The translations under genes were made by a program, and so were the position numbers. Of a stretch of DNA of 64,000 nt, positions 1-64,000 are shown piece by piece. The DNA is from Butyrivibrio proteoclasticus B316 (GTDB taxonomy: Bacteria > Bacillota > Clostridia > Lachnospirales > Lachnospiraceae). The DNA lies in NCBI RefSeq assembly GCF_000145035.1, contig NC_014387.1, forward strand, positions 1,850,001 through 1,914,000, in the 5' to 3' direction. The first letter of the stretch is position 1; each line of letters opens with the position of its first letter. Below the pieces are notes generated by a model, which saw nothing but the letters and a program-made list of their open reading frames with translations, was not told the DNA's origin and made no database searches.

Positions 1-1178
1 ATGTCATGATGCCGGGTAATGCCAAAAAGCGTCACCCGATAGTTGAACAGCGTACAAAAGATCTGATAGCTTACGCTGAAAACTGTCCTCTTAACAGAGT
101 TGAAATGGGTGATACCAAAATAGGTATTATCACCTGCTCTACATCCTATCAGTATGTAAAAGAAGTATTTGGCGAAAACGTAAGTGTATTAAAGCTTGGC
201 ATGACCAATCCTCTACCTGAAAAACTCATCAGGGATTTTGCAGCCAAAGTTGAAAAACTCTACGTTGTAGAAGAACTTGATCCAATTATTGAAAACCATG
301 TTAAAGCTCTTGGACTGAAAGTAACAGGCAAAGACCTACTTCCAATATGTGATGAGTTTTCTCAAACACTCATAGCAAAAGCTTTTGGCTTGGAGACAGC
401 AGACTCTTTTGCCCTCGAAGAAAATATACCAAACAGACCGCCTGTAATGTGCGCAGGCTGTCCTCACAGAGGGTTGTTCTACACTCTCAAAAAGAATAAC
501 TGTACTGTTCTTGGCGATATCGGTTGCTACACTCTTGGCGCAGTTCCTCCACTCGGAGCAATAGAGATGACACTTTGCATGGGGGCATCAATTGGAGCAC
601 TTCATGGTTTTAACAAGGTAAGAGGCGCAGAAAGTGAACATAAAACTGTAGCTGTTATAGGCGATTCTACATTCATGCACTCAGGTATGACCGGGCTTGC
701 AAATGTTGCATATAACCAGTCTAATTCAACTATCATAATCGTTGATAACTCTATTACCGGAATGACAGGACATCAGCAGAACCCGACAACAGGCTATAAC
801 ATTAAGGGCGATCCTGCCGGAAAGATCGATCTTGAAGCTCTGTGCAGAGCTATGGGCTTTGAACGAGTAAGAGTTGTTGATCCATATAATCTTGAAGAAT
901 GCGACAAAGTTCTCAAAGAGGAATTAGCAGCCAATGCTCCTTCTGTAATCATTTCCAGAAGGCCTTGCGCTCTTCTTAAATATGTTAAGCACAATCCTCC
1001 TCTTAAGGTAAATACTGATAAGTGCGTAGGCTGCAAATCCTGCATGAGAATTGGCTGTCCTGCTATTTCTATGAAAAATGGCAAGGCAAATATCGATACG
1101 ACTCTTTGCGTAGGCTGCAATGTTTGTAGCCAGCTTTGTCCAGTAGGAGCATTTGAGTCTCCGGAAAGGAAGGCTTGA
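1..1178 (+). CDS. iorA: Indolepyruvate ferredoxin oxidoreductase, alpha subunit (5' truncated by window edge)
   Basis: This is the catalytic TPP/Fe-S subunit, which oxidatively decarboxylates aryl-2-oxoacids such as indolepyruvate to aryl-acetyl-CoA with reduction of ferredoxin. The frame is open to the window edge. About 390 residues remain, against roughly 600 usual for the family, so the N-terminal pyruvate-oxidoreductase domain is mostly missing. Visible parts are the cysteines of MCAGCPHRG, the TPP-binding region VIGDSTFMHSG with downstream DNSITGMTG, and a C-terminal 2x[4Fe-4S] ferredoxin domain (CVGCKSCMRIGCP and CVGCNVCSQLCP). It runs directly into iorB, so the two are co-transcribed. 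Confidence 0.93.
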   Translation, partial: VMMPGNAKKRHPIVEQRTKDLIAYAENCPLNRVEMGDTKIGIITCSTSYQYVKEVFGENVSVLKLGMTNPLPEKLIRDFAAKVEKLYVVEELDPIIENHVKALGLKVTGKDLLPICDEFSQTLIAKAFGLETADSFALEENIPNRPPVMCAGCPHRGLFYTLKKNNCTVLGDIGCYTLGAVPPLGAIEMTLCMGASIGALHGFNKVRGAESEHKTVAVIGDSTFMHSGMTGLANVAYNQSNSTIIIVDNSITGMTGHQQNPTTGYNIKGDPAGKIDLEALCRAMGFERVRVVDPYNLEECDKVLKEELAANAPSVIISRRPCALLKYVKHNPPLKVNTDKCVGCKSCMRIGCPAISMKNGKANIDTTLCVGCNVCSQLCPVGAFESPERKA

Positions 1179-1183
1179 TCAAT

Positions 1184-1759
1184 ATGGAAACTAAGAATAT
1201 TATGATCGTTGGCGTTGGAGGACAGGGGTCTCTTCTTGCCAGTAAATTACTTGGACATCTTTTGCTTAATCAGGGATATGATGTCAAAGTATCTGAAGTT
1301 CATGGAATGAGTCAAAGAGGAGGCAGCGTTGTCACATACGTAAGATATGGTGATAAGGTCTACTCTCCTGTTATAGATAAAGGCGAAGCTGACTTCATTG
1401 TTTCTTTTGAAGCTCTCGAAGCAGCCAGATGGCTTCCATTTCTCAAAAAAGATGGACAGATTGTCACAAATACTCAGCAGATAGATCCAATGCCTGTTAT
1501 CACAGGTGCTGCTGAATATCCTAAAAAGCTTATAAATAAATTAAAGGAAAGCGGCGCTAAAGTCGATGCGCTCGACTGCTTGTCACTGGCTACGGAAGCC
1601 GGTTCAGCAAAAGCTGTTAATATTGTCCTTCTCGGAAGACTCTCTCACTACTTTGACCTTCCGGAAGAAGCATGGATGAAATCACTAGAAGCCAATGTTC
1701 CATCCAAATTCCTTGAAATGAACAAAAAGGCTTTTGAGCTTGGAAAAAATCACGCTTAA
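1184..1759 (+). CDS. iorB: Indolepyruvate ferredoxin oxidoreductase, beta subunit
   Basis: This small gamma-type subunit completes the IorAB heterodimer. It is about 191 residues, the usual family length, and opens with a glycine-rich segment (IMIVGVGGQGS) followed by HGMSQRGGSVV, both typical of the POR/KOR gamma-domain fold. An upstream TTG at 1175 overlaps the iorA stop, but the ATG at 1184 lies 10 nt after AAAGGAAGG and is the better start. The tight junction with iorA supports translational coupling. A paaK-type ligase follows, consistent with aryl-acetyl-CoA/aryl-acetate interconversion. Confidence 0.92.
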   Translation: METKNIMIVGVGGQGSLLASKLLGHLLLNQGYDVKVSEVHGMSQRGGSVVTYVRYGDKVYSPVIDKGEADFIVSFEALEAARWLPFLKKDGQIVTNTQQIDPMPVITGAAEYPKKLINKLKESGAKVDALDCLSLATEAGSAKAVNIVLLGRLSHYFDLPEEAWMKSLEANVPSKFLEMNKKAFELGKNHA

Positions 1760-1816
1760 TACTTATTTACCAATAACTAACGAACATTTATGGGAAAAGT
1801 TTGCCGGGAGAATATC

Positions 1817-3118
1817 ATGGAAAAATATTATCAACAGGATATAGAAACAGCATCCGAAGAAAAGCTTCGCGAAATACAGAGTCAAAAACTTGTAGAGCAG
1901 GTAAAACACGTTTGGGACAATGTTCCATATTATCGCAAAAAAATGGAAGAAAAAGGTATAACACCAGATGACATCAAATCTATAGATGATCTTCACAAGC
2001 TTCCCTTTCTCTCCAAAAAAGATTTAAGGGATGCATATCCCACAGGTCTTCTCGGTGTCCCTATGAAGGACTGTGTGCGTATTCATTCCACCTCCGGAAC
2101 AACCGGAAAAAGAGTTGTAGCTTTTTATACTCAGGAAGATATTGATTTATGGGAAGATTGCTGTGCAAGAGCAATTGTAGCAGCAGGCGGAAGTAATGAG
2201 GACGTATGTCAGATAGCCTACGGATTCGGCTTGTTCACAGGTGGTGCCGGCCTAAACGGTGGCTCTCATAAAGTAGGATGTCTTACTGTCCCTATAAGTT
2301 CCGGAAACACTGACAGACAGATGATGTTTATCCAGGACCTGCAGGCTACTATCCTATGCTGTACTCCAAGCTATGCTGCTTACCTTTCTGAAAGATACAA
2401 GGAAGAAGGCTATAAGCCTGAAGACATTCCGTTAAAGGCTGGAATTTTTGGTGCAGAAGCCTGGAGTGAAGAAATGCGTACAGAAATTCAGAACACTCTT
2501 GGAATAAAAGCTTTTGATATCTACGGACTCACCGAATTATCCGGTCCCGGTGTTGCTTTTGAATGTTCGGCTCAGGATGGCATGCATATCAACGAAGATC
2601 ATTTCATTGCCGAAATAATAGACCCTGAAACAGAAGAAGTTCTTCCTGAAGGATCACAGGGCGAGCTTGTGTTTACTGCAATAGACAAAAAAGCTTTTCC
2701 AATGCTCCGCTACAGAACTCGCGATATTTGTAAGCTTTCCAGAGGCAAGTGTTCCTGTGGAAGAACATTCATCAAAATGGCCAAGCCTATGGGACGTTCA
2801 GATGACATGCTTATAGTCAGAGGCGTTAATGTATTTCCAAGTCAGATTGAAACTGTTCTTATCAATAATGGTTATCCTGCAAATTATCAAATCGTCGTCG
2901 ATCGTCAGAACAACACCGACTCTTTAGATGTTCAGGTTGAAATGACACCTGAGATGTTCACTGATAATGTAGGAGAAATAGAGGAACGCCAGAAAAAGCT
3001 TGCTGCTGACATGCATTCCATGCTTGGAATAAAGGTCAGAATATCTCTTCTTGCCCCTAAGTCAATTGCAAGAAGCGAAGGCAAAGCTATTCGCGTAATT
3101 GATAAACGTAAGATATAA
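1817..3118 (+). CDS. paaK: Phenylacetate-CoA ligase family protein
   Basis: This ANL-superfamily adenylate-forming enzyme activates phenylacetate or related aryl-acetates to CoA thioesters; run in reverse with IorAB it could conserve energy from aryl-acetyl-CoA. It has about 433 residues with the AMP-binding loop STSGTTGKR near residue 87, DIYGLTELSGPG near residue 240, and the C-terminal hinge/lid region RSDDMLIVRGVNVFP. A zinc-like cysteine pair appears in KCSCGRTF. The in-frame ATG at 1790 has no ribosome site, while the ATG at 1817 follows GGGAG by 6 nt, so 1817 is used. It sits between iorAB and an ACT-domain gene. Confidence 0.9.
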   Translation: MEKYYQQDIETASEEKLREIQSQKLVEQVKHVWDNVPYYRKKMEEKGITPDDIKSIDDLHKLPFLSKKDLRDAYPTGLLGVPMKDCVRIHSTSGTTGKRVVAFYTQEDIDLWEDCCARAIVAAGGSNEDVCQIAYGFGLFTGGAGLNGGSHKVGCLTVPISSGNTDRQMMFIQDLQATILCCTPSYAAYLSERYKEEGYKPEDIPLKAGIFGAEAWSEEMRTEIQNTLGIKAFDIYGLTELSGPGVAFECSAQDGMHINEDHFIAEIIDPETEEVLPEGSQGELVFTAIDKKAFPMLRYRTRDICKLSRGKCSCGRTFIKMAKPMGRSDDMLIVRGVNVFPSQIETVLINNGYPANYQIVVDRQNNTDSLDVQVEMTPEMFTDNVGEIEERQKKLAADMHSMLGIKVRISLLAPKSIARSEGKAIRVIDKRKI

Positions 3119-3187
3119 TGAAAGTGGAAATACATCCATCAAAAGCCGGCAAATATACTATTCGGTTTATACAAAAGGGAGAAAACA

Positions 3188-3622
3188 ATGAGTATTAAAC
3201 AAATATCAGTTTTTCTGGAAAACAAGCCTGGAACTCTCAAAAAGCTCACAAGTGTAATGGCAAAGAATAATATTGATATGCGTGCCACTTCGCTTGCAGA
3301 GACTAAAGACTTTGGAATTGCCAGGATCATTGTTGACGACGCATTAGAAGCAGTAAACACATTAAAAGATAATGACTTTGTTGCAAGCCTCACTCCTGTT
3401 CTTGCTATAGAAATACCAGATGAAGCAGGCGGACTGGATAAACTTCTCGAAGTATTTGCAGAGGCAGAAGTAAATATAGAATACATGTATGCCTTTCCCG
3501 GAAGAGGTACTTTAGGTCACGCATATATGATTTTCCGCGTAGGTGACACTAAAGCTGCAGAGGCAAAGCTTGCAGGCAAGGGACTTAAGCTTCTCACACA
3601 GGAAGACATTGCAAATATCTGA
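3188..3622 (+). CDS. Tandem ACT-domain protein, likely amino-acid sensor of the ior/paaK module
   Basis: The 144-residue protein consists almost entirely of two ACT domains (about residues 1-67 and 70-144), the first opening with KQISVFLENKPGTLKKLTSVM. ACT pairs bind small ligands, usually amino acids, between domains. Such stand-alone proteins are common beside aryl-oxoacid oxidoreductase and phenylacetate ligase genes, where an aromatic amino acid is the likely effector; that ligand is inferred. GGGAG lies 6 nt before the ATG. It is the last plus-strand gene before a convergent minus-strand operon, with only 8 nt between the two stop codons. Confidence 0.85.
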   Translation: MSIKQISVFLENKPGTLKKLTSVMAKNNIDMRATSLAETKDFGIARIIVDDALEAVNTLKDNDFVASLTPVLAIEIPDEAGGLDKLLEVFAEAEVNIEYMYAFPGRGTLGHAYMIFRVGDTKAAEAKLAGKGLKLLTQEDIANI

Positions 3623-3630
3623 TAACGTTC

Positions 3631-4164
3631 CTACTGAATATAAATAAATGTATTCTTTCTGAAAACAGATATTATCTTGCCAAGTGCAGAATAAATAAGT
3701 CCAAAGCAATATATAAATACAAGGGTGGCAGGTCTGGAACTAAAAGCAAAACATGCTATCGCAAGAGCTATATCAATGATTCCATGTGAAAGCTTTAGCT
3801 TCCAGGTCTTTGCCCCGTATTTTCTCGTTTCATTAACTCTAAGAACTTCTACAAGCCCTGAAAATCCATGAATCAGCGCAAGGTATATCAAAATATAGGT
3901 CTTTGGAAGATCATATAAAGTACTTGTAAATATACCTATATCAAGCAAAAAGATTCCTTGATAAAGAGACCTTTTCCCTCCAACCATAAATCTCGACAAC
4001 GTAAAATAGTTATAAAGGCCTTTTATTCCGGCAGCAAGAAACGCTATAGAAATTATTAACAGAATGAATACATAGCCCATTTCAGGATATAATATCAAAA
4101 TAATTGCCAGAGAAATAGACAAAAGAGCCATCGACAATGTAGTTATTTTTTGAAAACGCGTCAT
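3631..4164 (-). CDS. DUF308/HdeD-like small membrane protein
   Basis: The 177-residue protein has about six hydrophobic segments arranged as short helical pairs, for example residues 9-25, 29-48, 70-84, 90-104, 126-142 and 147-165, separated by basic loops. This is the layout of HdeD/DUF308 proteins, often linked to acid or envelope stress in other bacteria; the function here is unknown. Its start overlaps the stop of the upstream DUF6765 gene by 4 nt, so it is the distal gene of a three-gene operon running from 5821 to 3631. Confidence 0.6.
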   Translation of the reverse strand: MTRFQKITTLSMALLSISLAIILILYPEMGYVFILLIISIAFLAAGIKGLYNYFTLSRFMVGGKRSLYQGIFLLDIGIFTSTLYDLPKTYILIYLALIHGFSGLVEVLRVNETRKYGAKTWKLKLSHGIIDIALAIACFAFSSRPATLVFIYCFGLIYSALGKIISVFRKNTFIYIQ

Positions 4165-5288
4165 GCAGTCTCCTCTTTTCTTGGAATCCTGATTTCTTTG
4201 GTAAATCCCGCAAGTAAGTTCCCGGATTTAAATATTTCATTAGTAACCATGCCTTTATGGGCAATGGCACCCATTATAAATTTAGCAAGAAATGTATTAT
4301 TTCTGTTTCGTTTATTCGATCTGACAAATTCATCAACATATTTTTCAAGATCAAAATCCGGTATCTCTTTTCCCGAAAGTTCTTCTCCGAATTTCTTCCA
4401 GTCATCGCAAGCATTGTGCTGTCTTTTTCTAAGTATATCGTCAATTCTATCCCTATATTCTTCTATTGCATCATAATCGTAAGTTTCCTTTTCAAATCTC
4501 TCTATTTTCCCATTCAGGTACTTAAGAGCTGTTATCATCTGAGTAAAGGCCATCATGTAATCAGATGGATTGTCTTTGATGATATCCTTATAGTCATTCC
4601 AGGCCGGTACATATCTATACTTCATGTAGGAATAGTCCGGAAGATGTCCTGCTCTCCCATGTCCAAGATTCATAACAGAATGTTCATTCCCCTGAAAAAG
4701 ACTATTCGTAAATATTCCCTTTTCAAGATCGTCAGGAGCAGATGGATTATGCCTGAATTTTATCTTGCGTTCTACCTCTTTTTCTCCCTCATCAGCTTGC
4801 ACAAATTCTGTAAACTCTGCCGTAGTATTGTTGATCACAAGTGATGGTGTTCCCGCAAAATTCATGTGCGCCCAGGTATCAGCAAGAACGTGCATGGCTA
4901 TACCAACAGATTGAAGAGGCCTGTTTTTGGCAAGCTCAACTGTTTTAACAACTAAATCCCCATTAGGTCTGCAAATCAGCCTGTATCTCATCATATATCT
5001 CTTGGTTCTGTGTTCTTTTTGCGCATACAGATCATATGGTAAAAAATGAAACGAAGCCCATATCCTTGTTATCTCCTGCAAACCAATGACGTCAGTACGA
5101 GCATCCATCATCTCCAACTGTAGCTGAGTTGTAGCAGCAATGTGAGGAGCTTTTATCCTGTTCAAAAAGGTTTTGGAACAAAGATCCACGAGCTGAGCAC
5201 TATAGGCTATATCAAGAGCCTGTTCATGCTCATATCCTGATATGATTGCAGCGCAATATGTGGCATAATAATGAAAATCTTCCTGCAT
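4161..5288 (-). CDS. DUF6765-type protein with a zinc-phospholipase-like HxxxD/H pattern
   Basis: The 375-residue soluble protein begins EDFHYYATYCAA with no signal peptide. The distinctive segment is AMHVLADTWAHMNFAG (about residues 130-145), where His-x3-Asp-x3-His recalls metal ligands of zinc-dependent phospholipase C and S1/P1 nuclease folds. The N-terminal His and the AYSAQLVD segment could supply further ligands. The match to DUF6765 is from memory of this pattern, and activity is not established. It lies 2 nt after one membrane-protein gene and overlaps another by 4 nt, so it may act at the membrane with them. Confidence 0.6.
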   Translation of the reverse strand: MQEDFHYYATYCAAIISGYEHEQALDIAYSAQLVDLCSKTFLNRIKAPHIAATTQLQLEMMDARTDVIGLQEITRIWASFHFLPYDLYAQKEHRTKRYMMRYRLICRPNGDLVVKTVELAKNRPLQSVGIAMHVLADTWAHMNFAGTPSLVINNTTAEFTEFVQADEGEKEVERKIKFRHNPSAPDDLEKGIFTNSLFQGNEHSVMNLGHGRAGHLPDYSYMKYRYVPAWNDYKDIIKDNPSDYMMAFTQMITALKYLNGKIERFEKETYDYDAIEEYRDRIDDILRKRQHNACDDWKKFGEELSGKEIPDFDLEKYVDEFVRSNKRNRNNTFLAKFIMGAIAHKGMVTNEIFKSGNLLAGFTKEIRIPRKEETA

Positions 5289-5290
5289 AA

Positions 5291-5821
5291 TTATCCTTCT
5301 TTCAGCTGATTATTGATCTTTATGACTTTATATGCCGAATAGATCATGTCAAATAGTAGAAAAGAAAGTGTAATGTCAAGAATAAGCGTTGCTATTGCCG
5401 TATCTATAGTGTCTATATCTCTAAGGCCGATAAAATCAGAGGGAAGACTCATAACTGTGAGCACAAAATAAATAATGGCCCATATTATAAATCCCTTCTT
5501 TTTAATCTTACCCTGCTTTCCTAAAAGAGTGCTGGATGAATTAGCATATAGTTGCCCAAAGCGAATTCCGCCAAGACCAATCCGCACATGAAATAAAATA
5601 GCAATAAATAAAAAAAAGCCAAAAACAAATATAAGTATAAAACGAGCTTCCTGATATTCGCTCTCGCTCATTTCAAAGTAATCTCTAAAGCTTTCAGGTC
5701 CAAAAGCAATTGATAAATAAAATTTGATAGCAATCCAAAGGGAATAAAGGATTATGAATACTCCGCTTATAGAAATATTAGAATTATATTTTCTTAGCTG
5801 TGCTCTGATCTCGTCGTCCAT
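5291..5821 (-). CDS. Uncharacterised four-helix membrane protein
   Basis: This is a 176-residue protein of no recognised family. It has four likely transmembrane segments (about residues 18-38, 60-82, 108-126 and 137-163) and charged loops, with KKKG between helices 2 and 3 on the presumed cytoplasmic side. It is the first gene of the operon with the DUF6765 and HdeD-like genes, separated from the former by 2 nt. Its upstream region (5822-5980) carries a structured repeat. Confidence 0.55.
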   Translation of the reverse strand: MDDEIRAQLRKYNSNISISGVFIILYSLWIAIKFYLSIAFGPESFRDYFEMSESEYQEARFILIFVFGFFLFIAILFHVRIGLGGIRFGQLYANSSSTLLGKQGKIKKKGFIIWAIIYFVLTVMSLPSDFIGLRDIDTIDTAIATLILDITLSFLLFDMIYSAYKVIKINNQLKEG

Positions 5822-5887
5822 ATATGCTCCTATATATGACCTTTTAAACTAGATTACGATAACACATTAATTATATCACAACAAGAA

Positions 5888-5956
5888 AGCATGTTGCTTG
5901 CAACATGCTCGCGCCGAGCGCGGTTGCATTTATGCAACATTTACCTATCGCGCGAG
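5888..5956. repeat. Structured GC-rich intergenic repeat (nested hairpins)
   Basis: The stretch is far more GC-rich than its flanks and folds into nested stems. A perfect 10-nt inverted repeat AGCATGTTGC / GCAACATGCT lies at 5888-5909. An outer CTCGCGC / GCGCGAG pair (5908-5914 with 5950-5956) encloses GTTGCAT/ATGCAAC (5923-5938). It lies upstream of the membrane-protein operon and downstream of the GNAT gene. It resembles a REP-type dispersed element, but no second copy was seen in this window, so the repeat status is inferred. Confidence 0.45.
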
Positions 5957-5980
5957 TGCGCATCCATAGCGGAGCGTTTT

Positions 5981-6020
5981 TTATGATATAGGAATTTCGG
6001 AGAAATTTACTATATCATAA
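5981..6020. repeat. 40-nt palindromic repeat, copy 1
   Basis: An imperfect 40-nt palindrome with core GGAATTTCGGAGAAAT and outer arms TTATGATATAG / CTATATCATAA. A second copy of the same length and core occurs at 37333-37372, with arms changed compensatorily (TTATGC.../...GCATAA). This copy lies just beyond the GNAT terminator. Confidence 0.7.
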
Positions 6021-6045
6021 AAAAAGGAGTTCATAAAATGAACTC
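6019..6045 (-). terminator. Intrinsic terminator overlapping the end of the GNAT gene
   Basis: On the minus strand the 8-bp stem GGAGTTCA / TGAACTCC is followed by seven T residues (6019-6025). The left half of the stem is coding sequence for the last residues of the acetyltransferase, and the stop codon lies inside the hairpin. Little sequence separates it from the 40-nt palindrome. Confidence 0.75.
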
Positions 6046-6501
6046 CATCTGTGTCTCTTTAATTCTCATACCCATTTTGTCATAAAAACGTCTGGCACTA
6101 TCATTACCCTCCCAGACATTAAGACTAATTTCATAGCATCCAAGGCGTTTTGCCTCTCTCTTGACGTATTCAAAGAGTCTTGTGCCGACATGTCTGTCTC
6201 TAAAATGCTGATCAACGCACAGATCATCAATGAACAAAGAAGTAAAAGGAACCATATTGGTAGAGAAAGGCTGCTTTTTAATAATGCAAAAGGCATAGCC
6301 CATAACCTCATCATTTTCATCAACAGCTACATAAATAGGTCTGTTATCATCACTAATAATCTCTTTTAACTCATCATGAGTATACTTGGTCGTTCCGGAG
6401 ATAAAAATATCAGGTCTTATATGAGCATGCAGTTCAAGGACCTGCCCCAGTAGTTCTAAAATTTTCTCTGTATCCGTAAGTCTTGCTCTTCTGATATTCA
6501 T
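6031..6501 (-). CDS. GNAT family N-acetyltransferase
   Basis: The 156-residue single-domain GNAT protein transfers an acetyl group from acetyl-CoA to an amine whose identity cannot be read from sequence. Motif A is visible as IDDLCVDQHFRDRHVGTRLF (about residues 90-109), with the pyrophosphate-loop pattern R-x-x-x-V-G-T, followed by the helix FEYVKREAKRLGC and motif B SLNVWEGNDSARRFYDKMGM. Length and N-terminal layout (MNIRRARLTDTEKILELL) are complete. It lies 19 nt after the symporter gene on the same strand and probably shares its transcript, ending at the overlapping hairpin. Confidence 0.85.
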   Translation of the reverse strand: MNIRRARLTDTEKILELLGQVLELHAHIRPDIFISGTTKYTHDELKEIISDDNRPIYVAVDENDEVMGYAFCIIKKQPFSTNMVPFTSLFIDDLCVDQHFRDRHVGTRLFEYVKREAKRLGCYEISLNVWEGNDSARRFYDKMGMRIKETQMEFIL

Positions 6502-6520
6502 ATACTCCTCCCAGAAATTA

Positions 6521-8077
6521 TCAAGCTACTCCCTCTCCTTCATCAGAAAGGGATACACTCTGATGAACCATAACTTCTTTATCATAGCACGCAAATGCAC
6601 TGTTCACCAGCTTCTTATCAGGCTTTTTGGTAAATACAGAAACAACAGGAACAATGACAAGTCCCGCAAGCATACAGAATGCGCCGGCATTAATGGGTGA
6701 CTGTAAAAGAGCCGGGAAACTACTGCGAACAAGCATATTGGCAAGCATCACAACAGTAGAAAAGACAAAGCTGCACCAAACACCTGCCTTGGAAGTACCC
6801 TTCCAGTAAAGTCCATATAAGAAAGGTGCAAGGAAAGCCCCTGCAAGTGCACCCCATGAAACGCCCATAAGCTGAGCGATAAATGTAACATTCTGCTTAT
6901 ACTGTACAATTGCTATGATCACAGAAATAGCTACAAATACGACAATCAAAAATCTCATGATAAAAAGCTGCTTTTTTTCATTCATATCTTTTACAACATG
7001 TCCCTTTAAGAGGTCCAGTGTAAGTGTTGAACTGCTTGTAAGAACAAGTGATGACAAAGTTGACATGGAAGCAGATAGAACAAGAACTACTACAATTGCA
7101 ATAAGTATATCTGGAAGTCCTGATAGCATAGCAGGAATAATACTGTCATAGCCGCCGGCAGCAATGTCTACTCTGTCTGAAAATAGTCTTCCAAATCCGC
7201 CAAGGAAATAGCATCCGCCTGCAACAATAAAAGCAAACATTGTTGATACTATAGTTCCCTTTGAGATTGATTTCTCACTCTTGATCGCATAGAATTTCTG
7301 AACCATCTGTGGAAGTCCCCATGTTCCGAGAGATGTTAAGATAACTACGCCAAGAAGGTTAAGTGGATCCGGTCCAAAGAATGAAGCAAATATTCCAGGA
7401 GTTGTTGATACTGTTTCATCTGAAATACGCGCAAGTCCATCAAGTGAAGCAATAAATCCGCCTTTACTTCCAAGGACTGATAAAACAACCGCACTAATGC
7501 CAACAAGCATTAGTATACCCTGAATAAAATCATTTATAGCTGTTGCCATGTATCCGCCTGCTATAACATAGATACCTGTCAGTACAGCCATAACGATAAC
7601 GCATACTGAGTAATCAATATTAAAGGCCATTCCAAAAAGCCTTGAAAGTCCGTTATAAAGAGAAGCTGTATAAGGAATAAGGAATATAAATGTAATAACA
7701 GAAGCTGCAATCTTGAGTGAATTTCCGCCAAATCTCGCTGCAAAAAACTGAGGCATAGTTGCAGAATTAAGGTGCTGAGTCATGATCCTCGTTCTTCTTC
7801 CCAGGATTCTCCATGCAAGGAGTGAACCGATAAGCGCGTTTCCTATTCCAACCCACGTGGCTGCTATTCCATATTTCCAGCCAAACTGACCTGCATATCC
7901 AACAAAAATAACCGCTGAAAAATAAGACGTTCCGTAAGCAAAAGCTGTAACCCACGGCCCAACAGATCTACCGCCAAGAACAAAGCCATTAACATCAGTA
8001 GAATTCTTCCTGCAGATAAAGCCGATAGCCAACATAGTTGCAAAGAAAACAAGAAGCAAAAGAATTTTGATGATCAT
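6521..8077 (-). CDS. Sodium:solute symporter (SSS/PutP family)
   Basis: This 518-residue integral membrane protein has about 13 hydrophobic helices, matching the SSS family in which Na+ drives uptake of proline, pantothenate, sugars or acids. Typical landmarks are FVLGGRSVGPWVTAFAYGTSYFSA-like helix 1-2 residues, GGYMATAINDFIQGILM, and the SASMSTLSSLVL serine/threonine helix that carries sodium ligands. The substrate is unknown; the sequence is closest in style to proline/pantothenate types. The ATG at 8077 follows GGAGGG by 5 nt, whereas the in-frame ATG at 8089 overlaps that site. The downstream GNAT gene is probably co-transcribed. Confidence 0.87.
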   Translation of the reverse strand: MIIKILLLLVFFATMLAIGFICRKNSTDVNGFVLGGRSVGPWVTAFAYGTSYFSAVIFVGYAGQFGWKYGIAATWVGIGNALIGSLLAWRILGRRTRIMTQHLNSATMPQFFAARFGGNSLKIAASVITFIFLIPYTASLYNGLSRLFGMAFNIDYSVCVIVMAVLTGIYVIAGGYMATAINDFIQGILMLVGISAVVLSVLGSKGGFIASLDGLARISDETVSTTPGIFASFFGPDPLNLLGVVILTSLGTWGLPQMVQKFYAIKSEKSISKGTIVSTMFAFIVAGGCYFLGGFGRLFSDRVDIAAGGYDSIIPAMLSGLPDILIAIVVVLVLSASMSTLSSLVLTSSSTLTLDLLKGHVVKDMNEKKQLFIMRFLIVVFVAISVIIAIVQYKQNVTFIAQLMGVSWGALAGAFLAPFLYGLYWKGTSKAGVWCSFVFSTVVMLANMLVRSSFPALLQSPINAGAFCMLAGLVIVPVVSVFTKKPDKKLVNSAFACYDKEVMVHQSVSLSDEGEGVA

Positions 8078-8280
8078 AGTACCCTCCAATTATTCCCCAT
8101 ACGTTATTTAAAATAGCTGTCTTTAATACTTTAACGCTTTAAATCATGTTAGTCAATGCTCTTTACTTATTTCGTAGCATTAAATAGTCAAAAATAAGCA
8201 AAAATAGATAACAAATGAAAATATTATCGTGATATTATAAATCTGTTGTTTATTTACATAAAATAAAAGGAGTATTAGGT

Positions 8281-8934
8281 ATGAAATTATTCGTTGACAC
8301 AGCCAATATTGAAGAAATCAGAAAAGCAAATGACATGGGGGTTATTTGCGGTGTAACTACTAACCCATCACTTATTGCCAAGGAAGGCAGAGACGTTTAC
8401 GAAGTAGTTAAAGAGATCGCTTCTATCGTAGATGGTCCTATCTCAGGTGAGGTTAAGGCTACAACAACAGATGCTGAAGGAATGATTGCTGAGGGTCGTG
8501 AAATTGCCAAGCTTCACAAGAACATGGTAGTTAAGATTCCTATGACAATCGAAGGTCTTAAGGCTTGTAAGGTTCTTTCAAGCGAAGGCATCAAGGTTAA
8601 CATGACTCTTATCTTCACAGCTAACCAGGCTCTTCTTTGCGCAAGAGCAGGTGCTGCTTACGTTAGCCCATTCCTTGGAAGACTTGATGATATCAGCGTC
8701 CGTGGAACAGACCTTATTACAGAAGTTGCTGAAATCTTCAACATTCATGGCATTGATACAGAGATCATCGCTGCTTCAATCCGTAACCCTATGCACGTTA
8801 CAGATTGCGCTCTTGCAGGTGCTGACATCGCTACAGTTCCTTACAAGGTAATTGAGCAGATGACTCATCATCCTCTTACAGATGCTGGTATCGAGAAGTT
8901 CCAGAAAGACTATCTTGCAGTATTTGGTGAGTAA
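8281..8934 (+). CDS. fsa: Transaldolase-like fructose-6-phosphate aldolase
   Basis: The 217-residue protein belongs to the short transaldolase subfamily (TalC/FSA). It uses a Schiff-base lysine to transfer a dihydroxyacetone unit or to cleave fructose 6-phosphate. The N-terminal [26 protein letters not shown] and the lysine in VVKIPMT (near residue 86) are diagnostic, and the C-terminal DYLAVFG fits the subfamily. Whether it acts as transaldolase or aldolase cannot be decided from sequence. It is monocistronic, with GGAG upstream of the ATG and a strong terminator after the stop. Codon use is markedly biased (CTT, GGT, AAG), suggesting high expression. Confidence 0.92.
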
Positions 8935-8971
8935 ATAGTATTTGTAAATATATTTCTAACTATCAAAAAAT

Positions 8972-9008
8972 GTTACCCTTTTTCACTAAGATAAAGGGTA
9001 ACTTTTTT
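8972..9008 (+). terminator. Intrinsic terminator of fsa
   Basis: A perfect 10-bp stem GTTACCCTTT / AAAGGGTAAC (8972-8981 with 8993-9002) is followed by six T residues. Confidence 0.93.
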
Positions 9009-9189
9009 ATTGTCTTTTATTATTTTCCTTTTCTTTTTCGCAATTTATGACAATTAAATAGAAACAAATGCGTAGTAAATATATACACAAAAAGGTAGTA
9101 TTTATGTGGGGTTATTGGATAAAATGAATAATTTTATGGCTGAGAATTATTTATATTTATCAATTAAAAATGTACTTATGGAGGTATGT

Positions 9190-10416
9190 ATGAAAAACTT
9201 AATTTATTCAGTCTACGTAATTTTACCTATTATTTTGTTATGGGGAGCTAAGTTTTCCAAGGGTAAAAATTTTAATGACGGCCTTTCTCTTGAGCAGACC
9301 AAGGCTTTTCAAGGCTTTTTAGCCATCTGTATTATGCTCCACCACATTGCACAGAAAACCTGTGCTTCTTGGATTCAGCCTCAGAGCCGAATCGTCCACG
9401 GTCTTGATATTTTTGTAGATATGGGCTTCTTACTTGTTTCTGTATTTTTATTTTTTAATGGATATGGTGTTTATAAGAGCTTCCATTCCAAAGAAAATTA
9501 CCTTAATGGTTATTTCAAAAAACGTATTTTACCTGTAATTCTTGCTCTTTATTCAACAACGCTTATCTTCTTTGTTGCAAGACTTCTTATAGGCGAAAAA
9601 ATGGATGCTATGCAGGTTATCTTGTACCTTACCAGCATCAAACTTTGTAATCCAAATACCTGGTATGTAATTGTTCTTCCATTCTTCTATCTCTTTTTCT
9701 ATGTATCATTTAGATTCATCAAAAAGGATGGGCTTGCTGTAGCGGCAACAACTGCTCTGGTAATCGGATACATGCTTCTTGGAACAAGGATCAACCACAA
9801 TGATTTCTGGATCAGAGGTGAGTGGTGGTACAACTGCGCTATTCTTTTCCCTGTAGGTATTATTTTTGCTAAATTTGAGAACAAGATCATTCCATTTGTT
9901 CAGAAGTATTACTGGGCCTTTCTTATTGTATTCCTTGCAGCATACTATCCTATTCGCATAGGTTCCAGGATGCTTGGAAATATGTTCGGATACTATGGTG
10001 AAGGCTGGCTTCCACAGAATGTAATAATTATGAACAGAAGAATCACTCTTCTTGGCCACTCTATCCTTTGCACCTGGTTTGTAATGTGCTGGCTGCTCAT
10101 GGGTATGAAAGTTAAGATTGGCAACAAATTCCTTAAGTTTATGGGAACTATCACTCTTGAGTTCTATCTTATCCACGGATTATTTGTAGAACTCTTTGGA
10201 TGGCAGTTTGACGGCGGTGTAAGGTCTCCTCACCACATCAAATACGTCATCGTATATGTTCTTGTAGTATTCGCTCTTGGCGTTCCATCAGCAATACTTC
10301 TGCAGAACATTCACAACCTTATTCTTGGTAAAAAGAGTAAATACAAGCTTGTTGATATAAACCTCACCAATATTGTTAACAAAAAAGACAATACCCAGGC
10401 TAATAAAACTGCTTAA
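9190..10416 (+). CDS. Acyltransferase 3 family membrane protein
   Basis: This OafA/WecH-type protein of about 408 residues has around ten transmembrane helices and likely moves acyl groups (often acetyl) to a cell-surface glycan or small sugar. The first helix at the N-terminus is followed by LEQTKAFQGFLAICIMLHHI, where the His pair is the family's catalytic signature, and the helices continue to about residue 380. A GTG at 9106 keeps the frame open, but GGAGG 5 nt before the ATG at 9190 marks the start. It is followed 28 nt later by the GH8 gene. The acceptor is unknown; an oligosaccharide or EPS link is inferred from neighbours only. Confidence 0.82.
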   Translation: MKNLIYSVYVILPIILLWGAKFSKGKNFNDGLSLEQTKAFQGFLAICIMLHHIAQKTCASWIQPQSRIVHGLDIFVDMGFLLVSVFLFFNGYGVYKSFHSKENYLNGYFKKRILPVILALYSTTLIFFVARLLIGEKMDAMQVILYLTSIKLCNPNTWYVIVLPFFYLFFYVSFRFIKKDGLAVAATTALVIGYMLLGTRINHNDFWIRGEWWYNCAILFPVGIIFAKFENKIIPFVQKYYWAFLIVFLAAYYPIRIGSRMLGNMFGYYGEGWLPQNVIIMNRRITLLGHSILCTWFVMCWLLMGMKVKIGNKFLKFMGTITLEFYLIHGLFVELFGWQFDGGVRSPHHIKYVIVYVLVVFALGVPSAILLQNIHNLILGKKSKYKLVDINLTNIVNKKDNTQANKTA

Positions 10417-10444
10417 GAAAATCGCGCAATAAAGGGGATTTAAC

Positions 10445-11587
10445 ATGGGTGCTTATGAAACAGGAAACTACAGAAATCTTTTAAAAGAAATCGGTATTTC
10501 TCAGGAAGAAATAGATAACAGAATTAAAAAGGCTGTTCAGACTTTCTTTTTCGATGATAACGAGCGTATTTATCACGAAACAGGTAATGATATGGGATAT
10601 CTGTGCGATACAGGTAATAATGACGCACGTACTGAAGGTATGTCCTACGGTATGATGATGTGCGTTCAGCTTGATATGAAGGAAGAATTTGACCGCATTT
10701 GGAAATGGTCCAAAACATATATGTTTATGGATGAAGGAGAAAATGAAGGCTACTTTGCCTGGTCCTGTCAGGTTGATGGAACCAAAAATGCCTACGGCCC
10801 TGCTCCTGACGGAGAAGAATTCTACGCAATGGCTCTTTTCTTTGCTTCTCACAGATGGGGTGATGGCTTTGGGATCTTTGAATATAGTAAAGAGGCTCGT
10901 AATATTCTAAGTGCCTGCATACACAAAGGTGAAAACGGACGTATCGGTGAACCTATGTGGAACAGGGATAATTACCAGATATTATTTGTTCCCGGAAGCC
11001 CACATACAGATCCATCCTATCATCTCCCGCACTTTTACGAGCTATTTGCCCTTTGGGCCAATGAAGAAGACAGAAGCTTTTTCAAAAAAGCTGCTCAAGT
11101 AAGCCGTGATTATCTTGTTAGCGCTTGTCATAAAGACACTGGATTAAGTGCTGAATATGCCAACTTTGACGGAACACCAATGGACAAAGAACTTCCTTGG
11201 GGATATTACGGTAATTTCTTTAGTGATGCCTACAGAACTGCAGCTAACATAGGCCTTGATAGTGTATGGTTTTCTGATGACCACGGACATTTTTCTGTTC
11301 CTCTTCGCATGATGAACTTCTTTGGAACCGACCTTGAAGCTGTAAGATGCGAATACAAGGTTGATGGTACTCCGACAGACAGACCTGTGCTCCACCCTCT
11401 TGGACTTTTGTCCACTATTGCTCAGGGTGCACTTACAGCACGCACAGATGAAGAAATGGAGATTGCCTCAAGATGGGTAAAGTGGTTCTGGAATCAACCA
11501 CTCAGAAAAGGTGTCAGAAGATATTACGATAACTGTCTGTATATGTTTGCGCTCCTTGCTCTTTCCGGAAATTACAGAATATACTAA
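10445..11587 (+). CDS. GH8 reducing-end xylose-releasing exo-oligoxylanase (Rex type)
   Basis: The 380-residue (alpha/alpha)6-barrel enzyme should release xylose from the reducing end of xylo-oligosaccharides. TGNNDARTEGMSYGMMM (residues 56-72) contains the predicted acid Glu64, and FFSDAYRTAANIG contains the predicted base Asp261; both lie near the positions known for Bacillus Rex. There is no signal peptide, consistent with action on imported oligomers. GH8 also includes the cellulose-operon enzyme BcsZ, but BcsZ is exported and this protein is not. AAAGGGG precedes the ATG. It shares a strand with the acyltransferase gene and ends at a hairpin shared with the convergent EPS operon. Confidence 0.85.
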   Translation: MGAYETGNYRNLLKEIGISQEEIDNRIKKAVQTFFFDDNERIYHETGNDMGYLCDTGNNDARTEGMSYGMMMCVQLDMKEEFDRIWKWSKTYMFMDEGENEGYFAWSCQVDGTKNAYGPAPDGEEFYAMALFFASHRWGDGFGIFEYSKEARNILSACIHKGENGRIGEPMWNRDNYQILFVPGSPHTDPSYHLPHFYELFALWANEEDRSFFKKAAQVSRDYLVSACHKDTGLSAEYANFDGTPMDKELPWGYYGNFFSDAYRTAANIGLDSVWFSDDHGHFSVPLRMMNFFGTDLEAVRCEYKVDGTPTDRPVLHPLGLLSTIAQGALTARTDEEMEIASRWVKWFWNQPLRKGVRRYYDNCLYMFALLALSGNYRIY

Positions 11588-11659
11588 TGGAAATATCACA
11601 TCTACATTTTATTATTTCTTGTAATATAACTTGATCATTTTTAATATGATCAGAAAAAA

Positions 11660-11700
11660 TGCCTCCAATAGTACGGCTATGTGTCGAACTATTGGAGGCA
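11660..11700. terminator. Bidirectional terminator between GH8 gene and EPS operon
   Basis: A 13-bp perfect stem TGCCTCCAATAGT / ACTATTGGAGGCA (11660-11672 with 11688-11700) with A-rich sequence on one side and T-rich on the other. It lies between the convergent stops at 11587 and 11724, so it can serve both transcripts. Confidence 0.85.
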
Positions 11701-11723
11701 TTTCATATTATTATATATTTTTC

Positions 11724-13319
11724 TTATACTTTTCGTCTGGCTATCGTTACCGCAGACAGGAACACTATCATAAACAGAGCTGCATACTCATAGTGAATAC
11801 GATAAGCGTCCTTGTATCTGCATTCTACAGTCAATTTGTGAAGTTCCGGTAAAATATAGCTTCCATGCTCATTAAGAATGTCCTTAAGTCTTTGCGAAAC
11901 ATCATCGTAGTCATTAAAGTTTCTATCTACAGTCACTTCATATCTATCTTTAATAAGCTGAAATCTGCCACCGGTATATTGCTCATTCCATCTGGACCAG
12001 TCACGAAGTCTGGCGTTGCCAAGATAAGATATAGTATCATCTACAAATGAATTAATATATTCGTCTGAGAAATAACTGTTTCTAAGTTCAGTATATCTCT
12101 TTTCAAGTTTTCTGCAGAAATCCTCAGATTGAAGAAGCTGTGGAAACCAGGTCTGTCCCTCAAAACTTATAACTTCAGGGTCGAGCAAATATGCAGAAAT
12201 ATTATCTGCTATATTGTCGTAATCCCAAATCGGTCCTATACAGAGCTTACCTCTATCGTTCTTATATAGATATGTTGAGTTATTACCTGCATCATAGTTA
12301 GTGAAGAATTCATTAAAGATAAAATAATCTACAAATGAATCTACATCTATATACTGAGGATATTCCAGGAAGGTTTCTTCATCATCGGAAAAAAGAATCT
12401 TTTCTACTTTACTGATATCATCAGTAACATAATCTATTACCTTATCCGAAACGTCATCACCTGATGGATACTTAAGATCAAGATACCCATAACACAACTG
12501 ATTTTGTGTAGCAAAGGTATCAAGCATTATTCCCTCTTCATCAAATCTGTCTCTTCTGACTATGTAACTTGTAAAGTCATTTTTGGGATTATACTTATTT
12601 ATCTCAACTCTGTTCTTGCCCTGTTGTACAGGTTCCATCATAAGGTATAGTCCCTGATACTCATATCCGGTATCCTTTTTAATAACAACCTCACAGAAAC
12701 GTACATCAGGAGTATATGGCATAAACTCACCGGCAATGGAATAACACATATAGTTTCTAAGAAGTGACTCATCAATCATGGAAATGTTGATGATCCATTC
12801 TGAGTCTTCACCCATTCCAAGGACATTTAATTTACGAGGATTTCCATCTTCATCAAGAAGCTTAAACCTGTACTGATGCTTATCATAAAGAATTGATGAG
12901 TTTCCTCTGTACTTGATCTTCATAAGTGATTCAAGTTCAGGTTCATCTCCAAGATGATTTATATTATCGTCATTATTTATAATACTAATATTTGCGTTAA
13001 TATATGGATCAACGTTATCCTTCAAAATAAAGCGTTCTTCGCTGGCATCATAGTAGTATGATGAGGGAATTTCATCGTTCCCAAGATCTATGACAACAAG
13101 AGGAAGGTGACTTGTAAAGCTCTCATCTACCGAATAATCTCCATTTGGAAATTCATCAAATCCAAGCCCAGGGTCAGCTCCTTCACGGAGCCTGTCCACA
13201 TGTTCAAAATGACTTGAGTTCTCAACCTTATTAACTTCTTGATGATACGAATATAAACCAATACCAACCAAAAGCGACAATATAACGATGCAAACGCATG
13301 TTAATCTGTTCCTACTCAT
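11724..13319 (-). CDS. CotH kinase family protein, copy 1 (membrane-anchored)
   Basis: The 531-residue protein has an N-terminal signal anchor (about residues 7-24), a CotH domain (about 75-480) and a C-terminal helix ending in ARRKV, so the domain should face outside. CotH proteins are atypical kinases; spore CotH phosphorylates coat proteins. Conserved pieces include KYRGNSSILYDKHQYRFKL, LRNYMCYSIAGE and the acidic metal/active-site motif GPIWDYDN near residue 365. It is the last gene of the EPS operon, 12 nt after a DUF4956 gene, and is a paralogue of the protein at 19027-20586. Its substrate, protein or glycan, is unknown. Confidence 0.85.
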   Translation of the reverse strand: MSRNRLTCVCIVILSLLVGIGLYSYHQEVNKVENSSHFEHVDRLREGADPGLGFDEFPNGDYSVDESFTSHLPLVVIDLGNDEIPSSYYYDASEERFILKDNVDPYINANISIINNDDNINHLGDEPELESLMKIKYRGNSSILYDKHQYRFKLLDEDGNPRKLNVLGMGEDSEWIINISMIDESLLRNYMCYSIAGEFMPYTPDVRFCEVVIKKDTGYEYQGLYLMMEPVQQGKNRVEINKYNPKNDFTSYIVRRDRFDEEGIMLDTFATQNQLCYGYLDLKYPSGDDVSDKVIDYVTDDISKVEKILFSDDEETFLEYPQYIDVDSFVDYFIFNEFFTNYDAGNNSTYLYKNDRGKLCIGPIWDYDNIADNISAYLLDPEVISFEGQTWFPQLLQSEDFCRKLEKRYTELRNSYFSDEYINSFVDDTISYLGNARLRDWSRWNEQYTGGRFQLIKDRYEVTVDRNFNDYDDVSQRLKDILNEHGSYILPELHKLTVECRYKDAYRIHYEYAALFMIVFLSAVTIARRKV

Positions 13320-13331
13320 AAGAGTCTTCCT

Positions 13332-14009
13332 TTATCTGCTAATCTCTTCGCTCTGGCAAATGATATTTACCATAGATACTGAATCAATATTGTAAAGTTC
13401 TTCTTTTATATCCTGTCCGTTAACTTTTTTCTTGAGCATTTTACCTGTAACTTCATAGATGAGTTCACAAGATTTGCTATTTGAGTTGTTAACTCTCATG
13501 TTAGCTTTACCTCTGAAAGCGTTTGTCATGAGCATAGAAATATCATTTTCTGCATTTCTATCTGCCTTAACACTTATAAGGTAAACATCGTCTGAATGAA
13601 CAGCTCCAAGTAAGAGAAGTACAAGGAAGATCACAAGACTTCCAACTCCAACGAGAAAATACTCTGAAACGCCGCAGCAGATACCAACTGCTATGCACCA
13701 AAAAATATACGCAGTATCTCTTACATCCTTGATAGCTGTACGAAATCTTACAATTGAAAGAGCACCCACCATACCAAGAGAAAGAGCTATATTATTACCA
13801 ATAACACTCATTACAAGAGTTGTTATAACTGTCATCATAAGAAGTGATACGTTAAACTTTGCGCTGTAAACAGCCCTTGAATGTGTTAATTTGTAGCACA
13901 GGAAAATAACAAGTCCAATGATTGTTGCAGCTACAAAATTAAGAAGGACGTTTTCATAGCTCATAGCTGTATTAGACGTAGATAAAAAATTAAAAATAGT
14001 AGATTTCAT
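13332..14009 (-). CDS. DUF4956 membrane protein, copy 1
   Basis: The 225-residue protein has four transmembrane helices in the first 145 residues and a soluble C-terminal domain of about 80 residues. The family signature is visible between helices 2 and 3 as GMVGALSIVRFRTAIKD followed by RDTAYIFWCIAVGICCG. DUF4956 proteins regularly occur next to CotH and VTC-domain genes; no biochemical role is established. It pairs with the downstream CotH copy 1 and is a clear paralogue of the protein at 20599-21279, sharing almost the whole signature region. Confidence 0.85.
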   Translation of the reverse strand: MKSTIFNFLSTSNTAMSYENVLLNFVAATIIGLVIFLCYKLTHSRAVYSAKFNVSLLMMTVITTLVMSVIGNNIALSLGMVGALSIVRFRTAIKDVRDTAYIFWCIAVGICCGVSEYFLVGVGSLVIFLVLLLLGAVHSDDVYLISVKADRNAENDISMLMTNAFRGKANMRVNNSNSKSCELIYEVTGKMLKKKVNGQDIKEELYNIDSVSMVNIICQSEEISR

Positions 14010-14031
14010 TTTATTTCCTTTCTATATATGA

Positions 14032-15252
14032 TTAGTTATCATCTGATGAAGAGAATCGTATAAACTCTGAATTGACATCGTTAGGATATAGCCCGACGAT
14101 TACCAGATCATAATCATTTTCCTCAATATATCTATCAATAGCTTCATCATCATTACGGTTAGCCCATAAGAAATCCAGCCTGCTGCACATAGGTGCCAGC
14201 CAAGCCCCTATTGGTGACGCATAAGAATCAGTAATCATGAGAACTTTTGGACCTTGAGAGTTTATATTATCTATTCTTACCTTGGGTCTGATTCCTCTCA
14301 TGTACATGTCATACATACTTAATGTGTAAATAGAATCAGGTTCTTTTTCTATTTTTTCGGGAACATTAAAATCAATTATAGTTTCAGAAGCTTTACCATA
14401 TATTGTCTTATTATCACCGTAAGTAAACTCATACTCTGTATCGTCATCAATATAATAAAGATCAAAATTCTCTCTTCCGCCGGCATATCTCTGGCCTACT
14501 GATCTTCCTGATGATCCAAGCATCATATCTTCGTAATGTATAACTTTGTAATTATCAAAGTTACGATAGTAACCATTTGGATCAAGCTCTACTCCCATTT
14601 CATCAAGTTTATCAAGTATAGCCTGAAAGCCTAAAAAGGCCGCTTTACTAGTCCAATGGTGATCCGTTTTAAAGAACATTTCTTCATAAGGTAGTCCGGA
14701 TTCTTCCAGCGTTTTAGTAAGATCCAGATTCGGAATTCTATACTTTCTCATCTGTATCATGAACATATTGTTCTTATATGAGAAATCGTCATACGGTATA
14801 CCACTATATCCATCCGTCCATTCATCCGATACCTTCTGCGGAAATGAAACATACAACATATTTATGCCTTTTTTCTTGAGAGATTCATAAAAATGCTCAG
14901 TTTCTACTGCAAGAGGTTTGACATCCGTATCATGAACCTCGTTCCAAAAGTTTCCGAGGCTTAAAAATCCATTTTTATCTCTAACATATTCAAAGCCATT
15001 TATTTCATTCTTACCAAGAAGCTTATTTGTTTCACCATATATCTCAATGACACCGTATCTGGCCGCAACATTGCTAACCATCTCGTCTTCGATATCAGAA
15101 ATGACTTTTTTAGCATCATCAGTACTCTCAATCTGAGTTTCGCTACAGCATTCGTAAATTTGCTCTGATGCATTTACAATAGATAAAACAGAATATATTC
15201 CAACACCAGCAATGAAGATTGCTGTAAATACATATTTTTCTATATTTTTCAT
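14032..15252 (-). CDS. DHHW/AlgX-DltD-like exopolysaccharide acylation protein
   Basis: The 406-residue protein has an N-terminal signal anchor (about residues 7-26) and an extracytoplasmic SGNH-like domain. FKTDHHWTSKAAF (about residues 194-206) gives the DHHW motif with the Asp-His of the catalytic triad, and MITDSYASPIG (near residue 340) supplies the likely serine nucleophile. In alginate and cellulose systems AlgX/AlgJ/WssF-type partners receive acyl groups exported by an MBOAT protein and pass them to the polymer. The MBOAT gene lies 15 nt upstream, giving the same pairing here. The polymer target is inferred from the neighbouring synthase. Confidence 0.83.
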   Translation of the reverse strand: MKNIEKYVFTAIFIAGVGIYSVLSIVNASEQIYECCSETQIESTDDAKKVISDIEDEMVSNVAARYGVIEIYGETNKLLGKNEINGFEYVRDKNGFLSLGNFWNEVHDTDVKPLAVETEHFYESLKKKGINMLYVSFPQKVSDEWTDGYSGIPYDDFSYKNNMFMIQMRKYRIPNLDLTKTLEESGLPYEEMFFKTDHHWTSKAAFLGFQAILDKLDEMGVELDPNGYYRNFDNYKVIHYEDMMLGSSGRSVGQRYAGGRENFDLYYIDDDTEYEFTYGDNKTIYGKASETIIDFNVPEKIEKEPDSIYTLSMYDMYMRGIRPKVRIDNINSQGPKVLMITDSYASPIGAWLAPMCSRLDFLWANRNDDEAIDRYIEENDYDLVIVGLYPNDVNSEFIRFSSSDDN

Positions 15253-15267
15253 TACAGCCTCCTTCTA

Positions 15268-16713
15268 TTAGAAATTAAAATATATGAATGGATTGTATCC
15301 ACCCTTTACCATGCTGATCACAGAAAAGGTAAAAGCAGCTGTTAATCCAACAACATAAGCACTTTTAAGCCCAATCTTAAGGGCTCCATTTTCCATTTTC
15401 TCTAGCTTTTCTCTGCATATTCTTGCAACAGGCATAGAGAACACAATAGAAAAAATGATAACCAGGGCATATTCTTTAAGGAACATTCCAACTCGCGCAT
15501 TGTAAAAGGCATTATTAGTAAGTCCAAACATGTTGGCAAAATATTCACCAAGTTCATAAAGAGTATCTGCCCTGAACATTATCCATCCAAACATGATAAC
15601 TACCAGTGAATAGATATGTTTAAGAAAATCATGTCCTTCGATTTTTTCAAAACTTACAACTCTCTCAAAAATGATGAATATCAGATTGTATATTCCCCAA
15701 AAAATGAAAGTCCAATATGCGCCGTGCCAAATACCAGTAAGTATCCATACTATAAGGGTATTTCTGACCATCTTGTCCTTGTTTTTAACTCTCGATCCTC
15801 CAAGTGGGAAATAGACATATTCTTTAAACCAAGTTCCAAGTGATATGTGCCATCTTCTCCAGAATTCTCCAATAGACTTTGTTATATATGGATAATTGAA
15901 GTTTTCTTCAAAGCAAAATCCAAACATCTGTCCGAGGCCAATAGCCATATCAGAATATGCCGAAAAATCCATATAGATCTGAAGCGTATAGCAAATACCG
16001 CCAAGCCATGCCATAGTCACTGGAACTGAATAATACTCTTTAGTAGTCTGTGTAAGTCTGAATATAGTATCAGCTACAATTGCAATATTATTTGCTAGTA
16101 ATACTTTTTTGGAAATTCCCACAGCAAATCTGGTTGTGCCGTTAGCAAACAGGTCCAAAGTAGACTTTCTGCTTTTTATCTGCTCTGCAATTGTCTTGTA
16201 TCTTACAATAGGTCCTGCAATAAGCTGCGGGAAAAAGGCTATATATAAGCCAACATACAATGGGTTTTTCTGAGCATCAGTATCTTTTCTGTATATATCA
16301 ATCACATAGGACAAAGCCTGAAATGTGAAAAAAGAAATGCCAATAGGCAATCTGATATCCGGAACCTGAATCAGTTCCATGCCAGCAAAATCATTAACTG
16401 ATGTGAGAATGAATGTGAGGTATTTAAAGACAAATAAAAGTCCCAGGTTAACTAAACAGGCAACAACGATCCCCGCCTTTGCAGCCTTATCATTTTTGTC
16501 TCTAATACTCTGCTCAAACAGTCCTAATATATAATTCACCAGGATTGATGCAAGGAGGAGAATCACATAAACAGGTTCTCCCCATGCATAAAACACAATA
16601 CTGGCTATAAACAGCCAAATATTTTGAACCGGTCGACAAAAAGAAAATGCATAATAGACCAGCAAAACTATTGGCAGAAAATATAACAAGAACGGAATAC
16701 TTGAAAATACCAA
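15268..16713 (-). CDS. MBOAT O-acyltransferase (AlgI/DltB/PatA-like)
   Basis: This 481-residue polytopic protein has about ten to twelve helices and should channel acyl groups from the cytoplasm to an extracytoplasmic acceptor protein. Family landmarks are PIGISFFTFQALSYVID near residue 125, FWRRWHISLGTWFKEYVYFP near residue 288 and the catalytic-histidine segment GIWHGAYWTFIFWG near residue 320. The start appears to be a TTG at 16713, preceded by AAGGAG with about 5-6 nt spacing and followed at once by the typical VFSSIPFLLYFLP. It lies 17 nt after the synthase gene and before the DHHW gene, indicating polymer O-acylation. Confidence 0.87.
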   Translation of the reverse strand: MVFSSIPFLLYFLPIVLLVYYAFSFCRPVQNIWLFIASIVFYAWGEPVYVILLLASILVNYILGLFEQSIRDKNDKAAKAGIVVACLVNLGLLFVFKYLTFILTSVNDFAGMELIQVPDIRLPIGISFFTFQALSYVIDIYRKDTDAQKNPLYVGLYIAFFPQLIAGPIVRYKTIAEQIKSRKSTLDLFANGTTRFAVGISKKVLLANNIAIVADTIFRLTQTTKEYYSVPVTMAWLGGICYTLQIYMDFSAYSDMAIGLGQMFGFCFEENFNYPYITKSIGEFWRRWHISLGTWFKEYVYFPLGGSRVKNKDKMVRNTLIVWILTGIWHGAYWTFIFWGIYNLIFIIFERVVSFEKIEGHDFLKHIYSLVVIMFGWIMFRADTLYELGEYFANMFGLTNNAFYNARVGMFLKEYALVIIFSIVFSMPVARICREKLEKMENGALKIGLKSAYVVGLTAAFTFSVISMVKGGYNPFIYFNF

Positions 16714-16730
16714 AACTAACTCCTTTACTA

Positions 16731-18995
16731 TCAGCCCGCCATTTTTTCATCCCATCTCTTTAAAATGGAATCGAAATCGTCGCTGAATATCAGGTCATCA
16801 CTATTTTTTATCTTATAAAGAGCTCTATTATCATCTATGCATCTCACAAAAGAACATGTCATATTAATGCCTTTTCCAAATAATATTTCTCTTGTCTTTT
16901 TACCAATCTGATCATTCCAGTTAAGGGCTACATAGCGGTAATTGTAATCATACATAAATCCCTTACTTCCATCTGCTTCCTTAACTTCTTCATGAACATA
17001 AACTCTGTATAGACGTCTCTTTTGAGTATGAACTCCTTCGATTCGCCCCTCAAAGTTATCAGACAGATTAGCAAAAACGCTATCTTCTTTAGCTGTGAAA
17101 CTTGGCAAAGATGGCTCTCTGTCATATATGAGCTGGTAATACTGAGACTTATTCTCCTCATCAAGTTCAGTAATAGCAAAGCTATATCGATACATTTTCT
17201 CCCCAGTAACGGAATCAATATAGTCAGTAACATACACTTCTTTAGCATTGAAATGTGCATTGTAGTGATGTGTCTTGACATGAATTCTTACAGTTCCTTT
17301 TGGAATAAGAACTGACTGATTCATTTTTACCGCAAGACCGGTCTCAGAAACATCAATTGTATCTCCATACAAAATCTGATCATTAAAAATGACCTTTACA
17401 GGAAGTGACACATCATATCTTTCTGTCATACGTAGATTTTTTCTGCCGATCATGAAGAAGATAGCCATAGTAAGAGCAAAAGCATTTACGCATAACCAGT
17501 AAATAATGATCACACTACCTACAGCCTTATATCTGATCAGATCAGATAAAGCAATTACCAGTGATATAAGTGAAAATGCAAGCAAAATGCCATGAGGAAT
17601 TGCAAGCTTGGCATCATTTGTATCCTGTATTACACGGTCTTTTCTGGTAACAACAAACTTATGCTGCTGAAATCCCATTGCTTCGAGGCAAATCGGAATA
17701 ACCAAATATGGGAACATAACTGTATCGATGATGTTACTCCATCTGTTGGTTCTAATATCTCCAGATTCCAATGCCTGAGCCTTATTAAACATGACATAGG
17801 AAGGAAGCCAGAAAAGCAAAAGCTCCCAAGGCTTACATTCCATTACAGGAATTGAAAATACTGAAAAGATAATCGGGCATAGTATAAATACAAATCTTCT
17901 AAGGAATGTCCACCAATAAATCTGACAGGAATAATAGCTTATCTTGGATGCCAATGGCATTTCCTTATTGGTCCATATATGCATTTTCCTTAGTGAATAA
18001 ATACAGCCTCTTCCCCAACGTTCCCTTTGTTTAATAAGTGAATCTACTGAATCAGGTGCAAGTCCGTGTGCAAGAACATTATCAACCGCATAGCAGGAAT
18101 ATCCGCGTCCCTGAATATGAATTCCGGTCTCAAAATCTTCTGTGATAGTTCCAGTAGCAATTCCACCAACTTCTTCCAAAGCCTTTCTACTGATCACTGT
18201 ATTTGAGCCAGCATATATTGGTGAATTAGATTTATTTCTGGAAACATTGATTTCTCTAAAGAAATAATCCTGTTCGTTAGGCACTTTATCTTCTGCATAT
18301 AGGTTATACTGGAAAAGATCCGGATTGTAGAAGTTCTGCGGAGTCTGGATAAATCCAATCTTATAGTTTGGATCGATCTCATCCTTAGTTCTTTCAACCC
18401 ATTTGCCATTTTCAAGTTTCTTCATTCTTGGAAGGAAGAAATATGGAACTGTCTCAAGCAGGAAATTTCTGGTTGGAATCATGTCTGCATCAAATGTTAC
18501 AACAAGAGGCGCAGAAGTATGTGCAAGTGCATTGTTAAGGTTTCCTGCCTTGGCAAGTTTATTATTCTGAAGTCCCTGCCAGCCTACTCCCATCTTCTCG
18601 GCCAGTTCCTTGACCTCCATTCTGTATCCGTCATCACAGATCCAGATATGTACTTTACTCTTATCAGGATATTTCATGTATTTACAGCCATTTACAGTCT
18701 TGTATAGCACGTCTGTAGATTCATTGTGTGTTGCTATAAACACATCAACATCCGGATACCATTCCTTTGGAATAGTTGGTCTCTCAGGAACAACCGGATT
18801 CATCGAAGATAAAAGATGAATGAATGCCTCAACTGCAGAAACAAATTCACACACAAACAGGATAACTGCACAAACAATAGCTACAGGGCCATACTTGGTT
18901 GGAAATGTAAAGAAAAGTCTCCAGCCAAAGTAAACTACCATTAGAATGGTGGAAATTATAAGAAATAAATTATACTTTTTATCCTTTTTCCTCAT
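16731..18995 (-). CDS. BcsA-like GT2 beta-glucan synthase with C-terminal PilZ domain
   Basis: The 754-residue membrane processive synthase has N-terminal helices, a GT2 domain and further helices. Substrate and catalytic motifs are CDDGYR, the DxD TFDADM (near residue 170), TITEDFETG (TED base) and the QxxRW-type QRERWGRG. A PilZ domain follows: RMTER (RxxxR) and DVSETG (DxSxxG) near residues 537-565 are complete, so c-di-GMP activation is expected. Family products include cellulose and, for some Gram-positive GT2 enzymes, (1,3;1,4)-beta-glucan; the operon's GH16 lichenase favours the latter. The ATG at 18995 follows GGGGAG; a TTG at 19013 is less likely. No BcsB homologue is present. Confidence 0.88.
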   Translation of the reverse strand: MRKKDKKYNLFLIISTILMVVYFGWRLFFTFPTKYGPVAIVCAVILFVCEFVSAVEAFIHLLSSMNPVVPERPTIPKEWYPDVDVFIATHNESTDVLYKTVNGCKYMKYPDKSKVHIWICDDGYRMEVKELAEKMGVGWQGLQNNKLAKAGNLNNALAHTSAPLVVTFDADMIPTRNFLLETVPYFFLPRMKKLENGKWVERTKDEIDPNYKIGFIQTPQNFYNPDLFQYNLYAEDKVPNEQDYFFREINVSRNKSNSPIYAGSNTVISRKALEEVGGIATGTITEDFETGIHIQGRGYSCYAVDNVLAHGLAPDSVDSLIKQRERWGRGCIYSLRKMHIWTNKEMPLASKISYYSCQIYWWTFLRRFVFILCPIIFSVFSIPVMECKPWELLLFWLPSYVMFNKAQALESGDIRTNRWSNIIDTVMFPYLVIPICLEAMGFQQHKFVVTRKDRVIQDTNDAKLAIPHGILLAFSLISLVIALSDLIRYKAVGSVIIIYWLCVNAFALTMAIFFMIGRKNLRMTERYDVSLPVKVIFNDQILYGDTIDVSETGLAVKMNQSVLIPKGTVRIHVKTHHYNAHFNAKEVYVTDYIDSVTGEKMYRYSFAITELDEENKSQYYQLIYDREPSLPSFTAKEDSVFANLSDNFEGRIEGVHTQKRRLYRVYVHEEVKEADGSKGFMYDYNYRYVALNWNDQIGKKTREILFGKGINMTCSFVRCIDDNRALYKIKNSDDLIFSDDFDSILKRWDEKMAG

Positions 18996-19026
18996 TTTTC
19001 TCCCCTTTTTCAATACTTTTAATACT

Positions 19027-20586
19027 TTATGCTTTTCTTCGAACTATAATTACTGAGCACAGAAAGAATACAATAAACAGGCATGCAAAGTTGCCATATT
19101 TACCAAGGGATGACACATATAGATTATGATTGCCGTAATTACTGAGTTCTTTATTAACAGCCTCAGAGTGAACTGAGACATAGTCTCTTAGCTTTTGTAC
19201 TTCCTCATCATATGTGTAACCATTTCTGTCAACATAAATGCCAAATTCATCTTCTGAATTAACCAGTTTGTATTCATCATATGATTTATGCCACCTGCTA
19301 TAATCTCTAAGTCGGGCATTCCCCATATAAACAAGTGCATCATCAATAATCTTGTTTATGTGCTTCTTATCAAAGCTGCCCTTTAGAAGTTGAGCATATC
19401 TCTTTTGAAGTGCTATAAGAAACCTGTCGGAATCTATTAGTCTTTCAAACCAGGCTCTACTTTGGAAGGCTATTTTGTCATCATCAGCCATCGCATCCAG
19501 ATAGTTATCCATAGCTCCGTCAAAATCCCATACAGGTCCGATATGGATTTTGCCATTAAGTTCAGCATACATATATGTTGAGTTATTTCCTGCGTCATAA
19601 TTACCAAAAAATTCATTTATCAGGAAATAATCTACAAATGAAGTCTCATCTATATAATCAGGATAAGTGTCCAGAATTCGCTTATCGTCAGAATAAATAA
19701 CCTTTTCAGCCTGATTTATATTATCCTGTATGTTTTTGACAGAATCTGCAGATAGCTTCTCTCTTCTAGGATATTCAAGTGATAGGTAACCATAAGTAAG
19801 GCCCTGCTCAGTTGCCCAGGTATCAAGTATCACAGCCTCCTCATCATATCTGTCTCTTTTCACAAGAAATGAAGAAAGACCGTCCTTGTTATACCTTGAA
19901 ATATCCACTCTGTCTTTGGAGACTTTTATGCTCTCACATAAAAGATACAAGCCTTCATACTCGTACTTATCGCCCTTTTTGATCAGTACTTCGCAGTACT
20001 GCACATCCGGTGTAAAAGGATCAATTTCTCCTGCTACATTATATGCAAGGTAATTTCTAAGAAGTGATTTATCCGACATGGAAATGTTTAATATCCAGTC
20101 GCTATCTTCTCCCATGCCAAGAAGATTCTCATCTTTCTTGGCACCATTCTCATCCAGAAGTTCTAACTTGTACTGCTTTTTATCATAAAAAAGCGACGAA
20201 TTTCCCCTGTACTTGACATGCATGCCTGAAGAAACCTGCGGCGCGTCATTAAGTGAATTTATGTCTTTACCTGCATACAGATAAACATTTCCGCAGACAT
20301 AAGGATCAATTCCATCAATAGGTACCAGGATTTCTTTATCAGAATCATATTTGTAAGCTACTGGAATTTCCTGTTCCTCAAGGTCTAATACAACAAGAGG
20401 AAGATGGGAAGTAAAAGAATCATCTACCATTCCATCTTCAGGAATTTCTGTCATTCCTACACTTGAGTCAACGATTTTACTATCTACTGCATCTGATTTT
20501 TTTTCTGAAAGCTTTGCAAAAGATATACCTGCAAGAGAAAATAGCAAGAGCATAACCACTATCGTTATACTTTTTCTTTTATTCAT
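19027..20586 (-). CDS. CotH kinase family protein, copy 2 (membrane-anchored)
   Basis: The 519-residue paralogue of the 11724-13319 protein has the same plan: N-terminal signal anchor (about residues 7-24), extracytoplasmic CotH domain, and a C-terminal helix ending in VRRKA. Shared stretches include SFTSHLPLVVLDLEEQEIP, KYRGNSSLFYDKKQYKLEL, SLLRNYLAYNVAGE and GPVWDFDGA, the last being the acidic active-site motif. It is preceded by DUF4956 copy 2 (12 nt) and followed by the synthase gene. The two CotH copies differ most in the N-terminal spacer and in residues around the acidic motif (WDYDN versus WDFDG), so they may have different substrates. Confidence 0.85.
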   Translation of the reverse strand: MNKRKSITIVVMLLLFSLAGISFAKLSEKKSDAVDSKIVDSSVGMTEIPEDGMVDDSFTSHLPLVVLDLEEQEIPVAYKYDSDKEILVPIDGIDPYVCGNVYLYAGKDINSLNDAPQVSSGMHVKYRGNSSLFYDKKQYKLELLDENGAKKDENLLGMGEDSDWILNISMSDKSLLRNYLAYNVAGEIDPFTPDVQYCEVLIKKGDKYEYEGLYLLCESIKVSKDRVDISRYNKDGLSSFLVKRDRYDEEAVILDTWATEQGLTYGYLSLEYPRREKLSADSVKNIQDNINQAEKVIYSDDKRILDTYPDYIDETSFVDYFLINEFFGNYDAGNNSTYMYAELNGKIHIGPVWDFDGAMDNYLDAMADDDKIAFQSRAWFERLIDSDRFLIALQKRYAQLLKGSFDKKHINKIIDDALVYMGNARLRDYSRWHKSYDEYKLVNSEDEFGIYVDRNGYTYDEEVQKLRDYVSVHSEAVNKELSNYGNHNLYVSSLGKYGNFACLFIVFFLCSVIIVRRKA

Positions 20587-20598
20587 AGTTCTTCTCTC

Positions 20599-21279
20599 TT
20601 AGTTGTTCATCTCATTATTCTGTGAAACGATGTTCACGTCTTTAACTCCATCTATTGCATAGAGAATATCGTTTAATGAACCGTTCTTTTTTTCTGATTT
20701 TTTTATAACACCCTCTGAAACAAGGTAAATAAGTTCATCATCTTCTTTGTTGGAGTTATCAGTTCTAAAAAATGCCTTTTTGTTGTAGTACTGCTCAATA
20801 GCATCTCTTACCGTAGCTGAAGCCTCTCTTGATGTTCTTACAACAAGAAGATATCTTGTATTACTCTGAACATTTCCAAAAATGAGAAGCAGAACAAAAA
20901 TGAAAACTGTTCCGATGATAGCTATCTGATAATCTGCAACTCCACAGCAAATACCAATGGCAATCGCCCAGAAAATATAAGCTGTGTCTCTGGCATCCTT
21001 GACGCTGGTACGGAAACGAACAATAGAAAGCGCACCGACCATACCAAGTGAAAGAGCAACATTATTCCCAATACAGCTCATGACAAGTGTAGTGATCACT
21101 GCCAGAACAACTAAAGAAGTATTAAATCTGGCACTGTAAACAAGCTTTGAATAAGAATATTTGTAAGAAACAAATATGCAAAAGCTCAGAATCAGTACAG
21201 CTACAAAGTTTAAAAGCACTTGTTTAGGAGTAAGCGCCCCTGAATTTGTTACAAGATAGTTAAGTAATTCCTTTTTCAT
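20599..21279 (-). CDS. DUF4956 membrane protein, copy 2
   Basis: The 226-residue protein has four predicted helices and a soluble C-terminal part, with the DUF4956 signature GMVGALSIVRFRTSVKDARD and DTAYIFWAIAIGICCG. It begins 2 nt after the VTC-domain gene and is followed 12 nt later by CotH copy 2, so VTC-DUF4956-CotH form a tightly packed trio. The family role is unknown; co-occurrence with VTC and CotH suggests a phosphate or nucleotide-linked step at the membrane, which is inference. Confidence 0.85.
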   Translation of the reverse strand: MKKELLNYLVTNSGALTPKQVLLNFVAVLILSFCIFVSYKYSYSKLVYSARFNTSLVVLAVITTLVMSCIGNNVALSLGMVGALSIVRFRTSVKDARDTAYIFWAIAIGICCGVADYQIAIIGTVFIFVLLLIFGNVQSNTRYLLVVRTSREASATVRDAIEQYYNKKAFFRTDNSNKEDDELIYLVSEGVIKKSEKKNGSLNDILYAIDGVKDVNIVSQNNEMNN

Positions 21280-21281
21280 AT

Positions 21282-21974
21282 TTATGCCTCCATCATTCCA
21301 TATTTTCTAGCTCTGCAATATTTACTGTTAGATGTTTCCGTCTTGTCCACGCATTCCAGGACATCTTTTATATAGCTGAGTAGAAAATTGTTATATTTAA
21401 CCTCAAGAATAACCTCATCCTTGTCCGCAATAGGATACACACAAAGATTCTCATCGAAGATATCAAAATATCCTTCATTTGATACGAGTTCAGTATCATA
21501 TGTAATCCTGATGTTGTTCTCAACTGCTGCAAAAGCACGTCTCATATACTGAACAACACATTTAGGCCTGTATCCTTCTGTTACCATGATGTAATAAAGC
21601 TCTTTAGCCAGATCCTCATCATAATTTAGAAGCACAGAATAATTACAATTTATAAGTTCAATGGCATCTTCTTTGGAAACTGTAAGAGATCTCTTACGCT
21701 GATTTACCCCACATTTTTCTTTAATTTCAAGCTTGGCCTTCTTGGCAGAAGCCTTATATACTCGTAGCCTGATTTTCTTTCTATACTCGTTACCCATTTC
21801 TTTTTCTGCAAAATCAGAATCATTCATGGTATCAAAATATAGTGAACGGACCATGTACTGATCAAGTCCGTTGTATGGATCCCCATCCATGACTTTACTC
21901 ATCTTGTCAAATAAGCTGCTTGCACATTCTAAAGAAATTTTATATTTCTTTTCTTCTCTTAAAACATCAATCAT
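21282..21974 (-). CDS. VTC-domain protein (polyphosphate polymerase fold)
   Basis: The 230-residue cytoplasmic protein matches the VTC tunnel domain known from yeast Vtc4, which makes polyphosphate from ATP. Visible elements are REEKKYKIS near the N-terminus, RSLYFDTMN (residues 44-52), the basic strand KKIRLRVY and LEIKEKCG, and the acidic strand VILEVKYNNFL near residue 190. These supply the alternating Lys/Arg/Glu residues lining the tunnel. Bacterial family members next to CotH and DUF4956 are common but uncharacterised as polymerases. Its start overlaps the GH16 gene by 8 nt, so translation is coupled. Confidence 0.8.
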   Translation of the reverse strand: MIDVLREEKKYKISLECASSLFDKMSKVMDGDPYNGLDQYMVRSLYFDTMNDSDFAEKEMGNEYRKKIRLRVYKASAKKAKLEIKEKCGVNQRKRSLTVSKEDAIELINCNYSVLLNYDEDLAKELYYIMVTEGYRPKCVVQYMRRAFAAVENNIRITYDTELVSNEGYFDIFDENLCVYPIADKDEVILEVKYNNFLLSYIKDVLECVDKTETSNSKYCRARKYGMMEA

Positions 21975-22776
21975 TGCTTATTCTCTCTCCTCCCTGAAAT
22001 TCTAAATCTATTTCATCGCCTTCATAGGGCGTATACACAAAATAATTGTAGTCAGCATGTATATCCACGCTTCCTCTGTATTGCCCAAGCCAGTTAATTG
22101 TCTTTTCAGAATTATTGCCGTTCCAAATATTCATCATTATGCGCCCCTGTGAATCCGGAATCATGCTGTCCTTGCTGGTAACCATATATACAGGTGTATC
22201 ATCAACAGTCCATATGATCCTGTCACTTAGCCATAAAAAGCCATATCTGTGAAATTCTTCAGATGCATCAAAACCAAGCTCATACATATATTCATGTTTG
22301 CCACATCCATCACTATAGAAATTAAACTGTACCCTGGTGGTGTCTTTCCCCAAAAACTCAATATCTATTTCATCCCAGTTACTTCCATCATCTTCTCTGG
22401 TAAAAATAAAAAATGACGACACAATTCCATCAGCCTTGGCCGGTTTCATATCCACCACATACATTCCATATCCAAAATAATCATTAGACCTATACTCTGC
22501 TCCGGAAAATGCATAGTCATATTTGGAACTGTCTAATGCATCAGTTAGCCATAGCTGCATATTTTCTTCTGTGAACCTTACGTTATACTTGGAAAAATCA
22601 CAGCCAAACATTCCTCCGTTTGCCCAGTTTGCCTTGGACATGTTAGCAGATTCGGTTTCGGCCATTCTCTGATAAAAACAATCTCTGCCATCAGAGTTCG
22701 ACAAACTGATCTTATTTGCTTGCATTAAAATGCTAAAAAAAATAAACGGGAAAATAATTTGAAATAAAATTTTAAT
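21967..22776 (-). CDS. GH16 lichenase-type endo-beta-1,3-1,4-glucanase, exported (ATT start proposed)
   Basis: The protein should cleave beta-1,4 bonds next to beta-1,3 bonds in mixed-linkage glucan. The GH16 active-site motif DEIDIEFLGKDTTRVQFNFY gives nucleophile and acid Glu residues at about 136 and 140, and the surrounding sequence is of the Bacillus/Clostridium lichenase type. The first ATG (22725) lacks a ribosome site and a signal peptide. The frame continues upstream with IKILFQIIFPFIFFSILMQA, a signal-peptide-like helix, to an ATT at 22776 that lies 7 nt after AGGGGGTGA. It leads the EPS operon, occupying the usual place of a synthase-associated glucanase. ATG starts give a cytosolic form. 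Confidence 0.85.
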   Translation of the reverse strand: MKILFQIIFPFIFFSILMQANKISLSNSDGRDCFYQRMAETESANMSKANWANGGMFGCDFSKYNVRFTEENMQLWLTDALDSSKYDYAFSGAEYRSNDYFGYGMYVVDMKPAKADGIVSSFFIFTREDDGSNWDEIDIEFLGKDTTRVQFNFYSDGCGKHEYMYELGFDASEEFHRYGFLWLSDRIIWTVDDTPVYMVTSKDSMIPDSQGRIMMNIWNGNNSEKTINWLGQYRGSVDIHADYNYFVYTPYEGDEIDLEFQGGERISND

Positions 22777-22792
22777 GTATATCTCACCCCCT
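22774..22792 (-). promoter_or_regulatory. Near-consensus ribosome site before an ATT start codon
   Basis: AGGGGGTGA (22784-22792, minus strand) differs from AGGAGGTGA at one position and stands 7 nt before ATT. No ATG, GTG or TTG lies at a suitable distance, which decides the proposed GH16 start. Confidence 0.65.
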
Positions 22793-22829
22793 GAAAATAA
22801 ATAGATATATTTTTAACATACGAAAAGTG

Positions 22830-22858
22830 ATTATACTCTACAGTTTTCACATAATCAA
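22830..22858 (-). promoter_or_regulatory. Sigma-A-type promoter of the EPS operon
   Basis: On the minus strand TTGATT (22853-22858) and TATAAT (22830-22835) are separated by exactly 17 nt. The expected start point leaves a leader of about 45 nt before the GH16 ribosome site and start. Confidence 0.8.
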
Positions 22859-23151
22859 CATATTGTTTTTGTGCATTTTATACGAATTATTTTTGTGAAA
22901 ATATTTATTTTTTATTCTTAGTTTAGAATTTTTTTAGAATTTCAATTTTATTTCACTATTTTTGCCATGATTTTGAAATTAAAATTCAAGTCTAACACTT
23001 GTCAGAATTGTCCAAATTTTTATATTTTATGAAATTTAATATTGCTAAATCAATGATATTTCGAAATATTGTTTCTTTTATTCAAGGGGACAGTCTTTCC
23101 TATATTGATAATTTATTTCCGATATATTATCTCGCGCATAAATCTATGCAC
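22859..23151. other. AT-rich intergenic region upstream of the EPS operon
   Basis: About 290 nt of very AT-rich sequence without a convincing gene. It contains several A/T tracts (for example around 22905-22975) that could bend DNA or bind regulators upstream of the EPS promoter; no clear operator was found. Confidence 0.5.
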
Positions 23152-23188
23152 AAAAAAATCAGGTTTAGAAAACTAAAACCTGATTTTT
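23152..23188 (-). terminator. Intrinsic terminator after the phosphoesterase gene
   Basis: A 13-bp stem (23154-23166 with 23176-23188, AATCAGGTTT / AAACCTGATT core) ends in a T tract on the minus strand, 20 nt after the stop at 23209. The opposite side is also T-rich, so it could act in both directions. Confidence 0.85.
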
Positions 23189-23208
23189 GTATTCCAAAAT
23201 ATTCACTT

Positions 23209-23817
23209 TTATAATGTACCGTTTAATTTTATCCATTCAGACAATGATAATGGAGTATAATCACTTCTTTTACAAAAACAATTTATCATATTACAGGGAA
23301 TAGTACTCTCATGCTCACTTCCAATTGGATAATAAGGCGTGCCCTTTATCATCCTGATTATTTCCTTCATCAGGTCTTCATCCCTTGTCTCGTGAACATG
23401 ACCATAAAGCATATAAGCCTTAGGATCTCCATTATGGCGTTTACGATACTGCCCTTCATAAAATGGTATCGGATAGTGACAACATATTACTTTTTTCTGT
23501 GAATCTGTTATTTCCCTATAGTTGTCTATCCATTCAAATCTGCCTGCATCAAAATCGCTCTTACCTACATATTTATCGTGATTTCCGGTTATAAGACACA
23601 GCTTGCCTTTCAGGCGATTGATAAGATTGTTAGTCTCCTCTACAGTTCCAAGCGATAAATCCCCAAGGATCACAACAGTATCTGTTTTGCCCACCTTGCT
23701 GTTCCATTTTTCAATCATATATTCATTCATATCTTCGGCACTTTCAAACCCTCTTTTGTCCATTTTGGTATTAAGTGCTCCGTGATAGAAATGACAGTCT
23801 GCAATATAATAAATCAA
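23209..23817 (-). CDS. Calcineurin-like metallophosphoesterase
   Basis: This 202-residue enzyme has the standard dimetal motifs: ADCHFYHG (residues 6-13), VVILGDLSLG near residue 48, TGNHDK near residue 76, CCHYPI near residue 111 and LYGHVHE near residue 136. It resembles the small YfcE-like phosphoesterases common in Firmicutes and phages; the substrate is unknown. It starts 11 nt after rnhA on the same strand, so the two are probably co-transcribed, ending at the terminator at 23152-23188. Confidence 0.82.
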   Translation of the reverse strand: MIYYIADCHFYHGALNTKMDKRGFESAEDMNEYMIEKWNSKVGKTDTVVILGDLSLGTVEETNNLINRLKGKLCLITGNHDKYVGKSDFDAGRFEWIDNYREITDSQKKVICCHYPIPFYEGQYRKRHNGDPKAYMLYGHVHETRDEDLMKEIIRMIKGTPYYPIGSEHESTIPCNMINCFCKRSDYTPLSLSEWIKLNGTL

Positions 23818-23828
23818 TTATCTTATCC

Positions 23829-24317
23829 TCATCTAAGGTCGCCGCCATCATCATGTAATAATAGATCTGCGCTCTGATCTGCAGCAGCTGTAGCCAGCTG
23901 ATCGCATCTCTCATTCTCAGCATGTCCGGCATGTCCCTTAACCCAGTTCCATCTGATGCCATGAGGCTCACAAGCAGCAAGAAGACGTTTCCAAAGCTCT
24001 ACATTTTTAACAGGTTTATTACCTGCAGTTTTCCAGCCTTTTTTGATCCATCCGTCTATCCATTTATCATTAAATGCCTTGATAATATATTGGGAATCCG
24101 AAAACATTTCTACATCACAGGGCCTGTTGAGAGCTTCAAGCCCTACAATTGCCCCCATAAGCTCCATTCGGTTATTTGTAGTCTTATCATAACCTGCGCT
24201 AAGTTCCTTTTCGTGTACTTCGCCCTTGGCATCTACATATCTGAGTATTGTACCATACCCACCAGGTCCATCAGGGTTACCTCTAGCTGAACCGTCAGAA
24301 TAAATCTCTACTCTCAT
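23829..24317 (-). CDS. rnhA: Ribonuclease HI
   Basis: RNase HI degrades RNA in RNA-DNA hybrids. The 162-residue protein is of bacterial type I length and shows all four acidic active-site positions: [10 protein letters not shown] (Asp8), NNRMELMGA (Glu), [11 protein letters not shown] (Asp) and ENERCDQLA (Asp), plus the [10 protein letters not shown] histidine loop. It lies between a MutS-like gene upstream (24 nt) and the phosphoesterase downstream (11 nt). An RNase HII gene at 54265-55029 supplies the second class of enzyme. Confidence 0.95.
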
Positions 24318-24340
24318 CTAAATCTCCTAAAAAGTATTAG

Positions 24341-26023
24341 TTATGCCCAAACTCCATCTTTAAGGAAGTGTTCCGCAAGATTCTGAGCATCCTCAACGAT
24401 TGCCTTGTCATAGCCAAGTACACTAAGAAGCTTAATCGCGTTACGAGTTGTGGCAGGTCCCTCTTTAATCCTGTAATCAAACTGGACATCATTATCAGTG
24501 ACATTGCCCTCAAAATGATAGATATCAAACTTATCTGCCAGAAGTGATGTAAGCTCTATATCATGCGTAGCAGCAAAGCACATCACCCTGCTATCTGAAA
24601 ATGCCTTAAGAATCTCTGTCGACGCAGCAATACGTTCAATTGTGTTGGTACCTCTTAAAACTTCATCCACAAAGCATAGAACCTGGCAGCCTTCTTCCTT
24701 GTTGGCATCAAGAATCCTCTTGATTGACTTAATCTCAACAATATAATAAGAATCTCCGCCAAAAATATCATCCTTAAGCGCCATTGAAGAATATATACGG
24801 TAAAGTGGCGCCACATAGCTTCTTCCCAGCGCAGTATGTATAGTCTGTGCAAGAATAGCATTGATTGCACAGGTCTTAAGAAAGGTTGATTTACCGGAAG
24901 CATTTGATCCGGTGATCAAAAGCCCCCTATTAGTATCAATACTGTTTGAAACTGCATCTGCAATAAGGGGATGAATGAGCTCATTAGCATTATAGTTATT
25001 TCCGGCAAATTCAGGAATGCAAAACTGCTCCTTATATGATTCCCTAAAGCAGGCAACTGATATCTCTGCCTCTAATTTTCCGGTAATAGTTATTATTTCA
25101 TCAAGTTCATCTTTTTTATCCAAAATCAGTTTGTACATCTGGTTGAATTTGATAAGGTCAAGATGAAGCGCCATCTTGATATACTCCAAAAGGATATCAA
25201 GAGGATTACCACTTGTATTTGCTCTGCCATTATTCATGAGGATAAAAGAACCTCTTGTAAACGGGCGAAGCTCTTTAGCAGCATTGTTCATCCTTTCAAT
25301 ATCTTCCCTAATTTCAGGATAATCCAGCTTGGAAAAATAGTCGCATGAATATATCACTCTCAGAATATATGCAAAAGATGCAAGGTAAGGCTCTATCTCA
25401 TTTTTAATACCAAAATATGAAAAGATATTATATAGAGACAATGCTACTAAAGCTAAAAATCCAAATGTAAAATTGACAAAGCAGCCTCCAAGTGCAAGCA
25501 CCATAAGCCCCAGCATCAAAAAGTGCCTGCGATTTGATATATTGGGAGTCTTATCAAGGAAATCAAGATAATCATAAATTGAATATCTGATTCTCCTTCC
25601 AATTCGGGAAAAAATCAGCTGAATCTTAATCCTGGCATCATCATTCTTTCGGAAGAATTCCACTTGTGATTCCATTTTATCAAAATCATCCAGCATATGC
25701 GGAGATCTCAGCATATAATAAAGATACTCTTCACCTGTTGCGCTGAGACAGTAATTCATTCTGGCAAAGACGCCATCCATATTAAGATCATTCCAGGTTG
25801 TATCATCTATCTGGAATTTCTCATGATGTTTAGAATAATACCCAGGCAAATGATCCAGATCATCCTGCCTGTATTCTCTGCCCGGTGCCTGACCAAATCC
25901 GTCTTTAAGTTTCTTTAAAAGATATTTTTCTCTTATCTTCTCATCTCTAAGTCCCAGTAAATATGCAAGAAAGCATACTCCTGCCATTATTCCTAAAAAA
26001 ATCAATACTTCCATATAAGCCAA
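24341..26023 (-). CDS. Membrane-anchored MutS-like ATPase
   Basis: The 560-residue protein has an N-terminal transmembrane helix (residues 4-24) and a central hairpin of two helices (about 167-205), then a helical lever-type region and a C-terminal MutS ATPase domain. Walker A is TGSNASGKST near residue 371, the signature region is SSMALKDDIFGGDSYY, and Walker B is VLCFVDEVLRGTN near residue 450. It lacks the MutS mismatch-recognition and connector domains, so classical mismatch repair is unlikely. Such membrane MutS homologues are widespread in Firmicutes and lack a settled role. It lies upstream of rnhA on the same strand. Confidence 0.82.
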   Translation of the reverse strand: MAYMEVLIFLGIMAGVCFLAYLLGLRDEKIREKYLLKKLKDGFGQAPGREYRQDDLDHLPGYYSKHHEKFQIDDTTWNDLNMDGVFARMNYCLSATGEEYLYYMLRSPHMLDDFDKMESQVEFFRKNDDARIKIQLIFSRIGRRIRYSIYDYLDFLDKTPNISNRRHFLMLGLMVLALGGCFVNFTFGFLALVALSLYNIFSYFGIKNEIEPYLASFAYILRVIYSCDYFSKLDYPEIREDIERMNNAAKELRPFTRGSFILMNNGRANTSGNPLDILLEYIKMALHLDLIKFNQMYKLILDKKDELDEIITITGKLEAEISVACFRESYKEQFCIPEFAGNNYNANELIHPLIADAVSNSIDTNRGLLITGSNASGKSTFLKTCAINAILAQTIHTALGRSYVAPLYRIYSSMALKDDIFGGDSYYIVEIKSIKRILDANKEEGCQVLCFVDEVLRGTNTIERIAASTEILKAFSDSRVMCFAATHDIELTSLLADKFDIYHFEGNVTDNDVQFDYRIKEGPATTRNAIKLLSVLGYDKAIVEDAQNLAEHFLKDGVWA

Positions 26024-26041
26024 TCCTTTGTAGTCTCTAAT

Positions 26042-27343
26042 TTATCCGTAAATTCTGTTCTTGATTTCTTCTGCCTTGCCATAAACCTCTGATGGCTCTA
26101 CTCCAATGTTGAATTTGCCATTTTCGTAGCGGATAATCCCACCAATCATAGTCATTACTACATTACTCTTACTGCCACTGTATACCAGATTCTTGACAAT
26201 ATTGTTTATTGGCTGCATATTGGGCTGCTGAAGATCGACCATAATAATATCAGCAAGTTTACCTTCTGCAAGGACATCTGCATCATCAAGTCCCATAGCA
26301 TGAGCGCCGTTAACTGTTGCCATTTTCAGAACCTCAGTAGCATCTACACTTGATGCATCCATATCTTTTAACTTGGCAAGACCTGTTACAAGGAACATTT
26401 CTCTGAACATATCAAGACAGTTGTTACTGGCTGGACCATCTGTACCAATTGCAACAGGAATACCGCATTCAAGATACTTGGCAATAGGTGCGATTCCGCT
26501 TGCCAGCTTGGTATTGGAACCTGGATTTGTTACAGCATAAAGGCCACGTTTTTTCATGATCTCTCTATCCCTGTCATTGGTCCATACAAGGTGATATCCG
26601 CCTCCGCCATAGTCAAAGAGTCCCAGAGAGTCAAAGAGCTCTATAGGAGTCATGCCATATCTTTCTATGCACTCTTTAGTTTCCTTCTCAGTCTCCTGAA
26701 TATGAGCCCAAAATGGAGCCCTATACTTGTGAACAAGCTCAGCACACTTTTCCAGCAGTTCTCTGGAACAGGTATATTCTGCGTGAACACCCAGAATAAA
26801 AGAGTTATAAGGGTCTCTTCCATTGATATCTGTATAATACTTCTCCAAAAGCTCTACAGACTGGCTGAAATTGTTAACACAGCTTGTCTGTACGCAGCGC
26901 ATTCCACAGTCTCTAAAAGAATCTGCGACCGTAAATGGTGTCAGATACATTTCAAAAACAGATGTGATTCCGCTTGTGAGATATTCAAGAATTGAAATCT
27001 TGGATAAATGATAGATATCCTCTCCTGTCATCTTGGCTTCTATAGGAAAAATCTGTGTTCCGAGCCAGTCCTGAAGAGGAAGATCATCAGCCTTGGATCT
27101 CATTAATGTCATGGCTGAATGTGTATGAGCATTTTTAAAACCGGGCATAAGAAGATTGCCCTTGCAGTCAATCTCCCTATCCCAAATAAGAATTGTATCT
27201 TTATGTTTGTCGCAGTAAAGTCGTCCCTCTTCCTCTGTTCCGACGAAGATGATCCTGTCCTCTACTACCCAAACCTCCCCAAAGAAAATGTCTCTGTCTG
27301 ACTCCATAGTCAGCACTCTGGCATTATAAAATCTTGTTCTCAT
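26042..27343 (-). CDS. mtaD: Amidohydrolase, 5'-methylthioadenosine/S-adenosylhomocysteine deaminase-like
   Basis: The 433-residue amidohydrolase-superfamily enzyme has the metal motifs FKNAHTHSAM (HxH near residue 65), GVHAEYTC, HIQETEKE and AIGTDGPASNN (Asp near 300). This is the TrzF/MtaD/SsnA branch that deaminates MTA, SAH or adenosine; the exact substrate is not fixed by sequence. GGGAG precedes the ATG at 27343; an in-frame TTG 18 nt upstream is unlikely. It is 26 nt after a purine nucleoside phosphorylase gene, consistent with nucleoside salvage. Confidence 0.82.
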   Translation of the reverse strand: MRTRFYNARVLTMESDRDIFFGEVWVVEDRIIFVGTEEEGRLYCDKHKDTILIWDREIDCKGNLLMPGFKNAHTHSAMTLMRSKADDLPLQDWLGTQIFPIEAKMTGEDIYHLSKISILEYLTSGITSVFEMYLTPFTVADSFRDCGMRCVQTSCVNNFSQSVELLEKYYTDINGRDPYNSFILGVHAEYTCSRELLEKCAELVHKYRAPFWAHIQETEKETKECIERYGMTPIELFDSLGLFDYGGGGYHLVWTNDRDREIMKKRGLYAVTNPGSNTKLASGIAPIAKYLECGIPVAIGTDGPASNNCLDMFREMFLVTGLAKLKDMDASSVDATEVLKMATVNGAHAMGLDDADVLAEGKLADIIMVDLQQPNMQPINNIVKNLVYSGSKSNVVMTMIGGIIRYENGKFNIGVEPSEVYGKAEEIKNRIYG

Positions 27344-27369
27344 ACCTACTCCCGATAGCAAAAAATATA

Positions 27370-28200
27370 TTATAGAGCAAAGCTCTTAATAGATTCTGTA
27401 ACAAGCTTGGTGAAAAGAGGAGCAACCTTATCGGCAGCTTCCTGAACCTCTTCATGGCAAAGTGGCTGCTCACTGATACCGGCAGCAAGATTGCTGATGC
27501 ATGATACTCCGCAAATTCTCATACCCATATGATTAGCTGCAATTGCTTCAATAACTGTACTCATTCCAACAGCAGAAACACCGAGCTTGCCAAGAAGTCT
27601 GATCTCAGCAGGACTCTCAAATGATGGACCTGTAAGCTGGCAATATACACCTTCCTTAAGGTCAATTCCCTCAGCAGCCGCAGCTTTTCTGATAACATCC
27701 TGCAGGTCCTTGTCATAAACTTCTGACATATCAGCAAAACGAGGGCCAAGTTCATCGACATTTGGTCCGATAAGTGGATTAGGAGCAAAAATAGAAACGT
27801 GATCAGTAATGAGCATAAGATCACCAGCCTTAAAGCCTTCTCCAAGTCCGCCTGCAGCATTAGTAAGGAACAATATTTTAGCGCCGAGCATCTTCATAAG
27901 TCTTGCAGGAAGAACTGCATCTGTTACATCATATCCCTCATAGAAGTGTACTCTACCCTTCATGCAAACTACCTTAACATCATCAACATATCCAAAGATA
28001 AACTTTCCGGCATGTCCCGGTACAGTTGAAACAGGGAATCCGGGAATATCACTATAACTAATTTCAGTCTCAATTCTGATATTATCAGCATAGTTGCCAA
28101 GACCAGAACCAAGAACAAGAGCAACATCAGGAACAAAATCAGTCTTCTCTCTTACGGCCTTAACACAGCTTTCAAGTTTCTCATAAATTGCATTTGACAT
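27370..28200 (-). CDS. punA: Purine nucleoside phosphorylase
   Basis: This 276-residue, trimeric-class (PNP-I) enzyme phosphorolyses inosine and guanosine to base and ribose 1-phosphate. Diagnostic segments are ALVLGSGLGNYAD near residue 28, VPGHAGKFIFG, FLTNAAGGLGEGF (base-binding region) and VGMSTVIEAIAANHMG near residue 215. Length is normal. The ATG at 28200 stands 6 nt after GAGGTG; the GTG at 28209 lies inside that site. The adjoining deaminase gene makes a two-gene purine salvage unit. Confidence 0.93.
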   Translation of the reverse strand: MSNAIYEKLESCVKAVREKTDFVPDVALVLGSGLGNYADNIRIETEISYSDIPGFPVSTVPGHAGKFIFGYVDDVKVVCMKGRVHFYEGYDVTDAVLPARLMKMLGAKILFLTNAAGGLGEGFKAGDLMLITDHVSIFAPNPLIGPNVDELGPRFADMSEVYDKDLQDVIRKAAAAEGIDLKEGVYCQLTGPSFESPAEIRLLGKLGVSAVGMSTVIEAIAANHMGMRICGVSCISNLAAGISEQPLCHEEVQEAADKVAPLFTKLVTESIKSFAL

Positions 28201-28383
28201 ATTAAACACCTCATCTTAAATATACTTCTTAACTTAAATTTTAAGAGCCTGCCATATCGCCTTAGCCATATCCACAAATGTAAGCTCCACCAACTATAAT
28301 ATCATAATTCCCATCCCATTTGATACACCCAATATTCCTCTCCGTCTCTATTCACGGGTAATCCCACATCACGCAAGAGTGTG

Positions 28384-30369
28384 TTATTTAGCATCAACAG
28401 GTTCGGATGGTGTATCTAGTGCTGGCTCAGGTGTTGATGGGAGGGATAGAACGCCGTTTATTGTCGGCTGTATTGTATTGTTGACAGCATGTTCTATGGC
28501 TTCCTTTATACCGCCCTTGAAGAACTTGCTGACTACTTTCCCCTGCATTCCTGAAAGCGCATCAGGTGCCATAGTCTTCATGGTATTTATCAGCATATCT
28601 GTACCCGGAGTTTCCATAAGCCTTACTTCGAGTCTTGAGGGAACTGAAGGATGTATAAAAGTACCCTTTCTGTCATCTCTATCGGCTGCATCATCATAAA
28701 AGAAAATGTTAAAGGTGCGCAGACATGCCTCTTCAAGGAAGTTTATCTCATTTCTGATGACCAGTCTGTTATATTCATCAGTTACGCAGTAGGAAACAAG
28801 CGACACCTCATATACCTCGCCGTGCATGTTGATACTGCTGATATATCTTTTACCGCCAAAACCGCATCTGAGGCTGTATACCTCTATTCCCTCATAAATA
28901 TCAATATAAAATGAGTTATCGTCGCATAGCCTGAAACCTATCTTGTTGATGCCATCTGTAAAGTTATTATGCACAACCTGCATCATAAGCGGGAATATTC
29001 CTACTCCCTTCTGCTCTATATCATAGGTTCTGCCGTCTAGTTTAGATAGCCATTCATGTATCAGATGGTTTTCTTTTCTAACGTTAAAAGACCTTACCTG
29101 AGACTTGAAGTTTCCTCTTTTATCGCTATAGCTGCTAGTATGCAATCTGGCAGATCCGGTAGTCATCCTGACTGCTTTGTTCTTCCAGCCGCCTGAATAT
29201 ATTACAGGGAAATTGTTGTTCCTTCCACTAACGGATTTGCAGATAGCTTTCAATGAATTAAGGGAGGAAAAATCTTCCGGAAGTGGTATGTCACTAACCT
29301 CAATATCATCTTTCATGGCATTTCTTATCATAACCGCCATTTTGCTGGTCTGGAATATGTCGCTGTTTCCTGCGTTAGTCACGACAACCATATCAATATC
29401 AGGATATACGAAAACATTTTGTCCCAGCATTCCGTTATAAGCAAAAGAACCCGGCCTGTCATCGTTAATCCAAAGCTGATAACCATAATGTGAATTATCT
29501 CCTTTATTTGTTTCAATCTGCCAGGAAGTTGACTCTTTTACCCAATCAGCAGGTACAATCTGCTTGCCATCCCACATGCCGTTTTGCAGATAGAGCTGAC
29601 CAAGCTTAGCCATGTCCTCTATTCTGATAAAGAGTCCCCAGCCGCCTTTTGTGATACTCTGAGGGCATGACTCCCAATATACTCTCTGAATGCCCAGGGG
29701 AACAAATATCTTTTCCTTGCAGTAATCAAAGCAGGATTCGCCGGTCTTCTCAGTAATTATTGCAGATAACATGTAGGTGTTCATACTGTTGTATTCGAAC
29801 TGTGTCCCCGGATCAAATTTAAAGCCGGCCTCTAAAAAGCTCTTTCTCCAGTCATTTCCGCTAATAGCACCGGCTTCATAGAAATCTACTCCGCTTGACA
29901 TATTAAGGAGATTTTTGACAGTTACATTCTTGCGAAGAAAACCAAAGGGATTCATTCTGGAACTAAAAATATCACTTATCTTCTCATCAAGAGAGAGCTT
30001 TCCTTCATCGATCAGAATACCAATTGCCATTCCAACAATGCTCTTGCACATTGAGTATGAAACATGCCACATGTCCATATCGTATGGCTCAAATGCACAT
30101 TCAGCTATGACCTTGCCGTGCCTTAGAGCCATAAATTTATGAATATTGCACTCTTTGGTCTCAGAGAGCTTTCTGATAAGTTCCACAAAAAAAGCAGAAC
30201 TTACGCCCTGAGACTCCGGCGACTGCCTCAAAAGCCTGGTCTCTCCAATCACAGTGTCATGTGAAAACTCAGGTTTCTGAGGATGATAGTCCACCTTGCT
30301 GATCTCACCGGTTTCCCTGGCAACCAGCTTCATTAAAAGCTCTCCAACGTCAAGTTCTGCTCTAGCCAT
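28384..30369 (-). CDS. Serine hydrolase (class C beta-lactamase/esterase fold) with an extra C-terminal region
   Basis: The N-terminal ~370 residues form a serine hydrolase of the beta-lactamase/D-aminopeptidase/EstB group: SYSMCKSIVG contains the SxxK pair near residue 107, FEYNSMNTYML holds the Tyr of the YxN site, and SHYGYQLWIN matches the third (HxG/KTG) element. No signal peptide is visible, so it is probably cytoplasmic. The remaining ~290 residues are not recognised and include beta-rich segments and a Pro/Thr/Glu-rich tail. GGGGGT precedes the ATG. It is monocistronic in appearance, so the substrate cannot be guessed from neighbours. Confidence 0.78.
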   Translation of the reverse strand: MARAELDVGELLMKLVARETGEISKVDYHPQKPEFSHDTVIGETRLLRQSPESQGVSSAFFVELIRKLSETKECNIHKFMALRHGKVIAECAFEPYDMDMWHVSYSMCKSIVGMAIGILIDEGKLSLDEKISDIFSSRMNPFGFLRKNVTVKNLLNMSSGVDFYEAGAISGNDWRKSFLEAGFKFDPGTQFEYNSMNTYMLSAIITEKTGESCFDYCKEKIFVPLGIQRVYWESCPQSITKGGWGLFIRIEDMAKLGQLYLQNGMWDGKQIVPADWVKESTSWQIETNKGDNSHYGYQLWINDDRPGSFAYNGMLGQNVFVYPDIDMVVVTNAGNSDIFQTSKMAVMIRNAMKDDIEVSDIPLPEDFSSLNSLKAICKSVSGRNNNFPVIYSGGWKNKAVRMTTGSARLHTSSYSDKRGNFKSQVRSFNVRKENHLIHEWLSKLDGRTYDIEQKGVGIFPLMMQVVHNNFTDGINKIGFRLCDDNSFYIDIYEGIEVYSLRCGFGGKRYISSINMHGEVYEVSLVSYCVTDEYNRLVIRNEINFLEEACLRTFNIFFYDDAADRDDRKGTFIHPSVPSRLEVRLMETPGTDMLINTMKTMAPDALSGMQGKVVSKFFKGGIKEAIEHAVNNTIQPTINGVLSLPSTPEPALDTPSEPVDAK

Positions 30370-30432
30370 ATTTATTTACCCCCGAAGGCTCATCACCTTC
30401 TAATGCTCAAGATATATGGCAATGCGCTTTAT

Positions 30433-32346
30433 TTATTTTTTCTCATATTTAAGTGCTCTCATTGAATTAAGGATTGCTATAACAGCTACTCCTACATCTC
30501 CAAATACCGCAAGCCACATGGTTGTAAGACCAAGTGCTCCCAAGACAAGTATTATCAGTTTAACTCCAAGAGCAAATACGATGTTCTCTTTAACAATACG
30601 CATTGTCTTTCTTGCAATTGCGATAACTGAAGCAATCTTGGAGATATCATCATCCATTATGACAACATCTGCAGCCTCAATGGCCGCATCACTTCCAAGA
30701 GATCCCATTGCAATTCCTACATCAGCTCGCATCAGTACAGGAGCGTCATTGATTCCATCTCCCACAAACGCAAGTTTATTATCATTATCCAATGAAGAAA
30801 GCATTTTTTCAACCCTGCTTACTTTATCTGCAGGAAGAAGCTCAGCAATTACCTGATCAACGCCAACCTTCTGTGCCACATCTCTTGCTGCTTTTTCTCT
30901 ATCTCCAGTCAGCATGACTGTATTTTTAACACCGCTTTCTTTAAGTGCTCTGATTGCATCTTTTGCAGTCTCTTTTATCACGTCAGAAATAACTACAGCA
31001 CCAAGATATTTACCATCATAGCCCACATATACTATAGTTCCGGCATTATCAAGCTGTGAGAAGCTGATCCCATAATCTGTTAAAAGAGCTGCATTTCCAA
31101 GAAGAAGCTCTTTGCCTTCATATACAGAAGCTATGCCATGACCTGAAACTTCCTTGGTCTGAGTATTGTCAATCAGCGAATTATCAAGACTCTGAGGAGC
31201 ATTCTGATACATTCCCTCCTGATAAGCCTGGCATATTGATCTTGCTATAGGATGGTTTGACAAAGATTCGCCGTGTGCTGCCATTTTAAGGAGCTGAGCC
31301 TCATTTATTCCGGCCTCAGGATCAACAAATGTTTCTGTTACCTTGAACTCACCCTTTGTAATTGTTCCTGTCTTGTCAAAAACAACAGTGTTCACCTTGG
31401 ATACAGACTCTAAATAGTTACTGCCCTTAACAAGTACTCCAAGCTTGGATGAAGCTCCAATTCCGCCAAAGAAGCCAAGTGGAACTGAAATAACAAGTGC
31501 ACACGGGCATGAAACTATAAGGAAAATACATGCTCTTCTGATACTGTCTGACCAGGCAAGAGCACCTGTAACTCCTGGTATAACAGCAAGTAAAAGAGCT
31601 CCGATTGTAACAATAGGTGTGTAGTATCTTGCAAATCTGGTTATAAAGTTTTCCATTCTGGATTTCTTGTTGCTGGCATTTTCTACAAGTTCCAGTATCT
31701 TGGAAACAGTTGAGTCTTCGTAAGCCTTCTCAACACGAACCTTGAGAATTCCCTCTCCGTTGACACATCCACTTATTACGCTGTCACCGGGGGCAACCTT
31801 TCTGGGAACTGATTCACCTGTAAGGGCTGCTGTATCAATAAAACTCTCGCCCTCTATAACGCTTCCGTCAACAGGAATTTTCTCGCCTGCTCTAACAAGA
31901 AGAAGATCTCCAACGCTTACTTCTTCAGGATCGACCTCTGAAACATTACCTTCTTCATCAAGTAAATTAGCACTCTCCGGGGCAATGCTCATGAGCTCAG
32001 TTATAGACTGTCTGGATTTGCCGACTGCAACGCTCTGGAATAATTCTCCAATCTGGTAAAAGAGCATTACAGCAAGCGCTTCAGAATACTCCTGAATGCC
32101 GAAAGCTCCAAAGGTCGCTATCATCATAAGAAAGTTTTCATCAAAAACCTGTCCATGACTGATATTGATTGCCGCCTTCTTGATAACATCATAGCCAATG
32201 ATAATATATGGAACTACGTATATAGCAAAAACCACAAACCATGGAAGTGGCTCTAATATTCCTGTCTTATCAAGTATCAAAAGTACTGCAAATATTACAA
32301 GCACTGCTATTATTCTGTTTCTGTTTTTCTTCTGTTTTTTGGTCAT
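30433..32346 (-). CDS. cadA: Heavy-metal P1B-type ATPase (Zn/Cd/Pb efflux)
   Basis: The 637-residue transporter pumps divalent soft metals out of the cell using ATP. It has the TGES actuator motif (AALTGESVP), the CPC metal site SCPCALVIS in the sixth helix, phosphorylated Asp in DKTGTITKGE, SNHPIA and GDGINDAP. The final helix residues (FGDVGVAVIAILNSMRAL) carry the Asp typical of Zn/Cd pumps. The usual N-terminal metal-binding domain is absent but is encoded separately by the gene upstream. It is the last gene of the arsR/cadC-HMA-cadA operon. Confidence 0.9.
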   Translation of the reverse strand: MTKKQKKNRNRIIAVLVIFAVLLILDKTGILEPLPWFVVFAIYVVPYIIIGYDVIKKAAINISHGQVFDENFLMMIATFGAFGIQEYSEALAVMLFYQIGELFQSVAVGKSRQSITELMSIAPESANLLDEEGNVSEVDPEEVSVGDLLLVRAGEKIPVDGSVIEGESFIDTAALTGESVPRKVAPGDSVISGCVNGEGILKVRVEKAYEDSTVSKILELVENASNKKSRMENFITRFARYYTPIVTIGALLLAVIPGVTGALAWSDSIRRACIFLIVSCPCALVISVPLGFFGGIGASSKLGVLVKGSNYLESVSKVNTVVFDKTGTITKGEFKVTETFVDPEAGINEAQLLKMAAHGESLSNHPIARSICQAYQEGMYQNAPQSLDNSLIDNTQTKEVSGHGIASVYEGKELLLGNAALLTDYGISFSQLDNAGTIVYVGYDGKYLGAVVISDVIKETAKDAIRALKESGVKNTVMLTGDREKAARDVAQKVGVDQVIAELLPADKVSRVEKMLSSLDNDNKLAFVGDGINDAPVLMRADVGIAMGSLGSDAAIEAADVVIMDDDISKIASVIAIARKTMRIVKENIVFALGVKLIILVLGALGLTTMWLAVFGDVGVAVIAILNSMRALKYEKK

Positions 32347-32428
32347 ATCAATTACCTCGCAGGTATCAAATGTAAGTGGAATTACTTCTCATAAAATATG
32401 GAATCACAATTGACTCCAAGTATTATAG

Positions 32429-32461
32429 AAAAAAGCCTATGAATATTTGTCATAGGCTTTT
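32429..32461 (-). terminator. Hairpin between HMA gene and P-type ATPase
   Basis: A perfect 12-bp stem AAAAGCCTATGA / TCATAGGCTTTT (32431-32442 with 32450-32461) with a T tract on the minus strand. It lies just after the HMA stop and before cadA, so it may attenuate the pump relative to the small metal-binding protein. Confidence 0.8.
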
Positions 32462-32468
32462 GATAAAA

Positions 32469-32684
32469 TCAGATTTCGATTTCGCAATCAGGCTCAACCT
32501 TCTTGCAAGCCTTAACAGCACTATCAAGAACTGCATCAAATACATCATCAGCAGCCTCGAGTATCAGCTTCTGTGTCATGAAATTAACTCTTGCACTAAC
32601 AACTCCGTCAATCTTCTTGATAGCATCTTCCATCTTGGCTGCACAATTTGCACAATCAACTTCACACTTAAATGTCTTCTTCAT
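32469..32684 (-). CDS. Stand-alone heavy-metal-associated (HMA) domain protein
   Basis: This 71-residue protein folds as a single ferredoxin-like HMA domain. The metal loop is CEVDCANCAAKME, a CxxC with Asp before the first Cys, a form associated with Zn/Cd rather than copper chaperones. It probably binds metal and passes it to, or regulates, the downstream pump, which lacks its own N-terminal HMA domain. GGAGAT lies before the ATG at 32684; a TTG 15 nt upstream overlaps it. It sits between the regulator and pump genes. Confidence 0.88.
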   Translation of the reverse strand: MKKTFKCEVDCANCAAKMEDAIKKIDGVVSARVNFMTQKLILEAADDVFDAVLDSAVKACKKVEPDCEIEI

Positions 32685-32773
32685 AACTTTTATCTCCAAT
32701 CTCTTTTATATTTTTTATTTGTTGCATTGCAATTACTTGCCTTCTTTACTCCTGATATAGAATTCATATCAGA

Positions 32774-33133
32774 TTATTCCTCAATATGGTTGAGTCCCTG
32801 ATCTATGATGGTTCTCACATGATCATCTCCAAGGAAGTATATTATCTGTTTGCCCTCTCTGCGATTTCCTACAAGCTTACTCTGTTTGAGGATCCTTAGC
32901 TGATGAGAAATAGCTGACTGAGTCATCTCAAGTGTGTCTGCAATCTCGCATACACACATTTCCTGTTCAAATAATGCAAACAGTATCTTGATCCTGGTAG
33001 AATCTCCGAACACTTTGAAAAGTTCAGCAAGATCGTATAATTCATCTTCACTTGGCATTTGCTTGTGCGTCTTGAGCACAACTTCTTTATGGTCGTGGAC
33101 TACTTCGCAATGTTCTACGTCATTTAATGCCAT
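32774..33133 (-). CDS. cadC: ArsR/SmtB-family metal sensor (CadC/CzrA-like)
   Basis: The 119-residue winged-helix repressor should release its operator when Zn, Cd or Pb binds. Two potential metal sites are visible: the alpha3 thiol pair EMCVCEIAD together with an N-terminal Cys/His stretch (HCEVVHDH), and an alpha5 site DDHVRTIIDQGLNHIEE. The recognition helix is TQSAISHQLRILK. Having both sites is CadC-like. A perfect inverted repeat overlapping the promoter just upstream is the probable operator. It is the first gene of the operon, with AGGAGG before the ATG. Confidence 0.9.
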   Translation of the reverse strand: MALNDVEHCEVVHDHKEVVLKTHKQMPSEDELYDLAELFKVFGDSTRIKILFALFEQEMCVCEIADTLEMTQSAISHQLRILKQSKLVGNRREGKQIIYFLGDDHVRTIIDQGLNHIEE

Positions 33134-33150
33134 GTCATCCTCCTAACATT

Positions 33151-33180
33151 TAAACATATGAATAACTGTTCATATGTTTA
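33151..33180 (-). promoter_or_regulatory. SmtB/ArsR-type operator
   Basis: A perfect 12-nt inverted repeat TAAACATATGAA / TTCATATGTTTA with 6-nt spacer. It abuts the -10 element and covers the start region of the cadC operon, which fits autorepression by the product of the next gene. Confidence 0.88.
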
Positions 33181-33208
33181 ATATAAAACACACTTTTCTA
33201 TATGTCAA
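33180..33208 (-). promoter_or_regulatory. Sigma-A promoter of the metal efflux operon
   Basis: Minus strand TTGACA (33203-33208) and TATATT (33180-33185) with a 17-nt spacer, directly followed by the inverted-repeat operator. Confidence 0.85.
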
Positions 33209-33276
33209 CACCAAAAATAAGAATATGTTATATTTAGGGCATAAAAAAGACTGTCGCAGAGTAATATCCTATGATA

Positions 33277-33327
33277 TTAAAAAGGGCCGGCGCCCGGATG
33301 AAAACCAATCATCCAATGCGTCAGCCC
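33277..33327 (-). terminator. Intrinsic terminator downstream of tyrS
   Basis: On the minus strand GGGC, CGC and GGATG blocks pair with CATCC, GCG and GGCCC in order around a short loop, followed by five T residues. It lies about 60 nt after the tyrS stop. Confidence 0.75.
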
Positions 33328-33389
33328 TATACTTATGCCATCTTTATTATATTGTATAAGCTTATACCAAACTTCTTTTAAGCTTAAAG

Positions 33390-34610
33390 TTAAGCAGTAA
33401 CCTTCTTGTAAGACTTCTTGCCCTTACGAACCATAACACCATCAGCAAATACGTCTTTAGTGTATGTTGTCTTAACGTCTGTAACCTTCTCTTCAGCAAA
33501 TGTTACGCCGCCCTGTTCAACGGCACGTCTTGCTTCACTTCTTGTGTTGCAGAGACCTGCAGAAACAAGTACCTGAAGAATGTCTACAACGCCGTCTCTG
33601 AAATCCTCTTCCTTAAGAGCTACTGCAGGAACATTGCTCATGTCTCCGCCGCCTGCAAAAAGAGCTCTTGCAGCATCCTGAGCCTTCTGAGCTTCCTCTT
33701 TGCCATGAACGAGGCTTGTAAGTTCAAAAGCAAGAATCTCTTTCTTTTCATTGATTCTGGAATCGTCCCATTTCTCCATCTCAAGGATCTCTTCGATAGG
33801 AATAAATGTCAGCATCTTGATGCACTTGTCAACATCAGCATCTCCAACGTTTCTCCAGTACTGATAGAAATCAAATGGAGAAGTCTTGTTAGGATCAAGC
33901 CATACGGCGTTTCCTGCTGTCTTACCCATCTTCTTGCCCTGAGAGTCTGTAAGAAGAGTAATTGTCATGGCGTGAGCGTCCTTACCAAGCTTACGACGGA
34001 TAAGCTCTGTACCACCGAGCATATTGCTCCACTGATCATCGCCGCCAAACTCAAGATTACAGTTGTACTTCTGGAACATGTAGTAGAAGTCATAGGACTG
34101 CATGATCATGTAGTTAAACTCAAGGAATGAAAGTCCCTTTTCCATACGCTGCTTGTAGCACTCAGCTCTGAGCATATTATTAACTGAGAAGCATGCACCA
34201 ACTTCACGAAGAAGTTCAATGTAGTTAAGGTTCATAAGCCAGTCAGCATTGTTGACCATAATAGCCTTGTCATCGCCAAACTCGATGAATTTCTCCATCT
34301 GTCTCTTGAAGCACTCAGCGTTGTGATCGATGTCTTCTCTTGTGAGCATCTTTCTCATGTCGGTTCTTCCTGAAGGATCACCGATCATTGTTGTACCACC
34401 GCCAATAAGAGCGATTGGCTTATTACCAGCCATCTGAAGTCTCTTCATAAGCGTAAGAGCCATAAAATGGCCGGCTGTAAGTGAGTCAGCTGTACAGTCA
34501 AAACCGATGTAGAAAGTAGCCTTACCGGCATTAACAAGTTCTCTGATCTGCTCCTCGTCTGTAACCTGGGCAATAAGTCCTCTTGCCTTAAGTTCTTCAT
34601 AAATCTGCAT
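33390..34610 (-). CDS. tyrS: Tyrosyl-tRNA synthetase
   Basis: This 406-residue class I aminoacyl-tRNA synthetase charges tRNA-Tyr. It shows the HIGH-like AGHFMALTLMKRL near residue 45, the tyrosine pocket (IGFDCTADSLTAGH), FGGDDQWSNM near residue 190, and the KMSKS equivalent KKMGKTAGN near residue 230. A C-terminal S4 RNA-binding domain (SEARRAVEQGGVTFAEEKV) is complete. Expression is governed by the T-box leader upstream on the same strand, and the gene ends at a separate terminator, so it is a single-gene unit. Confidence 0.96.
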   Translation of the reverse strand: MQIYEELKARGLIAQVTDEEQIRELVNAGKATFYIGFDCTADSLTAGHFMALTLMKRLQMAGNKPIALIGGGTTMIGDPSGRTDMRKMLTREDIDHNAECFKRQMEKFIEFGDDKAIMVNNADWLMNLNYIELLREVGACFSVNNMLRAECYKQRMEKGLSFLEFNYMIMQSYDFYYMFQKYNCNLEFGGDDQWSNMLGGTELIRRKLGKDAHAMTITLLTDSQGKKMGKTAGNAVWLDPNKTSPFDFYQYWRNVGDADVDKCIKMLTFIPIEEILEMEKWDDSRINEKKEILAFELTSLVHGKEEAQKAQDAARALFAGGGDMSNVPAVALKEEDFRDGVVDILQVLVSAGLCNTRSEARRAVEQGGVTFAEEKVTDVKTTYTKDVFADGVMVRKGKKSYKKVTA

Positions 34611-34644
34611 AATGCACCTCCAAAATGTTTGTAAGATTGCGAAA

Positions 34645-34985
34645 AGAAAAAATCCTCCGCAACCAATATGATTGCGAAGGACGAATAATTCGTGTTACCA
34701 CCTTCATTCACACGCAGCTCACACTGCATGCCTCAGCAAGTACGACTTCTCAGTAAAGCACAACCTGACAAACAAAAACTATGCCCGATATACTCTTCAA
34801 ATAAACTGATAAGCGATACTCTTCCGATATAACGGTCAGCCCCGTCCAGGTCTATTATCCGGTAAAAAATATCCCGAAATTCAACCAGGCAGCTCACGGA
34901 GGTATTCATCATCGCTCTTAACTTACGCCTCTCACCAACCGGCAATTCTCTGTCGTCAGAATTCGATTCTTACTTATTCCGATCA
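34645..34985 (-). promoter_or_regulatory. T-box riboswitch (tyrosine specifier) controlling tyrS
   Basis: The leader carries the T-box sequence GAAGGTGGTAACACG (minus strand, within 34691-34710), which pairs with the tRNA acceptor end. A terminator stem follows (34654-34662 with 34672-34680) with a T tract to 34645. In stem I the segment GAATACCTCC places TAC, a Tyr codon, at 34902-34904 as the likely specifier. Uncharged tRNA-Tyr should switch the hairpin to the antiterminator and allow tyrS transcription. The 5' boundary is approximate. Confidence 0.93.
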
Positions 34986-35013
34986 TAGCTTTTCAGAATT
35001 TAGATATATTGAA

Positions 35014-35042
35014 ATTTTAGTTAACTAATTAAAAAATGTCAA
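35014..35042 (-). promoter_or_regulatory. Promoter of the tyrS T-box transcript
   Basis: Minus strand TTGACA (35037-35042) and TAAAAT (35014-35019) with a 17-nt spacer, about 30 nt before the T-box leader. Confidence 0.8.
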
Positions 35043-35065
35043 CCCGGTTATACTAATAATATAAA

Positions 35066-35350
35066 TCATATTGCAATCTTCCAGGAGTTCCTGTCCATAT
35101 TGAAATACAGCCTCACAGTCCTGTACATGTCAAGTATCAATACTCTGCATTCAAAAACCTTGTCCTTGCTGCAAACATAGACACCATCAGGTGTTGTGTA
35201 GGTCTCTTTATTGAAAAGCTGTCTGTAGCCCTTTATGGTGTACGCCTCATAAACTCCGTCATCATTGAGAAGCCTGAATCTCATGGGAATCAAACTGCCA
35301 TCTGACTTATATTCACATATCACATCTACTTTATCTATAATCCTGCTCAT
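35066..35350 (-). CDS. Small conserved-looking hypothetical protein
   Basis: A 94-residue soluble protein of no recognised family, rich in beta-type segments and with a basic/aromatic profile (FRLLNDDGVYEAYTIKGYRQ and VRLYFNMDRNSWKI). It has no helix-turn-helix, signal peptide or metal motif. The upstream sequence AACAGGGTTT before the ATG is a weak ribosome site. It stands alone between the T-box promoter and the aconitase X genes, on the same strand as both. Confidence 0.55.
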   Translation of the reverse strand: MSRIIDKVDVICEYKSDGSLIPMRFRLLNDDGVYEAYTIKGYRQLFNKETYTTPDGVYVCSKDKVFECRVLILDMYRTVRLYFNMDRNSWKIAI

Positions 35351-35456
35351 AATAAACCCTGTTCATACAATATTGGTAGAGGCACGAACATTTGTTTGTC
35401 CTAATTACATTATATGAACAGACGTTCTATTTTGCAACTACAAGATATAGTATATT

Positions 35457-35900
35457 TTACTCAGAGACTTCAACAACGCCTCCATCCCTGACAGTTATCT
35501 GCATTCCGGTCTGAACATATGACAGGAATTCTTCTCCGAGACTGTCTATGGTAGGCATTTTAGCATCAGTCCAAATATCCGCCAAAAGAACTCCCGCAGC
35601 GCCAATAGAATCTATTGGTCCGGAGAACAGCATACAAGCCGGCTGTCTTCCATAGTCAGCTGCAGTATATAATATCATTCCGCCGGTAGTAGAGCCTATT
35701 GTCTGTGGAAGACACAAAGCAACTCCTGCCATAGGCTTTTTATAAATATCCGGATTATTCTGGTCTGAACAGGTCGCTTTTTTATCGCCTGTCAAAAAAC
35801 TTGTCTGATAGCTTGCCAGTGTATTAAATCCGACGTGAGAAACCAGTGCCTTTGCACTGCACTGTCCCGGAATTACAACTCTGCCCTTAAACTCTTTCAT
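35457..35900 (-). CDS. Aconitase X small (swivel/DUF126) subunit
   Basis: The 147-residue protein matches the mobile swivel domain of aconitase X. The N-terminal GRVVIPGQCSAKALVSHVGF includes the conserved GxxxGxAL-type substrate-binding loop, and GSTTGGMILYTA forms a second conserved turn. It works with the large subunit encoded by the overlapping upstream gene (4-nt overlap), as in the bacterial split form. Known aconitase X reactions include dehydration of cis-3-hydroxy-L-proline and, in archaea, mevalonate 5-phosphate; which applies here is not decided. Confidence 0.85.
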   Translation of the reverse strand: MKEFKGRVVIPGQCSAKALVSHVGFNTLASYQTSFLTGDKKATCSDQNNPDIYKKPMAGVALCLPQTIGSTTGGMILYTAADYGRQPACMLFSGPIDSIGAAGVLLADIWTDAKMPTIDSLGEEFLSYVQTGMQITVRDGGVVEVSE

Positions 35901-37180
35901 GATTTTTTCCTCCCCTTGCCTGTAATCATTTCAAGTATCTTATCGTCCTCATAAAACCTACAGGATGTATATGTCCTTAGCTTATTGGAGTTTGTAATTA
36001 TTGGAACAGAATGTACAAGCGGATTATCGCAGTACATAAGTGGGCAGATATAACTAAGAGTGAGCTTTATCTCTTCTGCCATGCTTTCTTCTTTAGTCCC
36101 CTTGATCTCTTTTAAGACGCCGGGAGCCGCTGTGAGTACTGTTGGAATGACAGTAGTCCTTCTGCCATTTTTCTTAACTTCTTCATAAATATCATGTATC
36201 CAGCCTATAAGCTCATTTTTTGACAGATGCGGACATCCAATAAAGCACATCTTAGGCTTGGCATCCACATTTTTCCAAATAACAGGATAGCTGTCAATGA
36301 CTCTTTGAATCTCGGCATCATCTATTACATATGTTTTGGCATCATCAGCTATAATGCTCTCTCCAAGCTCTTTGGCCTCAGGAGTAAGCTTATCTATATG
36401 ATATAGTCCTACTGCACCATTTGAAGCTGTAGCTGCGCCGAAGTTCTTGAGATAGTCACAAACATCCGGTGTCAGCTCTGTCCCAAGAAATTCAGAAAGG
36501 CCATATACATATGGAACATCCTCCATAACCTTCATTCCGATAGCTGAGCCAAGGACCTGCGCAGGCGGAAGCTTTTTGGTCTTAACTTCCACTTTCCAGG
36601 TAGCTTTTCTTCCCTCGTCAGTTAGAAGTCCAAATTTAGGAACGCAGCCCAAAATAGAACCAAAGAGTTCTATAATACCTGAATTTCTGTTGCACCTTGC
36701 GCCCAAAACTGAATTGGCATAAACAACTGCAGATGACTCAGCCCAGCTAAGTATGTCACCTTTCCCCGGCTTATTTCCCTGCTCATCAAAATAACAAGCG
36801 CAGGAAAAGCCATCTTTACTCATAAGTCCCAGCTTATCAAGCTGCTTCTCATATCTCTTTTGCTCTGAATACATAAACTTGTAAAATACAATATCCTGTA
36901 CAAGTCCGGACGGAACATTCTTATCAAGAGGTCTTGGATCCATAGTGAATTTCTGTTTGGAAACGACACCTGCACTGATAAGCTCGTCCATAAGCTTGTA
37001 AACCGGATCAATTACCTTTAGTCCAAAGCTTGTAACAAGATGGCCATATTTACCCGTAACTTCAGCCATTTCTTCCGCTCCGAAGAGTTCTCCATAGCGG
37101 ACTAGTGTCTCCATGATCTTGGCGTAGGTTTCCCCCTTTTTTCCATCATAAATTTCCTGCTGTTCTTTTGTTAGTTTCAT
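35897..37180 (-). CDS. Aconitase X large (catalytic) subunit
   Basis: The 427-residue catalytic subunit of the AcnX dehydratase family opens MKLTKEQQEIYDGKKGETYA, typical of the family. Cysteines expected to hold an iron-sulfur or metal centre appear in GARCNRNSG, CFIGCPHLS and TSCRFYED. Residues AVGLYHIDKLTPEA form another conserved block. The ATG at 37180 stands 5 nt after GGAGG; the ATG at 37201 lies before it and lacks a site. Cis-3-hydroxyproline dehydratase is the likeliest bacterial activity, but no other hydroxyproline gene lies nearby, so the pathway is open. Confidence 0.87.
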   Translation of the reverse strand: MKLTKEQQEIYDGKKGETYAKIMETLVRYGELFGAEEMAEVTGKYGHLVTSFGLKVIDPVYKLMDELISAGVVSKQKFTMDPRPLDKNVPSGLVQDIVFYKFMYSEQKRYEKQLDKLGLMSKDGFSCACYFDEQGNKPGKGDILSWAESSAVVYANSVLGARCNRNSGIIELFGSILGCVPKFGLLTDEGRKATWKVEVKTKKLPPAQVLGSAIGMKVMEDVPYVYGLSEFLGTELTPDVCDYLKNFGAATASNGAVGLYHIDKLTPEAKELGESIIADDAKTYVIDDAEIQRVIDSYPVIWKNVDAKPKMCFIGCPHLSKNELIGWIHDIYEEVKKNGRRTTVIPTVLTAAPGVLKEIKGTKEESMAEEIKLTLSYICPLMYCDNPLVHSVPIITNSNKLRTYTSCRFYEDDKILEMITGKGRKKS

Positions 37181-37332
37181 ACACCCCTCCAATAAATGCA
37201 CATATCATTTATTCGCTACATTTTATTGATTCACTATAAAACGTAAATTTGCCTGTAATTAATTATATTTTTTGAAACTCCCTAATTCAAGGCTGTTTAC
37301 GGGCATTTGAATATTTATTTTACAGTTCTTTT

Positions 37333-37372
37333 TTATGCTATAGGAATTTCGGAGAAATATCCTATAGCATAA
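37333..37372. repeat. 40-nt palindromic repeat, copy 2
   Basis: Same length and core (GGAATTTCGGAGAAAT) as 5981-6020. The outer arms TTATGCTATAGGA / TCCTATAGCATAA pair perfectly. The A-to-C change in the left arm relative to copy 1 is matched by T-to-G in the right arm. Confidence 0.75.
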
Positions 37373-37418
37373 AAATCGATCAGCAGGTATGCATATAGGG
37401 GTTGCATACCTGCTGATC
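37373..37418 (-). terminator. Strong hairpin terminator after the 59-codon gene
   Basis: A perfect 16-bp stem (37378-37393 with 37403-37418; GATCAGCAGGTATGCA and its complement) with a 9-nt loop, followed on the minus strand by GATTTTTA. It lies 33 nt after the small gene's stop and borders the 40-nt palindrome. Confidence 0.82.
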
Positions 37419-37451
37419 TTTGGAGGTGATGTATTAAATAGGGAGAACGCG

Positions 37452-37631
37452 TTACATCATAGTTAAATATGCCGAAACTATTGCGGCACCTGTGAGCAAA
37501 AGAGTTGAAGTAATGCTCTTTATTATTATTTCGAGTTGCCTGGGGTCTTTGTATCTGCCACCAATCATCATGGCAGTTATGGTCTTAGGCCCTCTGGATA
37601 TAACTACTTCTTTTGTGTATGAATGCCTCAT
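37452..37631 (-). CDS. 59-residue small membrane protein
   Basis: A short gene supported by AAGGAG 8-9 nt before the ATG, a clean stop and a strong terminator downstream. The peptide has a basic soluble N-terminal half (MRHSYTKEVVISRGPKTITA, then a GGRYKDPRQ turn) and a C-terminal hydrophobic helix (about residues 38-58). No family was recognised. It is flanked by the DUF4097 operon terminator upstream and by the palindromic repeat downstream, and is probably transcribed alone. Confidence 0.6.
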   Translation of the reverse strand: MRHSYTKEVVISRGPKTITAMMIGGRYKDPRQLEIIIKSITSTLLLTGAAIVSAYLTMM

Positions 37632-37794
37632 GTTAGTCTCTCCTTTTATCTCTTGCTATCCGGATACAACATGTAGTAGTTCATGAAATAATTATATACC
37701 ATATATTCTAAAAAATGGATAAACTGTATATGAATTTTTGATAACTATATATTGATATTTCAAATTAGAATACCACAACATTTAGAACATAAAC

Positions 37795-37838
37795 AATAAA
37801 AGAGCCGGAAACCAAGTAAATACCAAGCTTCCGGCTTA
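37795..37838 (-). terminator. Intrinsic terminator of the PadR operon
   Basis: The stem AGCCGGAA / TTCCGGCT (37803-37810 with 37831-37838) is followed by CTTTTATT on the minus strand, about 10 nt after the DUF4097 stop. Confidence 0.75.
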
Positions 37839-37846
37839 CAGATCTA

Positions 37847-38563
37847 TTATTTAATTTTCACATTGCCGAGTGAACATTTTATCTTAATTGATCCTTCGCT
37901 TCCTGTCTGCACATAATTGTTACTATACTTATCAGAACCTATCTCTATATCACCCAAAGAGGCGCTTGCTCCAATAGAATAGTTCTTGATATCACCGTCA
38001 ACCCCAATCTCAACATTGCCAAGATTAGCAACAATATCAATATCTTTGCAGCTACATTCATCAATCTTAACATCACCAAGATTTGCTTCTACTCGCAATT
38101 TTCCGGTTTCAATCTTCTCTGACTTAACACTTCCAAGATCAATAACGAGTTTTACCTCTTTAGCCTTGAGATGACCAAGGTCAGTATCTCCAATAGCATT
38201 AACAAGTTTAAAAACGTTAATTTCAGCATTCCTGGGAATATATACAGTCAGTTCATTTTCATCTGAAATCTGCCTTTTCTTTGGCTTATACTCCGGCTGG
38301 ATTATTGAAAAAGTTTTGCTGTTCTCATCATAAGTACATTCAGGGCAAAGTTTTTCAGAGCCCTCATATTCTACCGCAAAAGAATCTCCCTCTTTTACCT
38401 CAAGATTCAATAATGATGCAGAAATTGTAATGTTCTCAGCCGAAGTTCCAAAATCTTGCTGATATTCAGTTTTATTGTCCTGTGGAAGTAAGTATTTATA
38501 AACTCCGTAGCAAACAGCAGCTATAGTTACTATGACCAAAACAAACGAAAGCAAATTTTTCAT
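37847..38563 (-). CDS. DUF4097-type beta-helical surface protein
   Basis: The 238-residue protein has one N-terminal transmembrane helix (residues 4-22) and an extracytoplasmic domain made of repeated beta strands, with the recurring pattern LGDVKI / LGNVEIG / LGDIEIG / LGNVKIK through residues 140-238. This is the DUF4097/LiaG-like fold, often part of envelope-stress operons. It is the third gene after padR and the HAAS membrane protein, with 5 nt between stop and start, and ends at its own terminator. Its role is inferred to be sensing or adhesion at the envelope. Confidence 0.78.
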   Translation of the reverse strand: MKNLLSFVLVIVTIAAVCYGVYKYLLPQDNKTEYQQDFGTSAENITISASLLNLEVKEGDSFAVEYEGSEKLCPECTYDENSKTFSIIQPEYKPKKRQISDENELTVYIPRNAEINVFKLVNAIGDTDLGHLKAKEVKLVIDLGSVKSEKIETGKLRVEANLGDVKIDECSCKDIDIVANLGNVEIGVDGDIKNYSIGASASLGDIEIGSDKYSNNYVQTGSEGSIKIKCSLGNVKIK

Positions 38564-38568
38564 GATAA

Positions 38569-39576
38569 TTATCTCCTCTCTGAAAGCAGAATCCTCTCAA
38601 GTGGCTTTCTGATAATTCCGGCTATAATCCAGATAATCCATGTTGATCCCCAGTTAAAAGATGAAAAGCTGACTATAAGGTATATGCAAAGCACTATTTT
38701 CCAATACATTGACATGAAATCTTTAGCAAAATTATTAACGTAATTCTTTCTCTCTTTTACTACAGGCTCATAATTTCCTGCTATAGTGTCCACATCATTA
38801 AGAGAAAGGATCTTGGAATATGCTGCATCCTTGGCTGATGACATAAGAATAAACATAACTCCTATTCCAACACCTACAAATATAAATGCAGGGCCAAGTC
38901 CATCTGAAAGTATATTGATTGGTGACTGGAAAATAGTCTCAAATACGATTACCGGAATGAAACTGATGATACACAGCATAATACCAATTGTAAGAAACAA
39001 TCCTCTGGTCATCTGATTCTCATCCTTGGACCTTGCAACAGCTTCAGCCGTAGCGTAATCAATACTGCAGAGCTCTTTATCAAGGAATTTCCATTCATTA
39101 TTGATAAACGCCGAGAAAATAATTGCTCCAACACCAATAGCAACGCATATAAACAAAAGTAAAACCCCGATCATTACAAGATTGCCTACGCCAATTGCAT
39201 CACCCATAGCACTAAAGATAATCGGTCCAACAGGAGCAAGAATGCACATCATAGTACCAAATGCCAGGATAAATCTGCGTCTTGTACAATCAGCAACATA
39301 ATTTATAACTTCAGATGTAGTAAGAATTCTCCTGTCTACAGAAGCACTCTCCTGATTGATCACCTGATCAATACCAAGGCTCTCAGCAAGCTCATCAAAA
39401 TTGCCAAATTCTGATATAACAATTCCAACTGCCTCGTTCTCAGGCTTACCCTCTGCGATGAGTTCGCTATACTTATCTTCCATCATGGAAAAGAGCTCAT
39501 CCTTGGCATTCTTAACCTCAACTGTATTTGGTAAATTAGCAAACATTGTTTCCAAATAATTCTTAATTGTTTCCAT
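38569..39576 (-). CDS. HAAS/DUF1700-domain membrane protein
   Basis: The N-terminal ~70 residues (ETIKNYLETMFANLPN... with FDELAESLGI) form the HAAS/DUF1700 signalling helix bundle that partners PadR-type regulators. About six transmembrane helices follow (from about residue 108 to 330), with a soluble loop around residues 165-190. The ATG at 39576 lies 10 nt after AGGAG; a GTG at 39582, overlapping the padR stop, is an alternative giving two more residues. In this family the membrane protein is thought to be controlled by, or to control, the adjacent PadR. Confidence 0.8.
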   Translation of the reverse strand: METIKNYLETMFANLPNTVEVKNAKDELFSMMEDKYSELIAEGKPENEAVGIVISEFGNFDELAESLGIDQVINQESASVDRRILTTSEVINYVADCTRRRFILAFGTMMCILAPVGPIIFSAMGDAIGVGNLVMIGVLLLFICVAIGVGAIIFSAFINNEWKFLDKELCSIDYATAEAVARSKDENQMTRGLFLTIGIMLCIISFIPVIVFETIFQSPINILSDGLGPAFIFVGVGIGVMFILMSSAKDAAYSKILSLNDVDTIAGNYEPVVKERKNYVNNFAKDFMSMYWKIVLCIYLIVSFSSFNWGSTWIIWIIAGIIRKPLERILLSERR

Positions 39577-39578
39577 AG

Positions 39579-39914
39579 TCACTTATCTCCTCTGATAAAC
39601 TTCTCAATAACCTCTTTAGTCAAATTCCACTCTGCGCATTTCTCAGCGTAGTAGTCTCTCCCCAACTGCGTAATTCGGTAATAGGTTCTCTTCTTGCCAT
39701 TCTCTGCATTCTGGCTATAGGACTCGATATATCCGTTCTTCTCCATTCTGGTGAACGCTGAATATAAGGTTGTCTCTTTAATTATGTATTTCTCTTCAGA
39801 TAATGATCTTATCTTCTTGGAAATCTCATAGCCATAGGAAGGTTCTTCCAGCAGGATGAAGAGAATGATCGTGTCATTATACCCTCTAATGACATCACTG
39901 CTGATCTCTATCAT
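39579..39914 (-). CDS. PadR family transcriptional regulator
   Basis: The 111-residue protein is a short PadR with a winged-helix domain: LFILLEEPSYGYEISKKI, then IKETTLYSAFTRMEKNGYIES (recognition helix) and the wing KKRTYYRITQLGRDYYAE. A dimerisation helix closes the protein. It overlaps the HAAS gene start, so the two are coupled. Its promoter carries a 14-bp tandem array that is the likely autoregulatory operator. Confidence 0.9.
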   Translation of the reverse strand: MIEISSDVIRGYNDTIILFILLEEPSYGYEISKKIRSLSEEKYIIKETTLYSAFTRMEKNGYIESYSQNAENGKKRTYYRITQLGRDYYAEKCAEWNLTKEVIEKFIRGDK

Positions 39915-39950
39915 TCAGTTAGCATCTCCTTTCCGGATAATAATATGTCT

Positions 39951-40028
39951 GTCGTACTATGTCTGACATACTATGATTGTCGTAGTACATCTGACGTAGT
40001 AAATATACCACGGCAGTCGTAGTATGTC
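39951..40028 (-). promoter_or_regulatory. Tandem 14-bp operator array at the padR promoter
   Basis: Units starting GWCRTASTA occur at 39951, 39965, 39979 and 39993, exactly 14 bp apart, with a further copy at 40016 (offset 23). Degenerate similarity extends to 39937. ATGTCTGACAT (39959-39969) is a palindromic junction of two units and resembles the ATGT/ACAT pattern of PadR operators. The array runs from the -35 element to beyond the -10 element. Confidence 0.75.
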
Positions 40029-40030
40029 AA
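40002..40030 (-). promoter_or_regulatory. Sigma-A promoter of the padR operon
   Basis: Minus strand TTGACA (40025-40030) and TATATT (40002-40007) with a 17-nt spacer; both elements are interleaved with the 14-bp array. Confidence 0.85.
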
Positions 40031-40054
40031 CAGTATTTGTAAAAAAATATACGA

Positions 40055-40105
40055 AAAATAAAACACCTATTTCAAAGCACGTAAAAGTGCCCGAAAATAG
40101 GTGTT
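40055..40105 (-). terminator. Intrinsic terminator of folT
   Basis: A long stem AAACACCTATTTC / GAAAATAGGTGTT (40061-40073 with 40093-40105) with an inner GCAC/GTGC hairpin, followed by a T-rich tract on the minus strand. It lies 34 nt after the folT stop. Confidence 0.83.
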
Positions 40106-40138
40106 CTGCATCAAAAACTTTTTATCAGTATTTTAAAA

Positions 40139-40702
40139 TTATTTGTCAAAAAACGGCTTGATCGTTGTCCTGACCGCTGTAAGCATTATGAACATAATGG
40201 CTGTATCAACAGGAAGCATTACAGCATTGGAAACGATCCTGCCAGGAAGAATAGCTGCTATAGCCTGTCCATATAAGAGATTCAGCCACAATGTGTTAAG
40301 CACAAGGTTACATACAATCTTGACCGTAAGCTGAGCAGCAATTACTCTCCACAGCTTAACAGGCTTATTATAAGTAAATAACCCATAAATAATTGCGCCA
40401 ACCATAGCTGTAATAGTAAAGCCAGGGAAGAAATCCCCATCACCGGATAAAAACCACTTAACAACATCCATTGTTCCGCCAAATATAGCTCCGATCCATG
40501 GTCCAAAAAGATAATCAACAACCTGATTAGGAAGTCCGGAAAAGCCAATCCTGATATACGGTCCAAATTTGATAGTAGCAACGTAGCCGAGAACAATTGC
40601 GAGTGCTCCCATCATTCCGCAAAACGTAAGGACTTTAGTCTCTTTGAGTCTGCTGATCGATGCGAATGTGTTTGTGTGAGTTGCGATAGATTTTTGTGAC
40701 AT
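40139..40702 (-). CDS. folT: ECF transporter S component, folate type
   Basis: The 187-residue protein has about six helices, with FCGMMGALAIVLGY, the substrate-loop region IRIGFSGLPNQVVDYLFGPW and FFPGFTITAMVGAIIYG; this layout is that of FolT-type ECF substrate-binding subunits. It would team with a shared ECF energy module encoded elsewhere. The upstream tetrahydrofolate riboswitch independently supports folate as the substrate. The frame continues upstream of 40702 through the riboswitch, but GGAGG 7 nt before the ATG at 40702 marks the start. Confidence 0.9.
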   Translation of the reverse strand: MSQKSIATHTNTFASISRLKETKVLTFCGMMGALAIVLGYVATIKFGPYIRIGFSGLPNQVVDYLFGPWIGAIFGGTMDVVKWFLSGDGDFFPGFTITAMVGAIIYGLFTYNKPVKLWRVIAAQLTVKIVCNLVLNTLWLNLLYGQAIAAILPGRIVSNAVMLPVDTAIMFIMLTAVRTTIKPFFDK

Positions 40703-40763
40703 AATAATACCTCCTTTGCAGTTTCCTTCAACCACATCAGAGGCATAAATATCGATATCTTTG

Positions 40764-40863
40764 ATGTAGCAGCGGGATGCGACACTAGAACCGCGGGTCA
40801 AAACCCTTCGTCCAAATAGCAACTCCCTGTCTATCTGGCACTTAACGCTGTAGCGTCTACTCT
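40764..40863 (-). promoter_or_regulatory. Tetrahydrofolate (THF-I) riboswitch upstream of folT
   Basis: The minus strand reads GTAG, GCGTTAAGTG, GGGAGTTGC, GGACGAA, CGCGGT and GCATCCCGCTGCTAC in this order, matching the conserved core of the class I THF aptamer with a closing GTAG/CTAC stem. The aptamer ends about 60 nt before the folT start; control of ribosome access is likely since GGAGG lies downstream. Confidence 0.9.
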
Positions 40864-40956
40864 GCATAAACATTTTTTATTTGACATCATAATACATTAT
40901 AAGCAATATAATTGCAATATTTTCTTTAGCAATTATTACTGATCACAACATACTCA

Positions 40957-41616
40957 CTCCGCGTCACGGCCCGCCTGCAGGGACATAAGCGATTCGCAAA
41001 GAGGCATTTTTGCGCCTTTGTGAGTGCCGGGTTATTTCATGAGCCTCACAAATTCAGCCCGATATTCTAGCTTTGGCTCAACTGTCTGAACATTCGACGG
41101 CCCTTTTATCCACGCAGTGTTATTGCCTGCTCGTCACTGACAAAGGCAGATTTTCTTAGATGTTTCCGCATTTTTTCTTTTATTGATGCATGCTCAGCAA
41201 AACTTGCAGGACGGATAAGAAATCTACTAAATGAAAATGACAAAGCTCGCAATAGCGAGCGTATTAAAAAGAGAAGAACTCAATCTTTCAAGTAAACTTG
41301 AAGAAGTTGAGTTCTTCTCTTTTTATAGATGCTACGCATCATATGTCATTTTCATATTTTCAAAACTAACGCTCCGTCCTGCTTCAAACAAAGCTTCGCA
41401 TGCATCGTGAAAAAATGCTATGGAAACATTAGAAAATCGCCTTTGCCATCTCAGACTCGCATGCAACAACATCTGCTTGAAACCAGGCCGAGGATGTGAG
41501 TACTTTGAGCCATAGAATAGACGGCTGAATTTTTAAGGCCATGAAATCCCGGCAGGAGTGGCAAAAAAATGCCTCTTGCGCGAGCGTAATAACCTGCGGC
41601 GGGTCGTGACGCGGAG
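40957..41616. repeat. Giant imperfect palindrome (~660 bp), possible mobile element or paired ncRNA genes
   Basis: Two diverged arms of about 330 nt are inverted copies over their whole length. Matching blocks, outermost first, are 40957-40981 with 41593-41616 (CTCCGCGTCACG...), 40995-41016 with 41560-41580 (AGAGGCATTTTT), 41023-41045 with 41536-41557, 41052-41060 with 41522-41530, 41161-41168 with 41421-41428 (ATGTTTCC), GATGCATGC / GCATGCATC, GCAGGACGG / CCGTCCTGC, and ATGAAAATGACA / TGTCATTTTCAT. The axis lies near 41287-41302 inside a terminator-like hairpin. A direct repeat GCAATTA (40929-40935 and 41638-41644) flanks the palindrome at 21 nt on both sides; the right copy includes the gpsA stop. 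No convincing gene lies inside. Confidence 0.85.
41264..41326. terminator. Central bidirectional terminator-like hairpin of the palindrome
   Basis: An 18-bp perfect stem of AAAAAGAGAAGAACTCAA and its complement (41266-41283 with 41307-41324), with inner palindrome TTCAAGTAAACTTGAA (41287-41302). T tracts follow the stem on both strands, so transcripts entering from either side should stop here. Flanking small hairpins lie at 41245-41260 and 41329-41341. Confidence 0.8.
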
Positions 41617-41641
41617 ATAATCCATGAATAATAACCGGCAA

Positions 41642-42664
41642 TTACCAATCGAGGTTGCTGCTCTCGATCTTTTTATCTCTGATCATCAGATCATTAAGTG
41701 CTTCAGCTGGTGACTTGCCCTCAAAAAGGACCTGATTAACTGCTGTGACGATTGGCATCTCAACTTCATATTTTTCTGCAAGAAGTCTGGCAGCCTTAGC
41801 ACTGTATACGCCTTCTACTACCATCTTAACCTCATCCATAGCTTCCTGCATGGATTTACCCTGTCCAATAAGAATTCCTGCTCTTCTGTTTCTGGAATGC
41901 ATAGAAGCACAGGTTACTATAAGATCTCCGATTCCTGAAAGGCCGCTGAAAGTTTCAAATTTACCTCCCATAGCCATTCCAAGTCTTCCGATCTCTGCAA
42001 TACCTCTGGTAATCAGAGCCGCCTTGGCATTATCTCCAAGTCCGTATCCATCAGCAATACCTGCTGCAAGAGCAATGACATTCTTAAGAGCAGCACCTAT
42101 TTCTATGCCAAGCATATCCGGGCTGATATATACCCTGAAAACATTACTCATAAAGACATTCTGAACAAGCCTTGCTGTTTCCTTGTCAAATGCTCCCACT
42201 ACAATTGAAGTCGGCATTCCCTTTCCAACCTCCTCAGCATGAGAAGGACCTGACATTACACAAACCTGACATCCCGGGATTTCATCAAGAATTACATCAG
42301 ACATAACCATAAGGCTCTGTTCCTCAATTCCCTTAGAGCAGTTTACAATGATCTGCTGATGCTCATCATTGCCATCAACAAATGGTGCCATAAGCTTAAC
42401 AGTCTCTCTCATATGAGCAGAGGGAACAACAAGCACAATAAGGTCCTTATTTCTGACAGCTTCCTCCATGTTGCAAGTAAACACAACAGAATCATCAAGA
42501 ATCACTCCAGGAAGCTTATCTTCGTTGCCGTGATATGCCTTTAATTTATCTACAGTCTCCTGCCTTCTGGACCATACAGTAACCTTATGTCCGTTATTTC
42601 TAAGCAAATATGCAAGTGCAATGCCCCAACTGCCCGCACCTACTATGCCTATCTCTTTTTCCAA
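41642..42664 (-). CDS. gpsA: Glycerol-3-phosphate dehydrogenase [NAD(P)+]
   Basis: The enzyme reduces dihydroxyacetone phosphate to sn-glycerol 3-phosphate for phospholipid synthesis. It has 340 residues with the N-terminal Rossmann motif GIVGAGSWGIALA, VMSGPSHAEEVGKG near residue 138, the catalytic-lysine region GAALKNVIALAAGI near residue 190, and RGIAEIGRLGMAMGG. It lies 15 nt downstream of plsY, which uses its product, and they are probably in one operon with der. Its stop codon falls in the 7-bp repeat bounding the giant palindrome. Confidence 0.95.
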   Translation of the reverse strand: MEKEIGIVGAGSWGIALAYLLRNNGHKVTVWSRRQETVDKLKAYHGNEDKLPGVILDDSVVFTCNMEEAVRNKDLIVLVVPSAHMRETVKLMAPFVDGNDEHQQIIVNCSKGIEEQSLMVMSDVILDEIPGCQVCVMSGPSHAEEVGKGMPTSIVVGAFDKETARLVQNVFMSNVFRVYISPDMLGIEIGAALKNVIALAAGIADGYGLGDNAKAALITRGIAEIGRLGMAMGGKFETFSGLSGIGDLIVTCASMHSRNRRAGILIGQGKSMQEAMDEVKMVVEGVYSAKAARLLAEKYEVEMPIVTAVNQVLFEGKSPAEALNDLMIRDKKIESSNLDW

Positions 42665-42679
42665 AATAGTCTCTCCTAA

Positions 42680-43363
42680 TCAGTCAATCTTATTTTTCTT
42701 GAAAACGTAAGTCTTTCTCTCCTGGCCTGCAAAAAGCTTCTTGATATTGCCTCTGTGCTGATAAAAAGCAAGGATCGTAAGTAGTGCAACAATAATATAA
42801 ACTTCTATAAGAGCTCCCTGAGGAAGTGCTCCAAATAGTCCCATCTGACCATAAATAACTGTCATGATAAGAAGCGCAGTGTAATAGAAAAGGCTGCACA
42901 CTGATACTATATGAAAAAGATTAAACGGAAGGAAAAAAGATACTACTCCCATAAGAATAAACAGCCATGTAAACTGAATTCCAAGATAAATTGTGTAACC
43001 GGCTGTGCATGCAATCCCCTTACCGCCCTTGAAACGAAGTGTTACAGGAAAGTCATGACCAAGAACAGCTCCTGCTGCAGTATATGTCATGAACAGAATA
43101 ATATAATCAGGATTGCTTCTGCCAAAAAGAAGGTATGTGATGAAAATAGCTATCATACACTTGAGCATATCTCCAAGAAGAACTATGCCTCCTGCCTTGG
43201 GGCCTAAAACTCTGAGTGTATTAGTTGTTCCGGCGTTGCCACTTCCAACTTTTCTGATGTCTACCCCTTTTAATCTGCCATAAAAAACAGCTGTCTGGAT
43301 CATTCCAAAAATGTATCCAATGGTAATGCAAATTAACCTCTCCACCAACAAACCAAGTTCCAT
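42680..43363 (-). CDS. plsY: Glycerol-3-phosphate acyltransferase (acyl-phosphate dependent)
   Basis: PlsY transfers an acyl chain from acyl-phosphate to glycerol 3-phosphate, the first step of phosphatidic acid formation. The 227-residue membrane protein has about five to six helices and the three PlsY motifs: VGSGNAGTTNTLR (residues 40-52), GHDFPVTLRFKGGKGIA (about 101-117) and the C-terminal YQHRGNIKKL. It starts 1 nt after der and is followed by gpsA. Confidence 0.94.
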   Translation of the reverse strand: MELGLLVERLICITIGYIFGMIQTAVFYGRLKGVDIRKVGSGNAGTTNTLRVLGPKAGGIVLLGDMLKCMIAIFITYLLFGRSNPDYIILFMTYTAAGAVLGHDFPVTLRFKGGKGIACTAGYTIYLGIQFTWLFILMGVVSFFLPFNLFHIVSVCSLFYYTALLIMTVIYGQMGLFGALPQGALIEVYIIVALLTILAFYQHRGNIKKLFAGQERKTYVFKKNKID

Positions 43364-43364
43364 A

Positions 43365-44693
43365 TTACTTATCCTCTTTCCTCTCCCTTATGATAAATCT
43401 GAGTGGAGTGCCCTTAAATCCGAAGGCCTCTCTTATCTGATTCTCTATATATCTGGTATAACTAAAGTGCATCAGTTTCTTGTCATTTACAAAAATAACA
43501 AATGTCGGCGGCTTAACAGAAGCCTGAGTAATGTAATAAAGCTTGAGAATCTTACCCTTATCACTCGGTGGCTGCTGCATTACAACTGCCTGTGTCATGA
43601 TCTCGTTAAGAACACCTGTGGATACTCTAAGGGCATGGTTCTCCGAAACCATATCGATCATGTCATAGAGTTTAACCAGTCTCTGTCCTGTCTCAGCAGA
43701 AATAAATATAATCTCCGCATAGTTCATAAAGGCAAGAGTGTTTCTGATGTCCTTGGTAAACTCTTTGACAGAATGATTATCCTTCTCAATAAGATCCCAC
43801 TTGTTGACAGCTATGATAACCGCCTTGCCGCTCTCATGAGCAATTCCGGCAATCTTGGCATCCTGCTCAGTTACGCCATCCTCAGCGTTAATAACAAGAA
43901 TTGCCACATCAGCTCTCTCTACTGCACCAACTGTCCTGACGATCATATAGTGTTCAAGCTCATCCTTGATCTTGTTCTTCCTGCGAAGTCCGGCTGTATC
44001 AATAAATGTATATTTTTTGCCATTGTACTTAACCGGAGTATCAATAGCATCTCGTGTTGTTCCAGCTATATCAGATACGATAAGTCTGTTCTCACCGATA
44101 AGCTTATTGATAATTGATGATTTACCAACATTAGGTTTACCAATGATTGCAATCTTGACGCTATCATCTTCCTCCTCATCAGTTGAGCTCTTGCTGAAGT
44201 GACTGACAACTTCCTCAAGGAGGTCACCAATACCCTGCTTGTTAACCGCAGAAATAGGGAAAGGCTCGCCGATTCCAAGATTATAGAACTCATAAACATC
44301 CATAGAATCTCTGTTATAATTATCAACCTTGTTGACACAGAGAACTATTGGCTTACCTGATTTTCTCAGCATATCTGCAACCTTGGAATCAGAATCGGTA
44401 AGTCCCTGCTTGACATCAACCATGAAAATAATTACATCTGCGGTATCAATGGCAATCTGCGCCTGGTCTCTCATCTGGGCAAGGATAATATCCTTGGAAT
44501 CAGGTTCAATACCACCTGTATCGATCAGGGTAAAGCTGTGATTGAGCCATTCTACATCCTGATATATTCTGTCTCTCGTTACACCTGGAGTATCCTGCAC
44601 AATAGCAATCCTGCTACCGGCAAGAGCATTAAAAAGTGTAGATTTACCTACATTAGGTCTTCCGACCACTGCTACAATATTTCTTTTACTCAT
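43365..44693 (-). CDS. der: Ribosome biogenesis GTPase Der (EngA)
   Basis: This 442-residue tandem GTPase assists 50S subunit assembly. G domain 1 has VGRPNVGKST, DTGGIE and NKVD; G domain 2 (from about residue 178) has IGKPNVGKSS, DTAGLR and NKWD. A C-terminal KH-like domain (from about 355) ends with FGFKGTPLRFIIRERK. Length and architecture are complete. It heads the der-plsY-gpsA cluster, which is a common Firmicute arrangement. Confidence 0.97.
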   Translation of the reverse strand: MSKRNIVAVVGRPNVGKSTLFNALAGSRIAIVQDTPGVTRDRIYQDVEWLNHSFTLIDTGGIEPDSKDIILAQMRDQAQIAIDTADVIIFMVDVKQGLTDSDSKVADMLRKSGKPIVLCVNKVDNYNRDSMDVYEFYNLGIGEPFPISAVNKQGIGDLLEEVVSHFSKSSTDEEEDDSVKIAIIGKPNVGKSSIINKLIGENRLIVSDIAGTTRDAIDTPVKYNGKKYTFIDTAGLRRKNKIKDELEHYMIVRTVGAVERADVAILVINAEDGVTEQDAKIAGIAHESGKAVIIAVNKWDLIEKDNHSVKEFTKDIRNTLAFMNYAEIIFISAETGQRLVKLYDMIDMVSENHALRVSTGVLNEIMTQAVVMQQPPSDKGKILKLYYITQASVKPPTFVIFVNDKKLMHFSYTRYIENQIREAFGFKGTPLRFIIRERKEDK

Positions 44694-44746
44694 AAATTAT
44701 CCTTATCTATAACTAAATTAATGTACCTAAATACACAGGTTACTTA

Positions 44747-46105
44747 TTAAAAGATTTCATCAACAGGAATATCAAGTAGAACTGACACAAGATCATGTCC
44801 ATCGCACTTGGATATACCAACCTTGACTCCCAGTTCTCTTTCTATATCACCAATTCTGACATCGTCAAGAAGGTAATCTTCTCCGCTCCTTAGAAGATTC
44901 TCGGGAAGAAACAGCTCTTCTCCCAAATCCTGATCTCTTAGCTGTTTGATAATGTCCTGTCCTGTCAAAAGTCCTGATACAGTTATTCTCTCGCCAAAAA
45001 ACTCATTGATTATCTCATAAACAGTCACTTTAAGTCCAGGACAAACTTCCATCGCCCTATCAGCAAGCTCCTTGATGCTGGGATATACAAGTTTACCTGT
45101 TGCAATAGAAATATGTCTGTTAAGAGAATCTACATGATCCTTGTGATCAGAAAGAACCGCTTCAAGAGCTTCATTATATTCATTTATAAGAAGTCTCATC
45201 ATGCCGACGCCGTTTTCAAGCTGAATATAGCCGTCGTATCTCTCTTCCTCAGGAAAATCTCTTCCAGCAAGGAAATACCACTCATCACTTGCGTGAATGA
45301 AATGAATGCCATGTTCATCATAAACCTTGCGCTGCCAGCTCTCTATTTCATCGATGACCTTGGCAGCATCCTCGCTGTTAAAGGGCTCTAGCGGATAAAG
45401 TCCATCTCTGAACTTGGAAAGGCCGACAGGTACAACTGATACGCTCTGTAGATTAGGTATATACTTGGTCAGATCTGAAATTGATCTTGTCAGTTCATCT
45501 CCGTCGTTAACACCCTTACACAAAACAATCTGTCCGTTTATCTCAATTCCAGTTCCCGGAGCACAGAGCCTGTCAACTTTTTTTAGTGCTTCACCTGCAA
45601 ATCTGTTTCCAAGCATTTTGCATCTAAGCTCAGGATTGGTAGTCTGAAAAGAAATATTAATTGGCGACAAATGATATTTAAGAATCCTGTCTATATCCTT
45701 GTCAGACATATTCGTAAGTGTAACATAGTTACCCTGCAGGAAAGAAAGTCTGGAATCGTCATCCTTAAAATAAAGAGTCTTTCTCATGCCCTTAGGCATC
45801 TGATCAATAAAACAAAAGATGCATTTATTGCTACAGGATCTGTAATCATCCATAAGTCCGTTTTCAAACTCGATTCCAAGATCCTCATCATAATCTTTGT
45901 CAATATCAAGAAGCCACTCTTCACCGTCAGCCTTCCTGATCAGAACATCTAAATGTTCATCCTGAACAAGGTACTGAAAATCAAAAACATCTTCAAGTTC
46001 CTGATCATTTATTTTAAGGAGGATGTCTCCTTTTTCTATATTAAGTTCTTCTGCAATGCTTCCAGGTTCAACATTGCCTATTAAATGTCCATTATATTTA
46101 TTCAT
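44747..46105 (-). CDS. DUF512 radical-SAM-like iron-sulfur protein with N-terminal PDZ
   Basis: The protein of about 452 residues starts with a PDZ-like domain (HLIGNVEPGSIAEELNIEKGD), followed by CSNKCIFCFIDQMPKGMR near residue 92, a CxxxCxxC cluster motif, and a TIM-barrel-like region with NPELRCKMLGNRFAGEAL and GTGIEINGQIVLCKGVND. The C-terminal DUF512 portion contains SGLLTGQDI and LLDDVRIGDIE. The biological reaction is unknown, though the gene is conserved next to der in clostridia. The ATG at 46105 is preferred to a TTG at 46123, but neither has a strong ribosome site. Confidence 0.85.
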   Translation of the reverse strand: MNKYNGHLIGNVEPGSIAEELNIEKGDILLKINDQELEDVFDFQYLVQDEHLDVLIRKADGEEWLLDIDKDYDEDLGIEFENGLMDDYRSCSNKCIFCFIDQMPKGMRKTLYFKDDDSRLSFLQGNYVTLTNMSDKDIDRILKYHLSPINISFQTTNPELRCKMLGNRFAGEALKKVDRLCAPGTGIEINGQIVLCKGVNDGDELTRSISDLTKYIPNLQSVSVVPVGLSKFRDGLYPLEPFNSEDAAKVIDEIESWQRKVYDEHGIHFIHASDEWYFLAGRDFPEEERYDGYIQLENGVGMMRLLINEYNEALEAVLSDHKDHVDSLNRHISIATGKLVYPSIKELADRAMEVCPGLKVTVYEIINEFFGERITVSGLLTGQDIIKQLRDQDLGEELFLPENLLRSGEDYLLDDVRIGDIERELGVKVGISKCDGHDLVSVLLDIPVDEIF

Positions 46106-46223
46106 AGCTTTTTTATTATACAATAATATCCTTGACGTGTCAGTAAAACAGATGGTAAAACTGTATTTGGAGAAATGCGTAATTTTTCAAACCGCATAAT
46201 AATATAATACAAAGGGGAAAAAA

Positions 46224-47423
46224 ATGCCAGATTTTCACAAGCTTGAAGGTACTATTCCTGTAGCTCCACTTAATCTAATCGTTATGGAATCTGCTAAGGA
46301 ACTTGGAGATAGTGTCGACAAATACATCGCACAGTTCAGACATGAACTCTACAAGATGCCGGAAAATGATCCTGCATTCCACGGATACGTCAAGGATAGC
46401 TATCAGATTAAGTTTAATCTCAACAGATTTGCCAGCGGAGAAGCCAAAGCTACTATTTCCGAAAGCGTTAGAGGCAATGACGTATACATCCTTACTGATG
46501 TATGTAATTACAGCATCACTTACAAGATGTACAATTACCTCAATCATAAATCTCCTGATGACCACTATCAGGACCTCAAGAGAGTTATCGGTGCAATTAC
46601 TGGTAAAGCAAAGAGAATAAATGTCATCATGCCATTCCTGTATGAAGGAAGGCAGCATAAGCGCAATGGCATGGAATCTCTCGATGCAGCTCAGATGTTT
46701 AAGGAATTGCACGATATGGGCATTTCAAACTTCATAACTTTTGATGCACATGACCCTAGAATTTCAAATGCCAAGCCACTTGGCGGTTTTGATAACTTCC
46801 TTGCATCTTACCAGTTTATGAAGGCTCTTCTTTCTCATATTGACGATCTTGTAGTTGACAAGGATCATCTCACAGTTATATCACCGGACGAAGGCGCTCT
46901 GGACAGAGCAGTTTATTTTGCTAACGTTATCGGTGCTGACACAGGTATGTTCTATAAGAGACGTGACTATGCTCATGTAGTAAACGGAACAAACCCTATT
47001 GTTGCTCACGAATTCCTTGGTTCCGACATTCAGGGACGTGACGTTATCATTATTGACGACATGATTTCTTCCGGATCCAGCATGATTGATACAGCCAAGC
47101 AGCTCAAGAACATGGGTGCCAAGAGAGTATTTATCTGTACAACCTTTGGTCTTTTCACAGATGGAATGAGCAAGTTTGATGAAGGATACAAAAACGGTTA
47201 TTTCGATGCTGTTATTACTACAAATCTCACATACATGAATGAGGATGTAACATCCAGAGAATATATATTTATAGCTGACATGGGTAAATTCCTGGCTACT
47301 ATCATTGACTTCCTCAATCATGATGCATCAATGTCAACTGTTAATATGCCAACAGATAAGATTCACGAGATTGTAGGCAAATACAATTCCGGATGCAAGA
47401 CTCCTACCGAGTTATTTGATTAA
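46224..47423 (+). CDS. prs: Ribose-phosphate pyrophosphokinase (PRPP synthetase), long form
   Basis: The enzyme makes PRPP from ribose 5-phosphate and ATP. It has 399 residues, against about 315 in the classical bacterial form. Conserved parts are MPFLYEGRQHKRNGMESLDA, FDAHDPRISNA near residue 172, VISPDEGALDRAVYFA and the PRPP loop VIIIDDMISSGSSMIDTAK near residue 276. The N-terminal ~70 residues and the insertion around residues 105-115 account for much of the extra length. AAAGGGGA precedes the ATG. It is the only plus-strand gene in this stretch and is followed by a strong terminator. Confidence 0.9.
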   Translation: MPDFHKLEGTIPVAPLNLIVMESAKELGDSVDKYIAQFRHELYKMPENDPAFHGYVKDSYQIKFNLNRFASGEAKATISESVRGNDVYILTDVCNYSITYKMYNYLNHKSPDDHYQDLKRVIGAITGKAKRINVIMPFLYEGRQHKRNGMESLDAAQMFKELHDMGISNFITFDAHDPRISNAKPLGGFDNFLASYQFMKALLSHIDDLVVDKDHLTVISPDEGALDRAVYFANVIGADTGMFYKRRDYAHVVNGTNPIVAHEFLGSDIQGRDVIIIDDMISSGSSMIDTAKQLKNMGAKRVFICTTFGLFTDGMSKFDEGYKNGYFDAVITTNLTYMNEDVTSREYIFIADMGKFLATIIDFLNHDASMSTVNMPTDKIHEIVGKYNSGCKTPTELFD

Positions 47424-47482
47424 AGTGTCACTTTCAGTAGAGAAATTTGATCCTGGGTTTTGGTAATTTCTTAGTCTTTTAT

Positions 47483-47520
47483 AAAAGGCTTAGGTAGCTA
47501 ATTTCTACCTAAGCCTTTTT
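47483..47520. terminator. Intrinsic terminator of prs
   Basis: A near-perfect stem AAAGGCTTAGGTAG / CTACCTAAGCCTTT (within 47483-47497 and 47505-47519) with flanking A and T tracts, between the convergent prs and histidine kinase genes. It can act in both directions. Confidence 0.9.
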
Positions 47521-47565
47521 CAAGATAATACGCAGATACTGTGTATGAATTCTCCAATAACAGTA

Positions 47566-50064
47566 TTATTCTACAGCATCAAAAGTCAGGATTACTTTAA
47601 ATAAGTCTCCATCGAGCCTGATCTTAAAGTCGCCATTCTGAGCAACTGTAAGATTCTTGGCTATTGAAAGTCCGAGTCCGCTTCCCTCTGTCGTTCTGGA
47701 CTCATCTCCTCTTATAAATCTCTCAGAAAGATCGTCTCCATCCATATCAAGTTCCTTGTCTGATATATTCTTGATGGAAAATACAGCCTTTTTACCACCA
47801 TCTTCTTCTTCAATCAGCTTAAGGTCCATATAAACTCTCGTTCCCTTTAGAGCATATTTACATGCATTACTAAAAAGATTCTCTATTACTCTCCAGAGAT
47901 GTCTTGGATCTGCCATGATCTGAATACTTGGCTGAGAGCATCTGAAAATCGGCTGAAGATTAGCATTTTCAAACTTCTCATAAAATTCACCAATATTCTG
48001 ATTGACCATTTCGACAAAGTTTATTTTGCTCATCTGAATACTGATATTTCCTGAGCTTATCTTGGATGCATCCAAAAGATCCTCAATAAGCTGTTTAAGC
48101 TTGGCAGACTTAACATCAAGTACTTCGACATACTCTTTAACTTTCTCGTTATCTATGTTCTCTCGCTTGATAAGACCTATGTAGTTTATTATCGAGGTAA
48201 GCGGAGTCTTAATATCATGAGAAACATTTGTTATAAGGTCAGCCTTGAGCTTCTCATCCTTCATACTGGTATCTACAGCCTTCTCTATTCCTTCTCCGAT
48301 AGAATTAACCGCATCTGCAAGAAGTATATTGTCAGCATGAAGCTCTCTTACATCTACCTTAGCCTTAACATCACCATTTTTAATATTCTCTATTACATGA
48401 ATTATCTTATCCCTGTCAGTATTCTGTCTGTACAAAAAGATTCCGATAAGAAAATCCATAAATGCTGCTATTATTATTCCTGCAATGCCTATCTTAAACA
48501 GTAATAGATTAATTACTACAAAGATTACATACGGAATCCAGGTTCTGATAAATACACTTCCGTTATCAGTAGCATTGATAATCAGATTTCTGGCTCCAAA
48601 ACTTATTTTTCGAGTAAAGCTGTTCTTCCAAAGACTCTTGCCTGTTATTCTCCTTGTAAACTCATAAACAATATACATAAGTCCAACATCAGCAATAATG
48701 GCAGATACTCCGAGAATATACGGAAAAGCCTGCAGCTGAGTCATCTTCATTAATGTTGTTCCCTTAATATAACTGGCAATTATCAAAGCTGCTACAGGAA
48801 AAACTATAATTAAAGCCCCAAGGATAAACACCGATTCCGTATTTATCTTGTTGCCACTATCTGTCTGCATAGCAATCACATCTTCATCTGATACTTTTTC
48901 TTTGTCCTGTCTGGCATCCCTGAATAAGAGCATAAAGATTATCAAATAAGCAAGTGCAGCGATCACTCCCAAAATGTAAAGCTGAGTCCTGTATGGCATA
49001 TATTTGGTAAAGCTGCTCTTACCACTTGTAAAATCATCTGAGCATGGATAATTTGCTGTATCAACTGCAATATATATTTTGGTCTGATCAGGAAAAGCAT
49101 ACCCATATGGGCCAATCAAAGATTTAAAGACACTCTCTTTAATCTTGGTATTAGTCTCATACTTAAGTTCATAGGGGCAATAATAGATATAGCTGCCATA
49201 TTCCTTGAAGACGCTTCCTATATCGACTCCAACCGTATCCTTGACAAGGTCATTCACATTGGTATAAATCTCAGACTTACCATTGATTGTTCTGGAAACA
49301 TAATATCTAATGTTGCTATTCTGAAATGTATAATAATTTAAAAGAGATCCATACTCCTTGTAGTTATTGGAAATATCCCCTATTGTCTCCTGTATATAAG
49401 TACACAAGAGAATGTATTCATCCCAACTGGATACAATATCCTCGATGTTCTTGCCATCTACAGTCTGATACCTGGAAATAAGAATATTGTGTGAACCAGC
49501 CTCATAATTACCATTTCCTGCAACTGTAAAGGTAAGTGTATTATCATCAATCTGAGAATTAAGGAAAGAGTTTACTCCTCCGGACACATTGTTGTTCTTA
49601 AGATGTGTGTAGGTAGTCGACTGGCTCAAAAAAGCGGCACTCTCTTCTTCTGTAAAGTTTCTAGTCTCTACACTTATACCACTCTGTCCCCATTTAAGAA
49701 TGTCTGAAATATAATAGACGGCTGTAATATAATCACCCGGAAGCATAAATGCCCTGTTAATATAAGCTGTGACATCTATTTTTTTGTTGCCATCATATGT
49801 GCCGCCATTCTCAAACTGAGATCTTTCAGCAACAAGCCTTAATACATTCGAAGCATTGTTACCTAAAATGTTGTTGAATAAAAGAGATTCCTCATATGTT
49901 CTGGATCTGTCAGATTTATACAGATTATATGAATAATCCCCATCCGCTCCTGTTATAACTATGCTGGAACTGGATACAGAATACGCAAGTACAAAAGCTA
50001 TAAAGCCTGCAAACAAATGCTGCGATATTCTAAGTATTTTCTTGAGCCGTATGTTTAAACGCAT
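47566..50064 (-). CDS. Large sensor histidine kinase
   Basis: The 832-residue membrane kinase has an N-terminal signal helix (about residues 16-36), a large extracytoplasmic sensor of about 310 residues, then several helices (about 360-560). The cytoplasmic kinase follows: HisKA NVSHDIKTPLTSIINYIGLI with the phosphorylated His near residue 620, then N box NLFSNACKYA and GLGLSIAKN of the ATPase domain. The sensor domain resembles no recognised family. Its ATG overlaps the response regulator stop as TGATG, so they are coupled; a GTG one codon earlier is possible. Confidence 0.9.
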   Translation of the reverse strand: MRLNIRLKKILRISQHLFAGFIAFVLAYSVSSSSIVITGADGDYSYNLYKSDRSRTYEESLLFNNILGNNASNVLRLVAERSQFENGGTYDGNKKIDVTAYINRAFMLPGDYITAVYYISDILKWGQSGISVETRNFTEEESAAFLSQSTTYTHLKNNNVSGGVNSFLNSQIDDNTLTFTVAGNGNYEAGSHNILISRYQTVDGKNIEDIVSSWDEYILLCTYIQETIGDISNNYKEYGSLLNYYTFQNSNIRYYVSRTINGKSEIYTNVNDLVKDTVGVDIGSVFKEYGSYIYYCPYELKYETNTKIKESVFKSLIGPYGYAFPDQTKIYIAVDTANYPCSDDFTSGKSSFTKYMPYRTQLYILGVIAALAYLIIFMLLFRDARQDKEKVSDEDVIAMQTDSGNKINTESVFILGALIIVFPVAALIIASYIKGTTLMKMTQLQAFPYILGVSAIIADVGLMYIVYEFTRRITGKSLWKNSFTRKISFGARNLIINATDNGSVFIRTWIPYVIFVVINLLLFKIGIAGIIIAAFMDFLIGIFLYRQNTDRDKIIHVIENIKNGDVKAKVDVRELHADNILLADAVNSIGEGIEKAVDTSMKDEKLKADLITNVSHDIKTPLTSIINYIGLIKRENIDNEKVKEYVEVLDVKSAKLKQLIEDLLDASKISSGNISIQMSKINFVEMVNQNIGEFYEKFENANLQPIFRCSQPSIQIMADPRHLWRVIENLFSNACKYALKGTRVYMDLKLIEEEDGGKKAVFSIKNISDKELDMDGDDLSERFIRGDESRTTEGSGLGLSIAKNLTVAQNGDFKIRLDGDLFKVILTFDAVE

Positions 50065-50762
50065 CACAAAACCTCATCTTCAATTTTGTATCCTACTCCC
50101 CAAACAACCTTAAGGAATTTAGGATCTTTAGGATTGATTTCAATCTTCTCTCTAATATGCCTTATATGAACAGCAATTGTGTTGTCGGATCTACCTCCGA
50201 CAGATTCATTCCAAATGTGCTCATAAATCTGCTCGATTGAATATACTTTTCCTTTGTTCTTAACAAGAAAACATAATATGTTGTATTCAACAGGAGTAAG
50301 CTTGATATTCTCTCCAAAAACAAAGCATTCCTTGGAATTATCATCGATGACAAGTCCTCCAACTGTATAGACATTGTCATTTGTTACCTCAGATCCAAGA
50401 GTCGTATATCTTCTGAGATTTGATTTGACCCTTGCAATAAGCTCAAGCGGATTAAAAGGTTTTGTAATATAATCATCCGCTCCTATATTAAGTCCCAAAA
50501 TCTTATCAGCATCTTCTGACTTGGCTGATAAAAAGATGACAGGAATAGTACTGAACCTGCGCACTTCCTTGACTAGCCTGATTCCATCCATTCTGGGCAT
50601 CATGATGTCAACAATAGCAAGCTGTATTCTGGCCTGTCTGAGTATCTCAAGAGCCTCAACTCCGTCATAAGCCTTGAAAACTCTAAATCCTTCCTCTTCC
50701 AAATAGATTTCAATCGCTTCAACAATCTCTTTATCATCATCACATACAAGAATATTTTCCAT
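50064..50762 (-). CDS. OmpR-family response regulator
   Basis: The 232-residue DNA-binding regulator has a receiver domain with the acidic pair CDDD, phospho-acceptor Asp in AIVDIMMPRMDG (near residue 51), the switch FLSAKS and KPFNP lysine, followed by a winged helix (LTPVEYNILCFLVKNKGKV, RSDNTIAVHIRHIREKI). The ATG at 50762 fits AAGGTGG better than the ATG at 50771, which directly abuts it. Three TTAAGAA repeats upstream may be its own target. It is cotranscribed with the histidine kinase. Confidence 0.93.
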   Translation of the reverse strand: MENILVCDDDKEIVEAIEIYLEEEGFRVFKAYDGVEALEILRQARIQLAIVDIMMPRMDGIRLVKEVRRFSTIPVIFLSAKSEDADKILGLNIGADDYITKPFNPLELIARVKSNLRRYTTLGSEVTNDNVYTVGGLVIDDNSKECFVFGENIKLTPVEYNILCFLVKNKGKVYSIEQIYEHIWNESVGGRSDNTIAVHIRHIREKIEINPKDPKFLKVVWGVGYKIEDEVL

Positions 50763-50805
50763 TTCATCCACCTTTAAACAACTATACTTATATTAAATCA
50801 GTTAA

Positions 50806-50856
50806 TTCTTAAGATTTACCATCGAAATTTCTTAATTTTTTTCCCAGTTTTCTTAA
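50806..50856 (-). promoter_or_regulatory. Triple TTAAGAA direct repeat upstream of the response regulator
   Basis: Minus-strand TTAAGAA occurs at 50850-50856, 50829-50835 and 50806-50812, spaced 21 and 23 nt, about two helical turns. The position, 45-95 nt before the regulator start, suits autoregulation by an OmpR-type dimer. Direct evidence is only the repetition. Confidence 0.5.
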
Positions 50857-50884
50857 TAAATTTACGTTTATTCGTTTATTATAA

Positions 50885-51751
50885 TTATTTCAAGCACAAG
50901 AAAGCCGCAAGGTTACCGCGTTCTTCGTGCTGTACCCTATGAGAAAACAAAATATCGGAATTACATTTAGTACAAACATCCGTAACTATAATATTTTCTT
51001 CCAAAACTCCACACTCCAAAAGAGTCTGCTTTATTGCATTCCACAAATACAATCTATACTTATTGTTGGGATAAGGTATGAGTATTCTTTTATTCTCCAG
51101 TTCATCCTTTGAAAAGCTCTCAGCAAATTCATCCGCAACATCTTCACCAATTTCATAGCATGGGCCACATATAGATGGTCCTACAGCACACACCAGGTCT
51201 TTTGCCTCAGTTCCATAGTTATCAGCCATAGCGGTAATTGTCTTTGCAGAGATTTTTCCTTTTGTTCCTTTCCATCCTGAATGAGAAAGACCAATAGCCT
51301 TATGAACAGGATCCACAAAATAAACCGGAGGGCAATCCGCATGGAATGTAGAAAGAATAATTCCGGGAACATTCGTAATAAGTCCATCAATATCCATGTA
51401 ATCTCTTGGCCTTTGCGGGCCTTTTCCCCTGTCTTCTTCTGTTACAACCCTTATATTAGTTGTATGAGTCTGATAGGTTGAAACAAAGTCATCAAGCTTA
51501 TGTCCATGTCCTAAAACATCAGAGATTCTCATATAATTCTCATCAACAGCTTCCTTGTCATCACCTCTTGTATAGCTGAGATTCATTTCACTGTAACACC
51601 CCTTACTAACGCCGCCTAATCTCGTACTGAATAAATGCTCTACAATACCAAGTTCTTCAATTCTCGGAAAAACAAGATAATATACTCCATTTTTTTCTTT
51701 AAGTTCGACTTCCTTCTTATCACCGGTTCTTTTTATCAAAACATTTCCCAT
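50885..51751 (-). CDS. pgeF: PgeF/YfiH multicopper-like purine nucleoside phosphorylase family protein
   Basis: The 288-residue laccase-domain protein of the PgeF/YlmD family has conserved metal and active-site residues: TRLGGVSKG, FVSTYQTHTTN, FHADCPPVYF (His and Cys near residue 140) and LSHSGWKGTKGK. Members have been linked to purine nucleoside phosphorolysis/deamination and to correct peptidoglycan composition. GGGAG lies before the ATG. It is 18 nt downstream of yraN on the same strand. Confidence 0.88.
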   Translation of the reverse strand: MGNVLIKRTGDKKEVELKEKNGVYYLVFPRIEELGIVEHLFSTRLGGVSKGCYSEMNLSYTRGDDKEAVDENYMRISDVLGHGHKLDDFVSTYQTHTTNIRVVTEEDRGKGPQRPRDYMDIDGLITNVPGIILSTFHADCPPVYFVDPVHKAIGLSHSGWKGTKGKISAKTITAMADNYGTEAKDLVCAVGPSICGPCYEIGEDVADEFAESFSKDELENKRILIPYPNNKYRLYLWNAIKQTLLECGVLEENIIVTDVCTKCNSDILFSHRVQHEERGNLAAFLCLK

Positions 51752-51769
51752 AATATTTACTCCCTGTAT

Positions 51770-52135
51770 TCATCCCACATAATCAAAGGCATTCTTATGC
51801 CATTTAATAACCGGGACATTTTCATCATCAGTAATTGCTATAACATCGTATCTTATTGGAACATCAATGGATTTAACTCTGGAATAAAGATAAAGCTTGG
51901 AAAGCTTACAGATTTGTCTTTGTTTAGAAATTGTGACAGCGCCCTCAGGAGCGCCATATTTATTATCTTTCCTGTATTTAACCTCAATAAAGCATAAATA
52001 AATGCCATCACGAGCTATAATATCTATGTCACCCCGAAATGCTCTGTAATCTCTTTCAATGATACAAGCTCCGGACCTTCGCAGATATTCACAGGCAAGT
52101 TTTTCGTAGTAATCTCCCACTTGTCGTTTATTCAT
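51770..52135 (-). CDS. YraN/UPF0102 family endonuclease-like protein
   Basis: The protein of about 121 residues belongs to the YraN family, with a restriction-endonuclease-like core: EKLACEYLRRSG, then RAFRGDIDIIARDGIYLCFIEVKYR, giving the D-x(n)-ExK catalytic pattern. Its role in cells is uncertain; Holliday-junction-resolvase similarity has been proposed. MNKRQVGDYYEK at 52135 is a typical family start; an in-frame ATG lies 15 nt upstream. It is located between FhlB and pgeF genes, near rnhB, as is common in Firmicutes. Confidence 0.88.
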   Translation of the reverse strand: MNKRQVGDYYEKLACEYLRRSGACIIERDYRAFRGDIDIIARDGIYLCFIEVKYRKDNKYGAPEGAVTISKQRQICKLSKLYLYSRVKSIDVPIRYDVIAITDDENVPVIKWHKNAFDYVG

Positions 52136-52205
52136 ATATTTTATTCCCATCTAAAAAACATAGAAGGAATATTAACACATAAAAATCCATTTGTCTAATA
52201 CTGTT

Positions 52206-52502
52206 TTATTTCTTCTTATCTTTAGCCTTGATTTTATCCATAGCATCTACAAAGACAAGGACCTCCGCTACAACTTCATAAAGCTCCGGAGGGATCATCT
52301 CCCCAATTTCAAGTCTGGACAGAGTATCCGCGAGTTTATCATCTTCATGTACAGGAATCTTGTTCTCTTTGGCCTGTTCAATGATCTTGTCTGCGAGTGC
52401 GCCCTTTCCGGAAGCAATTACTTTAGGAGCCCCATCTTCATTTGGATCATATCCAAGAGCAACCGCAGTTTTAACTTTATCTTTTTTGCTATTATCTGCC
52501 AT
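52206..52502 (-). CDS. FlhB C-terminal domain homologue (FhlB/YlqH)
   Basis: The 98-residue protein corresponds to the cytoplasmic C-terminal part of the flagellar export switch FlhB: TAVALGYDPNEDGAPKVIASGKG, then KIIEQAKENKIPVHEDDKLADTL and a closing basic tail. The autocleavage NPTH motif of full-length FlhB is absent. In Bacillus the equivalent ylqH sits in the same place beside a FliK-like gene. It probably helps substrate specificity of flagellar export; no other flagellar genes are in this window. Confidence 0.88.
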   Translation of the reverse strand: MADNSKKDKVKTAVALGYDPNEDGAPKVIASGKGALADKIIEQAKENKIPVHEDDKLADTLSRLEIGEMIPPELYEVVAEVLVFVDAMDKIKAKDKKK

Positions 52503-52504
52503 AG

Positions 52505-54268
52505 TTACGCCCTCGCGTCAAATGCAGTTGTAGATAAAAGAGGCGTTCTTGTTACAGATAAAAGTTCATCTACTGCATCGTTTTCGCCGCCTTTATCAGA
52601 ATGAAGCATCATATTTGCACTCATTGTGTAACCTCGCTTCTCAAGTCTTTCACTTAAAATATGGATATTATCATTAAGAAGCTCGATTACAGAATCATCA
52701 GCCACATAGAAATTAGTAGTTACCCTGGTATCCTTAAGCTTAACGTAAACATCAACAGGACCAAGGCTCTCCATATCGAGGTGTAAAATAGCGCTGACTG
52801 ATCCATCCTCGCTCATTTTTTTGTTTTTATTTCTGTAGACGTAGAGATCACCATTAGCATTCTGCCCAGCCATCTGAAGTGGCAGTTGAACGTACTGAAA
52901 CATCTGATTTAGCTGATTCATGAAATCCAGATTATTACTAAGGTTATTAGCAGATTGTGCAAGCTTTGCCTCACTTCCAAGAGCATTTGTAACTGACTCA
53001 GCAAGAGCTTTTGCCTGAATTCCAAGTCTTTGGTACAGATTCTCTATATTTTCCTTTTTCTCTACATCAAGAGGCTTTAAGAGCCACTGATTTGAAATGT
53101 TTTCCTTTAAAAGTTTGCCATACTCATCAGAAGAAAAGAGCTTTTTAAAGGATGTAAGTTCAACAGGATCAGAAAGATCAGCCTCCTCAAATGCATTTGC
53201 CAGTTCTTTAAAAAGCTGACTTGTTGCATCTTGTTTTCCTGCAAGCAGATCTTTTTGTAAATTTTGAATTGTCTTATCAGAAATACCTAAGTTTTCAAGG
53301 TTATTAAGAAAATCATCTGATAGTTTTACAGGTACTTTTCCTTCATATGAATCAGTCTGTATATTCAATGCTGCTTTCTGATTTACAGTGGAATTCTCTG
53401 GATTTAAGGAATTCAAACTGTTTGCAGAACCTTCCTGATCCATGGCAACTTTCCCGGACATATTTTCAGCAATAGTTTCTAAATCACCCATGTCTTGATG
53501 AGCAAACTGGCTGTTTTCAGATTCTACCATTTCTGTGCTTTCAGAGCCGGATAATTCTGCAGCTGATATCTGCGCCTGAATTTCTTCTCCTGCAAAAGCC
53601 TTGAGAACTTCTCCATAAAGATTAATTGCAGCACTGGTATTGCCACTTTGCAATAGAGAATCAAAAGCCTTCGGAAGCTCTTCAATAATCTCTGTCATCT
53701 CCATGGTAACCTGATGCTCATAGTTTTTGTAATTACCATATTGCTCTATATTATTTTCGTTAATTGGAATATTAAGACTCTTCATTTCAACAAGTGTAGA
53801 CAAACTTGTACCTGAGTAGGTATTTAGATTTTTACTCATTTCAAGAAGAGATGTTTTGTCAATTGGAAGTCCGGCTTCCATCATCTCTTTGACCATTTGC
53901 ACCGAATTGCCTGTCACTTCTAGGCCTGCAGCCATAAGGGCTTTCATAGTGCTCTGATAAGTTGACGTATTCTCGAGAAGCGGAGTGATCGTAACTCCAT
54001 TAGGACCGGTTCCACGAACTGAAAAGCTCAATATCTGCCCTTCCTTAAGTCCCATGCCTTCAGATAACTTGGCAGATATTGTGGCATTTCCCAAATCTAT
54101 ATTAGCGATTTTCTCGCCATTCGTATCAGTAACAGACAGAACTTTTCCGGTAAGCGTAGAGCCATTTTTAACTTCTATGGGCGCTTCTTTGGAAGGAGCA
54201 TTGGTCTGCTCCCTTCCATCAATAATAATATTTTTACCAGATCCGTTTATGCCTGAAATATTACTCAT
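52505..54268 (-). CDS. FliK-like flagellar hook-length control protein (YlqG-type)
   Basis: The 587-residue protein has a long Ser/Asn/Gln-rich central region and a C-terminal FliK-type domain (about residues 480-575): LHLDMESLGPVDVYVKLKDTR, TTNFYVADDSVIELL and LSERLEKRGYTMSANM. Its N-terminal LTGKVLSVTDTNGEKIANIDLGN is a beta-rich domain shared with YlqG-type proteins. The start overlaps rnhB by 4 nt, and FhlB follows 2 nt later. It likely measures hook length or switches export specificity with FlhB/FhlB. Confidence 0.85.
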   Translation of the reverse strand: MSNISGINGSGKNIIIDGREQTNAPSKEAPIEVKNGSTLTGKVLSVTDTNGEKIANIDLGNATISAKLSEGMGLKEGQILSFSVRGTGPNGVTITPLLENTSTYQSTMKALMAAGLEVTGNSVQMVKEMMEAGLPIDKTSLLEMSKNLNTYSGTSLSTLVEMKSLNIPINENNIEQYGNYKNYEHQVTMEMTEIIEELPKAFDSLLQSGNTSAAINLYGEVLKAFAGEEIQAQISAAELSGSESTEMVESENSQFAHQDMGDLETIAENMSGKVAMDQEGSANSLNSLNPENSTVNQKAALNIQTDSYEGKVPVKLSDDFLNNLENLGISDKTIQNLQKDLLAGKQDATSQLFKELANAFEEADLSDPVELTSFKKLFSSDEYGKLLKENISNQWLLKPLDVEKKENIENLYQRLGIQAKALAESVTNALGSEAKLAQSANNLSNNLDFMNQLNQMFQYVQLPLQMAGQNANGDLYVYRNKNKKMSEDGSVSAILHLDMESLGPVDVYVKLKDTRVTTNFYVADDSVIELLNDNIHILSERLEKRGYTMSANMMLHSDKGGENDAVDELLSVTRTPLLSTTAFDARA

Positions 54269-55029
54269 ACAAAATTACCTATAAAAGATCTGCGGTGAAT
54301 AGGACATGGTCCATATTTTTTGAGGGCAGCTATATGATCCGCACTTCCATATCCTTTGTTTGAATCAAATCCATATTCAGGATACTCTTTGGCGTAATCT
54401 TTCATAATCCTGTCTCTTGTAACCTTGGCAATTATACTAGCTGCAGCTATGGATGCGCTTTTGGCATCTCCCTTGATTATAGATATCTGTTTATATTCTT
54501 CAAGCTGAGGGATGTGAACAGCATCTATCAAAAGACCACCTGGCTTGACAGAAAGGCTGTTTACAGCCTTGGTCATAGCCTCATAGGTAGCCTGTAAAAT
54601 ATTGATCTCATCGATCCTCTCGCAAGTACTATAGCCAATTCCTACAGAAATAGCTTTATCCATGATCACATCATAAAGCTCTTCTCTCTTTTTTTCGGAT
54701 AATTTCTTGGAATCATTTAGATAATAGATTTCTGAATCAGTCGGCAAAATAACAGCTGCTGCATACACAGGTCCTGCCAGAGGGCCTCTGCCAACCTCAT
54801 CTATTCCGCATAAGAGCCCAAGGCCAGCATTCTCACGCTCATACTTCTTCATCTCATTAGTACGAGCAATCTCTTTGTACCATAAATCAAGCTTCTTGCC
54901 TGCATTCTCAACTAGCTTTCTAACTCCTGCTCTCTCATCGGAATCATATTTTTCTATAAATAGCTTTAATGCATCAACATCCTGTGAAGATGCTAAGGCT
55001 TCTTTTATCTGAGATATCGCTTCCATCAT
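54265..55029 (-). CDS. rnhB: Ribonuclease HII
   Basis: RNase HII removes ribonucleotides from DNA. The 254-residue protein has an N-terminal extension of about 70 residues typical of Firmicutes and the catalytic motif GIDEVGRGPLAGPV (Asp-Glu near residue 77), LIDAVHIPQ, KGDAKSASIAAASIIAKVTRD and YGFDSNKGYG. The end, GPCPIHRRSFIGN, is normal. Start and stop overlap those of lepB and the FliK-like gene, so the cluster is tightly coupled. Confidence 0.96.
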   Translation of the reverse strand: MMEAISQIKEALASSQDVDALKLFIEKYDSDERAGVRKLVENAGKKLDLWYKEIARTNEMKKYERENAGLGLLCGIDEVGRGPLAGPVYAAAVILPTDSEIYYLNDSKKLSEKKREELYDVIMDKAISVGIGYSTCERIDEINILQATYEAMTKAVNSLSVKPGGLLIDAVHIPQLEEYKQISIIKGDAKSASIAAASIIAKVTRDRIMKDYAKEYPEYGFDSNKGYGSADHIAALKKYGPCPIHRRSFIGNFV

Positions 55030-55559
55030 TTAATACCCCCAAATGAATCAAATGGGTATATTCTGAGAAAAGCATGTCCTAATATATCTTTCTTTTGAAT
55101 ATTTCCAACAGACGGATCCCTGCTATCCATGCTATGGTTTCTGTTATCTCCCATAACAAAATATTCATCCTTGCCAAGAGTCACACCGCTGGCAGCTATA
55201 CCGGGATCCTGAATGATCTCAGCGCCAAAGTTCTCCTTGAGAAGTTCATCATTGATATAAATATTGCCATCAGCATCAATTCTGACTGTTTCTCCGGGAA
55301 GTCCAATTACACGCTTAATAAAGTATTCCTCATTCCCGTATCTGTAAGGAAATACAATAACATCATATCTATGAACATCTCCAAATCTATATGTCACCTT
55401 TTCAATCAAAAGAGAATCTCTGTCAATAAGAGTTGGATTCATTGAACTTCCACTAACTTCTGTTCTCTGCATAACAAAGGTAATAAACAAAAAAGTCAGC
55501 AGAAAAACAACTCCAAAATAAACGATTGTACTAAGTACTTCTTTTAATACTTTATTCAT
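55026..55559 (-). CDS. lepB: Signal peptidase I, copy 1
   Basis: The 177-residue type I signal peptidase has one N-terminal helix (about residues 9-29) and an outer catalytic domain. The nucleophile is in SGSSMNPTL (near residue 37), the general base lysine in YFIKRVIGLPGE (near residue 82), and box E reads GDNRNHSMDSRD. Length is of the Gram-positive minimal type. It lies between rbgA and rnhB, and a second signal peptidase gene is two genes away. Confidence 0.93.
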   Translation of the reverse strand: MNKVLKEVLSTIVYFGVVFLLTFLFITFVMQRTEVSGSSMNPTLIDRDSLLIEKVTYRFGDVHRYDVIVFPYRYGNEEYFIKRVIGLPGETVRIDADGNIYINDELLKENFGAEIIQDPGIAASGVTLGKDEYFVMGDNRNHSMDSRDPSVGNIQKKDILGHAFLRIYPFDSFGGIK

Positions 55560-55592
55560 CTTCTCCAGCCTATCCGTGCCAATGCACTTAGT

Positions 55593-56474
55593 TTACTCTT
55601 TTTCCGGACGCTCGATAGATATCTTGCCAAGACGGCCGTTTCTAAAATCATCCAAAAGAAGCGCCGCTGCCCTGTCCATATCAGGCTGAGCGCCCTGTTT
55701 AAAGCATTTTCTGTTGATAGCTATTGCTGATAAAACAGCACTTGATGGCGTTGCATACTGCTCATTTGAAAGCTCAGCAATTTGATCCTCACTTATATTA
55801 TACTTCTCACTTATGGCATTTGGGTAGGATTCTTTAAGGATTTTAATAAGTTCACAGGCAAGTTCTGTCGTATCAAGATTTTCATCATTCATTGAACCTA
55901 TAAGAGCAAGATGAAGTCCCACAGTCTCATCCTCAAACTTAGGCCATAGAATTCCAGGAGTATCTAAAAGCTGCATGTTTTTACCAAGCGCTATCCATTG
56001 TTTTCCCTTGGTTACTCCCGGCTTATTTCCGGTCTTTGCGGAAGCTTTGCCTGCTAGTTTATTGATAAAAGTAGACTTTCCAACATTAGGTATTCCTGCA
56101 ACCATAGCCCTTATTGGTCTGCCAACTATTCCGCGTTTCTTGTCACGCTCTATTTTTTCAGCGCATGCCTTTGTCACCAAATCCTTAACTTTTGCGGCCT
56201 CATTACCGGTTTTGGAATTCATTTCCATAACAAAAGCACCTGTCTTCTGATAATATTCCTTCCACTCCCTGGTAACCTGAGGATCTGCAAGATCAGCCTT
56301 ATTCAGTATTATAAGTCTGAACTTGTTCTTACCCAGCTCATCAATATCAGGATTTCTACCGGATGCCGGAATTCTGGCATCAGTCAGCTCTATAATGATA
56401 TCGATAAGTTTAATATTCTCCTGCATCATTCTGACCGCTTTGGTCATATGTCCCGGATACCACTGATAATTCAT
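55593..56474 (-). CDS. rbgA: Ribosome biogenesis GTPase RbgA (YlqF)
   Basis: The 293-residue, circularly permuted GTPase is needed for late 50S assembly. The G motifs occur in permuted order: NKADL (G4) near residue 57, then AGIPNVGKST (G1) near residue 128 and DTPGI (G3). The N-terminal WYPGHMTKAVRMM and DARIPASGRNPDI are typical, and an ANTAR-like C-terminal domain follows. It is flanked by two signal peptidase genes on the same strand, near rplS, the standard Firmicute order. Confidence 0.95.
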   Translation of the reverse strand: MNYQWYPGHMTKAVRMMQENIKLIDIIIELTDARIPASGRNPDIDELGKNKFRLIILNKADLADPQVTREWKEYYQKTGAFVMEMNSKTGNEAAKVKDLVTKACAEKIERDKKRGIVGRPIRAMVAGIPNVGKSTFINKLAGKASAKTGNKPGVTKGKQWIALGKNMQLLDTPGILWPKFEDETVGLHLALIGSMNDENLDTTELACELIKILKESYPNAISEKYNISEDQIAELSNEQYATPSSAVLSAIAINRKCFKQGAQPDMDRAAALLLDDFRNGRLGKISIERPEKE

Positions 56475-56489
56475 CTATTCACCACTTTC

Positions 56490-57086
56490 TTAATCTAATA
56501 TAAAACCACCTGAGTGACCATTTTGCCCTAACTTAAACCAGGCTTTTCCAATCATCATGTTGGTCGAAACCAGTCCAATATTAGCACTTCTTGAGTCCTC
56601 ACTACTATTTCTGTTATCACCAAGAACAAAGTATTCACCACTCTTTAGTGTTATTTCGTTTGATGCTATCCCTGCATCTTCCATTTTATCATACTTATCC
56701 TGGTCTTCAGTCTGAACTTCTCCATTTATATATAAAAGTCCATCTATGATCTGAACCTTATCCCCGGGGCCTGCTACAACTCTTTTTACATAATAATGAG
56801 AATTAACATTTCCATTTGGTAAAAAAACTACTATATCACCGGTAGATGGCCCTAATATTTTAAGAACAAGCTTGTTAACAAGAACTGTCTGACCATTATA
56901 GGCAGAAGGTTCCATAGAATCACCAATAACCTTGACCTGCATGCCAAATAAAAAAACAAATACAGCAGCCAAAGCTACTGCAAAGATAGTGACAGTAATC
57001 CAGGAAAAAATCTCCCTGATAAGCTTAGGAGTAATAATCTTCTTTTTCTGACTGAATGATAAAGTATTCTTTTTCCTACGACGCAT
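56490..57086 (-). CDS. lepB: Signal peptidase I, copy 2
   Basis: This second type I signal peptidase has about 198 residues, a basic N-terminus (MRRRKKNTL) and one helix (about residues 30-52). The catalytic Ser is in IGDSMEPSAYNG, Lys in YYVKRVVAGPGD, and box E reads GDNRNSSEDSRS. It differs clearly from copy 1, so this is an old duplication rather than a recent one. GGGGAG precedes the ATG at 57086 by 8 nt; the frame extends upstream into a terminator region, which argues against a longer form. It lies 15 nt before rbgA. Confidence 0.92.
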   Translation of the reverse strand: MRRRKKNTLSFSQKKKIITPKLIREIFSWITVTIFAVALAAVFVFLFGMQVKVIGDSMEPSAYNGQTVLVNKLVLKILGPSTGDIVVFLPNGNVNSHYYVKRVVAGPGDKVQIIDGLLYINGEVQTEDQDKYDKMEDAGIASNEITLKSGEYFVLGDNRNSSEDSRSANIGLVSTNMMIGKAWFKLGQNGHSGGFILD

Positions 57087-57132
57087 ATTATGTGCTCCCC
57101 AAACGTTCTTTTTGCCGCCTCGGCGCGCAAAC

Positions 57133-57166
57133 AAAAAGAGGCAATTACTAAAAAGTAACTGCCTCT
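57133..57166 (-). terminator. Intrinsic terminator between rplS and the second lepB
   Basis: A 13-bp stem (57137-57149 with 57154-57166; AGAGGCAATTACT and its complement with one wobble pair) is followed by T5 on the minus strand, 11 nt after rplS. It should limit read-through from the ribosomal gene into lepB. Confidence 0.87.
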
Positions 57167-57176
57167 AGCAAACAAA

Positions 57177-57527
57177 TTATCTGGTAACAAGTTCCTTAAC
57201 CTTAGCTTTCTTACCTGTAAGTCCCTTAAGGTAGTTCAGCTTAGCTCTTCTTACCTTACCTCTTCTGATAACTTCAACCTTCTCAACGATAGGTGAGTGA
57301 AGTGGCCATGTCTTCTCAACGCCAACACCGTAAGACTCTTTTCTTACTGTGAAAGTTGTACGGTTGCTACCGCCCTGGATCTTCTTAACAGTTCCCTCGA
57401 AAACCTGAACTCTTTCACGGTTTCCTTCCTTGATCTTAGCGTGTACTCTTACAGTATCACCTGTGTGGAACTGAGGCGCATTAGCGTTCAGCTGCTCTTT
57501 CTCGAGCTCTTCGATAATTGTACTCAT
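57177..57527 (-). CDS. rplS: 50S ribosomal protein L19
   Basis: The 116-residue ribosomal protein has the usual sequence plan: [40 protein letters not shown] and the C-terminal [29 protein letters not shown] precedes the ATG. Codon use is strongly biased, as expected for a ribosomal gene. It is followed by its own terminator, and a structured leader lies upstream. Confidence 0.97.
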
Positions 57528-57539
57528 ATTTCTTCTCCT

Positions 57540-57612
57540 ATTCTATGGACGTTCTTGCCACGAACCATGATTAAAATAATTACTAAATGTCATAGCAGAG
57601 GACCGTCTGATT
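57540..57612 (-). ncRNA. Probable L19 leader RNA
   Basis: The untranslated leader of rplS forms a closing stem between GTCATAG-type and CTATGGAC-type sequences (57589-57595 with 57543-57550) and a compact inner hairpin GTTCGTGGCAAGAAC (57551-57565). The position and the CATGGTTCGTGGCAAGAACG sequence resemble the Firmicute L19 leader, thought to be autoregulatory. The assignment is from memory of that motif. Confidence 0.5.
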
Positions 57613-57669
57613 ATCACAACGTACTATACTATAACACAGAGCATATGGAGAAGTCAACATCAAACACAA

Positions 57670-58095
57670 TTATTTTCCCAGAAGATTAACAGGACCAAAT
57701 CTGTCAGGTAATATTTCAGGCAGTGTATAAGTTTTATAATCTGTTGTAGATTTAGCACAAATGATAATGAACTCATCTCTGCAGAACTCACTCATAACCT
57801 GTCTACAAACTCCGCAAGGACTGCAATCATCCAATTCTGTTGCTCCATCAGCTCCTCCACAGATGGCAATTGCTGTAAATTCCTTAACGCCCTCGCTTAC
57901 AGCCTTAAAGAAAGCTGTACGCTCAGCACAATTTGTCGGTGTAAAAGAAGCATTTTCTATGTTGCAGCCCGTATATATAGTGCCATTAGCAGCAAGAAGT
58001 GCAGCCCCAACATTGTAATGTGAATATGGAGTATAAGAATAATTTCTCATATCCAATGCTTTTTCTATAAGATTTTCAATCTGTTCTTTTGTCAT
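57670..58095 (-). CDS. cdd: Cytidine deaminase
   Basis: This 141-residue zinc enzyme deaminates cytidine and deoxycytidine. Motifs are NVGAALLAANG, TGCNIENASFTPTNCAERTA (Cys-Ala-Glu, zinc ligand and proton-shuttling Glu) and PCGVCRQVMSEF (two zinc cysteines), making the tetrameric CCC-type site. Length is typical. It starts 2 nt after the permease gene and ends the nucleoside transport operon, fitting salvage of imported nucleosides. Confidence 0.95.
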   Translation of the reverse strand: MTKEQIENLIEKALDMRNYSYTPYSHYNVGAALLAANGTIYTGCNIENASFTPTNCAERTAFFKAVSEGVKEFTAIAICGGADGATELDDCSPCGVCRQVMSEFCRDEFIIICAKSTTDYKTYTLPEILPDRFGPVNLLGK

Positions 58096-58097
58096 TT

Positions 58098-59042
58098 TTA
58101 TCTAGACCCCTTATCATATGGAATTCCTTCTGCCTTAGGAGCTCTGGACTTCTGTGATGTAAATGCAAGTACGATAAGAGAAACTATATAAGGGAACATA
58201 TTGTAAACAGTTCCAGGAATCTTAAGTGCCTGAAGGAAACCAATACCCATATATACATTTGACAGTGATCTGAATACTGCAAAGAGTACAGCAGACCATG
58301 CAATTCTCTCGGGCTTCCACTGGCCAAAGATCATAACAGCAAGTGCAAGGAAGCCTGCGCCTGCAACACCATAATCAAAGTGCCATGTAGAGTTGGCAGC
58401 CGCAATATATATAATGCCGCCAAGTCCAGCCAGAAAACCTGACAAAAGCACTCCTGAATATCTCATAACATATACATTAATACCTACAGAATCAGCAGCC
58501 TGAGGATGCTCACCGCAAGCACGAAGTCTAAGTGCAAATTTGGTTTTATAGAAAAAGATAATCGCAGCCACAAGAAGAACTGCAGCAATCACTACAAACC
58601 AGCTAAGCTGTAAAGCTCCAATGTTAAACATAAAAGCATCATGTCCTCTGACATAATCAAGCTTAGCAGAAAAATCTGATCCTTTTGAGCGATTAGTGTT
58701 AAAAGCCTTAACAATAACTGTAGCAGCTGCTGTAGCAAGCATATTTACAGCTGTACCAATAAGTGTCTGATCAGCCTTGAAATAGATGCATGCAACACCA
58801 ATGAGCAATGAAGAGATCATTCCTGCAAGAGCTGCTGCAATAAGCGTAAGAGACACGATTGTAAATTTAGAAGCTGATTCCGGCAGAAGAACCATTACCA
58901 TAGCTCCAGCCATTGCTCCAAATACCATTATACCTTCAAGTCCCAGATTGATAATACCGCTTCGCTCTGAAAACATTCCGCCCAAAGCAACAAGGATAAG
59001 TACTGCTGAGAAGATGAGTGTGTATTGAATCAGTAGTATCAT
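58098..59042 (-). CDS. Nucleoside ABC transporter permease (NupQ/YufQ type)
   Basis: The 314-residue permease of the BMP/ribose-like BPD_transp_2 family has about eight to nine helices. Signature regions are ERSGIINLGLEGIMVFGAM near residue 27, GEHPQAADSVGINVYVMRYSG near residue 190, and GFLAGLGGIIYIAAANS. It pairs with the permease encoded just upstream, with 4-nt overlap, as a heterodimer. The substrate class, nucleosides, is inferred from the adjacent BMP lipoprotein, cdd and udp. Confidence 0.9.
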   Translation of the reverse strand: MILLIQYTLIFSAVLILVALGGMFSERSGIINLGLEGIMVFGAMAGAMVMVLLPESASKFTIVSLTLIAAALAGMISSLLIGVACIYFKADQTLIGTAVNMLATAAATVIVKAFNTNRSKGSDFSAKLDYVRGHDAFMFNIGALQLSWFVVIAAVLLVAAIIFFYKTKFALRLRACGEHPQAADSVGINVYVMRYSGVLLSGFLAGLGGIIYIAAANSTWHFDYGVAGAGFLALAVMIFGQWKPERIAWSAVLFAVFRSLSNVYMGIGFLQALKIPGTVYNMFPYIVSLIVLAFTSQKSRAPKAEGIPYDKGSR

Positions 59043-60181
59043 CTCTGCACCTCCTTCTTAGCTGATGCATTTTTGCCAGCCTCAGTATTACTCTTTTGTA
59101 CCTTTTTAGGCTTATTGATAATAGTTTTAAAGAAAAGCACAAATCCGCAGAGATAAATGATGATAGCAATCATCAGATCCGCAACCTGTGGATTGAAATA
59201 ATTAGTATTAAGGTACTGACCGCCAAGTGTAATGTACTCAACGAAAAGACCTGCAACAATTGCCCCTATAGGATGAAGACCTCCAAGGAAAGCTACAGCA
59301 ATTCCTGAAAATCCCATTCCGGGAACAGATGAAGCAATCTTGTAATGTTCAATACTTGTAAGATAATAAAGAGCAGCAGCAAGACCTGAAATAGCGCCTG
59401 AAATAAGCAGTGTCAGCACAATATTTCTCTTTGCGTTCATTCCTGCATACTTGGCTGCATCCTTATTATGTCCGGTTGCCTTGAGCTCATATCCAAAAGT
59501 TGTCTTGCTAAGAACAAGCAAGATAACAATAGCAACAATTACTGTAATAGGAACAGCAATTGTCATATATTGGTTCTTACCAAAAACGCCCTGTAAAAAT
59601 CCGGGAAGTATTCCTGATGGGTTCTTGGCTGCTATATCATATGTCTCGGACTTGGTTGTATTCATGCAAGTCTCATTACCAAGAATAATATTACAGATAT
59701 AAAGTGATATCCAGTTGAGCATAATGCCTGCAATAACTTCATTGACATTACAGAAAGCCTTGAAGAATCCACAAATAGCTCCCCATAAAGCTCCAGCTAT
59801 CACTGCTGCAAGAAGACAGAAAAACCAGTTCCAGCCAAGCGCCAATGATGTATAAAGACTGGCGAGAATGCCTACTGTATATTGTCCAGCTGCTCCAATA
59901 TTGAAAAGGCCAGCCTTATATGCAAAAAGGATAGCTTCTGAACAGAGAATAACAGGAACAGCCTTAACCAGGGTTGAACCAAGATAGTACATAAGCTGCT
60001 GAGGCTTAGCACTGAATTTAAAGAAGTTCTTAAGAATTGCAACCATACCTTCCGTTGCATGAGCTGGATTCATACAAAGAAGAATAATATAACCTAATAA
60101 AATACCAAGGACGGCACATAGGACTGATGCTAATATAGTTTGAACTGCAGGTTTCTTAAAGAAACTAGACTTCTCTTTCAT
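59039..60181 (-). CDS. Nucleoside ABC transporter permease (NupP/YufP type)
   Basis: The 380-residue permease is longer than its partner, with an N-terminal soluble segment and a basic C-terminal tail (NKPKKVQKSNTEAGKN). About nine helices are visible, with KAGLFNIGAAGQYTVGILA, ATGHNKDAAKYAGMNAKRNIV and GMGFSGIAVAFLGGLHPIG as the family hallmarks. It overlaps the ATPase gene by one base and the second permease gene by 4 nt, so the three are translationally linked. Confidence 0.9.
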   Translation of the reverse strand: MKEKSSFFKKPAVQTILASVLCAVLGILLGYIILLCMNPAHATEGMVAILKNFFKFSAKPQQLMYYLGSTLVKAVPVILCSEAILFAYKAGLFNIGAAGQYTVGILASLYTSLALGWNWFFCLLAAVIAGALWGAICGFFKAFCNVNEVIAGIMLNWISLYICNIILGNETCMNTTKSETYDIAAKNPSGILPGFLQGVFGKNQYMTIAVPITVIVAIVILLVLSKTTFGYELKATGHNKDAAKYAGMNAKRNIVLTLLISGAISGLAAALYYLTSIEHYKIASSVPGMGFSGIAVAFLGGLHPIGAIVAGLFVEYITLGGQYLNTNYFNPQVADLMIAIIIYLCGFVLFFKTIINKPKKVQKSNTEAGKNASAKKEVQR

Positions 60182-61722
60182 TACCTAAATACCTCCTTTC
60201 TCTCATCATGTTTTGCTCCGGACATATATAATCCAAGTTCCTGAAGTGTTGTTGTCTTAGGATCAACTTCTCCAACGATCTCACCATCATGCATAACCAG
60301 AATTCTGTCTGAAAGGTTCATAACCTCTTCAAGCTCAAGTGAAACCAATAAGATAGCACATCCCTCATCACGCTGTTTAACAATTTCTTTATGGATATAT
60401 TCGATAGCACCAACATCAAGTCCTCTTGTTGGCTGTACAGCTACCAAAAGCTTATGCTCTCTGTCCATTTCTCTGGCAATAATAGCTTTCTGCTGATTAC
60501 CACCGGACATAGATCTTACAATTGTCTGAGCTCCACGACCTGATCTTACATCAAATTCTTCTGTAAGTCTGTCTGAATACTCTCTCATCTCATTCTTCTT
60601 GATGAAACCATGCTTAGAAAACTGAGGTTCAAAGTATCTTTGAAGAATCATGTTTTCTTCAAGAGTATAATCAAGTACAAGACCATGCTTATGTCTGTCT
60701 TCCGGAACATGGCTCATACCATGAGTATTCTTGTATCGGATAGACTTATGCGTGATATCATCACCCATAAATTTGATAGTACCGCTTGAAATGTCATCAA
60801 GACCTGTAAGTGCTCCAATAAATTCAGTCTGCCCATTTCCATCAATACCGGCGATACAAACAATCTCGCCCTCTCGTACATTGAAGGAAACATTGTGAAC
60901 AGAGTCATTCTGATGAATCTTACTCTTTACACAGACATTCTCTACTCTGAGTATTTCCTTACCAGGTTTAGCCTCTTCCTTGTCAACCGCAAATTTAACA
61001 TCACGGCCTACCATCATAGATGACAGTTCTTCCTTGGTAGTATCTGCAACATTAACAGTACCGATATACTTACCTCTTCTGAGGATTGTACAACGATCTG
61101 CAACTTCCATGATCTCATTAAGCTTGTGAGTAATGAAAAGAATAGACTTACCTTCCGCTGCAAGGTTCTTCATAATCTTCATGAGCTCATCAATTTCCTG
61201 AGGGGTGAGCACTGCAGTAGGTTCATCAAAAATGAGGATATCATTATCTCTGTATAACATCTTAAGGATTTCAACACGCTGTTGCATACCAACAGTAATA
61301 TCCTCAATAAGAGCATCGGGATCAACCTTAAGATTATACTTCTCGGAAAGAGCAAGAACCTTCTTCCTTGCGTCTTTTTTGGTCAAAAAGCCAAATTTAC
61401 TAGGCTCAGCTCCCAGAATAATATTATCAAGAACTGAGAAGATATCTACTAACATGAAATGCTGATGCACCATACCTATACCAAGGTCAGTTGCATCATT
61501 AGGATTTTTGATGGTAACCTCTTTACCATCTTTCTTGATTACACCCTTCTCTGGTGTATAAAGACCAAAGAGGACGCTCATAAGAGTCGATTTTCCTGCA
61601 CCATTCTCCCCAAGAAGTGCATGAATCTCACCTTTTTTTAACTGCAAAGTGATATCATCATTTGCAATTATGCCAGGAAACTCTTTTGTGATATGCAACA
61701 TCTCAATTACATAATCATCCAT
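60181..61722 (-). CDS. Nucleoside ABC transporter ATPase, tandem domains (NupO/YufO type)
   Basis: The 513-residue protein has two ABC domains. The first has Walker A GENGAGKST, the signature-like TVGMQQRVEIL, and Walker B DILIFDEPTAVLTPQE. The second has a modified Walker A (AGIDGNGQTEF) and signature MSGGNQQKAIIARE, with Walker B replaced by LLVAVQPTRGLD. This asymmetry is normal for the ribose/BMP-type importers. It energises uptake with the two permeases downstream and the lipoprotein encoded upstream. Confidence 0.94.
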   Translation of the reverse strand: MDDYVIEMLHITKEFPGIIANDDITLQLKKGEIHALLGENGAGKSTLMSVLFGLYTPEKGVIKKDGKEVTIKNPNDATDLGIGMVHQHFMLVDIFSVLDNIILGAEPSKFGFLTKKDARKKVLALSEKYNLKVDPDALIEDITVGMQQRVEILKMLYRDNDILIFDEPTAVLTPQEIDELMKIMKNLAAEGKSILFITHKLNEIMEVADRCTILRRGKYIGTVNVADTTKEELSSMMVGRDVKFAVDKEEAKPGKEILRVENVCVKSKIHQNDSVHNVSFNVREGEIVCIAGIDGNGQTEFIGALTGLDDISSGTIKFMGDDITHKSIRYKNTHGMSHVPEDRHKHGLVLDYTLEENMILQRYFEPQFSKHGFIKKNEMREYSDRLTEEFDVRSGRGAQTIVRSMSGGNQQKAIIAREMDREHKLLVAVQPTRGLDVGAIEYIHKEIVKQRDEGCAILLVSLELEEVMNLSDRILVMHDGEIVGEVDPKTTTLQELGLYMSGAKHDERKEVFR

Positions 61723-61818
61723 AATTAAAACACCTTCCTAACAAAATTTTTCATGGCAAAACCATAATAATTCCCACTACTACACAGCTAACCTGTAATG
61801 GAAATTATTATGTTCTTG

Positions 61819-61852
61819 TAAAAAAGGGAAGGAATAAGTTTCCTTCCCTTTT
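61819..61852 (-). terminator. Hairpin after the BMP lipoprotein gene
   Basis: A perfect 12-bp stem AAAAGGGAAGGA / TCCTTCCCTTTT (61822-61833 with 61841-61852) followed by a T tract on the minus strand. It lies about 30 nt after the lipoprotein stop and probably reduces transcription into the ATPase gene. A second weaker inverted repeat lies at about 61769-61811. Confidence 0.82.
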
Positions 61853-61882
61853 GAAAGAACAACATAGATTACTAATATTTAA

Positions 61883-63092
61883 TTAGTGAATGTTATCAAA
61901 TGTTGTAACTTTGATAGCTGTTGTAGGCTGAACATCGATATTACTATCTACTGTTACATAGCCATCAGCCATTGACTTAACAAGAGCCTTGTAATCGTCA
62001 ACTGTGAAGTTTGTCATTGACCATGTCTCTGTTGGAAGCTGAACATAGTTAAGTGATGGATCATCACCTGAAACGATACCAAGGTTCTCAATCTTTCCTG
62101 AGTGAGCAGCCCAGTTACCAGCAACTACATCTGTAAGTGTTGCATTGACTGTAGCAGCAAGACCCTTCATAGCAGATGTTACGCAAACACCTTCGCCATA
62201 AAGTCCATCGATTGTGCCAGACTGATCAACGTCAACACCAACAACCTTGCCGTCTACCTTCTTAGCAGCCTCACCAGCTGATGTGAAGATACCGCCGCCG
62301 CAAGCAAATACGATCTCTGTTCCGTTAGAATACCATGTATCCATTGTAGCTGTAATAGCTTCGTCGCCGAAGAACTGTCCGCCGTATACATAGTTAACTT
62401 CTACGTCAGAAGCAATGCCGAGCTCTGTAGCTGCAGCATCTGCACCCTGACCGAAACCGTAACCATAACGAACAACAGCAGGAACTGCCATACCGCCAAG
62501 GAAACCAAGCTTCTTGTAGCCTTCCTTAACTACAGCGTAACCAGCCATGTAACCAGCAAGCTCTTCCTGGTATGTGAATGAGCATACGTTAGCAGGAAGC
62601 TCTGTCATGCCAGCGCCTTCGAAGTCACCCTGTGAAACATCAAGAGCGATGATTGTTACATCTGGGTTAGCATCAGCTACTGCAGCGATCATTCCTGCGA
62701 AAAGATATCCAGGAACAACAATTACGTTGTAACCATCTGCAACAGCATTGTTGAAAGCAGCTGTACGAGCCTCATCAGAGTCTTCTGTTGGCTTGTAGTA
62801 CTGGAACTCAAGACCATTAGCCTTAGCGAAAGCATCTGAAGCCTCATAAGTTGTCTGGTTGAATGACATATCTGTGATGTCACCAGAGTCTGTGATCATA
62901 GCGATCTTGAGGTCAGAAGCTGCCTCTGTTGCAGCAGGAGCCTCTGTGTTGTCTGCTGCTGGAGCTGCCTCTTCTGTAGCAGGAGCTTCTGTAGCAGGTG
63001 TCTCTGTTGCAGGTGCTTCTGTTGAACCACAAGCTACAAGAGAAGCTACCATTGTCGCAGCCATAAGAACTGACAAAAAGTCTCTTTTTCAT
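61883..63092 (-). CDS. BMP-family nucleoside-binding lipoprotein (start region frameshifted)
   Basis: The protein is a substrate-binding lipoprotein of the Med/BMP (PnrA-like) family. The lipobox is SLVACGS, followed by an Ala/Pro/Thr/Glu linker, then the binding domain with MITDSGDITDMSFNQTTYEA, VIVVPGYLFAGM, GFLGGMAVPAVVRYGYGFG and GVDVDQSG. GGAGGG stands 5 nt before an ATG at 63092, but that ATG is out of frame with the lipobox region; one base fewer (or two more) in the A5 run at 63085-63089 would restore MK(K)RDFLSVLMAATM. The in-frame TTG at 63076 has no ribosome site. The rest of the gene is intact, and its codon bias suggests high expression. Confidence 0.85.
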
Positions 63093-63136
63093 AATTTCCC
63101 TCCATTTTGAATTGGTTGACTTTTTATAATAAAACC

Positions 63137-63931
63137 TTATAAGGCTTTATCCATAGCTATGAGGCGTTTAATAGCGCCAATTGTTGTACGGTAAACGTCA
63201 TCCATCTCGTGAACCTGTGGATTGGACAGCCCCTTCTTGGCCCTCTCCTGGTTAGCTACAACAAGCATAACCGCACCGGTTCTACATCTCAAATAATTAC
63301 CAACTATGAAAAGTGTAGATGATTCCATCTCAGAGCAAAGAGCTCCGCACTTGATCCAGGCATCCCATTTATACAAGAGCTCAGGACCAACAGGCTTAGT
63401 CTCCGGTTCATGCTGACCAAAGAAAGAATCCTTACACTGTACGACGCCAACATGATATTTAGCACCAGCTTCCTTGGCACCTTCTACCAAAGCGTTAACT
63501 ACATCAAAAGACGCTACTGCGGGATACTCAATCGGTGCATATTCCTTGGATGTGCCCTCTGCACGAATAGCTCCATTTGCAATTACAATGTCGCCACCGA
63601 TAACATCATCCTGCATACCACCAGATGTACCCATTCTAATAAAAGTATCAGCACCACACTTAGCAAGCTCTTCTACTGCAATTGCTGTTGAAGCGCCACC
63701 GATACCATGGGACATAACAGTAACCATCTCTCCATCGATAGTTCCTGTGTAAGTATTGTATTCTCTGTTATAAGCTACGAATCTGGGATTATCAAATAGA
63801 CGTGATATAGTCTCACACCTTCCGGGATCCCCCGTCAGAATAACGTAACGGCCTACATCACCTTTTTTCACATGAGTATGGTACTGATAACCAGCACCTT
63901 CTGTATAATCAACCATAATTATTTTCCCCAA
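63137..63931 (-). CDS. udp: Uridine phosphorylase
   Basis: This 264-residue NP-I family enzyme cleaves uridine to uracil and ribose 1-phosphate. Phosphate-binding residues appear in ILTGDPGRCETISRLF near residue 30 and FIRMGTSGGMQ near residue 95; the ribose/base site includes GALCSEMESSTLFIVG near residue 196. Length and the C-terminal AIGAIKRLIAM are normal for the family. It leads into the BMP lipoprotein gene 45 nt downstream on the same strand, heading a pyrimidine nucleoside salvage operon. Confidence 0.92.
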   Translation of the reverse strand: MGKIIMVDYTEGAGYQYHTHVKKGDVGRYVILTGDPGRCETISRLFDNPRFVAYNREYNTYTGTIDGEMVTVMSHGIGGASTAIAVEELAKCGADTFIRMGTSGGMQDDVIGGDIVIANGAIRAEGTSKEYAPIEYPAVASFDVVNALVEGAKEAGAKYHVGVVQCKDSFFGQHEPETKPVGPELLYKWDAWIKCGALCSEMESSTLFIVGNYLRCRTGAVMLVVANQERAKKGLSNPQVHEMDDVYRTTIGAIKRLIAMDKAL

Positions 63932-64000
63932 AAATTAATAAAGATTTTATTCCAATAACTTAATTATATGTTATTTTTAAACAAAAGTCATCAGCACTTC

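Follow-up and report, generated by a model that had tools for sequence, protein, structure and literature searches.

Locus and extent of the element

Within the window (the 64,000-nucleotide stretch of the Butyrivibrio proteoclasticus B316 genome analysed here; genome 4,404,886 bp, main contig 3,554,804 bp), two minus-strand genes that we take, by recognition and without a family search, to be gpsA and a folT-like gene, the latter preceded by a THF riboswitch, enclose a long imperfect palindrome (Table 1). The initial annotation had described a ~660-bp palindrome at 40957-41616 between these neighbours; the placement is correct, and both the complementarity of the arms and the folding of the whole stretch confirm that the structure is real. 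The outermost arms (40957-40975 and 41598-41616) are 95% complementary across 19 nt, and several more matching blocks inside the outer arms keep their order from the ends to the axis, as had been proposed. The folding of 40925-41645 as RNA produced a single rod whichever strand was taken (plus strand: -321.3 kcal/mol, z -17; minus strand: -344.4 kcal/mol, z -28; none of 20 shuffles as good in either case). The limits of the palindrome had, however, been drawn too narrowly: the element runs further out on both sides and measures ~701 bp (40935-41635), the positions at which the hairpin and the similarity to other copies reach the end repeats. The axis hairpin is perfect and has A and T tracts beside it, as described, but its arms are of 19 nt and not of 18 bp, and a shared terminator at this point was not borne out by the terminator scan, which gave no terminator-like call for it.

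Table 1. Features of the window copy and of its neighbours (window positions, except for the alignment columns of the last row).
Feature	Position	Strand	Remarks
THF riboswitch	40768-40866	-	87.2 bits, E 2.7e-20; ahead of folT-like gene
folT-like gene		-	preceded by THF riboswitch; name by recognition
Left target duplication TAGCAATT	40927-40934		6/8 identical to the right one CGGCAATT
Left terminal repeat ATTACTGATCAC	40935-40946	+	3 mismatches to family ends GTTAYYATTCAC
Outer left arm	40947-41124	+	diverged among copies, pairing with outer right arm kept (alignment, 28 elements)
Conserved inner left arm (model R2)	41125-41215	+	model search
12-bp inverted repeat ATGAAAATGACA at tip border	41231-41242	+	inverted-repeat listing
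Invertible tip	41243-41343		both orientations among copies
Tip contents	41243-41343		side hairpins GCTCGC..GCGAGC and GATGCTACGCATC, terminal hairpin between
Axis hairpin	41265-41325		perfect 19-nt arms 41265-41283/41307-41325, A and T tracts flanking
12-bp inverted repeat TGTCATTTTCAT at tip border	41344-41355	-	inverted-repeat listing
Conserved inner right arm (model R1)	41374-41460	+	model search
Outer right arm	41461-41623	+	alignment, 28 elements
Right terminal repeat	41624-41635	-	GTTATTATTCAT on minus strand; 1 mismatch
Right target duplication CGGCAATT	41636-41643		overlaps gpsA stop codon (41642-41644)
gpsA	41642-42664	-	open reading frame list; name by recognition
Near-fixed mismatched column pairs	139/725, 204/668, 212/662, 260/611, 261/610, 335/539, 338/534

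The palindrome carries no transposase, as first noted, the only reading frames of at least 60 aa in the window copy being overlapping ones of 65-70 aa. Nor does it belong to a known non-coding RNA class: no Rfam family reached the gathering score for the element, and we rejected a known RNA family as its identity. In the Rfam scan of the window copy and 18 loci, only THF, tRNA and ZTP families (none of which is the element) were found at threshold, and the sub-threshold matches of the axis hairpin were confined to eukaryotic miRNA models, at a level suggestive of chance.

Copies and host range

Searched at the DNA level, the same genome yielded 29 matching pieces, including near-full copies of ~95-96% and 92% identity. 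With a model of the inner right arm built from sequence alone (R1, 28 sequences), 13 right arms were recovered in this genome, each of them on the main chromosome, where five lie within ~76 kb (G000:C1 2499932-2576144). None of the 13 was found on the chromid and megaplasmids (C2-C4), which make up 19% of the genome; this is weak evidence. Two fragments were also seen, an outer arm next to a ZTP riboswitch (L040:3280-3328) and a tip remnant (L039:3045-3201). Counting this genome, the element is present in 32 of the 79 genomes of the genus (R1, E 0.001 or better), with 126 matches in all (sum of table), among them 17 in Butyrivibrio sp. INlla14 (G014), 14 in G067 and 11 in B. hungatei DSM 14810 (G031). 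Homologues, the search for which was the initial annotation's own test, were thus found both in the same genome and across the genus. An assembly artefact can be dismissed, because right arms occur 13 times in this genome and relatives are present in 31 other genomes of the genus, and because the passage of the B316 genome report on its assembly describes gaps closed by PCR and a check by PFGE (PMC2914790).

The folding sample consisted of fetched loci, a subset of the 126 matches, from which 7 of 100 arm matches were removed as repeats, leaving 93 places. At 91 of these the right arm was part of a hairpin (2 had too few pairs), and the hairpin spanned at least 450 nt in 73 cases and at least 550 nt in 70, the 18 below 450 nt including truncated copies and contig ends. 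The left-arm model (R2), run over 397 genomes of the family, had matches in 8: this genome, that of B. hungatei, five with weak single matches outside the genus (none in long hairpins), and a genome of another genus (G377), in which at least 10 matches were obtained and 10/10 places lay in hairpins of 336-447 nt. An arm-pair pattern search of viral contigs (one pattern) and a blastn search of plasmid and phage collections (from which the records of the window's own genome were possibly excluded) gave no match, and we found no description of the element in open-licence papers.

Ends, target duplications and an empty site

In five best-preserved copies, of which two belong to this genome, both ends are exact GTTAYYATTCAC, and the 8-bp flanks match at 8, 8, 8, 7 and 6 of 8 positions; terminal inverted repeats with target duplications, as in MITEs, are present in these copies. 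A limit of 3 mismatches per end repeat is passed on both sides by 19 of the 91 hairpins and not by the other 72. The 8-bp flanks of the 19 average 4.4 identical positions of 8, as compared with 2.2 when flanks are cross-paired, and identity of at least 6/8 occurs in 7/19 hairpins versus 0.29% of cross-paired flanks. Most copies have decayed ends, and those of the window copy are only fair (3 and 1 mismatches, duplication 6/8). Good ends without a duplication were seen at three loci (L141, L033 and L020).

The gpsA gene is present in 28 of the 31 genomes searched, and the stretch downstream of it was parsed in 18 loci, in which the element follows gpsA in this genome only and in none of 17 relatives (one of which was stopped by a contig end). 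In Butyrivibrio sp. INlla14, whose gpsA is 91% identical, the gene is joined directly to the THF riboswitch and the site could be aligned with joined flanks. There, as well as in G012 and G017, gpsA is followed within ~90 bp by an apparent THF riboswitch leader (identified by the family scan in INlla14 and G012, the two that it covered, and by reading in G017). Taken together, the end repeats, the 8-bp duplications and the empty gpsA-folT site of a relative identify the sequence as a non-autonomous transposable element, and hence, of the readings first offered, the palindromic non-autonomous mobile element is the one upheld by dispersed copies, by the ends and duplications of the best copies and by the empty orthologous site.

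Conserved pairing, fixed mismatches and the invertible tip

In the alignment of 28 elements from nine genomes, a structure of 166 pairs has 92.0% of its cells paired, as compared with 39-48% after a slide of one side by 1-3 columns, and 110 of the 166 stem pairs have changed on both sides and are still paired. The covariation score is 0.385 (0.080-0.120 when slid), and none of 500 shuffles reached any of the five pairing measures; as the structure was drawn from the same 28 sequences these measures are inflated, but by less than the effect seen. The covariation check proposed at the outset thus revealed conserved pairing with many double changes. The outer arms turn over rapidly between copies with their pairing maintained, and where close copies differ by double changes, these mostly lie apart, with few long runs.

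RNA helices tolerate G-U pairs and do not tolerate A-C. In 88 hairpins (3 of the 91, with no more than 60 paired bases, were left out) we counted 21,422 Watson-Crick pairs, 543 G.T and 581 A.C (p 0.27), and in the helix columns 122 G.T and 124 A.C, whereas nine tRNAs from the same loci gave 16 G.T and no A.C. The preference for G-U over A-C expected of a one-strand structured RNA is consequently absent, and since both mismatches are equally rare, unlike in the tRNAs, such an RNA is excluded as the form under selection. That the arms have remained complementary is unusual for DNA of this length and speaks for a working fold; a DNA hairpin is the favoured form, rather than RNA of both strands, which is possible.

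Seven mismatched column pairs (Table 1) keep the same two bases in at least 25 of the 28 elements. Their near-fixation is evidence for recognition or tolerance and against mere homogenisation of the arms. On either side of the inner 100 bp of the element lies a 12-bp inverted repeat, and 21 of 72 tips carry the diagnostic side-hairpin motif, 13 of them oriented as in the window and 8 inverted. Both forms coexist in this genome (8 and 3), in G039 (3 and 1) and in G071 (1 and 1). The orientation of outer relative to inner arms is kept in 60/60 right and 58/59 left arms, from which we conclude that the arms themselves do not flip.

At nine loci (L016, L018, L099-L101, L112, L146, L149 and L150) the tip is mostly gone, with 4-40 nt between the arm models as compared with ~140-190. 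One copy in this genome (L032:2132-7021, G000:C1 ~2495131-2500020) is split in its tip by an insert of ~4.5 kb containing a gene of 1390 aa with a C-terminal PNP_UDP_1 domain (E 3.5e-18); from its matches to the PADLOC models PDC-M60C and 'Effector PN-superfamily' this is likely a defence gene. Defence cargo as a rule was rejected: L032 alone has a multi-kb gap among the measured left/right arm pairs, which speaks for a single insertion.

Candidate mobilising enzyme

The 14-mer GTTACNATTCACAG occurs 127 times in the 79 genomes of the genus, as against 9 times for the reversed control (sums). It bounds an IS66-type element that fills a whole contig of 3,204 bp (L158), and the end repeat is found (0-1 mismatch) at all eight loci of IS66-like transposases, which a protein search detected in 8 of the 79 genomes, lying ~486-512 bp upstream of the gene in 7 of the 8. 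Duplications of 8 bp are documented for IS66 elements (PMC3281130). An IS66-type transposase would hence be the most likely enzyme to move the GTTACTATTCACAG-ended body in trans.

Hairpins were found in only 3 of the 8 IS66-bearing genomes and no IS66 transposase was found in this genome, so that loss of the helper, or another helper, must be assumed. The DDE_Tnp_1 transposases of this genome yielded no convincing pair of element ends. In G011 an IS4-like (DDE_Tnp_1) element of 1793 bp (L157:999-2791, contig C103) has GTTACNATTCACAG at both ends and no visible target duplication; two unrelated transposases are thereby associated with one end sequence. Two of the three IS66 copies whose flanks were inspected lack a clear duplication (L256 and L259), and L169/L170 is not a simple copy. 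Descent from an IS66 element found no support in sub-terminal sequence: the body had no blastn match at E 1 to the IS66 element (L158), nor to the IS4-like element.

Nine pairs of GTTACNATTCACAG (L159-L167) bound stretches of ~30-180 bp, and five of the nine (L159-L163) have perfect 8-bp duplications. These five, from G019, G073, G070 and G069, are ~143-147 bp long, share the same 14-bp ends and constitute a second, ordinary MITE family.

Genomic context and palindrome tolerance

Gene context, derived from mechanical open reading frame calls, was determined for 71 of the 73 hairpins of at least 450 nt (2 without genes on both sides were left out, and 20 of the 93 places, namely the 2 unpaired and the 18 shorter hairpins, had been excluded). 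The element lies between convergent genes in 27 cases, tandem genes in 38 and divergent genes in 6 (convergent versus divergent, p 0.0003), with a median distance of 28 bp to gene 3' ends (92 sides) and of 112 bp to 5' ends (50 sides). In tandem contexts its orientation shows no preference (21 versus 17, p 0.63).

Long palindromes are considered unstable where SbcCD is present. Palindromes are treated as a threat to genome stability in PMC3315005. An SbcD homologue of this genome scored 150.1 bits, well above the cut-off, and carriers of the element number 13 among the 37 genomes that exceed this cut-off and 19 among the other 42 (Fisher p 0.49); loss of SbcD as the cause of tolerance was rejected, carriage being unlinked to SbcD absence across the genus. 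We propose that the fixed mismatches, placed every few turns, may make the palindrome tolerable.

Proposed mechanism and alternative explanations

We consider it rather probable that the element is a MITE-like, non-autonomous transposable element whose 0.7-kb body consists of a single long imperfect hairpin and which a DDE transposase moves in trans, with a fold selected as DNA and a tip that inverts. In such a scheme the transposase (most likely of the IS66 type) would recognise the 12-14 bp ends GTTAYYATTCACAG, and insertion, usually just behind gene 3' ends, would generate the 8-bp target duplication. The complementarity of the body would be kept by selection on the DNA fold, either as a single-stranded hairpin or as a cruciform with fixed bulges, and the 100-bp tip would invert repeatedly, presumably through the adjoining 12-bp inverted repeats. 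The fold may serve for recognition by a protein or for tolerance of palindrome cutting by the host. A bolder version can be entertained tentatively, in which the element represents a new type of folded-DNA mobile element, with a 0.7-kb rod, protein-specific bulges and a flip/flop tip at a four-way junction, that would be processed or protected as a chromosomal hairpin or cruciform.

Several alternatives accommodate part of these data. If the hairpin acted at the RNA level, with transcripts of both strands or of the strand read through from a neighbouring gene, it could serve as a 3'-end stabiliser or as an RNase III substrate, of the type for which Correia and ERIC elements are known. Such a role would agree with the closeness of copies to gene 3' ends and their excess between convergent genes, it predicts the free orientation observed in tandem contexts, and equal G.T and A.C counts would be expected if both strands had to fold. 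The 3'-side position, however, also fits an insertion preference or selection against promoter damage, the A and T tracts at the axis of the window copy would tend to end a transcript before the second arm (the terminator scan notwithstanding), and no Rfam family was found at threshold; we regard this role as rather unlikely. The giant structured RNA that had been suggested at first, transcribed from a fixed strand, is very improbable: the conserved pairing with double changes that it foresaw is strong, and the minus strand of the window copy folds better than the plus strand, but the parity of G.T and A.C (in the 88 hairpins and in the helix columns) and its contrast with the tRNAs contradict the one-strand RNA. 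Even less credence can be given to the suggested pair of convergent, homologous non-coding RNA genes sharing a terminator. The inverted arms and the A/T tracts at the axis would suit them, but promoter-like sites in 40880-41700 number 2 as against 1.5 in shuffles and, when either arm of six elements was folded by itself on each strand (24 tests), the z scores were -2.64 to +1.66, so that single arms fold about as well as mononucleotide shuffles, for which reason we do not consider the arms to be RNA genes of their own.

The arms could also be kept alike by mutation, through template switching in the hairpin or gene conversion between arms, without any selection on the fold. The equality of G.T and A.C, the outer arms that change fast and stay paired, and the repeated inversion of the tip (which implies that arms or inner repeats recombine) are all compatible with such a process. 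It should nevertheless erase the seven mismatched pairs, which are fixed across elements of several species, and neither the mostly scattered double changes between close copies, in place of long runs, nor the conservation of the inner arms across genera is in its favour, and we thus judge it unlikely as the explanation for the complementarity.

Comparison with known systems and significance

The use of integron attC sites as folded single strands is familiar. Like the present element, these are imperfect DNA hairpins with extrahelical bases (PMC8266576); the element differs from them by being much longer and by the lack of a cassette array. Conserved mismatches in intergenic palindromes are shared with the REP/REPIN sequences associated with TnpA_REP, in which recognition as single-stranded DNA depends on the bulge (PMC8266576). 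REPs are given there as ~29-37 nt long, a length that the element does not match, and its ends are duplicated as by a DDE enzyme. With ERIC and Correia (NEMIS) elements, to which it is not known to be related in sequence, it shares an imperfect palindrome in intergenic positions near genes and possibly an ability to affect transcripts (PMC10969869), but it is ~five times longer and its pairing is strand-symmetric. IS66-family insertion sequences have in common with it the ends GTTACTATTCACA, which lie upstream of IS66 transposases at eight loci of the genus, and 8-bp duplications, while the element has no transposase and its body has no reported similarity to theirs (blastn, E 1).

Resemblance is also close to prokaryotic MITEs, which are likewise gene-free, have terminal repeats, 8-bp duplications (here in the best copies) and intergenic dispersal, and move in trans, as this element may do. 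MITEs are typically shorter than 500 bp, with terminal inverted repeats of ~4-30 bp (PMC10969869), and at ~0.7 kb (701 bp for the window copy) the element lies above the size limit of ~500-600 bp, the hairpins of G377 measuring 336-447 nt. It further departs from MITEs in forming a single hairpin over nearly its whole length, in which changes are compensated, certain mismatches are fixed and the tip can invert. Considered as a mobile element, it is comparable to MITEs; what appears new, judging from the open-licence papers searched, is a conserved DNA fold of such length.

Thirteen near-palindromes of ~0.7 kb thus persist in an SbcD-bearing genome, with their pairing kept through many substitutions. 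Counting G.T against A.C mismatches offers a simple test, open to general use, of whether a fold is one of DNA or of RNA. Should selection act on the DNA form, the present fold would rank with the longest DNA secondary structures under selection in bacterial chromosomes, and the copies of the element would provide a natural series for testing hairpin extrusion, palindrome tolerance and arm-to-arm recombination; should the element prove to be a folded-DNA element of a new type, the selected structure would be several times longer than attC or REP hairpins.
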